In this document: piece by piece, positions 1 to 64,000 of the stretch
How the letters are laid out: each line of letters opens with the position of its first letter
Position numbering within the stretch: the stretch's first letter is position 1
Notes under the pieces: model-generated
Databases searched by the model: none
What the model saw: the letters and a program-made list of their open reading frames with translations, nothing else
What the model was told of the DNA's origin: nothing
Made by a program: the position numbers and the translations under genes
Source: Prosthecobacter fusiformis
Lineage (GTDB): Bacteria; Verrucomicrobiota; Verrucomicrobiia; Verrucomicrobiales; Verrucomicrobiaceae
Assembly: GCF_004364345.1 (NCBI RefSeq)
Contig: NZ_SOCA01000001.1
Location: 372,001 to 436,000, forward strand
Direction of reading: 5' to 3'
Length of the DNA: 64,000 nt

Positions 1-1
1 A

Positions 2-2233
2 GAAGGGGTGATGCTGCGCCTGCTGATGGAAGACCCGGAGCTGGCCAAAATAGGCTGCATTGTCATTGATGAATTTCATGAGCGGCATCTGGATGGTGAT
101 CTGGTGCTGGCCTGGGCCATCGCCCTGCAACGGGCACGGCGGCCGGATTTAAAAATCATCGTCATGTCCGCGACGCTGACGCCAGGACCGCTGACGGAAT
201 TCATGCAGCCGGTGGAACTGCTGGAATCCAAAGGCCGCACCTACCCCGTGCAGGTGCGCTATCAGACACCTAACAAAAACGTGCGTACGAATGAGCTGGA
301 GCCTGTGTGGGAGCAGGCAGCGCGGGCCTGCGAAGCGCTGGCCGGGGAGCTGGGCAGCAGCGGGGACATCCTGGTCTTCATGCCGGGGGCGTTCGAGATC
401 CGCAAGACGATGATGGCGCTGCAAGGCCGCAGTTTTGCCAAAGGCAGGCGCATCGTCGCCCTGCATGGAGAGCTATCTCCGCAGGATCAGGATGCTGCTG
501 TGACTCCAGGGGAGCAGCCGAAGATCATCGTCAGCACGAACGTGGCCGAAACATCCCTGACCATCGAAGGCGTGCGGGCGGTGGTGGATGCTGGGCTGGC
601 GCGCATCGCCAGCTATGATCCGCGCCGTGGCATCAATACGCTGACGATCCAGAAGATCAGCCGGGCAAGTGCGGAGCAGCGGGCTGGACGCGCAGGGCGC
701 CTGGGGCCGGGCATCGCCCTGCGGCTGTGGGCTGAGCGTGAGCACATCCACCGTGCTGAAAGTGAAGCGCCGGAAATTCAACGCCTGGAGTTAGGCGAGG
801 CGCTTCTGGCTCTGCATGTGGCCTCTGGTAAGGCAAAGCTGGACATCGAGTGGTTCGAGAAACCAGCGGAGGCGGCTTTGGCGCGGGCTGAGGGCCTGCT
901 GCACGATCTGGGAGCCATCGCCGGAGGACGGCTGACGCAGACGGGGCTGAAGATGTCCGCCTTTCCCACACATCCCCGTTTTTCACGCATGTTGTTAGCC
1001 GCCTCTGAGAACGGCTGCGTACGGGAGGCCGCGCTGTGTGCTGCCATCGCCCAAGGGCGGGACATCCTCATGGTGGGGAAGAACAATGCCTCGCACAAAA
1101 ACGAGGACTTCTGGGAGCCAGGGGACCTCACTGAATTTCAGGCTCTGCTGCGTGCCTTTATCCGGGCGGAGGCGATGAACTTTGATCCCCAAGCCTGCAT
1201 TCCACTGAATGTTCATGCGATGGCATCGCGCGAAGCGGCCCGCAGTTACGACCAGTTCCTGCGTCTGGCCCAGCGTGCCGGGCTGGTCATCAATGATGAA
1301 GTGGCCCCGGCGGAATCTTTGGCGAAAACTTTGTTAGCCGCCTTCAGCGACCACCTGGGAGTTGAGACCAGCAGCGGCAGCCGTATCTATCGTGTGGCCG
1401 GGGGTTACAGTGGAAACTTGGCCAAGGATGCGCACATCAAGCCGCCGCGCCTGCTGGTGGCGGCGGAGATCACGGAGGTGCAGGGAAAGGCCCTGACGGT
1501 GCAGCTCAATCTGGTGACCAAAGTGGAGGAGGAATGGCTGAGGGAGATGTTCCCAGACGACTTCGTGACGGGCAAGCGGGCGCAATACGATGCCATCAAC
1601 CGCCGAGTGATGAACCTGGAGGTGGTACGCTTCCGCAGCCTGGTGCTGAGCAGCCGGGAAAAGGGGGAGCCTGATCACAACACGGCGGCCACTTTGCTGG
1701 CGGATGAGGTCATCGCCGGGAGGCTGACGCTGACGCTCTGGAACGAGCGCGTGGAGCAGTGGATCACCCGTGTGAACTGCCTGGCCAAATGGATGCCTGA
1801 TCTGGAAATCGCCCCCATTACGGAAGAGGACCGGCGTATCATCATCGAGCAGGTCTGCCATGGAGCCACAGCTTACCGGCAGCTCAAGGACAAGGATGTT
1901 TTCCCTGCCCTGCATCAATGGCTGAGCCATGCCCAGCGAGATCTTTTGGACCGTTACGCGCCGGAGAGGCTGAACCTGAAGAACGGTAAGACGGCCCGCA
2001 TTGTTTACGATGAAAAGCAGCCGCCGAGCGTCAGCGTGGTGCTGCAGCAGATGTATGACGTGAACGAAAACCCGAAGGTGGCCCATGGCCGCGTGACGGT
2101 CACCGTGCATCTGCTTTCCCCTGCCCAACGGCCGATCCAGACCACGGGTGACATTGGCCGATTCTGGAAAGAGAGCTACCCGGCGGTGCGCACGCAGCTA
2201 CGCGGACGGTATCCGCGGCATGAGTGGCGTTAG
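2..2233 (+). CDS. hrpB: ATP-dependent helicase HrpB, 5' end outside window
   Basis: DEAH-family helicase of the HrpB type; the family's role in bacteria is poorly defined but is presumed to be RNA processing. The reading frame is open to the left edge, so motif I (Walker A) lies outside. Visible are the DEFHER form of motif II, about 20 residues after the first in-window GTG, motif III SAT about 30 residues later, motif V (STNVAETSLTIEGV) and motif VI (QRAGRAGR). The C-terminal half is the HrpB-specific region and ends in the family-typical GRYPRHEW. Roughly 745 codons are in the window; HrpB is normally about 820-850 residues, so about 80-100 are missing upstream. It converges on the ABC ATPase gene. 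DEFH instead of DEAH is normal for HrpB. Confidence 0.93.
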   Translation, partial: EGVMLRLLMEDPELAKIGCIVIDEFHERHLDGDLVLAWAIALQRARRPDLKIIVMSATLTPGPLTEFMQPVELLESKGRTYPVQVRYQTPNKNVRTNELEPVWEQAARACEALAGELGSSGDILVFMPGAFEIRKTMMALQGRSFAKGRRIVALHGELSPQDQDAAVTPGEQPKIIVSTNVAETSLTIEGVRAVVDAGLARIASYDPRRGINTLTIQKISRASAEQRAGRAGRLGPGIALRLWAEREHIHRAESEAPEIQRLELGEALLALHVASGKAKLDIEWFEKPAEAALARAEGLLHDLGAIAGGRLTQTGLKMSAFPTHPRFSRMLLAASENGCVREAALCAAIAQGRDILMVGKNNASHKNEDFWEPGDLTEFQALLRAFIRAEAMNFDPQACIPLNVHAMASREAARSYDQFLRLAQRAGLVINDEVAPAESLAKTLLAAFSDHLGVETSSGSRIYRVAGGYSGNLAKDAHIKPPRLLVAAEITEVQGKALTVQLNLVTKVEEEWLREMFPDDFVTGKRAQYDAINRRVMNLEVVRFRSLVLSSREKGEPDHNTAATLLADEVIAGRLTLTLWNERVEQWITRVNCLAKWMPDLEIAPITEEDRRIIIEQVCHGATAYRQLKDKDVFPALHQWLSHAQRDLLDRYAPERLNLKNGKTARIVYDEKQPPSVSVVLQQMYDVNENPKVAHGRVTVTVHLLSPAQRPIQTTGDIGRFWKESYPAVRTQLRGRYPRHEWR

Positions 2234-2324
2234 GAGAGGTATGCAGTTCAGCCTTCGGTTTTCAGTATTCAGAATGCATCCACATTGTGCTGTGTCTCTT
2301 TATTGCTGATGCTGAACGCTGCCC

Positions 2325-3044
2325 TCAACTGACCATCTCCAGAAAGATTTCTTCCAGATTTAGACCCTGCTTTTCCTGAGCGGCGTGGAGTTCTTTGAGG
2401 GTACCGACGAAGAGGAGCTTACCGCGGTGGATGATGCCGATGCGGTCGGCGACTTCTTCGGCGATGTTTAGCAGGTGGGTGCTCATGAGGACGGTGGCTC
2501 CGGCCTGGGTCTGGCGTTTGAGTTCTTCCTTTACCACGCGGGCGTGAATGGGGTCCAGACCGACCATAGGTTCATCAATCACGAAGACCTTCGGCTCATG
2601 CAAAAGGGCGCTGACGATGGCCAGGCGCTGGCGTGTGCCGTGGCTGAGGTTTTCGATCCGCTGGCCGCAGTGCTCATGCAAGCCAAATTGGGTAAACAAT
2701 GCCTTGGTACGAGCCGCCGCATGGTGCAGGTCCATCTCGAAAAGCTCGGCGATGAAGTGCATGAACTCGGGCGCATTGAGCTTTTCATAAAACACGGCCA
2801 CATCTGGGACGTAGCCGAGCAGGGATTTGGCTTTTAGCGGTTCCTTTTGAATATCGATGCCGCAGATGTGCACGCTGCCGCTCATGGGCTTCATGAGGCC
2901 GGTCAGCAGCTTGATGGCGGTGGTCTTGCCTGCACCATTGGGTCCCAGAAAGGCGAAGAGCTCCCCTGGCCGGATCTCCAGCGAGAGGCTGTCGAGCGCC
3001 TTGAGTTCGCCGTAATGCATGCTGAGATTTTCGATCTGGATCAT
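2325..3044 (-). CDS. ABC transporter ATP-binding protein
   Basis: 239-residue ATPase subunit of an ABC transporter, cytoplasmic, expected to power a membrane permease. Walker A is GPNGAGKT at residues 34-41, the signature reads LSHGTRQR near 133, Walker B is VFVIDEP near 153, and a switch histidine (STHLL) follows. The PNGAGKTT/GLMKP/GLDP pattern is that of exporter-type ATPases such as the CcmA/NatA group. No permease gene lies next to it: the left neighbour is the convergent helicase and the right neighbour is a divergent dehydrogenase. The substrate therefore cannot be inferred, and the permease must be encoded elsewhere. ATG start; length is normal for the family. Confidence 0.9.
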   Translation of the reverse strand: MIQIENLSMHYGELKALDSLSLEIRPGELFAFLGPNGAGKTTAIKLLTGLMKPMSGSVHICGIDIQKEPLKAKSLLGYVPDVAVFYEKLNAPEFMHFIAELFEMDLHHAAARTKALFTQFGLHEHCGQRIENLSHGTRQRLAIVSALLHEPKVFVIDEPMVGLDPIHARVVKEELKRQTQAGATVLMSTHLLNIAEEVADRIGIIHRGKLLFVGTLKELHAAQEKQGLNLEEIFLEMVS

Positions 3045-3159
3045 GAGGATTTATACAGTTTTCAGCGGCCAGTGTTCACTATTCAGCTCAGGTGACATTT
3101 GCATACCAATACTTTCTTTCTGGCCAATCTCTTCCGCCCGCCCATCATAGACGTGCTTT

Positions 3160-4113
3160 ATGAAAATCGTTTTGCTTGATGCCTATACCGCGAACCCCGG
3201 AGATGTCTCCTGGTCCCCCCTTGAATCCCTGGGCGAATGCGCCTTCCACGACCGTACGCCAGTGGCGGAAACGGTAGCCCGCTGTGCCGGTGCGGAGGTG
3301 ATCATCACCAACAAGGCCCCTGTGACGCGTGAGATCATCGCAGCCCTGCCGGACCTGAAATACATCGGAGTGACGGCTACGGGCTATAACATCGTGGACG
3401 TGGTGGCCGCCAAGGAGCGCGGCATCGTTGTCACGAATGTGCCAGGATACAGTTCACCCGCCGTGGCCCAGCTCGTCTTTGCCCTGCTGCTGGAACTGAC
3501 GAATAACGTGGGGCATCATGCCCGGAGTGTGAGTGAGGGCCGCTGGCAGTCATGCCCGGACTTTTCCTACTGGGACAGCCCGATCATCGAACTGAGCGGC
3601 CGCACGCTCGGCATCATCGGATATGGTGACATCGGCAGTGCGGTGGGTCGCATCGCGACTGCTTTTGGCATGAAAGTGCTGGCCAGCAAACGCGACTGGA
3701 AGACACCGCCGCCGGAGGGTGTGACCCCAGCTAGCATTGACGAGGTCTTTGCTCAGAGCGATGCCATTTCCCTGCACTGCCCGTTGACGGATGCCACCAA
3801 GTTTCTGGTTTGTGAGCGCACGATCAGCCTGATGAAAAAGAGTGCCTACCTGATCAATACGGGGCGTGGCCCGCTGGTGGACGAGGCTGCGCTGGCGCAG
3901 GCTCTCAATGAGGGGCGCATCGCCGGAGCAGGTCTGGATGTGATCTCGGTAGAACCGCCGAAAGATGGCAATCCACTCATCGGGGCTAAGAACTGTCTCG
4001 TCACCCCACACATCGGCTGGGCTAGCCGTGAGGCGCGCGTGCGCTTGATCGAAGCGACGGCGGCGAATCTGCGGGCCTTCGTGGATGGCAAGCCGGTGAA
4101 TGTGGTGGGGTGA
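3160..4113 (+). CDS. D-2-hydroxyacid dehydrogenase (glycerate dehydrogenase-like)
   Basis: 317-residue cytoplasmic NAD(P)-dependent oxidoreductase that interconverts a 2-hydroxyacid and a 2-keto acid. The NAD-binding GYGDIG (G154, G156, G159) sits in the middle of the chain. The catalytic set is present: R236 in NTGRG, E265 in SVEPP and H284 in TPHIGWAS. The overall pattern is closest to HprA/glycerate dehydrogenase, suggesting glycerate/hydroxypyruvate, but substrate specificity in this family cannot be read reliably from motifs. It is a single gene, divergent from the ABC ATPase, and followed by a hairpin and short repeats. ATG start 115 bases from the divergent gene. Confidence 0.9.
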   Translation: MKIVLLDAYTANPGDVSWSPLESLGECAFHDRTPVAETVARCAGAEVIITNKAPVTREIIAALPDLKYIGVTATGYNIVDVVAAKERGIVVTNVPGYSSPAVAQLVFALLLELTNNVGHHARSVSEGRWQSCPDFSYWDSPIIELSGRTLGIIGYGDIGSAVGRIATAFGMKVLASKRDWKTPPPEGVTPASIDEVFAQSDAISLHCPLTDATKFLVCERTISLMKKSAYLINTGRGPLVDEAALAQALNEGRIAGAGLDVISVEPPKDGNPLIGAKNCLVTPHIGWASREARVRLIEATAANLRAFVDGKPVNVVG

Positions 4114-4127
4114 TGCCAAGGCGAAGG

Positions 4128-4152
4128 AAGTGGGGGTGATTCGCCCCCACTT
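4128..4152. repeat. Perfect 9-bp inverted repeat after the dehydrogenase gene
   Basis: Arms AAGTGGGGG (4128-4136) and CCCCCACTT (4144-4152) are exactly complementary around a 7-base loop. It lies 14 bases after the stop of the dehydrogenase gene. No run of T follows, so it is not a classical intrinsic terminator; it could be an mRNA 3'-end stabiliser or part of an intergenic repeat with the adjacent copies at 4168-4233. Confidence 0.55.
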
Positions 4153-4167
4153 GGATGTCACCTTTAA

Positions 4168-4233
4168 TCGGGGCGAGACGCCCCGACTCCTTGTTCCACT
4201 TCCAACGGTCGGGCGAGACGCCACGAGTCCTTG
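4168..4233. repeat. Two near-identical intergenic repeat units
   Basis: Two imperfect copies of a GGGCGAGACGCC-CGA-TCCTTG unit occupy 4168-4193 and 4209-4233, about 40 bases apart. Each has an internal GGCG...CGCC potential stem. They fill the gap between the convergent dehydrogenase and Gfo/Idh genes. They may be a dispersed repeat family or act as a bidirectional 3' boundary; function is unknown. Confidence 0.45.
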
Positions 4234-4239
4234 GGCTAC

Positions 4240-5406
4240 TTAGATGGCGGGCACGTCCAGCCACTTGCGCTCGGCCCAGCTTTGCAGACCGAGTTCGGCA
4301 AGCTGGACGCCTTTAGCTCCTTCACGCAAGGTCCAGCGGAAGGGGGTATCCAGCGCGACATGCTTGATGAACAGCTCCCACTGAATCTTGAAGGCATTGT
4401 CATACTCAGCCGTATCCGGCACTTCCTGCCAGTGGTTGAAATGGTTGATAGGGCTGTCGATGTCAGGATTCCACACTGGTTTTGGAGTGCCTGCCATGGA
4501 CTGGAACCAGCACTTGCGCAGGCCCACCATGGCGGAGCCGTGGGTGCCATCCACCTGAAGGGTCAGCAGGTCATCACGACGCACACGGACGTTCCATGAA
4601 CTGTTGAACTGGCAGACGACATCCTCCGCCGTTTCAAAGGTGGCATAGCAACTATCATCGGTGTCGCACTGGTAGGTCTGCCCCTTTTCATCCACTCGCT
4701 GAGGGATGTGAGTGGCACCGAGGCAGGAGACGGCCTTCACCTCGCCGAACAAATTATCAATCACATAACGCCAGTGGCAGAGCATGTCCACGATAATGCC
4801 GCCACCGTCGCCCTTGCGATAATTCCATGAGGGGCGCTGGGCTGGCTGGCCTTCATGCTCACCCGTGAAAACCCAATATCCAAATTCTCCACGCACGCTG
4901 AGAATGCGGCCAAAGAAACCTTGGGACTTCAGCAGGGCCAGTTTGCGCAAGCCGGGGAGCCAAAGCTTGTCCTGCACGACACCATTTTTGATGCCTGCTT
5001 TTTCACATACCTCAGCGAGACGAAGCGCCTCCTTGGTTTCCACCGCGGTGGGTTTTTCACAGTAGATGGACTTGCCTGCTGCGGCAGCCATCTCAACAAA
5101 ACGCGCACGATGCAGGGTGCCGGAGGCATCAAAGAAGATGGGGTAAGCAGGGTCTGCGAGCACGGCCTCAAGGTCAGTGCTGGTTTTGAGAGGTCCGGTC
5201 TTTTCACAGCTATGCTTAGCAGCGAGGTCCTGCAGCTTGCTAGCACTGCGGCCCGTGAGGATAGGGTCCGGCATGAGCGTGAGGTCATCGGACACCTTGA
5301 TGCCACCCTGACGGATGATGGCCAGGATGGAGCGGACGAGGTGCTGGTTGGTGCCCATGCGTCCGGTGACGCCGTTGAGGATGATGCCGATGCGTTGGAT
5401 GCTCAT
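4240..5406 (-). CDS. Gfo/Idh/MocA-family oxidoreductase
   Basis: 388-residue cytoplasmic NAD(P)-dependent sugar or cyclitol oxidoreductase. The dinucleotide-binding loop reads NGVTGRMG (residues 11-18), a GxxGxMG form reminiscent of DapB rather than plain GxGxxG. The family EKP is at 117-119, and the putative catalytic D207 and H211 lie in GGGIIVDMLCHW. It is transcribed away from a GntR/FCD regulator whose start is about 110 bases off, with a perfect palindrome between them. This suggests regulation by the neighbour and a role in catabolism of a carbohydrate acid or related sugar. The substrate cannot be determined. Confidence 0.88.
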   Translation of the reverse strand: MSIQRIGIILNGVTGRMGTNQHLVRSILAIIRQGGIKVSDDLTLMPDPILTGRSASKLQDLAAKHSCEKTGPLKTSTDLEAVLADPAYPIFFDASGTLHRARFVEMAAAAGKSIYCEKPTAVETKEALRLAEVCEKAGIKNGVVQDKLWLPGLRKLALLKSQGFFGRILSVRGEFGYWVFTGEHEGQPAQRPSWNYRKGDGGGIIVDMLCHWRYVIDNLFGEVKAVSCLGATHIPQRVDEKGQTYQCDTDDSCYATFETAEDVVCQFNSSWNVRVRRDDLLTLQVDGTHGSAMVGLRKCWFQSMAGTPKPVWNPDIDSPINHFNHWQEVPDTAEYDNAFKIQWELFIKHVALDTPFRWTLREGAKGVQLAELGLQSWAERKWLDVPAI

Positions 5407-5468
5407 GGTGTTTGTACGATGCCTGGTTAGGTGGCGAAGAAGGCAGGATTGCCAGTTGCGTTTTATAG

Positions 5469-5480
5469 ATCATATATGAT
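5469..5480. promoter_or_regulatory. 12-bp palindrome, candidate GntR operator
   Basis: ATCATATATGAT is a perfect palindrome in an AT-rich stretch between the divergent Gfo/Idh gene and the GntR gene. FCD-subfamily GntR regulators commonly bind short AT-rich palindromes in such divergent intergenic regions. Assignment to this regulator is inference from position. Confidence 0.5.
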
Positions 5481-5519
5481 ATATGGCAAGAAAGTTTTTC
5501 TATTCACCTTTTGAAGTCC

Positions 5520-6224
5520 ATGCCCCAGCCCCCTTATTCACCCATGGTTGAGCCTCATGGGAGCGAGCGCGCAACGGTGATCCCCACCAAACAGCGGGCT
5601 GTGTATGAGGCGCTGCGTGGGGAGATCATGGGCGGGCGTTTGCAACCTGGAGAGGTGCTGGTCATTGATGCCTTGGCGAAGCGGTTCCAGGTCAGCATCA
5701 TCCCGGTTAGGGAAGCTCTGCGGCAGCTCCAGTCCGAGCGGCTGGTGGAGATTCGTGCGCATACAGGGGTGCGAGTCACGCCCGTGGATGTCTCTGCCCT
5801 GACGGAGATTTTTGCGCTGCTGGGCGCGCTGGAAACGGCATCCGCCATCCATGCGCTTCCTCGTTTAACGGAGGAGCATTTAACTGAGCTGGACGTGGTG
5901 ATGAAAAAGCTAGAGACCACAGCCGCAGAAAAGGATACGGCTGGATTTGAAGAGGCGAATCGACATTTTCATCTCCTGCCCTGCCGCATCGCGGGATTCA
6001 CCCGTGCAGAGCAGGGACTGCAATCCATCTTGGCTGAATGGGAGAGGCTGCACAGGCTGGCCTTCCAAGGCATGCAGCCGCCAAGCACCGAACAAGCGAA
6101 CAAAGATCACCGCGCCATTGTGCGGGCTTTTCGTCACAAGGATGCAGAGAAAGTCACGCAGGTGATCCAGCGCCACAATGCCACTGCACTGAGCCATTAT
6201 CAAAAGCTCATGAGCAAGCAGTAG
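5520..6224 (+). CDS. GntR-family transcriptional regulator, FCD type
   Basis: About 234 residues. An N-terminal winged helix-turn-helix spans roughly residues 20-80 (KQRAVYEALRGEIMGGRLQPG and PVREALRQLQ are GntR hallmarks). An all-helical FCD ligand-binding domain follows from about residue 95, with a conserved H in the HRAIVRAF segment. It probably represses or activates the divergent oxidoreductase gene in response to a small carboxylate. I chose ATG at 5520; TTG at 5511 and ATG at 5544 are in-frame alternatives, and no clear Shine-Dalgarno separates them. Confidence 0.9.
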   Translation: MPQPPYSPMVEPHGSERATVIPTKQRAVYEALRGEIMGGRLQPGEVLVIDALAKRFQVSIIPVREALRQLQSERLVEIRAHTGVRVTPVDVSALTEIFALLGALETASAIHALPRLTEEHLTELDVVMKKLETTAAEKDTAGFEEANRHFHLLPCRIAGFTRAEQGLQSILAEWERLHRLAFQGMQPPSTEQANKDHRAIVRAFRHKDAEKVTQVIQRHNATALSHYQKLMSKQ

Positions 6225-6404
6225 GCGCATCACATCGAGCAGCCTAACACATAAAGGTTTCTAGTAGCTCGGATAGATTGACGTGAACAACGCAAGGTTT
6301 TAGCATTCTTGCGACCTACCACACTGGCCCCCCGACCAGCCCCCTAACGCAGAGTATCGCAACGCCTTTGGCGCATGCTGCCCTGCCAACCCCCTGCTAC
6401 GTCC

Positions 6405-9400
6405 ATGTGTTACTCCTCGTCTATCGCCAACCGTGTCAAAGGCATCTCGTCTTTGGTGACAATCTTGGCAGGTGCCTGCCTGCTGAACATTCATGCGGCT
6501 GAATTTTACTGGGATGCCGATCCGGCCCTGGATGGCAATCAAAATGGATCCGGTGAATGGAGCAGCACTGCCCTGCCCCTGCACTGGACGCCTGCGGCGG
6601 CGACGACTGGCAGCGTCAATGGTGCCTGGGTGAATGCGGTGGACAGCATCGCCCGCGTGGGAGCAGCAACGGGTTACACCAATGCGGGTGAGGGAGGTAT
6701 TCTGACACTGGGGGAAACCATCACGCTGAACCAGCTCATCATGGGATCTCAGGCCGGTGCCTATACCATTGCACCGGGCACGGGCGGTTATGCGCTTAAC
6801 TTTGGCGGCACGGCACCTGTAATCCGCAACGATTCAGCCGAGGCTCTCACGATCCAGTCGGGCATACAGGCTGCTGGCGGACTTATTAAACAAGGTGAAG
6901 GCCGATTGGTTTTATCCGCTGCCTCTGGCGAAAGCTCGGGCACAGGCATATTCGCTATTCAAGAAGGCACCGTACAGTTGGCCACCGCGAATACTCTGCC
7001 CACGGGGATGTCGGTGGTCCTCGGCGCTCAAACTATGGCCGGGCATCTAGAGGTCGATCAGGATCAATCCGTGGCCGGCCTTGCTTTTCAAAGCCGGGCA
7101 GCTGCTGCCGTGAATACAGTCACCATTGCTGAAGGGGCCACACTCACCATCAGTGGCAGCCTCGTCACTGGCATCATTGACGGTACGTCCAATGGCGACA
7201 CGACCCAGGCCTCCATTGCAGGCGATGGCAGCCTCGTGGTCAATGGTGGAAAGATCATCGTCTCGAGTGGAGCAAGGCCCTCAGGAAGCAGCACGGACAC
7301 CTCCATCCTGGACATGTCCGGCCTGAATTCTTTCACCGCAAATGTGGTTAGCTTTGAGATCGGAAGACCCACCAATGCTGCGGGGACTTATCAAGGTACA
7401 GGGCGCTCCCAGGGCACCGTGTATCTGGCTGAAAACAACTCCATCACGACTACTTCGCTCGTGATCGGCGCAAGAGCGGGGACTGGCACCGCTAATAACT
7501 TTTTGTACCTGGGCCAGAATAACGAGATCAACGTGGACACTATTGTGCTCGCCAATGGTCGCTTCAATGGCACGCTTCAATTCGCAGCGGGACTTGTCGA
7601 TCCTACCCTGACCCTTCGTGGGACAGCAGGCGGTGACAGCCGTGTCGCTCTGATTGCGGTTGGGGATTCACGCAACACGACCCAATTCGCCTCCTCTGGA
7701 GGAAGCAGCACCCCGCTGGGAACCATCAATCTGACGGGGGGCACGGTGGACTTGCGCATTGATACTATCCACATTGGTATTGGGGGCACTAACAGTGGTG
7801 GAGACAACCCCAACTTTGGACGGGGACAGGGCAGCTTCAGCTTTGATGGTGCTGAAAGCAAAGTGGACATCAACATCCTGAACATCGGGCTTTCACCGAA
7901 TGTCAGCAACAGCCACCCAGACGATGTTGACCCTTATCTGTCATCTGTGGGCAATTTCGAAATGGGCGGCGGCGAACTGACGGTCAACACGCAGTTTGCG
8001 ATTGCACGAAGCGAAGATGGATCAACTGGTCGCCAGCAGATCACGCAGGGCACTTTTACCATCACTGGTGGCAGCATGCTGGTGGGCAAAACTGGAGCAC
8101 CTGTGAACATCGTCATGGGAGACCATACCACGACAGGGACGGGTATGAGCACTGCCGTGCTGAATCTCAATGGCGGCAGTGCCAGCATTGTAGGCAACAT
8201 TGTTCGTGGCGCAGGCCCGACTGAAGGGACCGTGAATCTGAACGGTACGGACCTTAACATGAACGGGGGCATCATTGGCACGACCGCCCTGCCGATGACG
8301 CTGAACTTGCTCAGTGGCAGCCTTTCGAACGTCAGCGAAATCAATGGAGGAGGTGCCGTTACCAAAACTGGCACGGGCACACTGGTTCTGGCAGGCACGA
8401 ATACCTTCACCGGAGCGACCACTGTCTCAGCAGGGCGTCTGGTGGTTACTTCTGCCTCCGCATTGCAGTCATCATCCATGGTGACAGTGGGCAGTGCGGG
8501 CACCTTTGACTTTCTGCCAGGCGATGGCGGGAGCTACACCTTTGCTGCCACCAGCGGCATCGCTCTGGATCTGCAATCGGGAGCCACGCTGGGAATGGAG
8601 CTAGGCAGCACCACGGGTTCTTTGATCCTGAATCCTGGTGCCAGCGTCAACACGGAATCAGGTGCGCTGATCAATATCAACCTGTATTCCCTCACCGGCC
8701 AGCCTATTCCCTCCAGTTCTCTACTGATCAATTCCCCCACTGGAGGTCTCACAGACAATGGTGCCACCTACAGCCTCGGTGCGGTCTATAACGCGACAAA
8801 TTTTACCGTCAGCCTCACGGCCAGTGATAATCAGCTCATCGCGACAACAACCAATGTTGCAGGCCTAACCGCTGCCTATTGGATGGGGGGATTTGCGGCG
8901 GATAACGATGCGTGGGCAGCATCCAATGGCAGCACGCAGAGCAACTGGGTGACCAATAATGACGGGACTGGGACCACCGCACTGGTCCCCGGTGCGACGA
9001 CCGATGTTTTTTTCTCCGCCAGCGGGGCCACCCTGCCAGCCACCACAACCCTGGGTGCTGACATGAATATCAAAAGCCTCACAGTGACTACGGCCTCGCC
9101 GTTGACTCTGGAATCTACTGACAACAGTCTGACCATCCATGGCGATGCGGCCATTACCGTTGCAGCGGACGCGGGTGCGGTAAACCTGAATGCGCCCATC
9201 ACTCTTTTGGGAAGCGCACCCGTCATCAGTGTGGGCAACACAGGCGGACTGACATTGGCTGGCGAACTCAGCGGAAGCAACGGCCTAACCAAAACTGGGA
9301 TCGGAACATTGACCCTGGGAGCTGCTGCAAATCCGTTCAGTGGTCGCATCTCCATTCTCGGCGGCACCCTGGCCATCAGTAGTGAGGCAGCACTGGGAGT

Positions 9401-11621
9401 CACCCAGTCCAGCTTGGTGGCGAACTATCTCACCCTCAATGGCGGCACCCTGCGTGCATTGGCCTCTCTGACGCTGGCCGATACCAAGCGGGGGATTACC
9501 CTTGCAAGCTCGGGCGGGACTTTTGAAGTGGATAGTGGAATGACGCTGAAGATCGACAGCATCATCACCGGAGGTGCCCCGCTGAACAAGACCGGCATGG
9601 GCACGCTGGAACTGACAGCGGCCAACACTTACTCAGGCATCACCACCATTTATGGCGGGACACTCGCCCTCACTGGAGCGAATAACCGCCTGCCCGCCAC
9701 AGCCCGGATCAGTTTTGCCGACCGTCGCGACGATCCAGAAGGAGACAGTACCCTGGACCTCGGCGGTAACAGCCAGACGCTCGCCTCCCTGCAATTTACA
9801 ACCGACAAACCCGCCCTGACACCAACGGTCCCTTCCACGATCCCCTTTGATGTCTATATCACCAATGGCAGCCTGACGGTGAACAACTCTTCATCTGCAA
9901 TGAATTTCACGACCCGGAGCCAGGTCCAACCCCTCACGGTGGATATGAGCGGACTGACCAGCTATACCCACAATGGCGGCACGCAACAATTCAGCGTTGG
10001 CATGACAGGTGGCAGCCATACAGCCAACGGAACTACGGTCGTCGCTACAGTTACTTTGGCACAGACCAATAACATCACAGGGGGCACCCTTTATCTGGGA
10101 GAGGATACAGGAAGCTCGGGAGGCGGTTTTAGCCGGCTTTATTTGGGACAGACCAATACTTTAAATTTTAATACCATCAACCTGGGCAAAGACCGGTCCA
10201 GTGCCTTGCTCACTTTCGCTGATGACCTTTTGAATCCGACGGTCATCATCCGTGGAAACGACGGCACCTCCGCCGTCAGCGAATGGACCATGGGCAGACT
10301 GAACAATTTCAATGCCACTCCCTGGTACACCACAGCGGACTTTTCTAACGGGACACTGGACGCCTTGGTCACGACACTGGAAGTCGGCAGCGTCATCAAT
10401 CGTTTTGGTAACCTGACGGCTCAATTCATCATGGGCACAGGCACTCTGACGGTAACGAATTTAAACATCGGCTACGCCGAAGGCACCCGCAGCGACACTC
10501 CTGGCCAACGGGTAGCAAACAGCACTTTCACCCTTGCAGGTCCTGGAACGGTCAATGTGACCAATTTGACGCTGGCGAGAAACATCTCCGTCACTGGCAC
10601 CTCTGCGGCGAATGGAACCCTGCTAATCACGGATGGCACGGTCAATGTTGGTGAGGGCGGCATCAGCATGGCTTCATCGACGAATGCCGGGCATACGGCC
10701 AGTGGCACCCTGGATCTGCAAGGAGGAACACTCTCAGTTGAGGGGGATATTTTCAAACCTGCTGCGGGTGCAGGCACAGCCACAGCCACGGTCATTCTCA
10801 ATGGCGCCACCCTGGATATGAACGGCAACAACATAGGTAGTGCAGCACGTCCCCTGGATGTGATCACGCTACAAAAAGGCACCCTTCAAAATGTGGCCGA
10901 GATCAATGGTGGGGCCGCGATTACCAAAAGTGGAAGTGCCGATGACATCCTGCGCCTGGCAGGTACGAATACTTACACAGGAACCACGACTGTTTCAGGC
11001 GGCAGTCTGCTGGTAAACGGAACCCATTCGGGCGGTGGTGCCTACACGGTGCAGAGCGGTGCCACGCTGGGCGGCAGCGGTAGCATCACCCCAGCTTCTG
11101 GAGCGGGCATCACGATTGCCGCAGGTGCCACCCTTTCTGTGGGCGATGGCACCCTCACTGGCCAGACATTGCAACTGGCGCTGGCCCCTTCAGGACAGCT
11201 CAGTTTCACAGACAACACCAGTGTGCTGACACTGGATCTGCTGAGTGATCCTGGCAGCGGAGGCACAGATCATTCTGGAAATCCAGCCACGGCTGATCTC
11301 CTCACGGTGACTGGCACCATCAACCTGAATGGTGCCCGGCTGGTCATCGCTGACCCGAACGGATTGGCCGCAAGCTTTAGCAACGATGACACCTGGAAGA
11401 TTTTTGACTGGTCCGGCATCACCAATGATGGCTTGGGTGAAGATACCAATGTTTTCACCATTGATCCGCTGCTGGATCTGCCGGCCCTCTCCGGAGGCCG
11501 CTTCTGGGATCTGAGCGATCTTTACATCGGCGGCACCATCTCCGTGATCCCTGAACCCAGTCGGGCTATGTTGATCGCGCTCGGGATCTTCGGTTGTGTG
11601 CTGCGGCGCAGACGGAAGTGA
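6405..11621 (+). CDS. Giant secreted beta-repeat protein with PEP-CTERM anchor
   Basis: About 1738 residues. A signal peptide (hydrophobic VTILAGACLLN, cleavage likely after HAA) leads into a Gly/Thr/Ser/Asn-rich beta-helical body. Autotransporter-associated strand repeats recur with the form TKTGTGTLVLAGTNTFTG; clear copies are encoded near nucleotides 8350, 9285, 9580 and 10920, with a weaker one near 6880. The C-terminus has an IPEPS motif, a short hydrophobic helix and the tail RRRRK. That is a PEP-CTERM sorting signal, so the protein is expected to be processed by an exosortase and sent to the envelope or exterior. No autotransporter barrel is present. ATG 6405 places the signal peptide best; ATG 6375 is an alternative. 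Likely an adhesin or matrix protein. Confidence 0.88.
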   Translation: MCYSSSIANRVKGISSLVTILAGACLLNIHAAEFYWDADPALDGNQNGSGEWSSTALPLHWTPAAATTGSVNGAWVNAVDSIARVGAATGYTNAGEGGILTLGETITLNQLIMGSQAGAYTIAPGTGGYALNFGGTAPVIRNDSAEALTIQSGIQAAGGLIKQGEGRLVLSAASGESSGTGIFAIQEGTVQLATANTLPTGMSVVLGAQTMAGHLEVDQDQSVAGLAFQSRAAAAVNTVTIAEGATLTISGSLVTGIIDGTSNGDTTQASIAGDGSLVVNGGKIIVSSGARPSGSSTDTSILDMSGLNSFTANVVSFEIGRPTNAAGTYQGTGRSQGTVYLAENNSITTTSLVIGARAGTGTANNFLYLGQNNEINVDTIVLANGRFNGTLQFAAGLVDPTLTLRGTAGGDSRVALIAVGDSRNTTQFASSGGSSTPLGTINLTGGTVDLRIDTIHIGIGGTNSGGDNPNFGRGQGSFSFDGAESKVDINILNIGLSPNVSNSHPDDVDPYLSSVGNFEMGGGELTVNTQFAIARSEDGSTGRQQITQGTFTITGGSMLVGKTGAPVNIVMGDHTTTGTGMSTAVLNLNGGSASIVGNIVRGAGPTEGTVNLNGTDLNMNGGIIGTTALPMTLNLLSGSLSNVSEINGGGAVTKTGTGTLVLAGTNTFTGATTVSAGRLVVTSASALQSSSMVTVGSAGTFDFLPGDGGSYTFAATSGIALDLQSGATLGMELGSTTGSLILNPGASVNTESGALININLYSLTGQPIPSSSLLINSPTGGLTDNGATYSLGAVYNATNFTVSLTASDNQLIATTTNVAGLTAAYWMGGFAADNDAWAASNGSTQSNWVTNNDGTGTTALVPGATTDVFFSASGATLPATTTLGADMNIKSLTVTTASPLTLESTDNSLTIHGDAAITVAADAGAVNLNAPITLLGSAPVISVGNTGGLTLAGELSGSNGLTKTGIGTLTLGAAANPFSGRISILGGTLAISSEAALGVTQSSLVANYLTLNGGTLRALASLTLADTKRGITLASSGGTFEVDSGMTLKIDSIITGGAPLNKTGMGTLELTAANTYSGITTIYGGTLALTGANNRLPATARISFADRRDDPEGDSTLDLGGNSQTLASLQFTTDKPALTPTVPSTIPFDVYITNGSLTVNNSSSAMNFTTRSQVQPLTVDMSGLTSYTHNGGTQQFSVGMTGGSHTANGTTVVATVTLAQTNNITGGTLYLGEDTGSSGGGFSRLYLGQTNTLNFNTINLGKDRSSALLTFADDLLNPTVIIRGNDGTSAVSEWTMGRLNNFNATPWYTTADFSNGTLDALVTTLEVGSVINRFGNLTAQFIMGTGTLTVTNLNIGYAEGTRSDTPGQRVANSTFTLAGPGTVNVTNLTLARNISVTGTSAANGTLLITDGTVNVGEGGISMASSTNAGHTASGTLDLQGGTLSVEGDIFKPAAGAGTATATVILNGATLDMNGNNIGSAARPLDVITLQKGTLQNVAEINGGAAITKSGSADDILRLAGTNTYTGTTTVSGGSLLVNGTHSGGGAYTVQSGATLGGSGSITPASGAGITIAAGATLSVGDGTLTGQTLQLALAPSGQLSFTDNTSVLTLDLLSDPGSGGTDHSGNPATADLLTVTGTINLNGARLVIADPNGLAASFSNDDTWKIFDWSGITNDGLGEDTNVFTIDPLLDLPALSGGRFWDLSDLYIGGTISVIPEPSRAMLIALGIFGCVLRRRRK

Positions 11622-11635
11622 GATGATTCGTCGTG

Positions 11636-14600
11636 CTAAGGGCTGCCACGCAGGAAGGCGAGGAGATCCGCCATCTGTTCTTTCGTGATGGCGGCTTCGA
11701 GTCCGGGTGGCATCAGGCTCTTATCCGTGCTGACCATTTTTTTGATCTGGCTGCGCTGAATATTTTCGCTCAACCCACCCATCATTTTTAAAGTGACGCT
11801 GTCGGCGGATTCAGCAGAGATCAGGCCGCTGAGCATCCGTCCGTCCAGGGTCTCGATCGTATAAGCACACCAGCGGGCTTCGACCATCCGGTTGGGATCG
11901 AGGATGTCGGAAAGCAGAGCTTCTGGAGGTTTGGCTTTCACATCAGAAAGCGGGGGGCCCACTTCTACGCCTAGGTTGCCATGCTTGTGGCAGGTGATGC
12001 AGATCATGGAGAAAACTTGCTGTCCTTTGGCGACATCTCCCTTCATTTCCGTGCTGGCCATGTAACTGGTGATCACTGCCGCACGATCTTCGCTGGGCTG
12101 GCCAAAAAGCTTCACGGACAGATCACGCAGTTCCCCTGTTCCTCGTTGATAGCGCCAGCGTGTTTCCACATCCACCAAAGCGGGTGAAAACTCGCCCTTG
12201 TCCATGCGCTTGAACAAAGCCAGTGCCGTCTTTGCATTCGAGGTGAGCAATGTCACCAGTGCCGGTCTGACCGTAGGCCCGGCCATAGGCAGCAACTCAT
12301 AAATCAATGAGGACGCCTTATCTGCCCCATACTTTTTCAAGACCGCGAGTGCAGCAGTCTGCAACTCAGGCGGCTGGCCTTCAGACAATAACGTACGCAA
12401 CACCGGACGCGCCGCTTCCCATGGCCGCTGAGCCAGCAAAGGCAGCACCGCAAGACGCTGGTCCAAAGGAGCTTTGGCATCGCTCATGACAACATCCACC
12501 TTGGTCAATAATGCCCCGATCTCTGCGGCGGCAGCTTCCAAACCCGTCGGCGGCTTGGCCACCCAAGCGGCCAATGTTTTTGCTCCCAGTTTTCCACTGG
12601 ATTTAGGGATACCTTCGGCGAAGCCCTGAAGAACGGCAGGCTTCCACCAAGTGAGAGTTTCCGATGGAGTCTGAAGGGTCTTCAGCGCGAGTTTAAAATC
12701 CTCAAGAATACCTGAGGCCGTGGAGGCATTGGCCAGAGCGCGAAAGCTTTCCATGGCCTGGGGGGAATAGGTCTTCGTCAGGACACCCAGAGAGATCACT
12801 TTTTCAAGAACGGCACCCGCGGAATGCGAACTGGAACTGAGGACAGCACGAGCCATCCAAGGATCTTCGGGAGATGAACTGATTGCCTCAGCCCGCATGG
12901 TTACCACTGCATCTGCGGGCGGACCACTCACATCCGGTTGATCCAGAATCAGGAAGAAGGTTTTGCGATTCACGTCGTCAATCTTTTCCGGCCCAGTGGC
13001 TACAGACTCACCGCGCTCTACAAGAAGTCGCTGAGCCGTCTCGCGCTGCCAAGCGTTCTCATGACCTAACCAAGAGGTTAGTTTTTCAATTTCTTTAGGC
13101 GCAGCTTCGATCTTCGCCACTTTCTGCCCCTTCTTCACGATGCGCCAGATTCGACCTTCGTTTTCACCCTGGCGCATGTCGTGGGTCTTGACGAACTCCT
13201 CTGGAAAGAAGCGAGCATGGTCGATCCAACGGCGATAGATGTCGCAGATATACATGGCACCATCGGGGCCGGTGGTCATGTTCACGGGACGGCACCATTC
13301 ATCGCTGCTGCGGAAAAACTCCGTGCGGTCGCCCACCCGCGTGGCCTTCAGCGAGGCACCGTTCGTTTCCACCTTGTAGCGGGTAATCAACTGGCCGGTC
13401 GGGTCGGGCACAAAGATGTTGTTCTTCAGTTCCGGCATGAGCGGGCCGCGATAGACACCCAGGCCACTACAAGCGGTATTGGTCCCGGCATGGGCATCCG
13501 CTGTCGTATGTGTGATTTTCAGCGGATAAACCCGCGTCTCGGCTCCTGCTGGGGCGATGTTTTCATATCCCTCGCCGATACCTGCATAGGGGTTGCGCAT
13601 CACCGCCTCATAAGGCATCACGGCAAACATCACCGGCACACGGTTGGAGCAGGAAAAATGGCGTCCGAAGTCATCAAACGATCCGCCGTATTGGCCGTAG
13701 CCACTCACCGGCTCAATCTTGCCCGTCTTCGGATCCCAGCAGAAGTTGTAGCGGCTTACATTAGCGGCGTCACTCTTGGCGGTGGGATAGATCTCCTTGG
13801 CATCCAGGCCGTTGTTGAAATACACTTTGTTATCCAATCCCCAGCGTGGAGCGCTGACCTGAAGCTGACTGTGGCGTGGATTGAAACCCTTGATCAGCGG
13901 CTCGTTGATATCCGCCTTGCCATCGCCATCGGTATCTTTCAGAAAGAGAATCTGGGTGCGCGTGGTGGCGATGAGGCCGCCATTGTAGGGCAGCAGACCT
14001 TGCACGTGATCCACATGATCTGCAAAAGTCACTGCCTTGTCCATGCGGCCATCACCATCCTCATCGGTCAGCATTTGGATACGAGAGAGTGCGGGCTTGC
14101 CTGGTTCAGGGCCCAGGGGGTAATCACGCATGTCCGCCACATACATGCGGCCCCCGGCATCCCAGGTCACTTCCACGGGATCCAGCACCAGTGGTTCACA
14201 AGCCACCAATTGGGCTTCATAATCACCGTCTAGCTGGATCAGCTTTTGTGATTCCTCTGGGGAAAGTGCGGAGGTCTGGCCATCGCGCACACTGACATCA
14301 CTGCCGCCACTGGCTTGTATGGGATTCCATTTTTCGACAAACTGGCCTAACGGGTGAAGTTCATAACGGCGCACAATCATCTCCGCTCCTTCCGTCTGGA
14401 TGCAGATGCGGCCTTCGGCAGGTTTGCAATCAAAGGCTTCGTTCACTAGCAGACCATTGACAAAATATTGCAGTGTGTCGCCCTTGGCGATGACTTCCAG
14501 CCGGTTCCAGTCGCCCACTGGGGAATCTGGGTCCGCCTTGCCCCGGAAGTTGATTTTATCCGCCCAGTCTTCGTCCCGTTTTTCCCAGTTGATGCGGCCT

Positions 14601-15136
14601 TTGAGCACTTGCTGGCGTTGGGCTCCTTTCTTCCACCGCTTTTCCTTATCCCGGTCCAGTTCATACTCAGCGGCAACGCTGGTGATGAGTTCTGTGCCGT
14701 CTGCCAGCTTAGGGGACAGCACCAAAATATCCCCGATACCGCCTTCAATGATCTGCGCCTCGATGCTGGCCATCCAGGTATCCCCATAAGCACCGTGAGG
14801 GCCATAGGCATGCACGAGGATGCCATTATCGCGGGCGCGATCCACCCGCTTCCCCCAGGTCTTCGCGCCCCATTTAAATTCTACGACCAAGTGATAATCC
14901 TTGAAGCTTTCCTTTGTGACCATGTAGCCATAACCGCGACCACTGATGTGCAGCATCGCCTCCTTTAATTGGAACACCTGGTCCGCAGGATCATGAAAAT
15001 CCGCCTTCGGATTGATATGATATTCCACCGCACCAGCCCTCATAAGGTCCAGCACATTGATTTTTTGAGTGACTGGATCAGCCCCCATCAAGACGGAACC
15101 GAAGGCAAGAATACAGAGAGAGGTGAGTCGCATCAT
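11636..15136 (-). CDS. DUF1080 / PVC-type heme-binding dehydrogenase fusion
   Basis: About 1166 residues, exported (MMRLTSLCILAFGSVLMG signal). Domains in order: a 3-keto-disaccharide hydrolase/DUF1080 jelly-roll (about 30-265), a PVC membrane-bound-dehydrogenase beta-propeller (about 295-670, with DEDGDGRMD and DTDGDGKAD calcium-like loops), a HEAT-like helical region (about 690-1000), and a C-terminal cytochrome c domain with CITCH. Such proteins are typical of Planctomycetes and Verrucomicrobia and are thought to oxidise sugars or polyols in the periplasm; the exact substrate is unknown. I moved the start to the first Met of the signal peptide; an upstream ATG at 15175 would add 13 residues before it. 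Confidence 0.87.
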   Translation of the reverse strand: MMRLTSLCILAFGSVLMGADPVTQKINVLDLMRAGAVEYHINPKADFHDPADQVFQLKEAMLHISGRGYGYMVTKESFKDYHLVVEFKWGAKTWGKRVDRARDNGILVHAYGPHGAYGDTWMASIEAQIIEGGIGDILVLSPKLADGTELITSVAAEYELDRDKEKRWKKGAQRQQVLKGRINWEKRDEDWADKINFRGKADPDSPVGDWNRLEVIAKGDTLQYFVNGLLVNEAFDCKPAEGRICIQTEGAEMIVRRYELHPLGQFVEKWNPIQASGGSDVSVRDGQTSALSPEESQKLIQLDGDYEAQLVACEPLVLDPVEVTWDAGGRMYVADMRDYPLGPEPGKPALSRIQMLTDEDGDGRMDKAVTFADHVDHVQGLLPYNGGLIATTRTQILFLKDTDGDGKADINEPLIKGFNPRHSQLQVSAPRWGLDNKVYFNNGLDAKEIYPTAKSDAANVSRYNFCWDPKTGKIEPVSGYGQYGGSFDDFGRHFSCSNRVPVMFAVMPYEAVMRNPYAGIGEGYENIAPAGAETRVYPLKITHTTADAHAGTNTACSGLGVYRGPLMPELKNNIFVPDPTGQLITRYKVETNGASLKATRVGDRTEFFRSSDEWCRPVNMTTGPDGAMYICDIYRRWIDHARFFPEEFVKTHDMRQGENEGRIWRIVKKGQKVAKIEAAPKEIEKLTSWLGHENAWQRETAQRLLVERGESVATGPEKIDDVNRKTFFLILDQPDVSGPPADAVVTMRAEAISSSPEDPWMARAVLSSSSHSAGAVLEKVISLGVLTKTYSPQAMESFRALANASTASGILEDFKLALKTLQTPSETLTWWKPAVLQGFAEGIPKSSGKLGAKTLAAWVAKPPTGLEAAAAEIGALLTKVDVVMSDAKAPLDQRLAVLPLLAQRPWEAARPVLRTLLSEGQPPELQTAALAVLKKYGADKASSLIYELLPMAGPTVRPALVTLLTSNAKTALALFKRMDKGEFSPALVDVETRWRYQRGTGELRDLSVKLFGQPSEDRAAVITSYMASTEMKGDVAKGQQVFSMICITCHKHGNLGVEVGPPLSDVKAKPPEALLSDILDPNRMVEARWCAYTIETLDGRMLSGLISAESADSVTLKMMGGLSENIQRSQIKKMVSTDKSLMPPGLEAAITKEQMADLLAFLRGSP

Positions 15137-15237
15137 GAAGTGTTTGGGAACCTCTGTTATTAACGGATCATTCATCCCCGCTCTCCGCGCTTATGGCACG
15201 GGTGGTGATGCTTTTGTGATATGCCGATGGATGTACG

Positions 15238-15271
15238 CAAAACAGCCGGAGCTTTTCGGCCCCGGCTGTTT
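15238..15271 (-). terminator. Intrinsic terminator after the RpiB-GlyA gene
   Basis: A perfect 10-bp stem (AAACAGCCGG at 15240-15249 with CCGGCTGTTT at 15262-15271) encloses a 12-base loop. Read on the minus strand it ends in TTTT. It lies about 25 bases past the stop of the minus-strand fusion gene. Confidence 0.75.
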
Positions 15272-15296
15272 GTGAATTCACGAATGCGACTGTGAC

Positions 15297-17006
15297 TTAC
15301 GGCAGAGGGAAGCGCTCGTTCACCGTGGCGATCTCGGCGCGGATGGCGGAGAGGACTTCGGCATTGTCTTTGTTGTTCAAAGCCTTGTCGATCCAGTTGG
15401 CGATCTGCACCATCTCAGCTTCCTTCATGCCACGGGTAGTGACTGCCGGAGTGCCGATGCGGATACCACCACCGAGGGTGATCTTCTCCGTATCAAACGG
15501 GATGCCGTTTTTGTTCACGGTGATGCCGGCGTGGTCCAGAGTTTCGCTGGCGACTTTGCCATTCAGGCCGCGAGGACGCAGGTCCACGAGCATGAGGTGG
15601 TTGTCCGTGCCACCGCTAACGATGCGGTAGCCCAGCTCGGTAAGACGGGCAGCCAGTGCCTGGGCGTTCTTGACGATCTGCTTGGTGTATTCGGAGAACT
15701 CAGGCTTCAGGCACTCACCAAAGCACACAGCTTTGGCGGCGATGACGTGCATGAGCGGTCCGCCCTGGACGCCGGGGAACACTTGGCTGTTGATCTTCTT
15801 GATGAGGTCTTCGTTATTCGTCAGCACGATCCCGCCGCGAGGTCCGCGCAGGGACTTGTGCGTGGTGCTGGTGACGAAGTCCGCGTATTCCATCGGGTTC
15901 GGGTGCTGGCCACCAGCGACGAGACCGGCGATGTGCGCCATATCCACGAAGAGATAGGCACCGACACTTTTGGCGATCTCGCTCATCTTTTTGAAGTCAA
16001 TGATGCGCGGATAGGCGGAAGCACCGGCGGTGATCATCTTTGGCTGCTCGCGCTTGGCCACTTCGGCAAGTTCATCATAATCGATGAGCTCATTGTCCTG
16101 ACGGACGCCATACTGGCAGAAGTTGTAGAAGCGGCCGGAGAAATTCGCCGGATTTCCGTGGGTGAGGTGCCCCCCGTGGGCGAGGTTCATGCCCAGCACC
16201 TTGTCACCGGGCTGCAGCACGCTGAAGTAAACAGCGGCATTGGCCTGGGAGCCGGAGTGCGGCTGCACGTTGGCATACTTGGCACCGAAGAGCTTGCACA
16301 CGCGGTCAATGGCGAGCTGCTCCACCTTGTCCACTTCTTCACAGCCACCATACCAGCGCTTGCCGGGATAACCTTCGGCATACTTGTTGGTCAGGCAGGA
16401 GCCCTGCGCAGCCATGACGGCTTTGCTGGTGAAGTTCTCGCTGGCGATCAGCTCGATGTTGTTCTGCTGACGATGCTGCTCACCGCGCACGATTTCGGCG
16501 ACGGCGGGGTCTGCGGATTCCAGGATGGTGAGGGGGTGGAGTTGTGGCTGGGTGTTCATTTTGGCGACTCGGCGTCCGTGGCGGCCTCCGGCAAAGGGCG
16601 TCTTCAACCAGGCGTTGAGGATTTCTTTGGTGGTGGCTTCGGAAGTGGTTTTGGCAGCGAGGCACAGGACATTGGAGTCGTTGTGCTCGCGGGTGATGGC
16701 GGCGGTTTCAGGATCGCTGACAAGGCTGGCCTGAATGCCTGGGTGACGGTTGGCGGCGATGCTCATGCCGATGCCCGTCGTGCAGACGAGGATACCGGCA
16801 TCGGCATCCCCGGAAAGAACGCTCTGGGAGACCAGCTCAGCATAGTCCGGATAGTCCACGGAATCACCCGAATGGGTGCCAAAGTCCTGGATGGTATACC
16901 CGCTGCTCTGGAGATGGGCGACGACCGCCTGCTTCAGCACCACGCCGCCATGGTCGGAACCGATGGCGAGGGTTTGCGGCAGGTCAGGGGCGGTGGATGT
17001 GCTCAT
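15297..17006 (-). CDS. glyA: RpiB-GlyA fusion: ribose-5-phosphate isomerase B + serine hydroxymethyltransferase
   Basis: A single 569-residue frame joins two complete enzymes. Residues 1-149 are RpiB: GSDHGG at 16-21, catalytic-type C75 in [10 protein letters not shown], and the usual GGRHGRRV end. Residues 150-569 are PLP-dependent Gly[24 protein letters not shown], and Schiff-base Lys in [13 protein letters not shown] near residue 383. RpiB links ribulose- and ribose-5-phosphate; GlyA makes glycine and one-carbon units from serine. There is no stop at the join, and the Met that would begin GlyA (codon at 16559-16557) has no Shine-Dalgarno. A separate internal start is possible but not indicated. 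In Bacillus, ywlE-rpiB-glyA lie together, and here the phosphatase gene is also adjacent. Confidence 0.92.
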
Positions 17007-17147
17007 AGAGATGATTGGCGAAAAGGAGGTGAAAGGGAAAATGAAAAGATCGAATACAAAAATGCAGAAAACGAATGATGGGACGGGGTGCGGCAGGGAG
17101 ATGATTCACCGGGAAAAAGCATCCTCAAAGGGGCTTCTTCCCGCTGG

Positions 17148-17645
17148 CTAATCGCCCTGCGCTGTACCTCGGCCGGCCTCCGCTTTCCAGGTTTGCTCGA
17201 TGTAGGCAAGCACGCAGGGAAGCATCTTTTCCAGATGCTCCAGCGTCTCGCGATACTCGGAAAGGTCACCTCCAAAGGGGTCGCTCAGATCCCGCCCACG
17301 CAGGCTGTCGTCAGCGGCGAATTCGGAGATGAGATAGATTTTGTCATCCGCCTCCGGGTAGTCTGAGAGGATGGCCGCCACATGATTGCGGCTCATGGCG
17401 AAGATGTGCGTGGCGGATTCCACCAGGTCCACCGTCACGGCGCGGCTTTTGTGTTTGGTCAGGTCCAGGCCACGCTCCTTGGCCAGGGTGACGCTGTAGC
17501 GGCTGGCGGGCTGGCCGGAATAGGCCCCCACACCAGCGCTGCTCACCTGATAATCTGGATGCGCCTTCACCAGATCACGGAAAACCACCTCAGCCAGGGG
17601 GCTGCGGCAGGTGTTTCCGGTGCAGACGAAGAGGACGTTTTTCAA
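17148..17645 (-). CDS. Low-molecular-weight protein-tyrosine/arginine phosphatase
   Basis: 165-residue cytoplasmic phosphatase. The P-loop CTGNTCR (C8 to R14) follows strand one, and the general-acid loop DLSDPFGGD is near residue 120. It is upstream of and co-directional with the RpiB-GlyA gene (141-base gap), matching the ywlE-rpiB-glyA order of Bacillus; YwlE is a protein-arginine phosphatase. The substrate here (phosphotyrosine or phosphoarginine) cannot be settled from the motif. It is divergent from the DUF6600 lipoprotein gene across 245 bases in which I see no further gene. Confidence 0.9.
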   Translation of the reverse strand: MKNVLFVCTGNTCRSPLAEVVFRDLVKAHPDYQVSSAGVGAYSGQPASRYSVTLAKERGLDLTKHKSRAVTVDLVESATHIFAMSRNHVAAILSDYPEADDKIYLISEFAADDSLRGRDLSDPFGGDLSEYRETLEHLEKMLPCVLAYIEQTWKAEAGRGTAQGD

Positions 17646-17890
17646 AAGGGCGCGCGGGTTTCAGAGACTACGCCCCACCAGGGTTGGCGGGACGGCAGAT
17701 TGCCGCGCCTGGGCGTTTTGTCAAAAGGGGAGTGAAACTGGTACCCGGAAGCAGGGATACTTATCATCACACCTCCAGGCAGGTGTATTTCCACGAAACC
17801 CATGTTTTGATTCCCATTCTTCGCAGAATCCTGCAAGATGCCTGAACAAGATTTGCAGCCGCTCCGTCGAAGCCCAGGTCCATCCATTTT

Positions 17891-20635
17891 ATGAAAGCCA
17901 TCCTCTCCACGGGCACCTTTGCCCTTTTATCCCTGGCACTGGTCAGTTGTGACCGGTCCGCCCCGCAAAATACTGCGGATGCCGATGAAACGCGGCGGCA
18001 ACTGGAAGAAACCCAGGCCGCCTATCAGCAGCAAGCCGCAGACATGCAGGCCCGCAGTTTGGAGCTCCAGCAGCAACTGGCTGACCTCCAGCGGAGCATG
18101 CAGGAAAAAGAAAATGCGGAATTGCAGGCGCGCCTGGAGGCTATCCAGCAGGAAAATGACCGGCTCATGGCCGATGCGGAAGCCGCGCGGTTGAAGAGCG
18201 AGGAACTGCGGGACCAATTGGCGTCCAACCCCTCGTATCCCGCCCCGGCACCCGCCCCCTATGTGCCACCGGCACCTGTCCCCAATGGCCAGGCCTGGGT
18301 GGACGAGGACGCGGATTATTCGATGTTTTATGAAGAGCTGTCCCCGCATGGTCAGTGGATGGATGTGGAGGGATATGGGTATGCCTGGCAGCCCGCCGTG
18401 GCTTCGCGCAGCACATGGCGGCCCTATGTGGACGGACGCTGGGTCTGGAGTGACCACGGCTGGGCCTGGGATACACCGGAACCCTTCGGCTGGGCTTGCT
18501 ACCACTATGGCCGCTGGGTGCGCATCGCCCGCCACGGCTGGGTGTGGGTACCAGGACGTGAATGGGCACCGGCCTGGGTATCCTGGCGTTCCGGTGATGA
18601 CTGCGTGGGCTGGGCTCCCCTGCCCCCAGAGCCACGGCGCGGTTATACCAGCATCGGTGCTGACTGTGATGTGAGCTACGGTCTTTCCCCCAGCAGCTAT
18701 ACCTTTATCGAGATCGGTAATTTTGGCCGCAGCAGCTATGTGAATGTGAGCCTTTCCTTCACGAATGTGAACCGCATTTTCCAGCAGACGGTCAATGTGA
18801 CGAACATCATCCGCATCAACCAGCAGCAGACAAACTTTTTCGTAAATCGCGGCGGCCCCCGTCGTGACCGGCTGGAGCAGCGGATCGGCAAACCTATTCC
18901 TGTGGCCCCGGTACGCATCACCCGCACGCTGGAGCGCCCCCAGGGAGGTCGGGGTGATCGCAATGATATCCGTCCGCTCATCGCAGCCCCGCTGCCATCC
19001 AGAAGGTCAGACCGTCAGCGCCAAGAGCCACCGCGCATCGCTGAAAAAATCACCCGCCCAACCATGGTGGATGCCTGGGAAGACATCCCACGTGACCGCC
19101 GTCAAAACCTCAAAGAAGCCATCACCCGCCAGGCCAGGGAGCCAAAACCTGTTATCGCAGAGCAACCGCCAACAACACCTGACCGCCCTCGTGACCGTCC
19201 CACTGGCCCGGACAACACCCCTCCACAGGTCCGCCCCAGCATTCCCCTGCCGGGTGGGATTTCGACCCCAGGAGCCCCCATGGCTGGCCCAGGAAGGGAC
19301 CGGGATCAGGACCGCGAACCCGGTCGCACCCGCCCAGATGGACGGCCATCCTTCCCTCAGCCCGGTGGCATGCCTCCTGACCGCATGACGGGAACGGACC
19401 GAGACAACCGCCCCGGTGGCCCCCGCCCTGGTACCGTCGTAGGAAGTGCTGACAAGGCTGAAAGTACCCGTCGTGATGCTGAGGACAGACTCCAAAAACA
19501 ACGCGAGGAAATCGCCAAAAAGGCAGAAGAGGCAAAAACGCGTGAAGATATGACCCAAAAGAGGGAAGAACTGTCACGCCGCGAAACTGAAGCTGCCAAA
19601 GGAAGAGAAGCAGCCGCTGAAGCCATGAAAAAAGGCGAAATGGGACGCCGCGAGCGCGAAGCCACCATGGCTGCCGAGCAACAAGAGGCCGCTCGCAAAC
19701 AAGCTGAGGCCATGAAGGCCAATCAGGAAAAAGAAGCCGCTATGGCTGAGAAGCAAGAGGCTGCCCGCAAACAGGCTGAGGCGATGAAGGCCAACCAAGA
19801 AAAAGAAGCCGCCATGGCTGAGCAGCAAGAGGCCGCCCGCGCACAGGCTGAGGCGATGAAAGCCAACCAAGAAAAAGAAGCTGCCATGGCCGAGCAGCAA
19901 GAGGCCGCTCGCAGACAGGCTGAGGCGATGAAAGCCAACCAGGAAAAAGAAGCCGCCATGGCTGAGCAACAAGAAGCTGTCCGCAAACAAGCCGAGGCAG
20001 CCGCCATGCAACAGCGTAATGAAGAACTTCGCCTCAGACAGGCCGAAGAAATGAAGGCCCGCGAAGCCCAGGCTGCTGAGCAAGCTGATATGGCCCGTCG
20101 CCAGCGCGATGAGGAAACCGTTCGCGCTCGCGAAGCCGCCATGGCCGCCCAGCAACAGGAACTCGTACGCAAGCAGGCAGAAGCCGTCAATATGCAGAGG
20201 CAGATGGCCGAGCAGCAGCAGCGGGGTGAGGAACTCCGCCGTCAGCAGGCAGAGGCCCAAGCCCGTGAAATGCAGGCGGCCCAGCAGGCCGAAATGGCAC
20301 GCCGCCAGCGCGACGAGGAAACCGCCCGTGCCCGTGAAGCCGCCATGGCCCAGCAGATGGAAGCCGCAGAAATGCAGCGCCGTCAACAAGAGGCCCAGCA
20401 GGCAGAAATGGCGAAGCGTGAAAGAGAAGCCATGGCAGAAAAGGCCCGGGAAGCCGCAGCCCGCCAGCAGCAGGAAATGGAAAACCGCCAGCGTGAAGCC
20501 ATGCGCCAACAGCAGGAAGCTGCCGAACGCGCCAACCAGGAGGCCCAGCGCCGTGCCCAGGAAGCCCAACAGGCCCCTGAGCGCCAGCGCAGAGCCTCTG
20601 AAGAAGGACGCAATCGCGATACCCGCCAGCGCTAA
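17891..20635 (+). CDS. DUF6600-type lipoprotein with long Ala/Glu/Gln coiled coil
   Basis: 914 residues. A lipoprotein signal ends at C20 (ALVSC). A first coiled coil spans about 32-110, then a Pro/Ala linker. A Trp/Tyr/Gly-rich DUF6600-like domain covers about 145-260 (SPHGQWMDVEGYGYAWQP, GRWVWSDHGWAW). A basic, Pro/Arg-rich disordered region runs to about 510, and a very long charged helix rich in A, E, Q, K and R continues to the end. The helix contains five tandem 24-residue units. The protein should sit on the outer or inner membrane facing the periplasm; function is unknown. The repeats may space the membrane anchor from a partner. ATG start 10 bases after a CATCC stretch with no clear ribosome site. 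Confidence 0.8.
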   Translation: MKAILSTGTFALLSLALVSCDRSAPQNTADADETRRQLEETQAAYQQQAADMQARSLELQQQLADLQRSMQEKENAELQARLEAIQQENDRLMADAEAARLKSEELRDQLASNPSYPAPAPAPYVPPAPVPNGQAWVDEDADYSMFYEELSPHGQWMDVEGYGYAWQPAVASRSTWRPYVDGRWVWSDHGWAWDTPEPFGWACYHYGRWVRIARHGWVWVPGREWAPAWVSWRSGDDCVGWAPLPPEPRRGYTSIGADCDVSYGLSPSSYTFIEIGNFGRSSYVNVSLSFTNVNRIFQQTVNVTNIIRINQQQTNFFVNRGGPRRDRLEQRIGKPIPVAPVRITRTLERPQGGRGDRNDIRPLIAAPLPSRRSDRQRQEPPRIAEKITRPTMVDAWEDIPRDRRQNLKEAITRQAREPKPVIAEQPPTTPDRPRDRPTGPDNTPPQVRPSIPLPGGISTPGAPMAGPGRDRDQDREPGRTRPDGRPSFPQPGGMPPDRMTGTDRDNRPGGPRPGTVVGSADKAESTRRDAEDRLQKQREEIAKKAEEAKTREDMTQKREELSRRETEAAKGREAAAEAMKKGEMGRREREATMAAEQQEAARKQAEAMKANQEKEAAMAEKQEAARKQAEAMKANQEKEAAMAEQQEAARAQAEAMKANQEKEAAMAEQQEAARRQAEAMKANQEKEAAMAEQQEAVRKQAEAAAMQQRNEELRLRQAEEMKAREAQAAEQADMARRQRDEETVRAREAAMAAQQQELVRKQAEAVNMQRQMAEQQQRGEELRRQQAEAQAREMQAAQQAEMARRQRDEETARAREAAMAQQMEAAEMQRRQQEAQQAEMAKREREAMAEKAREAAARQQQEMENRQREAMRQQQEAAERANQEAQRRAQEAQQAPERQRRASEEGRNRDTRQR
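19667..20000 (+). repeat. 72-bp in-frame tandem repeat, about 4.6 copies
   Basis: Units start at the ATG codons at 19667, 19742, 19814, 19886 and 19958; the first spacing is 75 and the others exactly 72 bases. Each encodes a version of MAEQQEAARKQAEAMKANQE plus KEAA. Copies differ by few bases, consistent with recent expansion, so copy number may vary between strains. It lies inside the DUF6600 lipoprotein gene. Confidence 0.9.
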
Positions 20636-20692
20636 ACAATACCGGCCCCATCAAACCCAAGCCTGACCGGGGGCCATAAATTGACCTGGAAG

Positions 20693-20733
20693 AGCGACCG
20701 TGATAGACCCAGTCTATGAACGGTCGCTTTTTT
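20693..20733 (+). terminator. Strong intrinsic terminator after the DUF6600 gene
   Basis: Outer arms AGCGACCGT (20693-20701) and ACGGTCGCT (20720-20728) pair perfectly. An inner 6-bp stem ATAGAC/GTCTAT closes on a 3-base loop, and six T follow (20728-20733). The T run ends directly before the ATG at 20734 that I take as the start of the next gene. Confidence 0.85.
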
Positions 20734-21198
20734 ATGTGCTGGCTTTGGATACCCCTGCTGGCTGCCACCGGCTGTAGCACCCCCGAAGAATCTGAAACCC
20801 GGCCTCCGGGCCAAAACGTGCTGTCTGAAGAAGTCCTCCAGCAAGCTCTCACCGGTCCTGTGGATTTCGTGACTCATGTCCGGCCTGTCCTGGAAGCCAA
20901 ATGCGTCACCTGCCATCAACAAGAAGCCTTGCCAGGACGGATGAGTCTGGCCAGCCACGCAGAAGCTCAGCGGTCAGGCACTTTGAGAGCCTTCATCGTA
21001 CCAGGACAACCTGAAAGCAGTCCATTGTTAACCCGCCTAGATTCTGCCCATACCCGCGTGCAGGCCATGCCACCCGTAGGCGAAAGCCTGACCGCCAGTG
21101 AAGTGACTCTGCTTAAACGGTGGATCTCGCAGGGAGCTTCCTGGCCACAAGGCCCGAAAGGTACGTTAAAGACCAGCCCAGTCGTCTTAGACCGTTGA
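20734..21198 (+). CDS. Small c-type cytochrome lipoprotein
   Basis: About 154 residues. A signal peptide with lipobox AATGC (C14) is followed by a single heme site CVTCH (C57-H61) in the planctomycete-cytochrome context (VRPVLEAKCVTCH, MPPVGE, LLKRWISQGASWP). It is probably a periplasmic, lipid-anchored electron carrier. An earlier ATG at 20716 lies inside the terminator hairpin and would add MNGRFF; I prefer 20734, which gives a cleaner signal peptide. If the terminator works, this gene depends on readthrough or its own promoter. Confidence 0.78.
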   Translation: MCWLWIPLLAATGCSTPEESETRPPGQNVLSEEVLQQALTGPVDFVTHVRPVLEAKCVTCHQQEALPGRMSLASHAEAQRSGTLRAFIVPGQPESSPLLTRLDSAHTRVQAMPPVGESLTASEVTLLKRWISQGASWPQGPKGTLKTSPVVLDR

Positions 21199-21266
21199 AA
21201 TTCCACCTTGAAGGATGGGTGTATTGCGTGGCATCTTACCTGCTGAGTTTCCTCAGGTTCACTCCC

Positions 21267-22751
21267 ATGCGTCACACCTTTTCACCAGCTCCCAGCCGCT
21301 TTAGCCACCTTCATCCGGCAGGGGGGGTTATGCCTATCGTGATTGTGCTTCTCGCGGTGGTCGTGAGCGTGGTGATTTTCTTCGTTTTCACCAAACCCAA
21401 GATGGAAGAGGTCAAGGCGGAAACTCCACCTGCCGAGGTGTTTGAGCCCAAGGCTGTACCGGAAAAAATGGCAGGAGGATCGACCCCAGTTCCATCAGCA
21501 ACACCGACTCCGCCAAAACCGGTGGCACCTGCAAAGCCCAGCTTTGGATTCGCCCGCCCCCTGGATCTGGGCAAGGACATGGTGCGCAGCCTCCATGCTG
21601 GCGATTACGCCCGCGCAGGTGCATTGGCCACCACCGCAGACCCGACGCAAACTAAAACGGCTGAGGATGTGTTTAGGCAGCTCATGACCGGCATGAAGGC
21701 CACGGTCGGCCTCGAAGACCAGGTGGAACTGCTGGGGCTTGTGGAAAACAAAACCCGCATCGCCTTTCCGGTGACACTTCCCGGCATGCAAGAGCCTGTG
21801 CGCATCCAATTGGACCTGGAAAGAGATGACCAGATGGGCTGGAAAATCACTCACCTTCAGCTTCCCAAGGAACTGAGCAGCGCCATGGCTGCCGCCGCCC
21901 CGCCCCCCACCGCAGATACCCCCTCCGCCGCTATGACAGCACCTGGGGCACCCGCAGCGGCGGTTCCAGCTGCCATGGCCAAACCATCTTTGTTTACCCT
22001 GGAAGAAATGCCGGATGCTCTCACTTTCGGCAGTGATTTCGTTCGTGCGCTGCTCAAGCATGATTTCGTGGCCGCACGCAAATTTGTAGATGAAAAAAAG
22101 GTGTCGGCGGAACGTCTGGCCGGTCTGTGCATCGTCTTTGAAGAAGGCCAATATGAATTCAAACCCACAAAGCCATTGATCATCACAGTGGCAAATCCAG
22201 AGGTCTCCTGGGTTATCGCCCAGGTGCAGTCTCAGAAACTGCAGCAGGCCACGGAATTCGGCCTGGAAATGCAGCGAAGTGGCGTGGACCAACCTTGGAA
22301 AGTGGTGGGTATGAATCTATCCGAAATTCTGAGCTCCTTCGCCTCATCCGCCGCCAAAATGGGTGTCCCTTATACTCCCATCATTAGCAATCCCAAGGGA
22401 GGCGAATCCCTCGCTCTCTACTTTGAGTACGATCAATCTGAGCTTCATCCACGTGCCCTCAAGCAATTGGAAATCGTCGCTGGATTGCTGAATTCCGACC
22501 CTTCTAAAAAGCTCCAGATCGCCGGCCACACGGACGCAAAGGGCACGGATAACTATAATCTTTCTCTCTCACAGGCGCGGGCAGAATCTGTGAAGAAACA
22601 ACTGGCAGGTCTGGGTGTGGCTGCTGACCAAATCGTCACGACTGGCCTGGGTAAAGCCCAGCCCCTGGGCCCCAACCAGAAGGAAGATGGTACCGATGAT
22701 CCAGAAGGGCGCTCCAAGAACCGCCGTGCTGAAATCTACCTGGATTTTTAG
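21267..22751 (+). CDS. OmpA-family envelope protein with N-terminal membrane anchor
   Basis: 494 residues. A short cytoplasmic tail is followed by one membrane helix (about 20-42), then a Pro/Ala linker. Two related DUF-like segments follow, each opening with a LDLGKDMVRSLHAGDYARA / LTFGSDFVRALLKHDFVAA pattern. The C-terminal OmpA peptidoglycan-binding domain spans about 375-494 (YFEYDQSELHPRAL, IAGHTDAKGTDNYNLSLSQAR, SKNRRAEIYL). It likely ties the inner membrane to peptidoglycan. The frame is open further upstream to 21120, but that would overlap the cytochrome gene; ATG 21267 fits best. The MurJ-like gene follows after 18 bases. Confidence 0.85.
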   Translation: MRHTFSPAPSRFSHLHPAGGVMPIVIVLLAVVVSVVIFFVFTKPKMEEVKAETPPAEVFEPKAVPEKMAGGSTPVPSATPTPPKPVAPAKPSFGFARPLDLGKDMVRSLHAGDYARAGALATTADPTQTKTAEDVFRQLMTGMKATVGLEDQVELLGLVENKTRIAFPVTLPGMQEPVRIQLDLERDDQMGWKITHLQLPKELSSAMAAAAPPPTADTPSAAMTAPGAPAAAVPAAMAKPSLFTLEEMPDALTFGSDFVRALLKHDFVAARKFVDEKKVSAERLAGLCIVFEEGQYEFKPTKPLIITVANPEVSWVIAQVQSQKLQQATEFGLEMQRSGVDQPWKVVGMNLSEILSSFASSAAKMGVPYTPIISNPKGGESLALYFEYDQSELHPRALKQLEIVAGLLNSDPSKKLQIAGHTDAKGTDNYNLSLSQARAESVKKQLAGLGVAADQIVTTGLGKAQPLGPNQKEDGTDDPEGRSKNRRAEIYLDF

Positions 22752-22769
22752 TATCCGCCTGCCGCCCGC

Positions 22770-24170
22770 GTGCTTATCGTTTCGCGTTTGCGCACCCTGT
22801 TCACTCATTTACAAACGCAGGTTCGCTCCCTGATTCGCCAGGGAGCAGGTTCTCGTATCGTATCTGGCTTCCTGATGGTGGCCATATTGACTGTCGGAAC
22901 CAAGGCCGTCTCCTTTCTGAAAGACGCCACCGTTGCCCGGCAGTTTGGAACGGGGGATGCACTGGATGCCTTCCTCGTATCATTTGGACTGCTGACTTTT
23001 CTTTCCACCCTCATCGGGGGAGGACTGCCGGAGTCGTTTCTGCCTATCTATACCGGTATTCGGTACTCCAACAAACACCGGCGGGCGTTACGGCTGGCAG
23101 TTCAGAGCGGCGTCCTGCACGCATTGAGCCTTCTGGCCCTGGCGGGACTTTGTTACTTTGTCGCCCCATCTTTTGTCAACTGGGCCACCCGGGGGTTCAG
23201 CCCGGAGAAACAGGCCCTGGCCGTGAGCCTGTTGCGCCAGTTGCTGCCCTTCATGGTGTGCTTTGGCATGTCTTACCAGATGGCGGCCTGGTTACGTGCA
23301 GACAAACATTTCATCGTCGCCACCAGCGCCCCTATCCTGATACCACTCGCCATCATCAGCCTGCTTCTTTATGAGGGAAAGGATGCCACCGTGGGGACTC
23401 TGGTCACTGGCACCGTTGCCGGTTCCGTTCTGCATCTTGGAGTCTTATCCGCCACCCTGGCAGGTCGTATGCCGGGCCAATGGAGCTTTTGGCGGAGCTG
23501 CCTGCGATACTGGGATCCCCACGTTCTGACGGTCAGCCGTCATGCCGCTCACTTTTTATTCGCAGGCGGTATCTTCAGCAGCACCGTTGTGGTGGACCAG
23601 ACCATGGCCGCATGGCTTTCCCCAGGCAGCGTGGCTGTCCTGGGCTACACGGAAAAGATCTGCGGCATCATCCTGGCCGTTACCGTGGCCCCGTCCTGCG
23701 ATGTGCTTTTCCCTTATTTCGCTGAAAAGGTGGCCCGTAAGGACTGGCCTGCAGTCCGCTATCAGCTCCTGGCCAGTGCCGGGGGGATTTTGGCCCTGGC
23801 GATGCCGGCGGTCCTCACCCTCTGCTGGTTGGCACCGTGGATCGTTGCCCTGCTTTTTGAAAGAGGCTCCTTCACCGGCCAGGATACTCTGCGTGTGGCG
23901 GAAGTGCTGCGTTATGCCGCCCTACAGATCCCCTTTTACATTGTTGGCAGCCTGGCCTCACGCGTGGTGGTAGCCATGCAGGCCACCCATTTCATCATCT
24001 GGCTCTCCGTCGTCGGGTTGATTTTTAATGTCGGCCTTAATTGGCTGCTGATGCGGGAGATGGGCGCGGCAGGCATCGCCCTTTCCACCGTGCTGGTGCA
24101 GATGACCTCGGCCATTCTGGCCTGTGTGTACGTACTCCGGCAGATCCGCCTGAAACTAAACGAGGCATAA
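22770..24170 (+). CDS. murJ: MurJ-like lipid II flippase (MOP superfamily)
   Basis: 466-residue polytopic inner-membrane protein with about 12-14 hydrophobic helices. The N-terminal TVGTKAVSFLKDATVARQFG resembles the MurJ/MviN start, in which Arg residues line the substrate cavity, and LLPFMVCFGMSYQMAAWLRA matches the family core. MurJ moves undecaprenyl-linked peptidoglycan precursors across the membrane. At 466 residues it is shorter than the usual 510-550, so a role for a different lipid-linked glycan (exopolysaccharide) remains possible. GTG start, 18 bases after the OmpA-like gene, suggesting co-transcription. Confidence 0.8.
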   Translation: MLIVSRLRTLFTHLQTQVRSLIRQGAGSRIVSGFLMVAILTVGTKAVSFLKDATVARQFGTGDALDAFLVSFGLLTFLSTLIGGGLPESFLPIYTGIRYSNKHRRALRLAVQSGVLHALSLLALAGLCYFVAPSFVNWATRGFSPEKQALAVSLLRQLLPFMVCFGMSYQMAAWLRADKHFIVATSAPILIPLAIISLLLYEGKDATVGTLVTGTVAGSVLHLGVLSATLAGRMPGQWSFWRSCLRYWDPHVLTVSRHAAHFLFAGGIFSSTVVVDQTMAAWLSPGSVAVLGYTEKICGIILAVTVAPSCDVLFPYFAEKVARKDWPAVRYQLLASAGGILALAMPAVLTLCWLAPWIVALLFERGSFTGQDTLRVAEVLRYAALQIPFYIVGSLASRVVVAMQATHFIIWLSVVGLIFNVGLNWLLMREMGAAGIALSTVLVQMTSAILACVYVLRQIRLKLNEA

Positions 24171-24202
24171 AAAAAGCGCAGGCCCAATGAGGACCTGCGC
24201 TT
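24169..24202 (-). terminator. Intrinsic terminator between convergent genes
   Basis: Arms AAGCGCAGG (24174-24182) and CCTGCGCTT (24194-24202) form a perfect 9-bp stem. An A run at 24169-24175 gives seven T on the minus strand, so it terminates the exosortase-associated gene; the stem may also stop the MurJ-like transcript. Confidence 0.85.
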
Positions 24203-24225
24203 GGAGAAATTTTAATCCTGGATGA

Positions 24226-24645
24226 TTACCAGCCCTGAGTGCGGGTATAGTCAGTCTGGGACATGAAACCGAGCTCAGGAGAGAATTCGGTATAACCCCA
24301 CCATGGATCGATCTGTGGCTTGCGATAATACGGTGGGCGATAGGTCAGCTTATAGGTCGGGAACGGGAAAGTGGCCATTTCATACACGCCATATCCTGCG
24401 CGCACGGTGATGCGCTTGATGCCTTCCACAAAAAAGTCCATGAAAGCAGCATGACCGCCGTCTGTCTTCACTGTGCGCTGCCAGACATTGAAGGGCTCCG
24501 TCCATCCGTACAGGATGTTGCCCATGCCACGGCTGAGCTTGCGGCTCCAGTTATAGTGGTGACCAGGAGGAGACTGAATATCAGCGTAGGCGACGCCGCA
24601 GAGCGTCATAGCTGAGAGAAGGATTAGGGCGATGCGTTTTTTCAT
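24226..24645 (-). CDS. Exosortase system-associated protein, TIGR04073-like
   Basis: About 139 residues: a signal peptide (MKKRIALILLSAMTLCG, cut near AYA) and a compact domain with RKLSRGMGNILYGWTEPFN and RAGYGVYEMATFPFPTYK. This pattern matches my recollection of the TIGR04073 family, which co-occurs with exosortase/PEP-CTERM systems. The window also contains a PEP-CTERM protein at 6.4-11.6 kb, which agrees. The biochemical role is unknown. A longer frame exists up to 24753, but the Met at 24645 begins the signal peptide. Confidence 0.72.
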   Translation of the reverse strand: MKKRIALILLSAMTLCGVAYADIQSPPGHHYNWSRKLSRGMGNILYGWTEPFNVWQRTVKTDGGHAAFMDFFVEGIKRITVRAGYGVYEMATFPFPTYKLTYRPPYYRKPQIDPWWGYTEFSPELGFMSQTDYTRTQGW

Positions 24646-24893
24646 GCGGTTGTAGAGAGTTATCAAATTCAGCGGGCATCTGGCAAGAAGGATTCTCACT
24701 TTTTTCCACCCTCCCCAATATACGGCCTGGATAGGGTGATTGCGCCTGTCCATTCTTCAGAAGGATCGCCTGACTTTGGAAACAACGGAGCCACTTCATT
24801 GGCTTTCAGGCTCTTATTTTACCTTTTCACATCTAATGTGGTGACAAAAAGACAGACAATCCGCGTCTCTTTACATTAATGTTTTGTTAGATC

Positions 24894-25922
24894 ATGCGCC
24901 CTTTGCTGACCGAAACTGACCTTGAAGACGAACTCAGCCGCCCCACCCCGGGCGTGCTGGACACACTACGCAATCTGGGAGGAGATATCCTGGTATTGGG
25001 CGCAGGGGGAAAAATGGGACCTTCCTTAGCCCGGATGATCCGGCGCGGGATGGATGAACTGGGCCAGCAAGACCGCACCGTTTACGCAGCCTCCCGCTTC
25101 ACCTCCCCCTCATCCATGGATGAGCTGAAGAGCCACGGGGTCAAAACCATCGCTTGTGATCTTCTGGATCGCGCATCCGTCCAGGCCCTGCCAGATGCAC
25201 CCAACGTCATTTTCATGGCAGGGCAAAAGTTTGGCACTCAAGCAGTTCCAGAGCTGACCTGGGTCATGAACACCCTCGTCCCCGCCATCGTCGCGGAGCG
25301 TTATGCCAGCTCCCGCATCGTGGTCTTTTCCACCGCCTGTGTTTATCCCCTGGTGCCCACTTCGGGCCCAGGCTCCCAGGAGGATGATGTCCTGACACCC
25401 CCAGGGGAGTATGCAAACTCCTGCGTGGGCCGTGAGCGCATCTTTACCCACTTCTCTCAGGAAAAAGGCACCCCCGTCCTCATGTTCCGGCTCAGCTATG
25501 CCATTGATCTGCGCTATGGCGTGCTTCATGACGTCGCCTCCCAGGTCATGAAGGGGGAGCCTGTGGATGTCACGATGGGCCAGGCCAATGTCATTTGGCA
25601 GGGAGATGCCAATGCCCGAGCCATCCAATGCCTGGAGCGTACCAGTCATCCCCCCTGTGCCTTGAATGTGACCGGCCTGGAGCGCGTCTCCATCCGCTGG
25701 CTGGCCGAGCGTTTTAGCGATCTTTTGGGTAAGGAAGCCATTATCACCGGCAGTGAGGGACCCAATGCATGGCTTTTTGATGCCTCCCGCTCCTATGCGT
25801 GGTTCGGCCCACCAACGGTCAGCCTGGAAGAAATGGTAGCGGCAACTGCCGAATGGGTCCGCCAGGGCGGGGCTTCCTTGGGAAAACCCACTCACTTTGA
25901 ATCCAACGATGGCAAATTCTAA
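24894..25922 (+). CDS. NAD-dependent epimerase/dehydratase-like protein lacking the catalytic Lys
   Basis: 342-residue extended short-chain dehydrogenase fold. The nucleotide-binding LGAGGKMG is at about 35-42, and the STACVYP strand-5 motif is at 146-152. The expected YxxxK reads Y173-ANS-C177, so Tyr is kept but Lys is replaced by Cys. That makes canonical oxidoreductase chemistry doubtful; it may bind NAD(P) without standard catalysis or use another residue. Its last 14 bases overlap the start of the dihydrodipicolinate-synthase-like gene, implying translational coupling and a joint pathway, probably sugar-acid metabolism. A 10-bp palindrome ACATTAATGT lies 11 bases before the ATG. Confidence 0.82.
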   Translation: MRPLLTETDLEDELSRPTPGVLDTLRNLGGDILVLGAGGKMGPSLARMIRRGMDELGQQDRTVYAASRFTSPSSMDELKSHGVKTIACDLLDRASVQALPDAPNVIFMAGQKFGTQAVPELTWVMNTLVPAIVAERYASSRIVVFSTACVYPLVPTSGPGSQEDDVLTPPGEYANSCVGRERIFTHFSQEKGTPVLMFRLSYAIDLRYGVLHDVASQVMKGEPVDVTMGQANVIWQGDANARAIQCLERTSHPPCALNVTGLERVSIRWLAERFSDLLGKEAIITGSEGPNAWLFDASRSYAWFGPPTVSLEEMVAATAEWVRQGGASLGKPTHFESNDGKF

Positions 25923-26931
25923 TTTCCGTCACCTCCTGCACCAGGGGCTGGCTATTCCCGCCCATCCTCTGGCTTTAAATGCCAGCCGTCAGTTGGATGA
26001 GCGCCGCCAGCGCGCACTCACCCGCTATTATCTGGCCTCAGGGGTCGGGGGGCTGGCCGTTGGTGTACACACTACGCAGTTCAGCATCCGGGATCCCGCC
26101 ATCGGCCTTTTCAAACCTGTGCTCACCCTGGCGGCCGAGGAGATGGCCCGCAGCACCCATCCCCTGGTACGCATCGCCGGTATCTGCGGTCAGACAGCCC
26201 AGGCGGTGAACGAAGCCTCCCTGTTAAATGAGCTGGGTTATCATGCTGGCCTCCTCAGTCTGGCGGCCCTCCGGGATGCCTCGGAAGATTCCCTGATCAG
26301 CCACTGCCAGGCCGTGGCGGAGGTGATCCCGGTCATCGGGTTTTATCTGCAACCCAGTGTGGGAGGGCGGGTCCTGCCCTATTCTTTTTGGCGGCGCTTT
26401 GCGGATATCGAAAACGTCGTCGCGATTAAAATGGCCCCTTTCAACCGTTACCAGACCCTCGACGTGATCCGTGCAGTCATGGAGTCCGGACGCACAGACA
26501 TCGCCCTCTACACCGGCAATGACGACAGCATTGTATCCGATCTGGTCACCCCTTTTCGGCTGGGCGACTGCGAGCGCCGTGTGGTTGGAGGTCTATTGGG
26601 GCACTGGTCTGTCTGGACTCGCCGTGCAGTGGAACTGCTGGCCCGCTGCCAAAACGAACCCGTCTCGCCCGACCTGCTCAGGCTGGGCATGCAGGTGACG
26701 GACAGCAATGCCGCGTTTTTTGATGCCGCCAACGGTTTCAAAGGCTGCATTGCAGGACTTCATGAAGTACTGCGCCGTCAGGGTCTGCTGGAAGGGCTGT
26801 GGTGCCTGGATGAGCACGAAACCCTCGGCCCAGGCCAGCTTGATGAGATCAACCGGGTCTATGAGGCGTATCCTCACCTGAACGATGACGCCTTTGTGGC
26901 GGAACATCGGGACCATTGGCTCCGCGATTGA
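25909..26931 (+). CDS. Dihydrodipicolinate synthase / N-acetylneuraminate lyase family protein
   Basis: 340-residue class I aldolase barrel. The predicted Schiff-base lysine is K174 in VVAIKMAPFN, and Y146 in GFYLQPSVGG is the likely proton-relay tyrosine. Family members condense or cleave pyruvate-type substrates; true DapA is shorter (about 290) and its pattern is less close, so a sugar-acid aldolase or dehydratase is more likely than lysine synthesis. ATG at 25909 is embedded in the end of the epimerase gene (TTG at 25897 is an alternative). Confidence 0.83.
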   Translation: MANSNFRHLLHQGLAIPAHPLALNASRQLDERRQRALTRYYLASGVGGLAVGVHTTQFSIRDPAIGLFKPVLTLAAEEMARSTHPLVRIAGICGQTAQAVNEASLLNELGYHAGLLSLAALRDASEDSLISHCQAVAEVIPVIGFYLQPSVGGRVLPYSFWRRFADIENVVAIKMAPFNRYQTLDVIRAVMESGRTDIALYTGNDDSIVSDLVTPFRLGDCERRVVGGLLGHWSVWTRRAVELLARCQNEPVSPDLLRLGMQVTDSNAAFFDAANGFKGCIAGLHEVLRRQGLLEGLWCLDEHETLGPGQLDEINRVYEAYPHLNDDAFVAEHRDHWLRD

Positions 26932-27085
26932 TGCCAGGACAGGCCACAAGTGCCGCATTCAGGCTGCAATAAGGGCCAAATGAGAAGGATTCACTCTTTA
27001 CTCATGAAACGAATCCAGATTTAATCCCCAAATTAGGCGGGGGTTTCCCGCCCTGAACTTCATCCCCACGTTCCTACTCTGAGCC

Positions 27086-28570
27086 ATGAAATCTAGCCGA
27101 TCCCGCATCGCCCTGCTGGCGTTCCTTTGCGGTACATCCATCCTTCAAGCCGACATCCTGATCCTGAAAAACGGCACCAAGCATGAAGGCAACATCCTCA
27201 GCGAAAGCCCGACGGCGATCCGCATGAGATACCGCCTGACCCCCAAGATCTGGGATGAAAAGGACTTCACCCGCGAAGAAATCCAGGAAGTCATCAAACA
27301 ATCCCCTCAAGAGGTGGAATTGATCGAACTTAAAAAACTGCTTCCGACCGAAGACCTCATGCCTGCCGACAGGTATGAACAATTGATCCAGGACCGCGTT
27401 CGCCCCTTCATCAACAAATACCCCGGCACACCGGAGGCAAAGGAGGCCGAAGGAATCGAGCAAACCCTTCAGGAAGAAAAGAAAAAAGTCTCCAATGGCG
27501 AAGCCAAACTGGCTGGCCGCTGGATGAGTGCCGCCGAAACCAAAGGTGAAGAATACAACATCGGCGGGTATAAACTGCTGGGAGAAATGAAGGCCGAAAT
27601 GGCCAAAAACAACTGGATCGAAGCCCTGCGGATTTTTGACAAGTTCAGCAAAAATCGCCCTCCTTATACAGCTTCGAGCCATTATCCTGAGGCCGTCGCG
27701 CAAGCCCTGGTCTGCCTGGAAAAGCAGGAAATCATCCTCACCAAAATGGCGCAGGAGCAGCCCGCCCTGAGCAAACTGCGGGAAGAGAACCTGAAAAAAC
27801 TGACCGACGAAGATCGCGCCAGAACCAAGGCAGCCATTGATGACGAAAAAAACAAATGGCGTGCCCAGTCAGATTCCCAGAAGCGTAACGGCATTCGCTG
27901 GGCAGAACCCTATAAGTATGACCTGACCAGCATCAACTCCCTCCAGAAATCTGTGGTCGCAGAAAGATCCAAGCTGGAGCTTATCAATCTGGATGAAATG
28001 AAAATCCGGAACGAAGCCTTTGTCGCCGTTTACCGCAAAATTGGTGAAGCTGATTATGCCGGCGGTGCCGCAGCTTATGAGCGCATCCAAAGTTTTGGCT
28101 CGGTGAATGAATTCCGTGACATCGTGGCCGACCTCAAAAACAAACTGCTGGCTCTCTACGGTGACTTGGTCCGCAAAAGCCAGTCCGCTCAGTCCGCCGT
28201 CAGCGGTTCCTCCGCCATCGGCGGCGCGGCTACCTCGGGTGTGGATGACCGCGTGGCCCGCATCCTGGCAGGTGCAGATGGCACAGCGCCCCAGGCACCC
28301 GCTGGCACCGCTCCTGCGGCCACACCAGGCATGGCAGCACCTGCCACAGCGCCTACGGCTCAAGTCCCGGTGCAGGCACCCGTCCCTGCTCCTGCGCCTA
28401 ACCCGCCCGTGATGCAGCAGCCGGTCTCACCTGCTCCTTACCCCCAGCCCATGGCCGCACCACAAGCGGTCGTGGAGGAAGAGTCTAACATCCAGACTTA
28501 CATCATGATCGGTATGGGTCTCCTCATCGTTGTCCTGGGAGCCCTGGCTTTCATGAAAAAGAAGGCCTAA
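27086..28570 (+). CDS. PTPDL-family-like secreted protein with C-terminal membrane helix
   Basis: 494 residues. A signal peptide (ALLAFLCGTSILQA) leads to ILILKNGTKHEGNILSE, a strand pattern seen in PTPDL-family proteins of Verrucomicrobia. The name motif appears here as PTEDL (about residue 86). A mostly helical region follows to about 370, then a Pro/Ala/Gln-rich linker (about 400-465), and one membrane helix near the end (IMIGMGLLIVVLGALAF) with a KKKA tail. The last helix would anchor it in the inner membrane with the body in the periplasm. Function unknown. It is followed by a clear terminator. Confidence 0.72.
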   Translation: MKSSRSRIALLAFLCGTSILQADILILKNGTKHEGNILSESPTAIRMRYRLTPKIWDEKDFTREEIQEVIKQSPQEVELIELKKLLPTEDLMPADRYEQLIQDRVRPFINKYPGTPEAKEAEGIEQTLQEEKKKVSNGEAKLAGRWMSAAETKGEEYNIGGYKLLGEMKAEMAKNNWIEALRIFDKFSKNRPPYTASSHYPEAVAQALVCLEKQEIILTKMAQEQPALSKLREENLKKLTDEDRARTKAAIDDEKNKWRAQSDSQKRNGIRWAEPYKYDLTSINSLQKSVVAERSKLELINLDEMKIRNEAFVAVYRKIGEADYAGGAAAYERIQSFGSVNEFRDIVADLKNKLLALYGDLVRKSQSAQSAVSGSSAIGGAATSGVDDRVARILAGADGTAPQAPAGTAPAATPGMAAPATAPTAQVPVQAPVPAPAPNPPVMQQPVSPAPYPQPMAAPQAVVEEESNIQTYIMIGMGLLIVVLGALAFMKKKA

Positions 28571-28589
28571 CCACCTTCGTGTAAATTCC

Positions 28590-28622
28590 AGGCCGGATCT
28601 CTTCAGGGGATCCGGCCTTTTT
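28590..28622 (+). terminator. Intrinsic terminator after the PTPDL-like gene
   Basis: Arms AGGCCGGAT (28590-28598) and ATCCGGCCT (28610-28618) pair perfectly and are followed by TTTT. It ends about 40 bases before the next start. Confidence 0.85.
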
Positions 28623-28663
28623 ATTGCCAAAGATCACACCCGTCCGCCTCGTAACTCTTTCCC

Positions 28664-30004
28664 ATGTCCCCAGCCAACCCAGCATTCCCTACCCGCCGCC
28701 GCTTCCTGGCCCAGGCTACCGGCACCCTTTTCGCGGCCCCTTTCATCACCTCCGGTATGCGGGCTGCATCACCCAATGGCAAGCTACGCCATGCCTCCTT
28801 TGGTGCCGCAGGAATGGCCATGGGAGACATGAAATCCCTTTCCAACCACACCATGCTGGAGCTCGTCGCCGTTTGTGACGTGGACACACGGAATTTCGCT
28901 GCTGTGAAAACACAGTGGCCGGAAGTGCGGTGCTATCAGGACTGGCAAGAGCTACTGGAAAAAGAGAGTTCCAATATCGATTCCGTCAATGTCTCCACCC
29001 CTGATCACATGCACGGCCCCATCGGCCTAAAGGCCATGGCAGCAGGTAAGCATCTGTATGGTCAGAAGCCTCTGGCGCAAAACCTCCACGAATGCCGCCA
29101 GCTCATGCTCAAAGCCCGCGAGACTGGCGTCATGACGCAAATGGGCATCCAGGTATCTTCCAACTTTACCGAACGTATGGCAGTGGACATGATCCAAAGC
29201 GGCATTATCGGCAAAGTGAAGGAGGTGCACACCTTCTCCAACAAATTCTGGGGAGACATGGAACCCGTGCCACAAAAGTCCGATCCCGTGCCTGCGGAGA
29301 TGGACTGGCAAAAGTGGCTCGGCACCGCCACAGACCGCTCTTTCATTGAAGGCTATTACCACCCCGCCCAGTGGCGCAAGCGCCGCGACTTTGGCACCGG
29401 CACTCTCGGTGACATGGGCTGCCACATGTTCAGCGGCTGGTTCCGTGCGCTTGATCTCGCCGCCCCGATCAGTGTTAAATCTATCGGCCCTGCTCCCTTG
29501 AATGAGACCAACTGGGCCATCAACGCCATCGTCGAATACACCTTCAAAGGCACCGCCTACACCGCAGCGGATACCGTCAAAGTCACCTGGTATGACGGCG
29601 ATGCGCGCCCACCTGCGGAGATCATGAGCCTGGCCGTGGCTGACCTCGCCAAATTCCCCGGCCAGGGCAGCATCTATATCGGCACGGATGGAGTCCTGCT
29701 CTCCCCTCACCTGACCACGCCCACCCTGTATCCGAGAGAGAAATTCACCGGCTTCAAGTATCCCAAGCTTGAACCTCGCAACCATTACCTTGAGTTCGTG
29801 GATTGCTGCCTCAAAGGTGGAGCCAAACCCAGCGCCAATTTCGACTATGCGGGTCCCTTGACTGAAGCCGTCCTCCTCGGTTGCTTGGCCAGCAATTTCC
29901 CCGGTCAGGACCTCCAATGGGACGCCCCTGCCCTGAAGATCCCCAACAGCGAAGCCGCCAACACCTTGGTGAAACGCCAGTATCGACCTGGGACGGAGGT
30001 TTAA
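28664..30004 (+). CDS. Tat-exported Gfo/Idh/MocA-family oxidoreductase
   Basis: 446 residues. The twin-arginine signal TRRRFLAQATG (R11-R13) is followed by AAPF and a cut near RAAS. The Rossmann domain lacks a textbook GxGxxG (FGAAGMAMGD), and the family EKP reads QKP in GKHLYGQKP, which is common in Planctomycetes/Verrucomicrobia members. The catalytic-site segment GTLGDMGCHMFSGW is present. The protein is presumably folded with its NAD(P) cofactor and sent to the periplasm, where it would act on a sugar or glycoside; substrate unknown. It converges on ispD with 12 bases between stops. Confidence 0.88.
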   Translation: MSPANPAFPTRRRFLAQATGTLFAAPFITSGMRAASPNGKLRHASFGAAGMAMGDMKSLSNHTMLELVAVCDVDTRNFAAVKTQWPEVRCYQDWQELLEKESSNIDSVNVSTPDHMHGPIGLKAMAAGKHLYGQKPLAQNLHECRQLMLKARETGVMTQMGIQVSSNFTERMAVDMIQSGIIGKVKEVHTFSNKFWGDMEPVPQKSDPVPAEMDWQKWLGTATDRSFIEGYYHPAQWRKRRDFGTGTLGDMGCHMFSGWFRALDLAAPISVKSIGPAPLNETNWAINAIVEYTFKGTAYTAADTVKVTWYDGDARPPAEIMSLAVADLAKFPGQGSIYIGTDGVLLSPHLTTPTLYPREKFTGFKYPKLEPRNHYLEFVDCCLKGGAKPSANFDYAGPLTEAVLLGCLASNFPGQDLQWDAPALKIPNSEAANTLVKRQYRPGTEV

Positions 30005-30016
30005 TAAATGACAGGC

Positions 30017-30679
30017 TCAGAGCAGAAACCGCTCCGCCAGATTTAGATCCGCCGGAAAGGTAATCTTTGGATTCGGAGAGGTGTTTTCCACCACGGTCAC
30101 CACCTCTCCGACATGCTGTACGGCGGATACTTCGTCGGTGACGAGAGCCCCGTCACGGATCACGGCTTCATAGGCCGTGATCAGTAGATCACGTTGAAAA
30201 ACCTGGGGCGTTTCCATAACCCAGACACCTGTACGATCCAGGGAATCCGTGATGCGCCCCTGCGCATCCGCCCGCTTCAGCGTCTCCGTCATCGGTCTGG
30301 CGCAGGCCACCGATCCTGAGGCTTGTGCTGCCGTGATGCACTTGCTGATTTGCATCGTGCTGATGAGGGGCCTCGCTCCGTCATGAACGGCAATGATGTC
30401 CGCTGCCCCGGCGCAGGCTTGGATACCTGCCCAGACGGACAGGTGCCTTTCCGCTCCGCCAGGAATGACCGCGACCAGTTTCGGCAAGGAGGCCTTCCAT
30501 CCTTCCACCACCTCACGCACTTCATCCCCTGCCACCACGATGATCTCCGCCACGTCCGCGCAGGCCTGAAATTGCCCTAAAGTGCGCCGCAGCACCGGCA
30601 CGCCCGCCAGCGGAGCCAGCAATTTATTAAAACCCATCCGGCGACTGCTCCCGGCGGCGACAATGATGGCAGAGGTCAT
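30017..30679 (-). CDS. ispD: 2-C-methyl-D-erythritol 4-phosphate cytidylyltransferase
   Basis: 220-residue cytoplasmic enzyme of the MEP isoprenoid pathway that transfers CMP from CTP to methylerythritol phosphate. Motifs: IIVAAGSSRRMG with K19 (nucleotide binding), VHDGARPL, and TDEVSAVQ near 185. Length is typical. It is transcribed in the same direction as the NlpC/P60-like lipoprotein, 69 bases downstream of it; a functional link is not obvious. Confidence 0.94.
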   Translation of the reverse strand: MTSAIIVAAGSSRRMGFNKLLAPLAGVPVLRRTLGQFQACADVAEIIVVAGDEVREVVEGWKASLPKLVAVIPGGAERHLSVWAGIQACAGAADIIAVHDGARPLISTMQISKCITAAQASGSVACARPMTETLKRADAQGRITDSLDRTGVWVMETPQVFQRDLLITAYEAVIRDGALVTDEVSAVQHVGEVVTVVENTSPNPKITFPADLNLAERFLL

Positions 30680-30748
30680 AGACCCTCATCATGCCGGAGA
30701 CCTCCAGTTGCCGCAAGCTGCCCCATGAGGGGATTTCCAGATTTCAAA

Positions 30749-31579
30749 TCACGGCTCACCCAGCGTGGGTTCCGTCACTGTCGTCGCACGGGTAATGGCA
30801 CTGCGCGTTAGCACTTCCTTTCCCGAAGTCTTTGGCTCATACGCCATGCCACGATACCGCAGGGGCTGATAACCGAGCGCCAGCAACGCCTGCATCGGAG
30901 CCTCCTTGAGCCCTGGTTTCCAATAATCCGGAGAACCACCCGTTTCATAATAATAGATCCAGCTCCGGTCAGGCCGCGCCCAGCCTGCACATAGAACAAC
31001 ATGGCGACGCGGAACATTGAGGAGGTCTCCAGGACGCAGGTCATCCGCTTCCAGTGGATAACAAACAGAGGGCAACTGAGAGGTATCATGCACCGTCGGC
31101 AATTTCAGACAGCGCGAGACAAAACCGGAGCAATCTACCCCGGCCGCCTCAGCACTCACGGCGGCATTATCCGCGCGGCGTTTGGCTGGCGTGGAAACAT
31201 CTCCGCCAGCGGAGCCTTGAGCGATGGCTAGGTCAAACGAGGCCGGATCATCAAAACCGCCCCACTTATAAGGTATGCCCATATTCACGGCCCCTGGCAT
31301 CCACCAGCCAGGGCGCTCCGGTGGATCATTGAGCCCGGCATCTGGAGTATGGACCAGGACACCCTTGGTATCCGTACCATGCAGAATGTTCCGCGCAAAA
31401 GGCCGCCAGGGATGGTTCGTGTACTTCTGAGCGATGGCCAAGGCCTCCGATGGCGTGACCTGGGAAGGCGCACCCGGATCACCCGGCACCAGCCGCGTTT
31501 CAGAGGATCTTTTATCAACTGTCTGGCAGGATGAAAGGCCAAGGGCCAGCGGCAAGAGGAGGGCAAAAACTCGATGCAT
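30749..31579 (-). CDS. NlpC/P60-like lipoprotein
   Basis: About 276 residues. The lipobox LSSC gives C18 as the lipidated residue. The papain-like core shows YKWGGFDD, then VDCSGFVSRCLKLP with the expected nucleophilic Cys, then LRPGDLLNVPRRHVVLCAGW with the His. This arrangement is that of NlpC/P60 or CHAP-type amidases/endopeptidases that cut peptidoglycan stem peptides. The PYKWGG and DCSGF elements are spaced by an unusually long insert of about 40 residues. It is divergent from the caspase-like gene. A longer frame to 31702 would precede the signal peptide and is unlikely. Confidence 0.77.
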   Translation of the reverse strand: MHRVFALLLPLALGLSSCQTVDKRSSETRLVPGDPGAPSQVTPSEALAIAQKYTNHPWRPFARNILHGTDTKGVLVHTPDAGLNDPPERPGWWMPGAVNMGIPYKWGGFDDPASFDLAIAQGSAGGDVSTPAKRRADNAAVSAEAAGVDCSGFVSRCLKLPTVHDTSQLPSVCYPLEADDLRPGDLLNVPRRHVVLCAGWARPDRSWIYYYETGGSPDYWKPGLKEAPMQALLALGYQPLRYRGMAYEPKTSGKEVLTRSAITRATTVTEPTLGEP

Positions 31580-31684
31580 GGGAGGTGGAGCGCGTTGAAG
31601 CTTGCCGCGAGGCAGAGCCGTTTCATAATGCGCCCGGCGATGTCTTGCAAATGGCGTCCGCTGATTGCCCCTTGTCTTCTGAGC

Positions 31685-33043
31685 ATGAAAACCTGCCTGC
31701 ACATTCTTTCCTGGCTCTGTCTGATGGTGATGATGGCACCAGGGGAAACGCTAACCAAAAACCGTACTGCCTTGGTTATTGGCAATGCTCGCTACGAACC
31801 TCTCGTGGGTCCACTGCGCAATACGGGCAACGATGCCAAAGCCATGGCCAAAACCCTCCGCGAGTTAGGATTCGCCGTCATCGAAAAGCACAACGTCACA
31901 CGCGACCAGTTGCTCAGCTCAGTGCTGGAATTTCGCAGCACACTGGCGGGTGCCGAAGTGGGTTTATTTTACTTTGCCGGTCATGGCATCTCCCTGGCAG
32001 GGGCTAATTACCTCATTCCGCTCAAGTCAGGCTATGCCCCCGGTGAAGCAGATGATGTCACCCTGCGCCTGCTGGCGGAGACCCGGCTTTTTAATGTGGA
32101 GCAGGCCGTGGCCGATATGAGCGCTGCCGGGGCCAGGTGCAATCTCGTTATCTTGGATGCCTGCCGCAATACCGCCGTGGCCCGCACCAGCCGCACCCGC
32201 GATGCAGCAAGCGCTGGCGGTCTGAGTGAAATGAAACCGCCCGCTGGCTCTCTCATCGCCTTTGCCACGGATGCAGGGCAGACGGCTCTGGACGGAGATA
32301 CCGACAACGGACTTTATACCGAAGAACTGCTCAAGAACCTGCGCACGCCTGGCCTCACCATCGAGCAAGTCTTCAAGCGCACACGGGCCGGTGTCCTTGA
32401 TCGTTCCGAAGGCGGCCAGATCCCCGCAGAATACTCACGGCTGGTCGGCGATGATATCTTTCTCGCAGGCCCTGTGGCGGAAGATACACCTGTCCCGGTG
32501 ATGAAAGCTGAACCTGTCACCCTGCCCACTCAGGCACAGATTCTCGATCTAGCCAAAGCCGGGCTGGCAGAAGAATGCGCCGACGCCCTCCTGGCCGTGG
32601 CCGAGGAAAAGGGCACCGGAGACTATGCCACCGAGCCGCTGTCCCTTCTCCTGGACCAGGTGAAAAACGACCTCAAGGAAGCAGCCCACGGCAGTCGCCA
32701 GGCGGAGGTGTCCGCCATTACTTGTGAACAGGTTCTCCGCGCTCTGCCTGGCTGCCTTCCACCTAACCACAAAGATTTCAAACAGCTCAACGCGAAAGCC
32801 CACAACCGCCATGGCGATGCTCTTCTTTTGCAAGGTCGCACCGAGGAAGCCCTCACCGCTTTCGACGCCGCCATCGCATTCACCCCAGAGGATTCTTACA
32901 TCCTCTATAACCGTGGCCGGGCCTTTTCAGCCTTGGGAAAAACGGAGCAGGCACACCTTGATTTCACCGAAGCAAGCTCCCTCAAATACAAACAGCCTGG
33001 AGCCAGGAAGCTGGCACTCGAGGCCCTGGCAGAGCTGCGTTAA
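31685..33043 (+). CDS. Secreted caspase-like (peptidase C14) protein with TPR tail
   Basis: 452 residues. A signal peptide (ILSWLCLMVMMAPG) precedes a caspase-fold p20 domain: RTALVIGNARY strand, catalytic H100 in FYFAGHG and catalytic C160 in VILDACRN. The SLIAFATDAGQTALDG loop follows. The region after about 265 is helical; the last 100 residues contain one or two TPR-like repeats (GDALLLQGRTEEALTAFDAAI). Family members are cysteine proteases with acidic or basic P1 preference; targets are unknown. A periplasmic rather than cytosolic location is unusual to consider. It is divergent from an NlpC/P60-like lipoprotein gene. ATG 31685 begins the signal peptide; an open frame to 31574 is rejected. 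Confidence 0.85.
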   Translation: MKTCLHILSWLCLMVMMAPGETLTKNRTALVIGNARYEPLVGPLRNTGNDAKAMAKTLRELGFAVIEKHNVTRDQLLSSVLEFRSTLAGAEVGLFYFAGHGISLAGANYLIPLKSGYAPGEADDVTLRLLAETRLFNVEQAVADMSAAGARCNLVILDACRNTAVARTSRTRDAASAGGLSEMKPPAGSLIAFATDAGQTALDGDTDNGLYTEELLKNLRTPGLTIEQVFKRTRAGVLDRSEGGQIPAEYSRLVGDDIFLAGPVAEDTPVPVMKAEPVTLPTQAQILDLAKAGLAEECADALLAVAEEKGTGDYATEPLSLLLDQVKNDLKEAAHGSRQAEVSAITCEQVLRALPGCLPPNHKDFKQLNAKAHNRHGDALLLQGRTEEALTAFDAAIAFTPEDSYILYNRGRAFSALGKTEQAHLDFTEASSLKYKQPGARKLALEALAELR

Positions 33044-33062
33044 ACGGCTGCGCAGCGATACC

Positions 33063-34385
33063 TTACACTGCCGGTGGCGACTTTGTTTCCACCGTCGCTC
33101 GCAGACGATGCAGCAGGCTGAACAGGCCAAAGAAAGCACGGTTTAAATACACGCTTTCCGAGCGGCCACGGGCTCCACGCAATGAGCGCAGGCTGCGGTC
33201 CTGGCGGTTGGCATCCCCCATGAGATAAATGGCCTGCATGAAGGCTGGATCGCCAAAGTCAAAGCGCTCTGTCTGGAAAGGTCGCGTGAGCAGTTCAATG
33301 GACTGGCGTGCTAGATCCATGATTTTTCCTCGCTGGGCAGGACCATCCGCAGGCAGCAATACATCCATATCACGAAGTGCCGCCTCCAATGCCGCATCGG
33401 ATTCCAGCAGCGCCGGATTGAGGAAGGCAAATTGCTTCTCATGAAACTCCGGCGTGATAGCACGTGTGCAGCCAAAATCCAAAACGATCAGTTCTCCATC
33501 CACCACCAGGAAGTTCCCCGGATGTGGATCCGCATGGAAGAGATGCAGGACGTGAATTTGATACTGATAAAAATCCCACAGCGCCTGACCGATGCGGTCG
33601 CGTTCTTCTTGGGTGGCAGAACTGGCGGCAAAGCGGTCCAGCGTCACCCCTTCCATCCAGTCCATCGTCAGCACTCTGGCAGAGCAGCGGTCTGGATAAA
33701 AAGCGGGAAAGCGTAACCCTGTCAACCCGGCACAGGCAGCCGCGATCTCCTGACTGCGCTTCAATTCAGCCACATAGTCCGTCTCTTCCAGCAGGCGGGT
33801 TTCCACCTCGGTAAAATAATGCGCGATGTCTTCCTCACGCAGGCCCAGGATTTGCAGCGCCACAGGTTTCACGACTCGCAGATCACTGCGCATGGAATCC
33901 GCCACGCCAGGATACTGGACTTTGACCGCCAGTTTTTTTCCATCTCGCGTCGCTTGGTGCACTTGGCCTATGGATGCACCATGAGCCGCTTCAGGTGAAA
34001 ACGAATCGTAGAGCGCCTCGACCGTTTGACTAAATTCACGCTCCAAAGTACGCCGAACCAGCGGCCAAGACAGCGGCGGCGCGGAATACTGGGCCTGGGA
34101 AAACTGGGCAGCATAGGCAGGCGGCAATAAATTATCATCGATGCTGAGCATCTGCGCCAGCTTCAACGGACCACCTTTGAGCCGGCTAAAGGAGGCATAG
34201 ACATCCCGGGCATTCACCTCATCCAGTTCACGGCGCAACGCAGGCTTGGATGCATCCGAACTAACGGCGCGCTGACCATAATATTTGAGATAGTTCATCC
34301 CCACACGCGCCCCGGTGCCAGCCAGATCCGCCATGCGGGTCAGCGGGGTACTGCGGATGCTTTCTTGGGCAGGTTGAGCAGCCAT
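33063..34385 (-). CDS. ABC1/UbiB/ADCK-family atypical kinase
   Basis: 440-residue ADCK-like protein kinase fold. Motifs: the family KxGQ element as LKLAQMLS, the A-rich loop HGASIGQVHQA, Lys in LAVKVQYPG, catalytic FHADPHPGNF and the metal-binding LDFG. UbiB/Coq8 proteins support quinone lipid biosynthesis. The expected Gly in KxGQ is Ala, which may alter the regulatory loop. No transmembrane pair is evident at the C-terminus. The start is 2 bases after the stop of the TetR-like gene, so the two are co-translated; the regulator probably controls or is sensed with this kinase. Confidence 0.88.
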   Translation of the reverse strand: MAAQPAQESIRSTPLTRMADLAGTGARVGMNYLKYYGQRAVSSDASKPALRRELDEVNARDVYASFSRLKGGPLKLAQMLSIDDNLLPPAYAAQFSQAQYSAPPLSWPLVRRTLEREFSQTVEALYDSFSPEAAHGASIGQVHQATRDGKKLAVKVQYPGVADSMRSDLRVVKPVALQILGLREEDIAHYFTEVETRLLEETDYVAELKRSQEIAAACAGLTGLRFPAFYPDRCSARVLTMDWMEGVTLDRFAASSATQEERDRIGQALWDFYQYQIHVLHLFHADPHPGNFLVVDGELIVLDFGCTRAITPEFHEKQFAFLNPALLESDAALEAALRDMDVLLPADGPAQRGKIMDLARQSIELLTRPFQTERFDFGDPAFMQAIYLMGDANRQDRSLRSLRGARGRSESVYLNRAFFGLFSLLHRLRATVETKSPPAV

Positions 34386-34387
34386 GA

Positions 34388-35050
34388 TCAGGCCCGTTTC
34401 AATCCCCCAGGTAAAAGAAAGCGCATGAGGTCAAATCCAGAGTCCAGAGCCTGACGTCCCATCAGGTCAAAAAGCACCGTGACCGATTTTTCGATGAAGG
34501 CATCCGTCCGCTCAAACTTAGGACTGTCATCCTTCAGGTGAAAGGCAACGACGCTCCTCAGGAGCAGCCGCAACACTTTTGGATAGGTCGAAGAGAGAGG
34601 CCCGCGTGCCATGATCTCCCCCCGGTTGCGACCATGCATGAGAATGCCATTCACAAATTCCTCATACCGCTCCTCCAGGGCAGTCCATTCAGGCACCGGC
34701 TTGATCGGCATCACCTGGCCAAGCCTCAGGAAAAGAAGACTACGGTGATCCAGAGACGCTTCCGCGAAACCGAACATGAAGGCGAGCATCCGCTGGCGGG
34801 CACTGAACTCCTGCCACTCCGGGCCGCTTTCCACTGAATGGATGACTTTATCCATCACCCCACGCCACCATTGACGCTCCACAGCCTCCAATGAGGAATA
34901 CTCACCAAAAAACTCCCGCTCCGTGATGCCCAGCCCCTGGCAAAGACGGTAAACAGAAACCGGCGGTCGGCCTTCCGCGCGGAACTCATGCAGATAGGCT
35001 TCCTCAATGCGCTGACGCAGAGGCGGTAATTCGTGAGAATGTTCGTCCAT
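34388..35050 (-). CDS. TetR-like transcriptional regulator
   Basis: 220 residues, all-helical. The N-terminal 55 residues resemble a TetR helix-turn-helix (LRQRIEEAYLHEF, SVYRLCQGLGITEREFFGEYSS) and the remainder a ligand-binding domain. It is directly upstream of the ABC1 kinase gene, with 2 bases between stop and start, suggesting an operon. As I recall, TetR-like proteins paired with ABC1 kinases occur in Bacteroidetes and Verrucomicrobia. The ligand is unknown. Confidence 0.7.
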   Translation of the reverse strand: MDEHSHELPPLRQRIEEAYLHEFRAEGRPPVSVYRLCQGLGITEREFFGEYSSLEAVERQWWRGVMDKVIHSVESGPEWQEFSARQRMLAFMFGFAEASLDHRSLLFLRLGQVMPIKPVPEWTALEERYEEFVNGILMHGRNRGEIMARGPLSSTYPKVLRLLLRSVVAFHLKDDSPKFERTDAFIEKSVTVLFDLMGRQALDSGFDLMRFLLPGGLKRA

Positions 35051-35158
35051 GACGGCATGAGATACGCCCCACGCAAAAAGGGCGATGCTTTAGTAACCAC
35101 CCGATTCTCACCCGAGAGAGCCTGTTGATTCCGGCAGGACCGAGTGCATACTAGCTGC

Positions 35159-35539
35159 ATGTCCGCCCTGGCACCACCTGCGACTCCGCCTCGGGAAATG
35201 CCCATGTTTCCTGATTGGCTGGATCTACCAGAGGGTTATTTGATCCAAGACTGGATGCAATGGCAACGGGGCAAATTGATCGCTGAGAGATTAAGAACTC
35301 AGCCGGAATTAGTTAACACGGCCATCGGACGGTTAAAAGATCGCCACGGGGGACTTTATGCGGCCGAACAAGAATGGCTGGACCTTCTACAAAAATTGGA
35401 CGTCCAAGAAATAGCGTCTCTTCTGGAAGATGCCGGCGATGAAGGTCAACGACTGCGTTCCTCATCCCCTTTTCACGGCTTTCCCTTTATCACCCAACAA
35501 GAAAACGAAGATGTACGGCAAAGAGCTTACCCTTGGTGA
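35159..35539 (+). CDS. Antitoxin-like partner of the nucleotidyltransferase-type gene
   Basis: 126 residues, without signal or membrane segment. The C-terminal part EGQRLRSSSPFHGF matches the recurrent RLRQSSPF motif that I recall in small proteins preceding DUF6036-type nucleotidyltransferases. Its end overlaps the next gene by 29 bases in another frame, as in many toxin-antitoxin pairs. The pair is AT-richer than its surroundings (28 G+C in the 60 bases 35281-35340), hinting at transfer. DNA binding or antitoxin action is inferred, not shown. Confidence 0.6.
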   Translation: MSALAPPATPPREMPMFPDWLDLPEGYLIQDWMQWQRGKLIAERLRTQPELVNTAIGRLKDRHGGLYAAEQEWLDLLQKLDVQEIASLLEDAGDEGQRLRSSSPFHGFPFITQQENEDVRQRAYPW

Positions 35540-36062
35540 TCTTGAAACTGTAGCCAAAAAGCTAAAATGGTGCGTCCCGGCTCTGATGGAGGCCTACGTT
35601 ATAGGGACGGGTGCGGTGGCTGCTGCGCACGAAAAGCTGCCTGGTTCACTCCGTTTTTCCGTCGATTTTGATTTTGTTCCCAAAAACCTTCCCATTTTAT
35701 ATTACGACAGCTTAATGGTGGATCGATTCATTGGCCCGGAAAGTGAGTTCCGTGATGAAACCAAAGTTTACGCAGACTATGCGACGCCTGAAACTGTCCG
35801 CTGCACACCGGCTGGATGGCTTGAGAGAACTTGGGTCATCAATGTCACTGATGGATTAACTTTGTATTGCCTCAGTGCCCACGATGTCGCCTACAACAAG
35901 CTCTATGCGGGACGGCCCAAAGACATTGTCTGGGTGCGCGAGCTTTTAAAAACGGAGATCATCACTTGGGAAAGCTTGAACGAGCTGCATGCAGGCAACC
36001 CTCTGGCAACGGTTGATCGGGAAAAAGTAGAGCGTTCCATGTCAGCGGTACGCGGCCAGTAA
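35511..36062 (+). CDS. DUF6036-like nucleotidyltransferase-fold protein, putative toxin
   Basis: 183 residues. AYVIGTGAVAAAH and the DFDFVPK segment (SVDFDFVPKNLP) resemble the G-S/G and DxD elements of the nucleotidyltransferase fold found in DUF6036/AbiEii-like proteins, and the LSAHDVAYNKLYAGRPKD stretch is a family hallmark. It overlaps the upstream antitoxin-like gene by 29 bases. Toxins of this fold are thought to modify tRNA or proteins by nucleotide transfer. The canonical GSxxxD/E is not perfect, so activity is uncertain. ATG 35511 chosen; an open frame to 35430 exists but lies inside the partner gene. Confidence 0.62.
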   Translation: MYGKELTLGDLETVAKKLKWCVPALMEAYVIGTGAVAAAHEKLPGSLRFSVDFDFVPKNLPILYYDSLMVDRFIGPESEFRDETKVYADYATPETVRCTPAGWLERTWVINVTDGLTLYCLSAHDVAYNKLYAGRPKDIVWVRELLKTEIITWESLNELHAGNPLATVDREKVERSMSAVRGQ

Positions 36063-36080
36063 TTCAATAATTAGTTAACA

Positions 36081-36108
36081 AAAAGGGCGACGCTTTCGCA
36101 TCGCCCTT
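36081..36108 (-). terminator. Intrinsic terminator shared by convergent genes
   Basis: Arms AAGGGCGA (36083-36090) and TCGCCCTT (36101-36108) with an inner GC stem form the hairpin. The A run on the left gives five T on the minus strand, terminating the GreA-like gene; it may also stop the toxin-like gene transcript. Confidence 0.75.
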
Positions 36109-36140
36109 CTTCAAATGAACTTCTGGAGTATCCCTGCGGA

Positions 36141-37988
36141 TTATTCGCCAGTGTTATACGCGCGGATCGCCGTGACCTTGACCTTGCGGCCGCCGCCTTC
36201 ATCCGTTGGGATTTCGGCTTCTTCACCCACCGTTTTACCGATGAGGACTTTGGCGATTTCAGAGAGGTAAGAAACGATGCCTTTTTCGAGGTCGCCGTCC
36301 CAGGCTCCCAGGATGCTGTAGGACTCAGAAGCGCCTGTGGAGACGTCTTCAAAATCCACAATGGTGCCGATGCCCACTTTATCCGTAGCCACGTTGGCGA
36401 AGTCGGTTCCGCGGGAAAGTCCCACTTCACGTTCAAGCTGTTCCTTCATGCGGTTCAGTACGGCCTGCTGGTCACGGGCCGCTTTGTATCCGCCATTTTC
36501 ACGAAGGTCACCTTCTTCTTTGGCGATCTGGATCTCGCTCTTGTTATGAGGGATCTTGACGTTAACCAGGTCATCCAGTTCAGCCTTCTTCTTCTCCAGG
36601 CTGTCCCAGGAAACGATGAGGCGGTTGTCTTCACGGGACTCCGCACTCTCAGAAGTCATTGCTTCCATTTCAGGGCGTGCCTTGATGACGCGGGCCAGCA
36701 GAGACCGGCGGGTCAGCTCGTCAAGGACAGAGCTGTTCATCAGACGCTTGGCAAAGTTACGCAGAGATTCGTCATCCGTGTCCACCACCAGTTCATGGAC
36801 CAGTGTCTTGTCATCGGAAAGCTGGTCAGCCAGACGGCCGGTGCGCTTTGGTCCGCCCTGCACATGGTCGTCTTCGCAGGCGTCCAGGATGGCGTTTCCA
36901 AGGTCGATGCTGAAGACGGAAGAGGCCAACCCCTTGCGCTCCTTGCAGATCCAGATCAGCAGATCCGCGCTCAGCGTACGGTTACGGACAGACTTCTTCA
37001 GGAACTCGGTCAGTACTTCCAGCTCGCCATTGGCATCCAGCACCACGGCAATTTCAGCCACAGCACGGCCACCCGTGCGGGTAAGGTGATTCAGGATTTC
37101 AGGCACCCAGACGCGCTCAGGGAAGGCTTCCGGGAAAGCACGGTACATGCGGCCAAGCTGGCTCACAGGCAGACCGCCAATATTTTCAGCCAAAAGTGGT
37201 TTAGCCTCGCAGACGAGGTCCGCCACTTTCATGGAGCCCATCGGTGCAGAAGCTCCTTCGATGGATTCGATGAGTTCATCGCGGGCCAGGAGAAGTTGCA
37301 GACTGTCTTTGAGATGGAGCTTCCAGGCCTTGCGGACGGTATCGGAGATGTCTTGGAAAACAGGCACCAGTTCCACGCCGGGATTTTCAAAAAGGTCCAG
37401 ATCCTTCTGGATGAGAGCCAGCACACCCAGCTTGCCTTTCAGGTCGCGCTTAGCCAGGAAGTTCTGCACCATCACACCACCGGGCTTTTCAGCACTGTCA
37501 CGCAGCACCAGCGGCTCTGTCCGCTTGGATGGGACCACGATGTGACGGGCAGTCTTGAGGGTCTTCTTGGCGGATTCCCACCATTTTTTATATTCACCTT
37601 CCGTGATGATCCGGGGCTTCAGCAGCCTTTCCAGATCATCCAGGGACATCGAACTGCCGGAGGACTTGAGCGCCAGCTCCACCAATTCCGTGACCTTGGT
37701 TTTCGCCAGGTTTTTGAGACCTTCAAGATCGGAAAGACGGCGGCTCAGCAAATGCTCAGCGGATAGAACTTCCAAAGAGGTGATGGCAAAGGACAGCTTC
37801 AGACCATGCCCAGGCTTGTCTTCGAAATCCAGGATGATGCGATCACCCAGCAGATCCCACTCCACCACTTTTCCCACTCCCCAGCTTTTGTGCAGGCAGA
37901 AGGTGCCGGGTTCGAGTTTAGATAATTTTTCGCCGTCAGCGGAGGCAAGTTTGCCTGCCGCGACCAAGTTTTGGACCTCAGAATTCAT
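36141..37988 (-). CDS. Long GreA-type transcript cleavage factor with large N-terminal extension
   Basis: 615 residues. Only the last about 155 are a GreA/GreB unit: the coiled coil with IPHNKSEIQIAKEEGDLREN carries the acidic pair (D494, E497) matching E. coli GreA D41/E44 that delivers Mg2+ to the polymerase active site, and a FKBP-like C-domain ends the protein. The first about 450 residues are a helical, Leu-rich region with a small N-terminal beta segment (CLHKSWGVGKVVEWD). I know of a similarly long GreA only in Chlamydia, so this may be a trait of the Planctomycetes-Verrucomicrobia-Chlamydiae group. It is expected to rescue backtracked RNA polymerase. Confidence 0.87.
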   Translation of the reverse strand: MNSEVQNLVAAGKLASADGEKLSKLEPGTFCLHKSWGVGKVVEWDLLGDRIILDFEDKPGHGLKLSFAITSLEVLSAEHLLSRRLSDLEGLKNLAKTKVTELVELALKSSGSSMSLDDLERLLKPRIITEGEYKKWWESAKKTLKTARHIVVPSKRTEPLVLRDSAEKPGGVMVQNFLAKRDLKGKLGVLALIQKDLDLFENPGVELVPVFQDISDTVRKAWKLHLKDSLQLLLARDELIESIEGASAPMGSMKVADLVCEAKPLLAENIGGLPVSQLGRMYRAFPEAFPERVWVPEILNHLTRTGGRAVAEIAVVLDANGELEVLTEFLKKSVRNRTLSADLLIWICKERKGLASSVFSIDLGNAILDACEDDHVQGGPKRTGRLADQLSDDKTLVHELVVDTDDESLRNFAKRLMNSSVLDELTRRSLLARVIKARPEMEAMTSESAESREDNRLIVSWDSLEKKKAELDDLVNVKIPHNKSEIQIAKEEGDLRENGGYKAARDQQAVLNRMKEQLEREVGLSRGTDFANVATDKVGIGTIVDFEDVSTGASESYSILGAWDGDLEKGIVSYLSEIAKVLIGKTVGEEAEIPTDEGGGRKVKVTAIRAYNTGE

Positions 37989-38128
37989 GGGAGGTTGATG
38001 CTAGCGCGCTGCGACGGTGTAGCAAAGGAAACATTTACCGTATGCTGCCATGAGCAGTTTCCGGCAGATTTTGGGGTAACTTTGACTGCAAACTTGCCTT
38101 CTCGCTTAAAATCTAGTGTGTTTTACCC

Positions 38129-39163
38129 ATGCGCACCTTTGCTCTTGGTCTGGCTTTACTCTCCTGGTCCTGCTTCTCCCCAGCGGCCTCGCCGGAAGAC
38201 GCGGCTGACTATTATGACGAGGCCACTAGGCGTTACCTTACCCTGGAAAAGGGAGAATTTGGACAAACCCGCCTCACCGTCCGCTTCGCCGGGGACCCCG
38301 GATCCGGCGCACTTTGGATGGGGCAGGGGCAAAGGACGGATAAGGAATTGATCTTCACCCGCATCGTCGGTGAGGGCGAGGCCCAAGGCACCGCCTTCAT
38401 TGCGAAGATCAGCGAATCAAGAATCGAAATCGATTATAAGCCCCAGCAAAAAACACCTCAAGATGCAGGCATCAACGGCACCTACCGCCGTTTGAATGAG
38501 AGCAAACTGCTCCAGCTCGCCAAAAAAGAGTTTCAGGCTGCCGACGAACGCCTGCAAAATTCCCTCCGCACGGCCGCTAAAAACTGGGACCGCAAAGACC
38601 GCCCCGCGCTGGATCTTTGGAAGGATCAATGGCCCTCAATTAGACAGCGCTGGCTAGATGTCTTTACCGCTCAGGCCAAAGGCACCACACTCTCCCCGGC
38701 CGAAAACCAGCCCACCGCCCCAAAAACAGCCAAGGACTGGGTCGTCGCCGCCCAGGCCACCGCACGGGGTTATTACTTCGTCGAAGCCATGCCCGATTCC
38801 AAAACTGGCCTGGGCTGGGACGGTGAATACGATGACCTCGGCGCCGGACACGCCAGCCTTCGCCTGGGTGCAGACGGTCGCCTGCGCGTCAGCCTGGCCA
38901 GCTACCGCGTGCCGGGAGACGAAGCCGCCACCTTGGAAGGCACTGCCAAGCCTGAAAGCATCACCGAAAATAAAGACGGCTCCCTCACCGCCCAATTCAC
39001 CCTCGAAGATCCAGAGGTGAAAGACCCCTCCAAACAGGCTCAGGTGCGGCTGACCAAAATCGGTCGCTACCTGCATGTGGAAACCCAAAATGCCGAGCGC
39101 TACGCGGGACGCGGTTGGTTCAGCGGCATTTATCGCGGCTCTCCAGTCCCCGCCGCGCCATAA
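38129..39163 (+). CDS. Secreted protein of unknown function
   Basis: 344 residues. A signal peptide (ALGLALLSWSCFSPAA) could also be read as a lipoprotein signal with SWSC, but the position is not ideal. The body has an N-terminal beta region, a helical middle (about 125-215) and a C-terminal beta region starting at WDGEYDDLGAGHASLRL that ends RGWFSGIYRGSPV. The two beta parts may be internal repeats of a lipocalin-like sheet (SRIEIDY, RLRVSLA). I recognise no family. A class V aminotransferase gene follows after 36 bases, perhaps in the same transcript. Confidence 0.68.
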   Translation: MRTFALGLALLSWSCFSPAASPEDAADYYDEATRRYLTLEKGEFGQTRLTVRFAGDPGSGALWMGQGQRTDKELIFTRIVGEGEAQGTAFIAKISESRIEIDYKPQQKTPQDAGINGTYRRLNESKLLQLAKKEFQAADERLQNSLRTAAKNWDRKDRPALDLWKDQWPSIRQRWLDVFTAQAKGTTLSPAENQPTAPKTAKDWVVAAQATARGYYFVEAMPDSKTGLGWDGEYDDLGAGHASLRLGADGRLRVSLASYRVPGDEAATLEGTAKPESITENKDGSLTAQFTLEDPEVKDPSKQAQVRLTKIGRYLHVETQNAERYAGRGWFSGIYRGSPVPAAP

Positions 39164-39199
39164 CCTTGCACGCCTGCATTTCTCAGGCGTAAATCAGGC

Positions 39200-40366
39200 A
39201 TGTCTCTTTTCCCCGACGAAGCCTCCCGGCTGGCAGAATTCCCCATCGCCCGTGAAAGCATCTTCCTGGCCCATGCTGGCGTGACCATTCTACCCCGTCG
39301 GGTAACACGGGTCATGCAGGAATACCTGGAGGAAAGCTGCACACGCATGCAGGAATTCCCCGAAGCGTGGCGCGCCGTCAATGAATGCCGAGTCGTTGCA
39401 GCCCAGATGATCGGGGCCAAAGCTAGCGAAATCTCCCTCCTCGGCCCCACTTCCCTGGGCCTCAGCCTCGTCGCCAACGGCCTGGACTGGCAGCCGGGAG
39501 ATGAAGTGGTCTGCTATCAGGATGACTACCCAGCCAATGTCTATCCCTGGACGGATCTCGTCCGCCTGGGCGTCACCGTCCGCCTCTTAAAACCCCAGGC
39601 TCCCGGTGCCATCACTCCAGAACTGGTGGAATCCATGCTGACCCCCAAGACCAAGCTGGTCGCCCTCGCTTCCTGCCATTTCCTCAGTGGTTACCGCATC
39701 CAGATAGATGCCATCGGCCAGATGCTGCGGGCTCGCGGCATACTGTTTTGCCTGGATGCCATCCAGACACTCGGTGCTTTTGAAACGCGGGTGGACCATG
39801 TGGACTTTCTCTCTGCCGACTCTCACAAATGGATGCTCGGCCCCATGGCCGCAGGCATCGTTTACGTTCGTGAAGAGGTGAAGGAACGCCTCCGCCCGAC
39901 CCTGCTTGGCTCCTGGAACGTCCAAAGCCCCAATTTTATCGCCCAAGAGCAGATCACCTTTGAAGAAGGAGGCCGTCGATATGAACCCGGCGTCCTCAAC
40001 GTAGCAGGCATTCTCGGCATGAAAGCCGGCCTGGAACTGCTTTTGGAAAAAGGCATCCCCGAGGTCAGCGCCCAGCTCCTCAGGCTGAAAGCTCGCCTGT
40101 TGGAGCGGCTGACCCCGCTGGGCTTCCGTTCCCTTGGCCCCACGACGGGCCCCAATGCCTCCGGGATCACCACCACCTGGAGGGAGGAAGGCAGTGGCCC
40201 GTCACTGGCCAAGGTATTCGATCATCTGACCGCGCAAAAGATCAGCCCATCCCTGCGTTATGACCGCGCAGGCCAGCCGTTCATGCGTTTCAGCCCCCAT
40301 TTTTACAATACGGAAGCTGAGATGGATCGGGTGGCCGAGGCCATCGCCTCAACACCTGAGGCATAG
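39200..40366 (+). CDS. Aminotransferase class V (cysteine desulfurase-like), PLP-dependent
   Basis: 388-residue cytoplasmic fold-type I PLP enzyme. Schiff-base lysine K210 follows H209 in SADSHKWMLGP, and D186 of CLDAIQTLGA pairs with the pyridine nitrogen. The C-terminal domain lacks the long Cys-containing loop typical of IscS; sequence pattern is closer to isopenicillin-N epimerase-like or selenocysteine-lyase/kynureninase-like members. The amino-group donor is unknown. It lies 36 bases after the unknown secreted gene. Confidence 0.85.
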   Translation: MSLFPDEASRLAEFPIARESIFLAHAGVTILPRRVTRVMQEYLEESCTRMQEFPEAWRAVNECRVVAAQMIGAKASEISLLGPTSLGLSLVANGLDWQPGDEVVCYQDDYPANVYPWTDLVRLGVTVRLLKPQAPGAITPELVESMLTPKTKLVALASCHFLSGYRIQIDAIGQMLRARGILFCLDAIQTLGAFETRVDHVDFLSADSHKWMLGPMAAGIVYVREEVKERLRPTLLGSWNVQSPNFIAQEQITFEEGGRRYEPGVLNVAGILGMKAGLELLLEKGIPEVSAQLLRLKARLLERLTPLGFRSLGPTTGPNASGITTTWREEGSGPSLAKVFDHLTAQKISPSLRYDRAGQPFMRFSPHFYNTEAEMDRVAEAIASTPEA

Positions 40367-40475
40367 GTTTTCCATCCTGCCTTACAGAGCGGACGGGATT
40401 CCCATGCCCAAGACGGGACTCGACACTTTAGGCCGTTCTCGCATAGCCTAACCGGAAATCTGAAAATTCCGCGCC

Positions 40476-41099
40476 ATGGCCAAATCCACCACGCCCAAGA
40501 AAGCGGCAGCTAAAAAATCCGCCGCCGTCCTTTCAAAAAAGCCGGTTCCCCAGGCTAAAGTCGGCCCTGTCGCCAAAAAAGCCCTGAAACCAGCCTCGAA
40601 AGCTGCGGTCAAGCCTACCCTTGAGCGCCCTTCTCCCGCCAAGAAAGCTGCCATCAAAGCCACGTCACAGGCCGGAATCCCCCTTCCGGCCGTCTCCTTG
40701 CCACCGCCGCTCGAACTGCCGCCGGAACCATTCATCCCTGCGAGTCCGCCGAAAACCATCCCCCTGACCGTCAATGTACAGACCTCTCAGGGAATGGCTG
40801 CCAACGGCAATAACCAGCCCGCCAACCTCCTCGTCATCGTCACCTGCGCAGGCTGGCCTGTCACCGAGCTGGATAAAAATCATTTCACGCTCATGGAGCA
40901 TTTTGAGGTCCCTGGACAGGAAGCTTCCTTCAGCAACAGCATCACCACTTTCCGCAATGCGGGCACTGGAGCATACCTCATCCAGACCAAGCCCATCAAC
41001 GGTGCCCCCTGGCGCACCGGGCATCATCTGGGGCAGCTTCTTGTCTCAAATTCAGAGGATCAGCAGGGGCAGGCGGCATTCAAAATCATCATCCGCTGA
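40476..41099 (+). CDS. Protein with histone H1-like Lys/Ala/Pro tail and a beta domain
   Basis: 207 residues. The first about 65 are Lys/Ala/Pro-rich (TTPKKAAAKKSAAVLSKKP and similar), like histone H1 or AlgP tails that bind nucleic acid non-specifically. A Pro-rich hinge follows, then from about 90 a beta-sandwich-like segment (TVNVQTSQGMA, LLVIVTCAGWPVTELD, AAFKIIIR). No catalytic motif is visible. The basic tail next to an Ig-like domain is unusual. It ends 156 bases before the respiratory locus, which has its own regulatory palindrome, so it is probably not part of that operon. Confidence 0.6.
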   Translation: MAKSTTPKKAAAKKSAAVLSKKPVPQAKVGPVAKKALKPASKAAVKPTLERPSPAKKAAIKATSQAGIPLPAVSLPPPLELPPEPFIPASPPKTIPLTVNVQTSQGMAANGNNQPANLLVIVTCAGWPVTELDKNHFTLMEHFEVPGQEASFSNSITTFRNAGTGAYLIQTKPINGAPWRTGHHLGQLLVSNSEDQQGQAAFKIIIR

Positions 41100-41201
41100 T
41101 AAAGCCTGCCGGAAATTCTCAGTTTTTTTTCACCTTTCAAATAGGCCTGAGAAAATCGAAATCGTCCTTGCAATGTGACCGCGAGTTTTTAATCTTCGCG
41201 T

Positions 41202-41223
41202 GCTTGTGAAATTTTTCACAAGC
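41202..41223. promoter_or_regulatory. CRP/FNR-family operator-like palindrome before actE
   Basis: TGTGA-N6-TCACA is present at 41205-41220, extended by perfect arms to GCTTGTGAA/TTCACAAGC (41202-41223). It matches the CRP consensus half-sites exactly and lies 33 bases upstream of the first gene of the respiratory locus. This suggests control by a CRP/FNR-type regulator. The same sequence can fold as an RNA hairpin, so a 5' leader structure is an alternative. Confidence 0.65.
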
Positions 41224-41255
41224 CCCTGTCCAGGCACACCCTGCCAGCTCGCTCC

Positions 41256-41921
41256 ATGAAATATTTTTTCCTCAGCTACCTCTTTGTTGCCGCGATCATC
41301 GTCGCCGCATTTGGCTCTCGTGGCAGCAAGTCCGAATTGCCGCCCCTGGAAATCTTTCAGGACATGGATCACCAAGCCAAAGTGAAGTACCAGGCCCACA
41401 GTGACTTTTTCGCCGATGGACTCGGCGCACGCCGTCCTGTCAAAGGCACCGTACCTATTGGTTTCGAAGTCCCCGCCAAAGCTGCCTCGGCCCCTGACTT
41501 CAAGCCCCCGCAGTACGGCTTCGCCAATGGCCTGGACTATTACAGCACAGGTAAAATCGGCGATTATTACGGCGACGGCCTGCCCAAGGAAGTGACGCTG
41601 AACAAAGCCCTTCTTGAGCGCGGCGAGCGCCAGTACAACATCTATTGCGCCGTCTGCCACGCTGCCTCCGGCAATGGCAAGGGCATCACTTCGAAGTACG
41701 GCATCATGACCGCCTTCAATTTCCACCAGCCCGGCAGCACCGATCCCGCCAACGCTGGTGCCTACCGCGCAGACGGAGCCATTTACGATGTCATCACGAA
41801 CGGCAAAGGACTCATGGGTCCCTACGGTGGCAACATCATCGTTCAAGACCGCTGGGCCATCGTGGCCTACATCCGCGCCATGCAGGTGGCGGTGAAGGAA
41901 AACAACGTGTCCGTCCAGTAA
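41256..41921 (+). CDS. actE: Alternative complex III monoheme cytochrome c subunit (ActE)
   Basis: 221 residues. One N-terminal membrane helix (about 2-19) anchors a periplasmic cytochrome with a single heme site CAVCH (C131-H135). The upstream AHSDFFADGLGARRPVKGTV segment and the YGIMTAFNFHQ segment match ActE of alternative complex III, which carries electrons from quinol-oxidising subunits to the oxidase. It lacks the lipobox usual in ActE; anchoring is by the helix instead. It opens the locus, 33 bases after the palindrome, whereas in known operons ActA-ActD come first. Confidence 0.88.
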   Translation: MKYFFLSYLFVAAIIVAAFGSRGSKSELPPLEIFQDMDHQAKVKYQAHSDFFADGLGARRPVKGTVPIGFEVPAKAASAPDFKPPQYGFANGLDYYSTGKIGDYYGDGLPKEVTLNKALLERGERQYNIYCAVCHAASGNGKGITSKYGIMTAFNFHQPGSTDPANAGAYRADGAIYDVITNGKGLMGPYGGNIIVQDRWAIVAYIRAMQVAVKENNVSVQ

Positions 41922-41939
41922 CAGCAGGCATTTCAAGGC

Positions 41940-43313
41940 ATGAGTCACCACGTCACATTCAATGATCTGCCTCCGGGCGGTGAGAAATTCGAAACCGCCA
42001 AGGGCAGCAAGCTCATCGGTGCCTTTGGGGCCACCGGTGCGGTTGGCCTCCTTGGCTCCGCCTATCTGTTCTTTACCCAGACGGATGTCTTTGCTTATAG
42101 CTGGCTGTTCGCCTTCTTCTTTGCCTTCACATTCGTGTGCGGCGGCTGCTTCTGGATTCTTCTCCATAGCGCTTCCAATTCAGGCTGGGGCGTTGCTGTC
42201 CGCCGTTTGTGGGAACAGTTGGCCAACATGGTCCTTCCTCTGGCTTTCCTTGGCCTTCCCCTTCTCGTTCCGCAGGTGCAGACACATCTTTACGAGTGGA
42301 TGAACCATCATCGTGAAGCGAAAACACAGCTTCACGCTGCTGATCATGGTGACTCCGCTCACAAGGCCGAAGCGACGGACGCCACTCACGCAGCCGATGC
42401 AGACCATCACGAAATGCACAGTGTGAAGGACGCCCTCCATCACATGTCCCTTTCCAATCCTCATCTTCACATCCTTGTGGAGAAATATGGGTATCTGAAT
42501 ATCAACGGCTGGTATCTCCGCTTCGCTTTCTACTTCTTCATCCTCTGGCACATCGCCCGCACCCTCCGCAAGAAGTCGGTAAAACAGGACGGAGATGGTG
42601 ACATCCAGCACACCATCAAATCCCGCACCTTCTCCTGCCGCTGGCTGCTTTTCTACGCTTTGACTGTCACCTTCGCCGCTGTGGATTGGCTGATGACCCT
42701 GGATTACTCCTGGTTCTCCACCATGTGGGGTGTTTACATCTTCGCCGGTTGCGCCTGGGCATCCATGGCCCTGACCATCCTTCTCGTCACTTGGCTCAAA
42801 GGCCTGGGCTACCTGAAACTGGTCGTCACACAAGAACATTACCACTTGATGGGTAAGCTGCTCTTCGCTTTCACGGTGTTCTGGGCATACATCGCCTTCA
42901 GCCAGTATTTCCTCATCTGGTACGCTAACATCACAGAAGAAACTCGCTTCTACCTCACCCGTAACACTGAAGGCTGGCGCTGGGTTTCCATCTTCATCGT
43001 CATCGGCCACTTCATCGGCCCCTTCGTTCTTCTCCTGTCCCAGCCCCGCAAAAAGAATCCGGCCGTCATCTCCCTCGTCTGCCTTTGGATTCTCTTCATG
43101 CACATGGTGGATATTTATTGGAACGTCATCCCTGAGCGTGGCCCTTCCCTCGGCATCGGCTGGTGGGTGGATGGTGCTTGGATCGGCGACATCGTTGCCC
43201 TCCTCGCTGTTGTCGGCACCTCCGGCTTCATCTTCCTCCGCAGCCTTTCCCGTTACAGCCTCTATCCCTGCCGCGACCCGCGCCTGCTTGAGTCCGCCAA
43301 CGTCATCAACTGA
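41940..43313 (+). CDS. actF: Alternative complex III subunit ActF, polytopic quinol-binding subunit
   Basis: 457-residue membrane protein with about ten helices, related to NrfD/PsrC. It has a hydrophilic loop from about 120 to 175 that is rich in His and Asp (ATHAADADHHEMHSVKD), longer than I expect in the family. VDWLMTLDYSWFSTMWGVY and the EERG/NVIPERGPSL segments are typical. In ACIII, ActF and ActC form the membrane core; here only ActF is encoded. ATG start 18 bases after actE. Confidence 0.88.
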   Translation: MSHHVTFNDLPPGGEKFETAKGSKLIGAFGATGAVGLLGSAYLFFTQTDVFAYSWLFAFFFAFTFVCGGCFWILLHSASNSGWGVAVRRLWEQLANMVLPLAFLGLPLLVPQVQTHLYEWMNHHREAKTQLHAADHGDSAHKAEATDATHAADADHHEMHSVKDALHHMSLSNPHLHILVEKYGYLNINGWYLRFAFYFFILWHIARTLRKKSVKQDGDGDIQHTIKSRTFSCRWLLFYALTVTFAAVDWLMTLDYSWFSTMWGVYIFAGCAWASMALTILLVTWLKGLGYLKLVVTQEHYHLMGKLLFAFTVFWAYIAFSQYFLIWYANITEETRFYLTRNTEGWRWVSIFIVIGHFIGPFVLLLSQPRKKNPAVISLVCLWILFMHMVDIYWNVIPERGPSLGIGWWVDGAWIGDIVALLAVVGTSGFIFLRSLSRYSLYPCRDPRLLESANVIN

Positions 43314-43321
43314 TTCCCTTC

Positions 43322-43798
43322 ATGTCACCGACCGTTCCATCTTCGAGAGCCGGAGCCACCTTTCTTTGGGTGCTGGCCGCGTTTGCGAGTTTCGCCGTCC
43401 TCTTTTACCTCATCCAGGTCACCTTTGCCACCCAGGGTGCCGTTGACCCGCGCATCCCCGACCGCCTAGCCAACAAGGAAGAAATCCTCAAGGCTCAAAG
43501 CGAGATCATCGCCAAGATGGGCCTCAATGACGGCAGTAAAAAAGCCGCCATTTTCGACAAAACGCTCGAGACCCTGAAGGCCAAACCCGAAGGCGTCAGC
43601 CCGCAGGTCGTTCCAGGCTCTCCCACACAGTTGAAACTGGCCGCTGCACCAGCCCCTGAAGCTGCGGCTCCCGCTCCAGCCCCTACACCGGAAGCTTCGA
43701 TTCCAGCCGCTGCTGCTCCTGAAGCACCTGCCGCTCCAGCTCCGGCTGCCCCAACCGCTCCCGCCGCCCCGGCACCCACCCCTGCTCCCGCGAACTGA
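43322..43798 (+). CDS. Small single-helix membrane protein with Ala/Pro tail
   Basis: 158 residues. One membrane helix (about 11-33, FLWVLAAFASFAVLFYLIQV) is followed by a charged segment and, from about 110, an Ala/Pro repeat-like low-complexity tail of about 50 residues. It starts 8 bases after actF and stops 18 bases before the CcoN homologue, so it is part of the same operon. It may be an accessory or linker subunit of the respiratory complex; I recognise no family. Confidence 0.65.
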   Translation: MSPTVPSSRAGATFLWVLAAFASFAVLFYLIQVTFATQGAVDPRIPDRLANKEEILKAQSEIIAKMGLNDGSKKAAIFDKTLETLKAKPEGVSPQVVPGSPTQLKLAAAPAPEAAAPAPAPTPEASIPAAAAPEAPAAPAPAAPTAPAAPAPTPAPAN

Positions 43799-43816
43799 TT
43801 TTTGCCCTTGGACCCT

Positions 43817-45295
43817 ATGCAGACCTCCCCAGCATCCACGGACACCCAGGCTGACAACCTTCGCCGCGCGGCGATTGACAAGTCGGTCAAAGGCCCGGTG
43901 CTCTTCCTCTTCCTGAACGGTGCCTTCTGGCTCATGGCCTCCACCATCCTTGGAGTCATCGCCGCCATTACCCAGTTCGCTCCTGATTTCCTCGGCCCTT
44001 GCAGCGTATTTCAATATGGCCGCATCCAGCCCACCCACATCAATGCTCTTGTTTACGGCTGGGGTGTCCAGGCAGGCCTTGGTGCCATGCTTTGGATCAT
44101 GGCACGGCGCTCTGGACAGGAACTCCGCAGTGGAAAAAGCATCCTCTATGTTGCGGCCATTTTCTGGAACATCGCTGTCACCATCGGCCTCGTTGCTATC
44201 CTTCTCGGCAAAAGCACCTCCATGCAGTGGCTGGAAATGCCCTCCTTCATCTGGCCCGTCCTGTTGATCTGCTTCCTCGCTTTTGCCTGGCCCATGGTAT
44301 TCATGTTTGGCCGCGCCTTCCGTCCTGAAGGATTCATGGTCAGCACTTGGTATATCCTCGCTGCCTGCTTCTGGTTCCCCTGGATCTTTGTCACCGCCAA
44401 CGTTGCCCTGCATTGCCTTCCTGGTCTGGGTGCTCTTGGCGCTGGTATCAATGCCTGGTATGTGCACACGGTCATCCTTCTCTTCTTTGCCCCTGTTGCC
44501 CTCGGTGCCGCTTATTACTTCATTCCTAAAATCACGGGTCAGCCCATCGCCAGTTCCCAGCTTTCCCAGATTGGTTTCTGGCTCCTGGCAGTTCTCGGTG
44601 GCTGGACGGGTATGCAACAATACATGGGCGGCCCTCTTCCCGCCTGGATGCCTGCCGTCGGCGCCGCCGCCAGCATGCTCCTTCTGATTCCCGTTGGTGT
44701 CGTCGGTCTCAACCATCACCTGACCACCCTGGGTAAGCACAGCATGGTCGCCTCCAGCCCGACTCTGCGCTTCGTTTTCTTCGGTGCTCTGTTCTATCCC
44801 GTCAGTGGTGCCATCCTGGCCCTGATCTCCAATTTCTCCACCGGTGCCGTCCTCCAGTTCACGCAGGCCTCCTACGGGTTCCAGATCGTCGCAGTCTATG
44901 GCTTCTTCAGCATGACCATCTTCGGTGCGATTTACTACATCGTGCCACGCCTCACCGGCTGTGAATGGCTCTCCGTCAGCCTTATCCGCAACCACTTCTG
45001 GTTCTCCGTTTACGGCATCGGTGCCATCGTCGTGACCAGCCTCGTCGCAGGTGCCCAGCAGGGCGGCGACCTCAACTCTCCAGAAATGTGGGACCAGGAC
45101 TTCATGCAGCTCGCTCTGAACCTTCGCCCTTACATCATCGCCCGCGCCATCGCCTGGGCCTTGATCACCTGGTCCAATGTTTGGTTCCTCATCCATCTCA
45201 TGCTCATGGTGGCCGGTCTTGGCCGCCGCAGCTCCTCCCCGACGCTGCTTGAACATGACCACGACGAAGCCCTTTCCCACGCCGCCCACGCATGA
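43817..45295 (+). CDS. CcoN homologue (cbb3 oxidase subunit I fold) lacking most metal ligands
   Basis: 492-residue polytopic protein clearly homologous to cbb3-oxidase subunit I. It keeps H74 (QPTHINALVYGW, low-spin heme ligand) and H217 (WYVH, copper ligand). The two histidines of the HH pair are Q267 and Q268 (GGWTGMQQYMG against YIWAGPHHLHY). The two helix-X histidines are F355 and I357 (YGFQIVAVYG against IGHVHSGALG), and the active-site Tyr is G261. Alignment is gap-free at both sites. It therefore cannot form a normal heme-copper centre; I infer a structural or electron-transfer role. ATG 43817 chosen; TTG 43802 is an alternative. Its last 4 bases overlap ccoO. Confidence 0.9.
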   Translation: MQTSPASTDTQADNLRRAAIDKSVKGPVLFLFLNGAFWLMASTILGVIAAITQFAPDFLGPCSVFQYGRIQPTHINALVYGWGVQAGLGAMLWIMARRSGQELRSGKSILYVAAIFWNIAVTIGLVAILLGKSTSMQWLEMPSFIWPVLLICFLAFAWPMVFMFGRAFRPEGFMVSTWYILAACFWFPWIFVTANVALHCLPGLGALGAGINAWYVHTVILLFFAPVALGAAYYFIPKITGQPIASSQLSQIGFWLLAVLGGWTGMQQYMGGPLPAWMPAVGAAASMLLLIPVGVVGLNHHLTTLGKHSMVASSPTLRFVFFGALFYPVSGAILALISNFSTGAVLQFTQASYGFQIVAVYGFFSMTIFGAIYYIVPRLTGCEWLSVSLIRNHFWFSVYGIGAIVVTSLVAGAQQGGDLNSPEMWDQDFMQLALNLRPYIIARAIAWALITWSNVWFLIHLMLMVAGLGRRSSSPTLLEHDHDEALSHAAHA

Positions 45296-45978
45296 GCCAG
45301 TTCCGCACGTTTATCCTCGCCCTCGTCGCCAGCTTCGGACTCCCCTGGCTGTGCCTGATCGTCATCCCGGCGGTCAAATATCAGGCACTCACCCAGGTAG
45401 CCTATGACAAGGACACCGATGGCATTGAAGGCCTCTATCCTCCCGCCCCCATCAACCGCCAGGGACAGCTCGTCTATGCCCGCGAAGGTTGTGTTCAGTG
45501 CCATACCCAGATGATCCGCCCGACCCAGCTCGCCCTGGATGGCTGGCGCAAAGGATGGGGCATGGACCAGGACGCACGTCCACCGGCCCCTGTCCGCTCC
45601 AACAACATGCGTGATTACCTCGGCGAGCCTTTCGCTTTCCTCGGTGTCCAGCGCAACGGTCCTGATCTTTCCAATTACGGCTGGCGCGCCCCTGAGCGTG
45701 CTCTCATCCATCAGATGCTCTATGCTCCCCGTACCCTTCACGACTGGTCCAACATGCCCGCCTTCACGCATCTCTACAAAGAGCGTCTGGCTCAAGGCCC
45801 TGTATCTTCCGTAGCCCTGAAGCTGCCGAAGAAGTTCCCTCTGAAAGAAGGTTATGAAGTCATCCCCACACCTGAAGCCGAAGCTCTCGTGGACTACCTG
45901 CTTTCCCTGAAAAAAGACTATCCCGTCCCTGGTGATCCCGCCGCCGTCGCAGCCGCCCCTGCTGCAGCCAAGAAATAA
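45292..45978 (+). CDS. ccoO: CcoO-like monoheme cytochrome c
   Basis: 228 residues. One N-terminal membrane helix (about 7-26) precedes a heme site CVQCH (C67-H71) in the context REGCVQCHTQMIRPT, diagnostic for CcoO of cbb3 oxidase. A Met in DWSNMPAF near 164 is the likely second axial ligand. The gene overlaps the CcoN homologue by 4 bases, as in ordinary cco operons. Unlike its membrane partner, the cytochrome looks intact, so it may still carry electrons. Ala-rich tail. Confidence 0.87.
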   Translation: MSQFRTFILALVASFGLPWLCLIVIPAVKYQALTQVAYDKDTDGIEGLYPPAPINRQGQLVYAREGCVQCHTQMIRPTQLALDGWRKGWGMDQDARPPAPVRSNNMRDYLGEPFAFLGVQRNGPDLSNYGWRAPERALIHQMLYAPRTLHDWSNMPAFTHLYKERLAQGPVSSVALKLPKKFPLKEGYEVIPTPEAEALVDYLLSLKKDYPVPGDPAAVAAAPAAAKK

Positions 45979-46005
45979 CCCCCGGAACACTCGAGACCCC
46001 CGCCC

Positions 46006-46728
46006 ATGAGCGCTCCTTCCTCCTTCCCCAATCCTGACAGCAATGATCTGGACCGCCTCCACGCCGCTGTGAAGCGTGAAAAGGCCGATCTGGAACCCGG
46101 TCGCGAACCCGCACCCATGTGGGTCCTCTTCCTGTTCATGATCATCGCCATCATAGCTGGTGGCCAGCTCGGCCCCATGGCTGGTGGCTTCAGCTTCGAT
46201 GTTAGCAACCCATTTGCAGCCAGCAACTTCGGCGATCCCCGTGGTAGCAACAAGGATCCAGGCGCAGGGGCCGATCCATTCCAGGTCGCCATGAAAAAAG
46301 GTGCCAGCGGTTATGCCGTCTGCGGCGGTTGCCACCAGGGCAGCGGCCTCGGCTTGGCCGGTCAGTATCCTCCTCTCGCAGGCTCCGAATGGGTCCTCGG
46401 CGGCACAGAGCGCCTCATCCGCGTCGTCCAGCACGGTCTCGTCGGTCAGGTCACCGTCAAAGGTCAGAACTACAATTTCCCTGGTGGGATGCAGGGCTTC
46501 GGAGCTGCCATGTCCGCTGGAGATCTAGCCAACGTCCTGACCTACATCCGCAATAACTGGGGTAACGAAGGAACCATGATCACAAAGGAAATGGTCGAAA
46601 AAGTCCGCGCTGAAGAAAAGCGCGCTACCCAGTGGACCATGGCCGACCTCGAAGCTTTCAAAGATAAAAACGTCCCCGGTGATATTCCAGCAGGCCCGGG
46701 CGCGACAGCCGCCGCTCCGGCCCCGTAA
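46006..46728 (+). CDS. Membrane-anchored monoheme cytochrome c (CcoP-like position)
   Basis: 240 residues. A hydrophilic N-terminal stretch (1-38) is followed by a membrane helix (about 39-58), then a cytochrome domain with CGGCH (C106-H110), and GMQGFGAAMSAGDLANVLTYI with the Met for the sixth ligand. It occupies the position of ccoP but has one heme rather than two. A charged helix and Ala/Pro tail follow. It probably passes electrons between the ActE/CcoO cytochromes and the aa3 oxidase. Confidence 0.83.
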   Translation: MSAPSSFPNPDSNDLDRLHAAVKREKADLEPGREPAPMWVLFLFMIIAIIAGGQLGPMAGGFSFDVSNPFAASNFGDPRGSNKDPGAGADPFQVAMKKGASGYAVCGGCHQGSGLGLAGQYPPLAGSEWVLGGTERLIRVVQHGLVGQVTVKGQNYNFPGGMQGFGAAMSAGDLANVLTYIRNNWGNEGTMITKEMVEKVRAEEKRATQWTMADLEAFKDKNVPGDIPAGPGATAAAPAP

Positions 46729-46973
46729 TCGAGATTCCCTTTTCAATGTTCCGTTCATGGCAATCTGTTTCCCGCAAGGCTCCTCCGGCAGCCTCTGAGG
46801 CAACATTGCCTGACCTCTCGTCATCACTGAAAAATTCGGCCTTCCCCGCTCTCATCATCGAGAGTTCTGGAGCGCCGGATTTCTTTTCATTCCAGTCCCC
46901 TTTTTGATCGTCAATCCCACGACCTTCACCCCCTTTCTCACGTAGCTTTCAAGGTCCCTTTTCAATTCAATCT

Positions 46974-48929
46974 ATGAGCGCCGCCGCCACCACCCACGAT
47001 CACTCCCATGGAGCCGATCATGCGCATGATCACCACGAGCCGGGATTCTTCGGCAAGTATATCTTCTCCTGTGACCACAAGGTCATCGGCATCCAATATG
47101 GTCTCAGCGGCCTTCTCTTCCTTCTGCTCGGCTTCTTCCTGATGCTGCTCATGCGCTGGAGCATCGCCTTCCCTGGCCAGACCGTCCCGGGACTGCTGTT
47201 TGTAGAAAACCTCCCGCTCATTGGCCCCTTCTTCCACGATGCCATCGGCCGTTGGGCCCCAGGCGGCATCGTCAATGGCGAGCTCTACAACATGCTCGGT
47301 GCCATGCACGGCACCATCATGGTGTTCCTCGGCATTGTGCCTCTCGGTTTCGCTGGCTTTGTGAATTTCGTCATGCCACTTCAGATCGGCACGATCGATA
47401 TGGCGTTCCCGAAACTGAACATGTGGAGCTTCTGGCTCTTCTTCGTCAGCGGCGTCATGATGCTCGCCAGTTTCTTCGTTGGCACCGGCTCCGTCCAGAC
47501 CGGCTGGACAATGTATTCCCCCCTCGCCTCCACCACCACCCTCGCTGTCACCAACATTTGGATGCACGGCCACACTTGGTGGTTGATGGCCATGGTCTTC
47601 AATATCTCCGCCTCCCTTCTCGGCTCCGTGAACGTGATCACCACCGTGATCAACCTCCGCGCCAAGGGCATGACCTGGATGCGCATGCCCTTCTTCTGCT
47701 GGGCCATGTTCGTCACCAGCTTCCTGCTTCTGCTCGCCTTCCCTCCTCTTGAAGTCGCCGCCATCCTCCAGCTTGTGGATCGCGTCTTCGGTGCCAGCTT
47801 CTTCCTCCCGACCGGCCTCATGGAAGGCGGCCAGCACCTGGACATCTCCGGTGGTGGTTCTCCTCTCCTTTACCAGCATCTTTTCTGGTTCCTGGCCCAC
47901 CCTGAGGTGTACGTTCTCATTCTCCCCGCCTTCGCCATCCTGGCTGAAGTCATCCCGGCCAATACCCGCCGCCCTCTTTGGGGATACAAGTCCATGGTCT
48001 ATGCCGCCCTCACACTCGGCTTCCTCAGCTTCCTCGTCTGGGCTCACCACATGTACCTGACCGGCATGGGTACCATGATGTCCACTTACTTCCAGATCAC
48101 CACGGTGCTCATCTCCGTCCCTTCCGTGATCCTTCTGACAGGACTCATGATCTCCCTCTGGGGCGGCTCCATCCGCTTCACCCCACAGATGCTTTTCGCA
48201 TCCGCCTTTCTGCCCATGTTCGGTATCGGCGGTCTCACCGGTCTGCCTCTGGCCTTCACCTTCATTGACCTTGCCCTTCACGATACCTATTACGTCATCG
48301 GCCACTTCCATTACGTCGTTGCCCCCGGCACCATCTTTGCCCTCTTCGCAGGCATTTATCACTGGTATCCGAAGATCACAGGCCGCTACATGAGCGACTT
48401 CCTCGGCAAGCTCCACTTCTGGCCTTCTCTGCTGGGTATGAATCTGATCTTTGCTCCGATGTTCATTCAGGGCATGGGCGGCTTCCACCGTCGCTGGTAT
48501 GATGGCGGCAAATACTTCGAACAGACCAGCGGCGCTTCCAACTGGGTCACCAAGCTCACCTCGGACTTCTTCGGCATCTTCGGCATGGATGTCCCGAATA
48601 ACCTCCTCGGCCTGAACGTCCTCATGTCCGTCGGTGCATTCATCCTCGCCCTCGGCCAGGTGCCGTTCATCCTGAACGTCTTCCTCAGCATCAAAGGCGG
48701 CAAGAAGTCCAACAGCGACAACCCATGGAATTGCACCACGCTCGAGTGGGCCACTCCGACACCGCCTCCGCACGGCAACTTCCTGTTTGAACCCGTCGTC
48801 GTTCGTGGTCCCTACGAGTATAGCGTCCCCAACTGCACCCAGGACTTCCTGCCACAGTGGGAAAGCGAGCCCGGCAAAGCCGCTGTGGCCCCTGCTTCCA
48901 CCACGCCTGCCCCCGCCGCTCATCATTGA
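46974..48929 (+). CDS. ctaD: Cytochrome c oxidase subunit I, aa3 type
   Basis: 651-residue, about 12-helix catalytic subunit of a proton-pumping aa3-type oxidase. All ligands are present: H112 (heme a), H309 and cross-linked Y313 (WFLAHPEVY), H358-H359 (WAHHMYLTG), H444 and H446 (VIGHFHYV). A K-channel-type Lys is seen in WGYKSM. The first 22 residues are His-rich (THDHSHGADHAHDHH), a feature shared with other subunits here. An extended C-terminal tail of about 70 residues is rich in Pro. The gap of 245 bases before it contains no convincing gene. Confidence 0.96.
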   Translation: MSAAATTHDHSHGADHAHDHHEPGFFGKYIFSCDHKVIGIQYGLSGLLFLLLGFFLMLLMRWSIAFPGQTVPGLLFVENLPLIGPFFHDAIGRWAPGGIVNGELYNMLGAMHGTIMVFLGIVPLGFAGFVNFVMPLQIGTIDMAFPKLNMWSFWLFFVSGVMMLASFFVGTGSVQTGWTMYSPLASTTTLAVTNIWMHGHTWWLMAMVFNISASLLGSVNVITTVINLRAKGMTWMRMPFFCWAMFVTSFLLLLAFPPLEVAAILQLVDRVFGASFFLPTGLMEGGQHLDISGGGSPLLYQHLFWFLAHPEVYVLILPAFAILAEVIPANTRRPLWGYKSMVYAALTLGFLSFLVWAHHMYLTGMGTMMSTYFQITTVLISVPSVILLTGLMISLWGGSIRFTPQMLFASAFLPMFGIGGLTGLPLAFTFIDLALHDTYYVIGHFHYVVAPGTIFALFAGIYHWYPKITGRYMSDFLGKLHFWPSLLGMNLIFAPMFIQGMGGFHRRWYDGGKYFEQTSGASNWVTKLTSDFFGIFGMDVPNNLLGLNVLMSVGAFILALGQVPFILNVFLSIKGGKKSNSDNPWNCTTLEWATPTPPPHGNFLFEPVVVRGPYEYSVPNCTQDFLPQWESEPGKAAVAPASTTPAPAAHH

Positions 48930-48968
48930 TCTGAGCCTGCCCTGAAAACCTGAGCACTCCCTTTCGCA

Positions 48969-50378
48969 ATGGATATCCCCTACACAGTCACCGCCCGCCC
49001 AGACACGGGCCTATACAATGCCAAAGTCGGCATCTGGCTTTTCCTCGCCTCTGAGGTGATGCTCTTCGGCGGCCTCTTTTCTTCTTACATCTTCCTGCGC
49101 GTCGGGGCCGACTACCACTGGCCTGTGCATGAGCTGAACGTCACCATGGGTTTCATCAATACCCTGGTGCTTATCTTCTCCTCCGTCACGGTCCTTCTGG
49201 CTTGGGCTAACCTCAAGTTGCGCAAAATTGGTAAATTCAGGCTCTACATGACCCTCACGGTGCTCTGCGCCATGACGTTCATGGTCATCAAGGCCTTCGA
49301 ATACAAATCCAAGTTTGAGCATTATGCCGTCAAGCTCACGGATGGCACCTTCCTCACCGGCCACCTTCCTCACGGCTACGAAATCACCTTTGGTGAAGCC
49401 ACCGATTTCACCATGACCATCGCAGGTGAAAACAAGGCCATTGATGCAGACCCAGCGGACTACATCCTTCCTTACATCGTCGGTGAAGCCCCCACCTTTA
49501 AGCTCGCTTCCGGTGAAGAACTCTCCCTGGATTCCTCCAGCTTCGGCGACTTCCAGAAAAAGACCGTCAAGGCTGCTGAAGACGCCCTCGAAAAACGACG
49601 TGCTGACCTCCGTGCCAAGGGCAAAGAGGCTGAAGCCAAAAAACTCAACATCGTCCCGGACACCACCGTCAAACTCACCGCCTCCCAGCCGATCACCATC
49701 AAGGTCAAACCTTCCAAAATTCTCGGCTATTCCGCATCCACCATCACCTTTGCTGACGGCACCACCGCCACCGGCAAACTCCTGGATGACAAAATGGTCC
49801 TAGAAGTGGACGGAGTCGATGCACGTTCTGTCCCCGATGCTGAAAACTCACTCGCCTGGAGCAGCAACTACCTCGGCGAGGGCTGGAAAAAAGCCTTTAT
49901 CGAAAACCGCGACCACGCCCAGGCTGAGTTCAAAGAAAAATATCCTTCTCGCGATCCTCAAAAGAGTGCAACCCACCAGAAGGAATCTTTCTATCTGCAT
50001 ATCAAATCCGCCACCCCTCCTGCAGCCCACGCTGAAGGCGAACACAAAGCGGAAGCCGCAGCCACAGAACATGGCGATGACCACGCTGGTCACGGTCACC
50101 ATCCTGAAGTGACCCTGGAGAAAAAAGACATCGCTTTTTACTCCAATTACACGCCAAAGCTGAACACCTATTACGCCATCTATTTCACCCTCACGGGTCT
50201 CCATGGCCTTCACGTCGTCGCCGGTGCTCTGGTCCTCACCTACTTCCTGCTTTTTGATGGCAAGATGCTTCGCAACGACCCTGAGCGCCTCGCCAACCGC
50301 GTCGAAGTCGGTGGTCTCTTCTGGCATTTTGTGGACTTGGTCTGGATCTTCCTGTTCCCTCTCCTTTATCTCCTTTAA
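48969..50378 (+). CDS. ctaE: Cytochrome c oxidase subunit III with a large soluble insertion
   Basis: 469 residues, over twice the usual about 200. The first three helices (about 21-45, 59-82, 91-110) and the last two (about 399-429, 449-468) are recognisable subunit III (LFLASEVMLFGGLFSSYIFL, TGLHGLHVVAGA, WHFVDLVWIFLFPLLY). Between them, residues about 118-393 form a soluble beta/helical domain (FADGTTATGKLLDDK, VKLTDGTFLTG), ending in a His-rich strip (about 354-378). Orientation relative to the membrane is not certain. The insertion is in frame and continuous; no intron or frameshift is indicated. Confidence 0.93.
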   Translation: MDIPYTVTARPDTGLYNAKVGIWLFLASEVMLFGGLFSSYIFLRVGADYHWPVHELNVTMGFINTLVLIFSSVTVLLAWANLKLRKIGKFRLYMTLTVLCAMTFMVIKAFEYKSKFEHYAVKLTDGTFLTGHLPHGYEITFGEATDFTMTIAGENKAIDADPADYILPYIVGEAPTFKLASGEELSLDSSSFGDFQKKTVKAAEDALEKRRADLRAKGKEAEAKKLNIVPDTTVKLTASQPITIKVKPSKILGYSASTITFADGTTATGKLLDDKMVLEVDGVDARSVPDAENSLAWSSNYLGEGWKKAFIENRDHAQAEFKEKYPSRDPQKSATHQKESFYLHIKSATPPAAHAEGEHKAEAAATEHGDDHAGHGHHPEVTLEKKDIAFYSNYTPKLNTYYAIYFTLTGLHGLHVVAGALVLTYFLLFDGKMLRNDPERLANRVEVGGLFWHFVDLVWIFLFPLLYLL

Positions 50379-50414
50379 TCGACGGCTCTCCCTTCACCTC
50401 TTTTCCTTACCGTT

Positions 50415-50744
50415 ATGGCCGACAGTCACGAAGAAATTTACAAGTCGATCAAGAAGATCAAAATCATTGGCTGGGTGCTGGCCGTGTTTACTGGCATCAC
50501 AGTGGGCCTTTCCTATGTGGAGCTTCCCACCCATAGCATGAACATCCTGGTCGGCATGATCGTCGCCTCATTCAAGGCCGCCCTCGTCGCTCTAATTTTC
50601 ATGCACTTGAATCACGAGGCCAAGCTGATCTACAAAATCCTCGCCTTCACCGCAGCCTTCGCCATCGCTCTCTTCTTCCTGTTCGTATTCTCTGCACACG
50701 ATCCTCTCGTCTTCAGCGGATTTTACGACAACAACAACGAGTAA
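50415..50744 (+). CDS. ctaF: Cytochrome c oxidase subunit IV (caa3/COX4-prokaryotic type)
   Basis: 109 residues with three hydrophobic helices (about 18-35, 44-66, 72-93). The pattern FKAALVALIFMHLNHE is the family hallmark of prokaryotic COX IV, a small subunit that stabilises the oxidase. Typical length and position after subunit III. Confidence 0.88.
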   Translation: MADSHEEIYKSIKKIKIIGWVLAVFTGITVGLSYVELPTHSMNILVGMIVASFKAALVALIFMHLNHEAKLIYKILAFTAAFAIALFFLFVFSAHDPLVFSGFYDNNNE

Positions 50745-50758
50745 TCGACACCACGCTC

Positions 50759-50965
50759 ATGTCACTCAAGCACTTCCACATCGTCTTCCTGTTTTTCGCT
50801 ATCCTGAGCGATCTTGGGTTCTGGCTGTGGACCCGCATGCTCCCTGAGCAGGCGGCTGCACTCGGAGTGGCTGGCTTGGGTTCCTTCGCCGGTTGGCTCA
50901 GCATCGTCATGACCGCCTATGGCGTGTGGTACATCTTCAAAAAGAGCCGCACCATCATTGTCTGA
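50759..50965 (+). CDS. Tiny two-helix membrane protein in oxidase operon
   Basis: 68 residues with two predicted helices (about 6-25 and 40-60) joined by a loop with EQAAALGVAG. It starts 14 bases after subunit IV and ends 21 bases before the next tiny gene, so it belongs to the operon. It is not a standard oxidase subunit that I recognise; it may be a lineage-specific accessory or assembly subunit. Confidence 0.62.
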   Translation: MSLKHFHIVFLFFAILSDLGFWLWTRMLPEQAAALGVAGLGSFAGWLSIVMTAYGVWYIFKKSRTIIV

Positions 50966-50986
50966 CCCCTGCCCCTTGCACTTCTT

Positions 50987-51178
50987 ATGAACACGCACCT
51001 CTTCCAGCTTGCCTGTGCCACCTGCCGTCCAGATCCGGGCAGCCTCATGGCCCAGGCTCAGGACATGGCCGTGCTAGTCATGCTTGGTTTCCTCGTCCTC
51101 GGCATGGGTGCCGTGGGCCTCATTTTCCTCAACTTCGCCCGCAAACAAAGCCGTCTCTCCGCTGACGTGCAGCTTTAA
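50987..51178 (+). CDS. Tiny single-helix membrane protein with CxxC in oxidase operon
   Basis: 63 residues. The start MNTHLFQLACATCRPDP carries a CATC motif (Cys 10 and 13) on the periplasmic or membrane edge, followed by one helix (about 28-48) and a short basic tail. The gene lies between another tiny membrane gene and subunit II. The CxxC without a following His is not a heme site; it could bind copper or form a disulfide. Function unknown. Confidence 0.6.
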   Translation: MNTHLFQLACATCRPDPGSLMAQAQDMAVLVMLGFLVLGMGAVGLIFLNFARKQSRLSADVQL

Positions 51179-51198
51179 TATCTCCCCCTGAATCTCTC

Positions 51199-51996
51199 AT
51201 GAGCGTCTCTGACATCAATACCTGGATCGGCATCACCCAAAACGCCTCCGAGCACGGCGGTCTCGTGGACCACATGCTCGGCTTCGTCCACTGGTTCATG
51301 CTCGCCCTCTTCGTCGGCTGGTCCATCTTCCTCATCATCGCCTTCACTCGCTTCCGCCAGACGAAGAACGCCAAGGCTGACTACTACGGCGTGCGCGGCC
51401 ATGCCTCCACCCATATTGAAATCGGCGTCGTCGTCGTGGAAGCCATCCTCCTCCTCGGTTTCGCCTTCCCTCTCTGGTCCCGTCAGGCCGATGACTTCCC
51501 GACTAGCCCGGACACCATCAAAATGCGCGCCCTTGGCGAAAAATTCCTTTGGAATTTCCAGTATCCTGGCGATGACCTCATGCTCAGCACCTGGAACATG
51601 AAGGGCATCTCTCCAGCCAACGTCACCGGCCGTGACCTCCTGGACCCCAATGGCAAGGACGACTTCATCAACCCCGGCACGATGAAGCTTCCTGTCGGTC
51701 GCCCCGTCATTGTCGATGTCGCCAGCAAAGACGTCATTCATAACCTCGCCCTCGTCCCCATGCGCTCTGCACAGGATGCCATCCCTGGTGTCAAAGCACA
51801 CATGTGGTTCAAGCCAGTGAAAACCGGGACTTGGGACATCATTTGCGGTCAGCTTTGCGGCCCAGGCCACGCCCAGATGAAGGCCGTGCTTGAAGTCGTC
51901 GAAGGCAAAGAATTCGACGAATGGGCCAAGGAGCAGTCCGCCAGTGCCGCCGCCAAATCAGCCGCCCTCAATGCGCCTGTGGCTGCTGCTCAGTAA
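51199..51996 (+). CDS. ctaC: Cytochrome c oxidase subunit II with CuA site
   Basis: 265 residues. Two membrane helices (about 31-50 and 75-95) precede a cupredoxin domain with a complete CuA site: H181 (DVIHNLAL), C216, C220, H224 and M227 (CGQLCGPGHAQM). The usual Glu in CSELCG is Gln218, whose ligation is through the backbone. It receives electrons from cytochrome c and passes them to subunit I. There is no fused cytochrome domain, so it is aa3, not caa3, in the strict sense. Placed after subunits I, III and IV, an uncommon order. A strong terminator follows. Confidence 0.94.
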   Translation: MSVSDINTWIGITQNASEHGGLVDHMLGFVHWFMLALFVGWSIFLIIAFTRFRQTKNAKADYYGVRGHASTHIEIGVVVVEAILLLGFAFPLWSRQADDFPTSPDTIKMRALGEKFLWNFQYPGDDLMLSTWNMKGISPANVTGRDLLDPNGKDDFINPGTMKLPVGRPVIVDVASKDVIHNLALVPMRSAQDAIPGVKAHMWFKPVKTGTWDIICGQLCGPGHAQMKAVLEVVEGKEFDEWAKEQSASAAAKSAALNAPVAAAQ

Positions 51997-52028
51997 TTTC
52001 AGCACCCACCTGCTCAGACTCTTTCGGG

Positions 52029-52067
52029 ATGTCCCGCTTCTGATCAGGAGCGGGACATTTTTTTTTT
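52029..52067 (+). terminator. Strong intrinsic terminator after subunit II
   Basis: Arms ATGTCCCGCT (52029-52038) and AGCGGGACAT (52049-52058) form a perfect 10-bp stem closing on TCTGATCAGG, followed by a run of nine T. It marks the end of the structural operon; the following heme genes need their own promoter or readthrough. Confidence 0.92.
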
Positions 52068-52109
52068 GCCCCGCTTTTGAGAAAACCACATCCACTCATC
52101 GCCCCCCAT

Positions 52110-52149
<40 letters not shown>

Positions 52150-52165
52150 AGACCGCACCTCTCCC

Positions 52166-53197
52166 ATGACCTGGACCCGCTTCCAACGCCTCGCCCTCAT
52201 CGCCTTCATCACTGTGGAAGTGCTGATTTTTGTGGGTGCCGTCGTGCGCGCCACAGGCTCCGGTCTCGGGTGTCCCGACTGGCCTTTTTGCTACGGATGT
52301 GTCGTCCCGCCCACCAGTGCCGAGGACATCGACTTCACCAAGATCGATCTGGAAAAATTCCGCGCCAAAGCCGCCCGCCACGGCCGCGATCCCGCCACCA
52401 TTACCCCGGAAACCCTCAAGGCAGAGTTCGACCCCGTCGCCACCTGGGTGGAATACATCAACCGCCTCACCAGCCTCCCGGTGGGGTTCTCCATGCTGGC
52501 CCTACTCATCGCCTCCTTTGGCCAGATCCGGCTGCAGAGAAAACGCGTCTTCCTCGCCTCCGTGACAGCCTTTGCCCTCGTCCTCATCAACGCCTGGCTG
52601 GGTGCTCGTGTCGTCTTCAGTGGATTAAAACCCGGCATCATCACCCTTCACATGGCCTTAGCCATTTTGTTGCAGTGTGTCCTCGTTTACACAGCTTGGC
52701 GTGCCAATGACCGCCCCTGGACCCTTCCCTGGAAAAACTCCCTCCCCTCCTCCAGGCTGCGCTGGCTGGCCTGGGGCTTGTTCGCCCTCATCGTCATCGA
52801 AGGCGTCATGGGTTCACAAGTGCGTGAATTGACCGACCACCTCGCCCACACCCATGCTGGCGAACCCCGCAGCCAGTGGGTTATTGAGCTGGAGAATAGC
52901 TGGGTGTATCTCGTCCACCGAAGCTTTTCCTGGCTCATCCTCGTCGCCGGTATCGCATTCCTACAGCTCAGCCGCAAGCACCTCACCCGTGCAGGCTGGT
53001 TGGAATGGAGCATCATCAGCCTCATCTTCAGCCAGATGATCCTCGGCATCGTTCTCGCACATGTCGGCATCGTCGGCATTGCCCAGGTCCTTCACATCGG
53101 GCTCTCCTCCCTGCTCGTCAGTGCCCTCTTTCTCTGGCTGCTCGGTTCCTCTCGAAAGCCAGCGACTGTCTCTGGCATAACGCTGCCAGCGCGTTAA
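52166..53197 (+). CDS. ctaA: Heme A synthase, COX15/CtaA family
   Basis: 343 residues with about eight helices. It oxidises heme O to heme A. Three conserved heme-ligand histidines are present (ITLHMALAI, YLVHRSFSW, QVLHIGLSS). The first helix motif ExxHR reads E96-YI-N99-R100, so the expected His is Asn. A long loop after helix one (about 46-93) carries two Cys (C42, C45) plus C36. The Asn version occurs, as I recall, in some Bacteroidetes-like members, so loss of activity is not certain. The start is ATG 52166, 16 bases after a heptamer repeat. Confidence 0.92.
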   Translation: MTWTRFQRLALIAFITVEVLIFVGAVVRATGSGLGCPDWPFCYGCVVPPTSAEDIDFTKIDLEKFRAKAARHGRDPATITPETLKAEFDPVATWVEYINRLTSLPVGFSMLALLIASFGQIRLQRKRVFLASVTAFALVLINAWLGARVVFSGLKPGIITLHMALAILLQCVLVYTAWRANDRPWTLPWKNSLPSSRLRWLAWGLFALIVIEGVMGSQVRELTDHLAHTHAGEPRSQWVIELENSWVYLVHRSFSWLILVAGIAFLQLSRKHLTRAGWLEWSIISLIFSQMILGIVLAHVGIVGIAQVLHIGLSSLLVSALFLWLLGSSRKPATVSGITLPAR

Positions 53198-53209
53198 ATT
53201 AGATTCCCC

Positions 53210-54154
53210 ATGTCTGATAGCCCCCTTCCCACCGCCGATCCCATCTCCAAAAACTGGAGCATGAACGATCTGCTGGTGCTGACGAAGTTCCGCCTCAGCG
53301 CCCTCGTCATCGTCTCCACCTTCGTCGCCTTCTGGTTGCGGGCAGGCACATCGTTAGACGGCTGGCTGCTTTTCCACACCCTCCTGGGCAGCAGCCTCGC
53401 CGCCTTCGGAGCCGCCGTCTTCAACCAGCTCATGGAGATCGAGCCGGATTCCCGCATGACCCGCACGGCGGATCGTCCCCTGCCCTCTGGCCGAATCAGC
53501 CCCAGCGCTGCCTTCGCCATCGGCTGGCTGCTCAGCGCCTTCGCTCTCATTCACCTCATGGCCAAGGTGAACTTTGAAGCCGCCGCCCTCACCGCCCTCA
53601 CCCTGGCCACCTATCTTTTCATCTACACCCCGCTGAAAAGACAATCCCCCACCAACACCCTCGTCGGAGCCGTTTCCGGTGCCCTTCCCCCGCTCATCGG
53701 TTGGGCCGGTGCAGCAGGTAAGCTGCCCGGGGATGAAGCCTATGTCCGCTGGGAATTGCTGCTGGAACCCGGTGCCATCTACCTCTTTATCCTCCTCTTC
53801 CTCTGGCAACTCCCCCACTTCCTCGCCATCAACTGGATGTATCGGGATGAATACCGCCGGGGCGGCTTCATCATGCTCGCCAACGATGACGAAGCCGGAG
53901 TACGCACCTCCAAGCACGCCCTGGCTTATTCCATCGCCACCCTGCTGCTCATGTTTTACCCCGTCTTCATGGGCCTGGTCATCACCTGGATCTTTCTCCC
54001 CCTCGCCCTCGCCCTCGCCGGCTGGCTCTGCAAACTCGCCCTCGACTTTCAAAAGAACCCGGAGCGCCCCACCGCCCGTAAACTCTTCCTCTGCACCCTC
54101 ATCTATCTCCCCGCCATCTTCCTCATCACCTCCCTCGCCTGGAAGCGCGCCTAA
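53210..54154 (+). CDS. ctaB: Protoheme IX farnesyltransferase (heme O synthase)
   Basis: 314-residue UbiA-superfamily enzyme with about nine helices that attaches farnesyl to heme B. The polyprenyl-diphosphate site is complete: NQLMEIEPDSRMTRTADRPL, with the Asp-rich Nx3Ex3D-like order, and LANDDEAGVR near 225. It starts 12 bases after ctaA, giving a heme O then heme A pair for the aa3 oxidase. Confidence 0.95.
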   Translation: MSDSPLPTADPISKNWSMNDLLVLTKFRLSALVIVSTFVAFWLRAGTSLDGWLLFHTLLGSSLAAFGAAVFNQLMEIEPDSRMTRTADRPLPSGRISPSAAFAIGWLLSAFALIHLMAKVNFEAAALTALTLATYLFIYTPLKRQSPTNTLVGAVSGALPPLIGWAGAAGKLPGDEAYVRWELLLEPGAIYLFILLFLWQLPHFLAINWMYRDEYRRGGFIMLANDDEAGVRTSKHALAYSIATLLLMFYPVFMGLVITWIFLPLALALAGWLCKLALDFQKNPERPTARKLFLCTLIYLPAIFLITSLAWKRA

Positions 54155-54168
54155 CCTAATTTTCAACC

Positions 54169-54885
54169 ATGTCTGACCAGCACACCGACCCCAAGCCCAA
54201 CCTCACCCCCTGGGCCATCTGGATTCCCATCATCATCGCCGTGCTTGGCGTCGTGGTGTTTTACAATTACCTCCTGGCCATGCAGCAGCAGGCCGCCAGT
54301 GAGGAGAAAGACCGCCCCGCTATTCTTGGACGGCTTGAGCGGGATCTGGAGCTCACGGAACGCACCGGCAAAAAAGTCCATCTGGATGACCTGCGTGGAA
54401 AAATCATCCTCGCTTCCTGGGTCTATACCCGCTGCCCACGCGGTTGTGCAGGTGTCATCGCCAAACTCAAAAAATTGCAGGAGGAATATCGCGGCAATCC
54501 CGACATCCATTTCGTCTCCTTCACCCTGGATCCCGAAGACACTCCGGAAATGATGAAACTCTTCGCCAGTGGCATTGATGTGAAGGACACCGATCCCTGG
54601 TGGTTCGTGCAGGGGGACAAGGAAGAAGTCCGCCGTTACATGACCCAATACCTCAAGTTCCGCCCCGTGCAGGACCTTCCTGAAAAAGACCGCCTCTCAC
54701 CGGCAGACAAATACATCCACGACCTCCGCGTCGCCCTGGTGGATCACAAAGGCCACCTTCGCGGAACCCTCTACGACCTCATGAACGCGGACCCCCAGTT
54801 CGCCGAACATTTCGACGCCCAGCTCCGCAAGGACCTGGATTTCATCCTCAAGGAAAAGCAAAAGGAAGTCAAAGAGGCTCTTTAA
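54169..54885 (+). CDS. SCO1/SenC-type copper chaperone
   Basis: 238 residues. One N-terminal membrane helix (about 14-33) anchors a thioredoxin-like domain with the copper-binding C89-PRG-C93 and a conserved His in YIHDLRVAL near 183. Sco proteins deliver copper or reduce cysteines of the CuA site of oxidase subunit II. It starts 14 bases after ctaB. Extra charged residues at the C-terminus (KEKQKEVKEAL). Confidence 0.9.
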   Translation: MSDQHTDPKPNLTPWAIWIPIIIAVLGVVVFYNYLLAMQQQAASEEKDRPAILGRLERDLELTERTGKKVHLDDLRGKIILASWVYTRCPRGCAGVIAKLKKLQEEYRGNPDIHFVSFTLDPEDTPEMMKLFASGIDVKDTDPWWFVQGDKEEVRRYMTQYLKFRPVQDLPEKDRLSPADKYIHDLRVALVDHKGHLRGTLYDLMNADPQFAEHFDAQLRKDLDFILKEKQKEVKEAL

Positions 54886-54907
54886 TCTCCACATCGCCGC
54901 TCCCCAA

Positions 54908-55342
54908 ATGACTGTTTACGACCTGCCTAAGCTGTACACCATTTTTAACGCCTGCGCCCTGCTGCATATCATCCTCGGCCTGGTGCTGATCAAGATGAGT
55001 CGGCAAAAAGGCCATATCGTTTGCATGACGATTGCGCTGCTTTTCTCCACCGCATTTTTGGGCTGCTATCTGTATTATCATTACACAGTCGGGCATGTGC
55101 AGTTTGCCGGCACAGGGCTCTCCCGGCCCATTTATTTCACTATCCTATTCACCCACATCCCGCTCGCAGTGGTGAATGTAGTGCTCATCATCATGACCGT
55201 CATTCCGGCCCTTCGCCGACGTTTTGATAAACATAGGCGAATGGCCAAATATTCTGTTCCTATCTGGTTGTATGTCTCCGTCACCGGCATCATCATCTAT
55301 CTGATGTGCTATGTCTGGTATGGCCCGCCGATCCGGTCATAA
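54908..55342 (+). CDS. DUF420 (CtaM/YozB-like) oxidase-assembly membrane protein
   Basis: 144 residues with four helices. LYYHYTVGHVQFAG and LFTHIPLAVVNV contain the conserved histidines of DUF420. A member in Staphylococcus (CtaM), as I recall, is needed for aa3-type oxidase activity, which fits the position after Sco. The two His-bearing helices could bind copper or heme; this is inferred. It closes the respiratory biogenesis operon; the AAA+ gene begins 70 bases downstream. Confidence 0.83.
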   Translation: MTVYDLPKLYTIFNACALLHIILGLVLIKMSRQKGHIVCMTIALLFSTAFLGCYLYYHYTVGHVQFAGTGLSRPIYFTILFTHIPLAVVNVVLIIMTVIPALRRRFDKHRRMAKYSVPIWLYVSVTGIIIYLMCYVWYGPPIRS

Positions 55343-55412
55343 CGGCAGAGGGTATTCATATACAGATAATATCCCTTGCGCCACCCGATGTCGCACGCTG
55401 GACTCAAGGGGT

Positions 55413-56816
55413 ATGGCCCAAAACCTTGATGCCCTCCGTCTGGCACTGCAACATTCCCCCGACAATGTGCCTTTGCTGCTCCTGTATGCAGCAGGCTGCA
55501 TGGAAGAAATGATGCATGATGAAGCGGAGCAGGCCTATACCACCGCCCTGAAAAGTGATGCCTCCCATCCTGAAGCCCGGGCAGGCCTGGCCCAGGTGGC
55601 CTTTCTCCAAGGCCGTCTCTCTGAGGCTGCGGTGCGTGCCGAACAGCTCATCTCTGAAAAGCCCGACTACGCTCCTGGTTACCTCCTGCTGGCACGCATC
55701 CTGGTGACGGAGGGAGACATGAGCCGGGCACGGAGCCTCTACGACAAGGCCCTGTCCTTGAACAAATCACTCTCCGATCCCGGCCTGGAAAAAGCCCTTC
55801 AAAACATCAAGCCGAACGACGATGAAACCGGCGGTCGCAAACGCGCCGGGGTAACCTCCAATGGCAGTTTCATCGAAGCACCTGAAGAACAAGAAGATGA
55901 TGACGGCCATCCTCGCGGTGGTGCCGCCTTCGACCTTGGTCTGGCCGACTTTGAAAAGCCCAAGCTGAACTTCTCCAACGTCGGCGGCATGGATGCATTG
56001 AAGGAGGAGATCCGCATGAAGATCATCTATCCGCTGCAACATGCGGACCTGTTCAAAGCCTATGATAAAAAGGTCGGCGGCGGTGTGCTTCTATACGGCC
56101 CGCCTGGAGTCGGCAAGACCCTCATCAGCAAAGCCACCGCAGGTGAGATCAAAGCGAACTTCATCGCCCTGGGACTGCATCAGATCCTGGACATGTGGAT
56201 CGGTAACTCGGAGAAGAATATGCACGAGGTCTTCGAACTGGCCCGGCAGAACGCCCCCTGCGTCCTGTTCTTTGACGAGGTGGACGCCCTGGCTGCTGAC
56301 CGTCGTGATCTGAGGCAAAGCGCAGGCCGCAACTTGATCAACCAGTTCCTCTCCGAGATGGATGGTGCGGAGTCCCAGAACGACGGTGTGCTTATCCTCG
56401 GTGCGACGAATGCCCCCTGGCATATTGACCCGGCCTTCCGCCGTCCGGGACGCTTCGACAGAACTCTCTTTGTGCCGCCACCGGATGAAGCCGGACGTGC
56501 TGCCATCATTGATGTAATGGCGCAAAAGAAACCCATCGGTGAGCTGGACCCTCGTGCCCTGGCCAAGAAGACACCGGACTTCTCAGGGGCTGATTTGAAG
56601 GCCGTCTTCGACATCGCCACCGAGGATGTTCTGACCGAGGCCATGCGCAATGGCAAAGTCGTACCCCTGACCACCAAGGATCTGATCAAAGCCGCAGGCC
56701 GCCATAAACCGACCACCAAGGCCTGGTTTGAGAGCGCCAAAAACTACGCCATGTATTCCAACCAGAGCGGCTTCTATGATGACGTGCTGAAGTACCTGGG
56801 TCTGATCAAACGCTAA
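55413..56816 (+). CDS. TPR-AAA+ ATPase
   Basis: 467 residues. N-terminal TPR repeats span about 1-130 and an acidic linker about 135-175. The AAA+ module has Walker A GPPGVGKT (229-236), Walker B LFFDEVDA (about 285-292), sensor ATN (331-333), and arginine-finger segment RRPGRFDR (343-350), as in FtsH/Cdc48-type ATPases. No protease domain follows. It is probably an unfoldase or remodeller acting with the downstream TPR membrane protein, which starts 5 bases after it. ATG 55413 chosen; a frame from 55311 overlaps the DUF420 gene and reads unlike the family. Confidence 0.87.
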   Translation: MAQNLDALRLALQHSPDNVPLLLLYAAGCMEEMMHDEAEQAYTTALKSDASHPEARAGLAQVAFLQGRLSEAAVRAEQLISEKPDYAPGYLLLARILVTEGDMSRARSLYDKALSLNKSLSDPGLEKALQNIKPNDDETGGRKRAGVTSNGSFIEAPEEQEDDDGHPRGGAAFDLGLADFEKPKLNFSNVGGMDALKEEIRMKIIYPLQHADLFKAYDKKVGGGVLLYGPPGVGKTLISKATAGEIKANFIALGLHQILDMWIGNSEKNMHEVFELARQNAPCVLFFDEVDALAADRRDLRQSAGRNLINQFLSEMDGAESQNDGVLILGATNAPWHIDPAFRRPGRFDRTLFVPPPDEAGRAAIIDVMAQKKPIGELDPRALAKKTPDFSGADLKAVFDIATEDVLTEAMRNGKVVPLTTKDLIKAAGRHKPTTKAWFESAKNYAMYSNQSGFYDDVLKYLGLIKR

Positions 56817-56821
56817 GCACC

Positions 56822-58114
56822 ATGTCCGATTCCGACTTCTCCAGCGCCAGCACCCACTTTGCCCGTGGCCGTCTTTTGCAAACGCAGCACCGGCTTCAGG
56901 ATGCCATTCAGAGTTATAAACAGGCGCTGGAACTGGACCCTGAACACACTCCCAGTTATGTCATGCTGGCTCTATGCTGGCTAAATGATGAGAGTACTTC
57001 CGCCAATGCCGTGGATGCCGCCGAGCGTGCTGTCGGGCTGGAACCTGAGGATGCCTTTGCGCGGGGAGTACTGGCCCTTACCCTCAATGCCAAGGCCAAG
57101 GACGGCCAGACGGCGATGATCAAAGATGCACTGAAGCATGCTGAAGAAGCCGTGGGGCTTGACCCTGACAGCGACTTTGCTCATGCCGTCACAGGCCGCT
57201 TGCACCTGCGCCTGCGTGACTATGCCAAGGCGGAAGAGTCTGCCCGCAAAGCCCTGGAACTGGATACCGAGAGCACCATGGCTGCCGAAGTCCTGTCCGC
57301 CGCGCTGCTGATGCAGAAGAAAGATGGAGACCACAAGAGCCTCATCGAATACCAACTCCAGCGCGATCCCAATGATGACAGCGCCCACACCAGTGCAGGC
57401 TGGCAGGCTTTGGCGGAGGGAGATCACAAGCGCGCCAACCATCACTTCATGGAGGCCCTGCGCCTGAGCCCTAACAGCGAAAGCGCACGTGTAGGGCTAG
57501 TGGAATCCTTTCGCGCCCGCTCTGCCATCTACCGCCTGCAACTGCGCTTCTCTCATTGGATGAGCCAGTTCACGGAAGGGCGGCAGAACATGATCATGAT
57601 CGGCGGCTTCGTGGCTTATAGGGTCGTCAGCACTTTGCTCAAGGGAGTATCACCGCTGTTGAGTTCACTGGTCATTGGTGCCTGGCTGGTCTTTGCCTTA
57701 TGGTCACATCTGGCCCGGGGTTTCGGCTCCTTCTTCATTGTCTTGGACCGCTTTGCCAGGCAGGCGCTGCGGCCCCGTGAGTATTGGGAAGGCGTGGTGG
57801 TTGGAGGACTTATCTTTGCCTCACTCGGCAGTGTCATCATTGGTTATGCCTTAGGCGTGGCTGAGAGCGGATACGCAGCCCTGGTCTTCCTGCTGGCTGC
57901 TGTGGCGAATGCGGCGGCCTTCACGAACAACCATCACCTGGGCCGCCATGTCTATGCCGTTGCGGCAGGCATAGCAGGCTTCGGAGCACTCTATGTTGGC
58001 ACAGCCATCTTCAGCGGCATCAATCTCCCCTTTGCAGCGGAGCTTGGCGTCGTTGCCTTATTGACCGGGGTGGTGATTAGCTGGTTGAGACCCTTTAGGG
58101 TGTTGTATGCATAA
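56822..58114 (+). CDS. TPR protein with C-terminal membrane helices
   Basis: 430 residues. About six TPR repeats fill the first 225 (ALELDPEHTPSYVMLALCWL, EEAVGLDPDSDFAHAVTGRL). The C-terminal half has about five to six hydrophobic helices (for example VVVGGLIFASLGSVIIGYAL and LVFLLAAVANAAAF). It starts 5 bases after the AAA+ gene. The two likely form a pair in which the membrane protein presents TPR-recruited clients to the ATPase; this is inferred from the operon only. Confidence 0.83.
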   Translation: MSDSDFSSASTHFARGRLLQTQHRLQDAIQSYKQALELDPEHTPSYVMLALCWLNDESTSANAVDAAERAVGLEPEDAFARGVLALTLNAKAKDGQTAMIKDALKHAEEAVGLDPDSDFAHAVTGRLHLRLRDYAKAEESARKALELDTESTMAAEVLSAALLMQKKDGDHKSLIEYQLQRDPNDDSAHTSAGWQALAEGDHKRANHHFMEALRLSPNSESARVGLVESFRARSAIYRLQLRFSHWMSQFTEGRQNMIMIGGFVAYRVVSTLLKGVSPLLSSLVIGAWLVFALWSHLARGFGSFFIVLDRFARQALRPREYWEGVVVGGLIFASLGSVIIGYALGVAESGYAALVFLLAAVANAAAFTNNHHLGRHVYAVAAGIAGFGALYVGTAIFSGINLPFAAELGVVALLTGVVISWLRPFRVLYA

Positions 58115-58140
58115 AATGCCTAACTATGAGTTGAACAAAT

Positions 58141-61100
58141 TCAAAGCTTCATGAGATAGGCGAAGAAGTCCTTGAGGTCGGCATCAGTCATGCCGGTGGT
58201 GAGGGCTTCGGGCATGAGGGAGATGGGGGAGGCTTCGAGTTTTTCGATCTCGGCCTGCTTAACGGGTATTTTGTTACCAGCGATGTCCTTCAACACGATG
58301 CCGCTGGCGTCCTGGGCATCCATGATGCCGGTGAGCATCTGGCCGTTCTTGAGCTTGACGATGTAGTTGCCAAAACCTTCGCGAATTTCGAGGCTGGGGT
58401 TGAAGATGTTGTCGAGCCAGAAGTCGGCATTGGTGCGGTCATAACCGGTCAGCTCGGGGCCGATGATGTTACCCTCACCAAAGAGCTTATGGCAGATGGC
58501 GCAGCGGCCGGCGAACTGGAGCTTGCCTTTGTCCGCATCGCCCAGGCCTGTTTTGATGACGGCCTTGATGCGGGCCATCTCCTGGCTCTTGGCTTCAGTG
58601 GGACCGGTGACGAGCAGGCCTTTCCAATGATTCTCAATGGCGGCATCAATCTCAGGATCCTTGTAGAGACTGAGCTGGCGCACTGTATCAATGCTGAAGT
58701 GCTTGGCGGGAACCTTCCATTCATTGACGAAGGAGACTAACAGCAGCGCCCACTCTTTGCGCCCGGCAAGCACACGCAGGGCATCTTCACGAAGAGCCTT
58801 ATCTCCGGCGATGTATGTCTCATAGCCAGTGAGGAGAGTTTCCGGCAGGCGCTTGTCATCATACTTGGCGGCAGCCTGTAGAATGCCACGTTTGAGGCTA
58901 GGGGTATTCGCCTTGTTTTTCAGGATGGCGACCATGGGCGCGATGGCATCCGGTTTGCCTAGCTCGGCCAGGGTTTTGGCAATGGCGATGCGCTGGGCAT
59001 TCGAGGCCTTGGCATCTCCAAGAACTTTGAGGCTTTGCTTCAGAGCTTCCTTGCTGCCGGTCCGAAGAGCCAGCGTGAGGTCACCACCCGATTGTTTAAG
59101 CAGATAATCCTTCAGAGCATTGGACAGAGTATCCGGCAGAGGTGGCATTTCGGCTCCTTCAAAAGCGGCAGCAATGCCGGCGATGACGTTGGCTCGGGTA
59201 TCCGCATCGGTGGCGAGGGAGAGAAGATCTGCACAGGACTCGAAGTTTTCTGTGCCGCCCGCCGTGGCATAACGTTGGGCGAGTTTGCGGGCCAGGTGAT
59301 CACGGAAGACAGTGGTCTTGAGGAACGCCGGGTCGGATTTAAAGAATGCGAATACGGAGGCCCGCTCTTTCTCCGCTTTGGATTCGAGCGCCCACCAGGC
59401 GAGGAGCGGGATGTGACCACTGGAGTCTTCATCACCCACTGCACTCCACAGAAGAGGCAGGGCGGACATCGCACCAAGACGTTTTGCGGAAGCGAGTATC
59501 TGGGCGCGGACTTCGATGTGCTTTTCACTTTTGGCCAGGCGGACGAGGGCGTCCGCACTCCGCCTTTGCTCGCCGATGATCTTCACGGCCCAGCGGCGCA
59601 CGTAAGGATCGGCAGCGCCTAACAATGAATCCACCAAAGCATCATCCGCTGCACCCAGCATGTCCAACGTCCACAAAGCGTCGAGAGCGTGGGCATCGCT
59701 GCTTTGGGCGAGCGCGAGAAGAGGCTCCTTGAGATCACTGAGGCCGCGCCAGCCAATCTCAAGAGCGGCCTGTTTGCGGAACCATTCGTTGGTGTGGCTG
59801 AGGTAACTGAGCAGTTCCTCGGAAGAAGCTTTGCCAAGGTCGAATGGCTTGAGTTTGGGTGCTCCAGAAGCAGGGCGTACGCGGTAGATACGTCCACTGG
59901 TCTTGTGCCAGTCATCCACTGGGCTGACGTGGCTGAGGCGGGTATCATACCAGTCGGCCATGTAGAATCCGCCATCGGGACCGACACCGGCCCAGACGGG
60001 ACGGAACCAGCGGTCGGGGGCACTCATGAGGTTTTCCTCATCCTTGGTACGGAAAGTGGAGCCTTCAGGAATGAGCTTGCTGACATACACCACATTGGCG
60101 AGAGAATTGGGGGCGATGATTTTGCCCTCATAGGCACTGCCAAGCAGTCCGCCTTCATAAATGGTATAGGCCTGTGGGAAACGTTTGTTATCCCCTTCAT
60201 GGTTCATGTGCTCGAACCAACCAAAGGCATAAGGGTTAGTCAGGGGGCCATGTTTACCCCAGCCTTTGATGCCATAGCTGCCCTGCTCATAGTGCATGCC
60301 GCGGGTATTGCCGTTATTGGTGCCGGAGAAGACGCGGCCCTTGCTGTCCATATCCAGACTGAAGGTATTGCCACCGCCTTCGGCATAGATTTCGAAGAGC
60401 TTGGTTTTCGGCTGATAGCGCCAGATGCACTGGCCTTCCCAGCGGATGTTTTTACTGTTGGCGCTGCTGACATTGCCTGTGGTGGTGCTGCCGTTGGCCC
60501 CATAAAGCCAGCCATCCATGCCCCACATAAGGCTGGTGGCCACCGCGTGGGTATCCTCCAAACCAAAGCCACTGAGTTCCACTTCTGGGTCACCCTCAGG
60601 CATGCCGTCCTGATCGGCATCGGCATAGCTGAGCAGGTAAGGCGGATTGAGCACCCAAATGCGGCCCATCCCTGTGAGGGCGGCACTGGCGATGTTCAGG
60701 CCGGTGATCACGTCCGTATGCTTGTCGAAAGAACCGTCGCCATCGGTGTCTTCGAAGACCGTGATCTTGTCAGCACCTTTTTCTCCACGCGGGGGTGGCT
60801 GGGGGATCTTGTCAAATTTGGCGCGCAGGTGCTGATCGTAACTGACGATTTTTAACCCGGCTGGAAATTGATACTGTCGATACTGCGTGACCCACATGCG
60901 GCCTTTGGAGTCCCAGCTTACATAAAGCGGCTGCTCCACGGAGGGTTCTGCGGCCATGAGATCCACAGCGACATCACTGCGCTTGGTGAAAAGTTTGACA
61001 GCCTCCAGAGGTGGGGTGGGTGGGGTGTCATCGGCCATGACACCGCGACCGGCGCGAGTCTCCATGATCTTTTTGACCTCTTCATTGCCAGCGACTGCCT

Positions 61101-61170
61101 CTGGGGTCTGGGCGTGGAGGGGCAGCGATAAGCCGAGCAAGGCGGGGAGAAGAATACGGGCGGTGGTCAT
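58141..61170 (-). CDS. PVC-type heme-binding CxxCH dehydrogenase
   Basis: About 1009 residues, exported (MTTARILLPALLGLSLPLHA signal). A membrane-bound-dehydrogenase beta-propeller (about 60-460, with EDTDGDGSFD and DADQDGMPEGD loops) is followed by a HEAT-repeat region (about 470-850) and a C-terminal cytochrome c domain with CAICH. It is the second such protein in the window and lacks the DUF1080 domain of the first. It likely oxidises a sugar or polyol in the periplasm and passes electrons through its heme; the substrate is unknown. The open frame continues to 61338, but Met at 61170 begins the signal peptide. Confidence 0.87.
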   Translation of the reverse strand: MTTARILLPALLGLSLPLHAQTPEAVAGNEEVKKIMETRAGRGVMADDTPPTPPLEAVKLFTKRSDVAVDLMAAEPSVEQPLYVSWDSKGRMWVTQYRQYQFPAGLKIVSYDQHLRAKFDKIPQPPPRGEKGADKITVFEDTDGDGSFDKHTDVITGLNIASAALTGMGRIWVLNPPYLLSYADADQDGMPEGDPEVELSGFGLEDTHAVATSLMWGMDGWLYGANGSTTTGNVSSANSKNIRWEGQCIWRYQPKTKLFEIYAEGGGNTFSLDMDSKGRVFSGTNNGNTRGMHYEQGSYGIKGWGKHGPLTNPYAFGWFEHMNHEGDNKRFPQAYTIYEGGLLGSAYEGKIIAPNSLANVVYVSKLIPEGSTFRTKDEENLMSAPDRWFRPVWAGVGPDGGFYMADWYDTRLSHVSPVDDWHKTSGRIYRVRPASGAPKLKPFDLGKASSEELLSYLSHTNEWFRKQAALEIGWRGLSDLKEPLLALAQSSDAHALDALWTLDMLGAADDALVDSLLGAADPYVRRWAVKIIGEQRRSADALVRLAKSEKHIEVRAQILASAKRLGAMSALPLLWSAVGDEDSSGHIPLLAWWALESKAEKERASVFAFFKSDPAFLKTTVFRDHLARKLAQRYATAGGTENFESCADLLSLATDADTRANVIAGIAAAFEGAEMPPLPDTLSNALKDYLLKQSGGDLTLALRTGSKEALKQSLKVLGDAKASNAQRIAIAKTLAELGKPDAIAPMVAILKNKANTPSLKRGILQAAAKYDDKRLPETLLTGYETYIAGDKALREDALRVLAGRKEWALLLVSFVNEWKVPAKHFSIDTVRQLSLYKDPEIDAAIENHWKGLLVTGPTEAKSQEMARIKAVIKTGLGDADKGKLQFAGRCAICHKLFGEGNIIGPELTGYDRTNADFWLDNIFNPSLEIREGFGNYIVKLKNGQMLTGIMDAQDASGIVLKDIAGNKIPVKQAEIEKLEASPISLMPEALTTGMTDADLKDFFAYLMKL

Positions 61171-61391
61171 TGAAGATAGAACAGAGGATGAGGTGAGCTT
61201 TCCGGCGGGCTTATTATGTGAGGTGGTATTCCTGTGACTCTTGAAGGGGGAGATGGAAGGAAGGGCCCTCAAGTTTGATATTTTGGCCGGGGAGGCTTTA
61301 AGACCGAAGCATGGCAGTTGGAGAGAGTAAGCGGGCAAGGGGGCTGCGGAGGCTATAGATGCTGCACTCGGAGAGTGCAGGGTACTGTACT

Positions 61392-64000
61392 TTATTCGCG
61401 GGAGCCGGGGGTGATTTTGAGGACTTGTTCTTTGCCGTCGCGGATGATGGTGATGGTGGTCTCGGCACCGATTTTTAGCTCGCCCATGAGGGAGGTGTAG
61501 TCATAGATGTTGAGGACGTCCTTGCCGGAAAGCTTGATGATGATGTCGCCGCCTTTGACGCCGGCTTTGCCAGCGGGGCCGATGGGGGAGACGCCGCTGA
61601 GTTTCACGCCTTTGGTATCGCCCTGGGCATAATCAGGGATAGTGCCGAGGTAGGCGCGGAGGCCGCCACGGCTGTCCTTGTTCTTCGGGGCCTCCATGGC
61701 GACGAAGTCGGGGTTGGTATCGGCGGTGGCGATGCCGCGTGAGATGAGGCCCATGAGGCGGGTGATCTTGGCGGCGTTTTCATAATCAATCTTGTCAGCG
61801 GTATCGCTGGGCTTGTGGTAGTCCTCATGGCTGCCAGTGAAGGCATTCAATGTGGGGATGCCACGTTGATAAAAGATGGTGCTGTCCGTGGGCAGGTAGG
61901 CATCGGTCTGGGTGGTGATGGGGAGGCCAATGGGGGCATTGCGTTTTTCGATTTCCTTGGGCCACCAGGTGCTGGAGCCGACACCCTGGAGGACGAGGGT
62001 CTTTTGGAAACGGCCGATCATGTCCATGTTCAGGCAGGCAGCAAACATGCCCGTCAGCTTGCCATTGGGATCACCCTTGAACATTTTGGCCAGGACCTCG
62101 ACATAATGACTGCTGCCTAACAAACCGAGTTCTTCACCGGACCAGGCGGCAAAGATGACATCGCGGGTGAGTTTGATCTTCCCCTGCTTCTTCTGATCTG
62201 CGAGCCATTGGGCGATCTCGATGACACCGGCGACACCGCTGGCGTTGTCATCGGCACCGTGGTGGATCATGTTGGCTTCATCCCCTTTGGCGCGGGAGTT
62301 ATTGCCACCCTTGCTGCCGAGGTGGTCAATGTGGGCGCAGACGATGAGCGGGGCGACATGGGGATCTGGCTTATCGCGAGCGGGCAGGACGGCGATGACG
62401 TTGCGGCCGATTTTCTTTTCTTGCCGGATGTCAATTTGGGCACTGAGCTTGAGCCCCTGGCAGTCAATGCCGCCCATGAGGTCGCCAGTGTCCAGTTTGT
62501 CCTGGAGTTCTTTGAGGGTCTTGCCTGCGGGTTTGAGCAGGTCATCGGCAACGGCATCGGTGACACTGATGGCGGCGAGGCCAGAGCTGGCGAGAGAGGC
62601 ATCAAAAGACATGGGGACAAGCTGGCCGACCACCTTGCTGTTAGGCCCGCTGGCGATGATGAGGCCGCGTGCGCCTTTCTGGCGGGCGACGAGGGCCTTG
62701 TGCCGGAGGCTGGCGTAACGGGTGAGCTCATTGCGGCGCTCCTGGGTAATGCCTTCCGGCAGATAGCGGAGGACGAGCACCCATTTGTCCTTCACGTCCA
62801 GATGGGCATAGCTACTGTAGGTTTCCATCTTCTTGCCATCCTCGCTGGTGGCCTCCTCTGGCGTTTCAATGCCGTAACCGGCGAAGACAATGTCGCTGGG
62901 GGTGACCTCGCCTAACTCAGAGAATGACAGGGGACGCCAGTCTTTATCCGTGACGAGACTTTTGCCTGCGGGTGCGAGGGTAAGGCGGTTGCCATCGCCA
63001 AGGGCTACACCGGCCGTGAATTCGAAGGGATCGAACCACTCTTCATCGCCATAAGGAACGAGGCCGATGCCTTTGAACACATCCGCCACGTACTGGGTGG
63101 CCAGTTTTTCCCCCGGTGTGCCGGTGAGGCGGCCATCCATTTCATCACTGGCCAGATAGGTGACGTGCTGGCGAAGGTCGGCAGGGGTGATGTCTCCCTG
63201 AGTGGCCGAGAAATCTGGCTGGGTGGCAGGCGTGGCCGCTTGGACTGGGGTGGTAATTTCGGAGAGACCGAGGGATTTTAATGCGGCTTCATGATTCCAG
63301 TCGGCCATGAAAATCTGGCTTTGTCCATTGCTGGTGCGACCGGTGGTCCAGGAGAGTTTTTTGCCATCGGGGGTGAATACGGGAAGGCCGTCAAATCCGT
63401 CCGTGGTGGTGATGCGGACAGGCTCGTGCTTACTAGCGGCATCGACAATGTAGAGTTCGAAATTGGCGAAGCCGTTGAGGTTGGTGGTGAAGATGAGGTA
63501 TTCACCACTGGGATGAAAATAGGGTGCCCAGCTCATGGCACCGAGCTTGGTGAGCTGGCGCGGGTCGCTGCCATCGGTATTCATGGTCCAGACTTCAGCG
63601 ACATCGCCTTTCGGCGTAAACCGCCGCCAGCAGATGCGTTTGCCATCCGCACTGAAAAAGCAGCCGCCATCATAACCAGGGGCATCGGTCAGTTGCTTCA
63701 CATTCTGGCCATCGGCATCGGCAATGTAGATGTCCATGAAGTACTGCTTGTCCACCTTGAGCCGCGCGGTGTCTTCTTTGGAAAGTTCCTTTTCATAGGC
63801 AGCGCGATTGCTGGCAAAGATCATCTGGCGGCCATCGGGGGAGTAGGCGCCTTCGGCATCGTAGCCGAGTGTGTTTGTGAGGTTTTTGAGGCTTTTATCA
63901 GCCAAGGTGTATTCCCAGAGGTCGTAATGCTCATCGTAGTCCCAGGAGTATTTGCGCACGCGGCTGGTGGCACGGTCCTTGATTTCGGCGTCTTGAAGTT
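61392..64000 (-). CDS. TolB-like propeller / PA / M28 peptidase / PDZ protein, 5' end outside window
   Basis: At least 868 codons, continuing off the right edge (no stop upstream; a GTG at 63959 is an internal codon). Domains in order: WD40/TolB-like propeller (SPDGRQMIFASNRAAYE, SADGKRICW, TPDGKKLSWTTGR), a protease-associated insert, an M28 zinc aminopeptidase with all ligands visible (AHIDHLG, GADDNASG, SGEELGLLG, NMDMIGR and GSHEDYHKPSDT), then a PDZ domain (GPAGKAGVKGGDIIIKLSGK). It is probably periplasmic, degrading peptides. The propeller may gate or recognise substrates. Confidence 0.9.
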   Translation of the reverse strand, partial: LQDAEIKDRATSRVRKYSWDYDEHYDLWEYTLADKSLKNLTNTLGYDAEGAYSPDGRQMIFASNRAAYEKELSKEDTARLKVDKQYFMDIYIADADGQNVKQLTDAPGYDGGCFFSADGKRICWRRFTPKGDVAEVWTMNTDGSDPRQLTKLGAMSWAPYFHPSGEYLIFTTNLNGFANFELYIVDAASKHEPVRITTTDGFDGLPVFTPDGKKLSWTTGRTSNGQSQIFMADWNHEAALKSLGLSEITTPVQAATPATQPDFSATQGDITPADLRQHVTYLASDEMDGRLTGTPGEKLATQYVADVFKGIGLVPYGDEEWFDPFEFTAGVALGDGNRLTLAPAGKSLVTDKDWRPLSFSELGEVTPSDIVFAGYGIETPEEATSEDGKKMETYSSYAHLDVKDKWVLVLRYLPEGITQERRNELTRYASLRHKALVARQKGARGLIIASGPNSKVVGQLVPMSFDASLASSGLAAISVTDAVADDLLKPAGKTLKELQDKLDTGDLMGGIDCQGLKLSAQIDIRQEKKIGRNVIAVLPARDKPDPHVAPLIVCAHIDHLGSKGGNNSRAKGDEANMIHHGADDNASGVAGVIEIAQWLADQKKQGKIKLTRDVIFAAWSGEELGLLGSSHYVEVLAKMFKGDPNGKLTGMFAACLNMDMIGRFQKTLVLQGVGSSTWWPKEIEKRNAPIGLPITTQTDAYLPTDSTIFYQRGIPTLNAFTGSHEDYHKPSDTADKIDYENAAKITRLMGLISRGIATADTNPDFVAMEAPKNKDSRGGLRAYLGTIPDYAQGDTKGVKLSGVSPIGPAGKAGVKGGDIIIKLSGKDVLNIYDYTSLMGELKIGAETTITIIRDGKEQVLKITPGSRE

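Follow-up and report, generated by a model that had tools for sequence, protein, structure and literature searches.

Among the described respiratory systems one of the closest to the present locus is a C-type oxidase linked to ACIII, which has been noted for Opitutaceae and for verrucomicrobial methanotrophs (PMC8498564, citing Refojo 2010). According to the accessible text of the sources, in these methanotrophs the "cbb3-type" oxidase is placed directly beside ACIII (PMC6688271 and PMC8498564; PMC11102522 for one strain), is listed as one of three oxidase types (PMC10205796), and is said to fit a high O2 affinity in this position (PMC6688271); one methanotroph MAG was reported without cbb3 (PMC8170126). 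In the haloalkaliphile Verruconatronum, as far as the accessible part of the report describes it, three genes designated caa3 (2) come immediately after ActABCDEF, with cbb3 encoded separately (PMC13274419), and these three genes could be a set of CcoN homologue, CcoO and cytC of the kind described below. In the open-licence literature, to the extent of its accessible text and with most subscription journals outside this scope, no description of ligand loss in an ACIII-linked CcoN was found.

The window, i.e. the whole 64,000-nt stretch of DNA analysed here, to which all coordinates refer unless another locus is named, carries such a set of genes in the 5' to 3' order ActE-ActF-small membrane protein-CcoN*-CcoO-cytC-CtaDEFC, then CtaA-like and CtaB-like, where CcoN* designates a ligand-poor CcoN homologue:

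41256-41921, forward strand: ActE-like monoheme cytochrome c of 221 aa, preceding ActF (CxxCH, axial Met187; Pfam Cytochrome_CBB3, E 2.2e-11).
41940-43313, forward strand: ActF, the ACIII membrane subunit, 457 aa (phmmer against PDB, 6f0k_F, E 3.1e-54, and 6btm_F, E 2.5e-34; no match in Pfam or NCBIfam).
43322-43798, forward strand: small membrane protein of 158 aa with a Pro/Ala-rich tail, recognized by its position and by its variant in the f2 group of loci (Pfam and NCBIfam searches without match).
43817-45295, forward strand: CcoN*, a CcoN-fold subunit without most heme/copper ligands (H74 and H217 kept; G261, Q267, Q268, F355, I357).
45292-45978, forward strand: CcoO, membrane-anchored monoheme cytochrome c (CxxCH, axial Met155; Pfam FixO, PF02433, 61.1 bits with a cut-off of 29.6; PDB 8smr_F, E 1.9e-12).
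46006-46728, forward strand: cytC, monoheme cytochrome c (axial Met162; Pfam Cytochrom_C, E 4.6e-9).
46974-48929, forward strand: CtaD, A-type cytochrome c oxidase subunit I (phmmer, 1m56_A, E 8.3e-113).
48969-50378, forward strand: CtaE, subunit III, 469 aa with a large insertion (Pfam COX3 in two stretches).
50415-50744, forward strand: CtaF, subunit IV (NCBIfam TIGR02229, 43.2 bits, cut-off 37.25).
51199-51996, forward strand: CtaC, subunit II (Pfam COX2; CuA motif CGQLCGPGHAQM).
52166-53197, forward strand: CtaA-like gene, which we take to be heme A synthase (position conserved in relatives).
53210-54154, forward strand: CtaB-like gene, presumably heme O synthase (position conserved in relatives).

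The CcoN* frame is an intact ORF that opens with ATG at 43817, encodes 492 aa and closes with a stop ending at 45295. Its only Pfam match is COX1 (PF00115; 158.6 bits, cut-off 34.8), and phmmer against the PDB aligned it to the CcoN chain 3mk7_A (E 6.9e-27) with no gap at the ligand sites, which bears out the gap-free ligand reading of the first-pass annotation. At the seven catalytic positions the canonical series is H, H, Y, H, H, H, and H, and CcoN* reads H74, H217, G261, Q267, Q268, F355, and I357; in this alignment four of the six heme/copper His and the active-site Tyr are lost. When each canonical His is assigned to its metal as we take it to be in the cbb3 literature, the low-spin heme b is left with one ligand of two (H74, whose helix X partner is I357), the high-spin heme b3 has F355 instead of its His, the CuB triad retains one His of three (H217, the others being Q267 and Q268), and the helix VII active-site Tyr is replaced by G261. 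All five canonical CcoN-CcoO fusions examined (L163-L167) possess H or Y at the seven positions, and one of them (L163), complete in all seven residues, is encoded by the window's own genome.

With 119.8 bits CcoN* remains under the cut-off of the NCBIfam ccoN model (TIGR00780, 583.15), which was also missed by two tested ligand-complete relatives (225 and 235 bits), and judged by this score it is a divergent CcoN. The expectation that the fold had outlasted the ligands was confirmed when the structure was modelled: the AlphaFold2 model, for which a 54-row alignment was the input, reached a mean pLDDT of 89.3 and a pTM of 0.89 and recovered the CcoN fold, and the best seven Foldseek matches in the PDB were all CcoN (TM 0.84-0.86 by query length; 0.85 to 3mk7), which together with PF00115 identifies the 12-helix fold of C-type heme-copper oxidases. 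A NorB-like function was rejected, since NorB stood below CcoN in the fold search and the His positions common to both are those lost. An antisense ORF of 607 codons (43466-45289, minus strand) lies over CcoN* and is probably a high-GC shadow of the coding frame.

The neighbours of CcoN* in the window retain their own cofactor sites. CcoO was described earlier as intact, and the FixO match, CxxCH, and Met155 agree with its assignment to the CcoO/FixO family, its score being under the TIGR00781 cut-off (56.5 and 200.65 bits, respectively). CtaD is likewise under the cut-off of TIGR02891 (537.6 and 670.75 bits) and retains the HPEVY, WAHHMY, and HDTYYVxxHFHY ligand motifs; as these heme/copper motifs and the CuA motif of CtaC are kept, the A-type aa3 oxidase CtaDEFC of the window looks functional. 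The insertion of CtaE is hydrophilic, comprises about 200 residues, and is situated between transmembrane parts; in L151, L152, L155, and L161 CtaE has 263 aa.

The ACIII gene set ActA-ActF of this genome is divided between contigs, ActE and ActF being in the window. A search placed ActB on another contig (C6:27928-31176), its sequence being 64% identical to that of the L042 homologue. It is preceded by a 5-heme ORF and followed by two ORFs in ActC/ActD order, which by position and resemblance only are the likely ActA, ActC, and ActD (ActABCD, L195 5096-11317). In 90 of 118 loci ActB is in the same stretch, the 28 loci without it including those shortened by contig ends, and in comparison with these its place elsewhere in the window genome suggests that in the lineage of the window the ACIII operon came apart. 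ActB is also absent from about 9 kb upstream in L006-L008, L011-L013, L039, L045, L088, and L089. The first-pass annotation had located CcoN* "inside an aa3 operon", which is right as far as complete aa3 genes adjoin it and too narrow for what is a larger ACIII-CcoNO-cytC-aa3 superoperon.

The distribution of the intact and degenerate forms was followed in a draw of 288 Verrucomicrobiota genomes, 91 of which had a match, and ACIII-linked genes were taken from 64, the window's excluded. A separate genome scan with peptides of the window protein gave 54 loci; as these lean to close relatives, the split between the two forms is restricted to the draw, where the full set of seven residues is retained by 21 of the 64 ACIII-linked homologues (L104-L124) and incomplete in the other 43. 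ActE, ActF, and CcoO with its CxxCH are in the same stretch at all 64 loci, and cytC at all 43 degenerate and 19 of the 21 intact ones. The 64 loci, 52 of the 54 scan loci, and the window, minus one duplicate, left 116 distinct rows in which every column is covered, 95 of them degenerate and 21 intact. Excluded were L050 and L055 (contig ends, columns incomplete), L090 (the same protein as L056), L162 (a 346 aa fragment from genome G078), and L148-L150, L153, L154, and L156-L160, which keep the seven residues and have no ACIII link. In this last set L148-L150, L153, L154, and L157-L159 belong to another divergent, ligand-complete CcoN group, which is situated outside ACIII beside a 7-heme protein and CcoO.

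Neither the Tyr nor the full CuB triad is kept in any of the 95 degenerate rows, a His is aligned at the b3 position in a single one (L143, a long branch), and the low-spin heme pair is kept in two (L100 and L103). Of the six His none is left in 13 rows, one in 32, two in 37, and three in 13; by single positions, H74 is present in 65 rows, H217 in 52, and H268 in 24. In L100 (9188-10675) and L103 (1267-2754) both ligands of the low-spin heme b are kept and there is no b3/CuB site, and the CcoN* of these two loci is possibly a heme-b electron-transfer intermediate.

The 83 rows of the phylogenetic tree, in which the seven ligand columns were masked, comprise 54 degenerate and 29 ligand-complete ones; the trees include 12 of the 54 scan loci, and L149, L152, L153, and L155-L160 were also left out of the 83-row tree. 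At least three state changes were obtained: one for the clade of the window, the f2 group, the methanotrophs, and L100/L103, one for L125, whose position is inside a group of intact genes (97/85), and one for a clade of 19 rows. A single clade of all degenerate rows was rejected (p-AU 3.2e-5; p-AU 0.017 without L125). Change counts alone give no direction, and loss is the sensible one given that every outgroup row is intact, while the long branches in the set (L128, L141-L143, and L147) make the exact placements less sure. According to this tree the ligands were lost several separate times in the relatives. The ligand loss itself had been seen in the first reading, and its ACIII context and its scale had been overlooked.

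The intact form seems to be an enzyme in its own right. Eight genomes were searched for PF00115 proteins, and in G001 (L122) and G146 (L117), both nearly complete, the intact ACIII-linked CcoN was the only one found, so that it very probably serves these two as the working oxidase of the superfamily. G001 and G146 are small genomes. A match to CtaD (best E <=1e-82 in each genome with a match) was present in all 44 genomes that carry the degenerate gene and in 17 of the 21 that carry the intact one, counts that are uncorrected for kinship; the four genomes without CtaD all carry the intact gene, and G078, which has the fragment only, also has a CtaD match. Of the 43 degenerate loci 19 have CtaD in the same stretch, as has one of the 21 intact loci (again uncorrected for kinship); the other 24 degenerate loci show none within the roughly 9 kb taken on either side, a count that includes loci at contig ends. 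The explanation of ligand loss by a newly adjacent aa3 is only partly supported, these 24 loci and L111, where CtaD adjoins an intact CcoN, being contrary to it.

Five genomes of the f4 group are taken as verrucomicrobial methanotrophs since particulate methane monooxygenase genes (pmoA) are present in all five; pmoA was found in none of three other genomes searched. Each of them has ActE, ActF, CcoN*, CcoO, cytC, and CtaDEFC in that order; in L161 ActF and CcoN* are separated by two extra CxxCH ORFs, and the stretch lacks ActB. Four of the five CcoN* have the catalytic string SESSHFV and the fifth has ADAAHQT, which leaves one His of six, at CuB, and no heme ligands; in the profile comparison of the methanotroph and intact sets the ligand columns were aligned, and the model of the L155 protein (pLDDT 85) had a TM of 0.83 to 3mk7. 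No further CcoN was found in the five genomes, where the other PF00115 proteins are two aa3-like ones per genome, one NorB (identified in one genome tested), and one or two weaker matches, perhaps ba3-like. If the published methanotroph "cbb3" genes are the CcoN* copies described here, the oxidase assignment needs correction.

As the fold is kept, the ligands are gone, the gene is under purifying selection, and CcoO, cytC, and aa3 are retained together with it, CcoN* is almost certainly non-catalytic, and the earlier proposal of selection for a non-catalytic role is supported by the fold, the low dN/dS, the co-retained CcoO and monoheme cytochrome, and the adjacent aa3. We regard it as probable that CcoN* is an ex-catalytic subunit of a C-type oxidase, now serving as a scaffold for CcoO (and cytC) on an ACIII that feeds aa3. 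Its ancestor would have been catalytically active as part of a C-type (cbb3-like) oxidase that worked with ACIII in Verrucomicrobiota. Several lineages, each with an A-type oxidase in the sample, would have lost first the b3/CuB site and next the low-spin heme site, and the twelve-helix core, presumably free of bound heme, would have been retained after ligand loss as a membrane scaffold that still carries CcoO, and cytC with CcoO, on ACIII in a physical complex. Electrons would then pass from menaquinol through the ACIII hemes to CcoO and/or cytC, and further to the CuA of aa3 and to O2. A route through ActE is not assured, since, by the accessible text of a study on Flavobacterium johnsoniae (PMC8552683), electrons reach aa3 in that species without any need for ActE.

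The role of CcoO in this scheme depends on its heme, and here a second reading has to be weighed, which we consider unlikely: CcoN* would be an assembly or docking adaptor joining ACIII to aa3 itself, with CcoO as a passenger whose heme is irrelevant. All 21 intact rows have the axial Met of CcoO, but it is missing from 16 of the 95 degenerate-lineage rows (a set that differs from the 95 degenerate CcoN rows in counting L056 and L090 of one genome twice), where the position is Cys in all nine f2 rows (L093-L099, L101, and L102), Ala in L056/L090, and H, K, or R in L133, L138, L139, L140, and L146. The axial Met of ActE and that of cytC are unaffected (113 of 113 rows each), and this pattern, as well as the more frequent presence of CtaD at degenerate than at intact loci, favours an adaptor. 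However, all 116 aligned rows of CcoO have the CxxCH, 79 of the 95 also have the Met, and the 24 degenerate loci with no CtaD in the stretch speak against an adaptor between ACIII and aa3. Since the axial Met is gone in 16 rows, the CcoO heme is no obligatory wire everywhere; the data argue for a maintained high-potential c-heme chain in which the CcoO heme is not always a required link. Thus the electron wire through CcoO proposed in the first-pass annotation is compatible with the window, where Met155 is present, and does not hold in general: CcoO can be such an obligatory wire in some lineages at most. The other role suggested there for CcoN*, a quinone site, is a conjecture.

A heme c with His/Cys ligation has a much lower potential, and the replacement of Met by Cys in the f2 CcoO would give such a heme. 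At seven of the nine f2 loci (L093-L099) the slot of the small membrane protein, between ActF and CcoN*, is occupied by a longer protein (about 260 aa) that has a cytochrome c domain and motif, and L142 shows the like.

The scaffold reading is also confronted with the residues that did not drift. H74 is kept in 53 of 53 and H217 in 48 of 53 Verrucomicrobiaceae-like rows, so something might still be bound, and together with Q267 (52 of 53) and the low-spin heme pair of L100/L103 this speaks for a CcoN* that holds a heme or metal non-canonically (e.g., at H74 or at H217/Q267) in an electron-transfer or sensing role. Against this, in the same rows position 357 is I, V, T, M, or L, and position 268 is K in 25, H in 13, R in 10, T in 2, A in 2, and Q in 1; position 74 is F in four marine rows and A, Q, S, or others elsewhere; and at position 347 the canonical and intact groups always have H, whereas Q stands there in 96% of one degenerate group and 88% of another. 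On this evidence a non-canonical cofactor appears very unlikely. The variation at position 268 also excludes a fixed QQ motif: a search of relatives for the same QQ had been proposed, and the motif turned out to be a local state, with Q267 nearly fixed and 268 drifting, and even the nearest relatives of the window (L088 and L089) read Q-H at 267-268.

Slow decay, in which a pseudo-oxidase heading for loss is kept only through translational coupling to CcoO, would be in line with the 4 bp overlap between the ccoN* stop and the ccoO start and with the faster divergence of CcoN* than of intact CcoN. Relative to ActE, ActF, and cytC, this divergence is 0.73 for CcoN in the intact group and 0.97 in 14 Verrucomicrobiales, 1.34 in 17 f5 rows, and 1.40 in the methanotrophs (10 pairs) for CcoN*, which points to a protein that is constrained yet partly relaxed in comparison with the enzyme. 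Decay is nevertheless hardly credible in view of a CcoN* dN/dS of 0.032-0.095 versus five relatives, with synonymous sites partly saturated (dS 0.7-1.4); versus L088 it is 0.047, as compared with 0.043 for CtaD and 0.047-0.111 for nine other compared genes. Frames of 461-528 aa are open at the degenerate loci not cut by contig ends, and the residues fixed in the intact group are split two ways, the ligands and some of their neighbours drifting and others being invariant (W38, R97, W189, W214, Y234, K238, P275, Y373, R378, H393, and others in 54 rows of alignment A1). The dN/dS comparison proposed earlier as a check for constraint therefore indicates strong purifying selection, the value of about 0.05 being as low as that of the ligand-complete CtaD, and a CcoN* pseudogene is ruled out by it. 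Finally, a sequencing or assembly error or misaligned ligands can be neglected, as 95 distinct rows carry non-ligand residues at the catalytic sites, the PDB alignment is gap-free there, and the profile-profile comparison of the intact and methanotroph sets matched the ligand columns with probability 100.

A wider generalization, which we hold to be evenly balanced between true and false, is that takeover by an A-type oxidase repeatedly turned the ACIII oxidase into an obligatory cofactor-free scaffold, resulting in an undescribed ACIII/pseudo-cbb3/cytochrome c/aa3 chain, and that the methanotroph "cbb3" is no oxidase. If so, several Verrucomicrobiota lineages, methanotrophs included, would respire through this chain. 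A heme-copper oxidase subunit I is normally taken as proof of O2/NO reduction, while here many retained homologues are devoid of the residues needed, and annotation can miscount them as high-affinity cbb3 oxidases. The replicated natural losses, with intact sisters, a putative low-spin-only intermediate, and independent dead lineages, provide a test system for the transition from enzyme to scaffold, and the CcoN* system gives a handle on how ACIII passes electrons to its oxidase.

In comparison with known systems, CcoN* shares the whole fold and the downstream partner CcoO with the known CcoN (3mk7, 8smr, and 6xkw) and is 20-22% identical to the CcoN of the seven best structural matches; unlike these enzymes it is without four of the six metal ligands and the Tyr. 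The ACIII-aa3 of Flavobacterium johnsoniae (6btm) and the ACIII of Rhodothermus marinus (6f0k) share with the window the ActF homologue and the A-type oxidase partner, and we know of no CcoN/CcoO module in either complex. ActB of ACIII is a homologue of molybdoenzymes without the molybdenum cofactor and is a precedent, within the same complex, for a redox module retained after the loss of its catalytic cofactor, although its fold and family differ from those of CcoN*. The direct homologue is the ACIII-linked C-type oxidase of Verrucomicrobiota, which has the same ActEF-CcoN-CcoO-cytC order; its ligand loss is unmentioned in the accessible part of PMC8498564, whereas 43 of the 64 loci and the window are ligand-poor.
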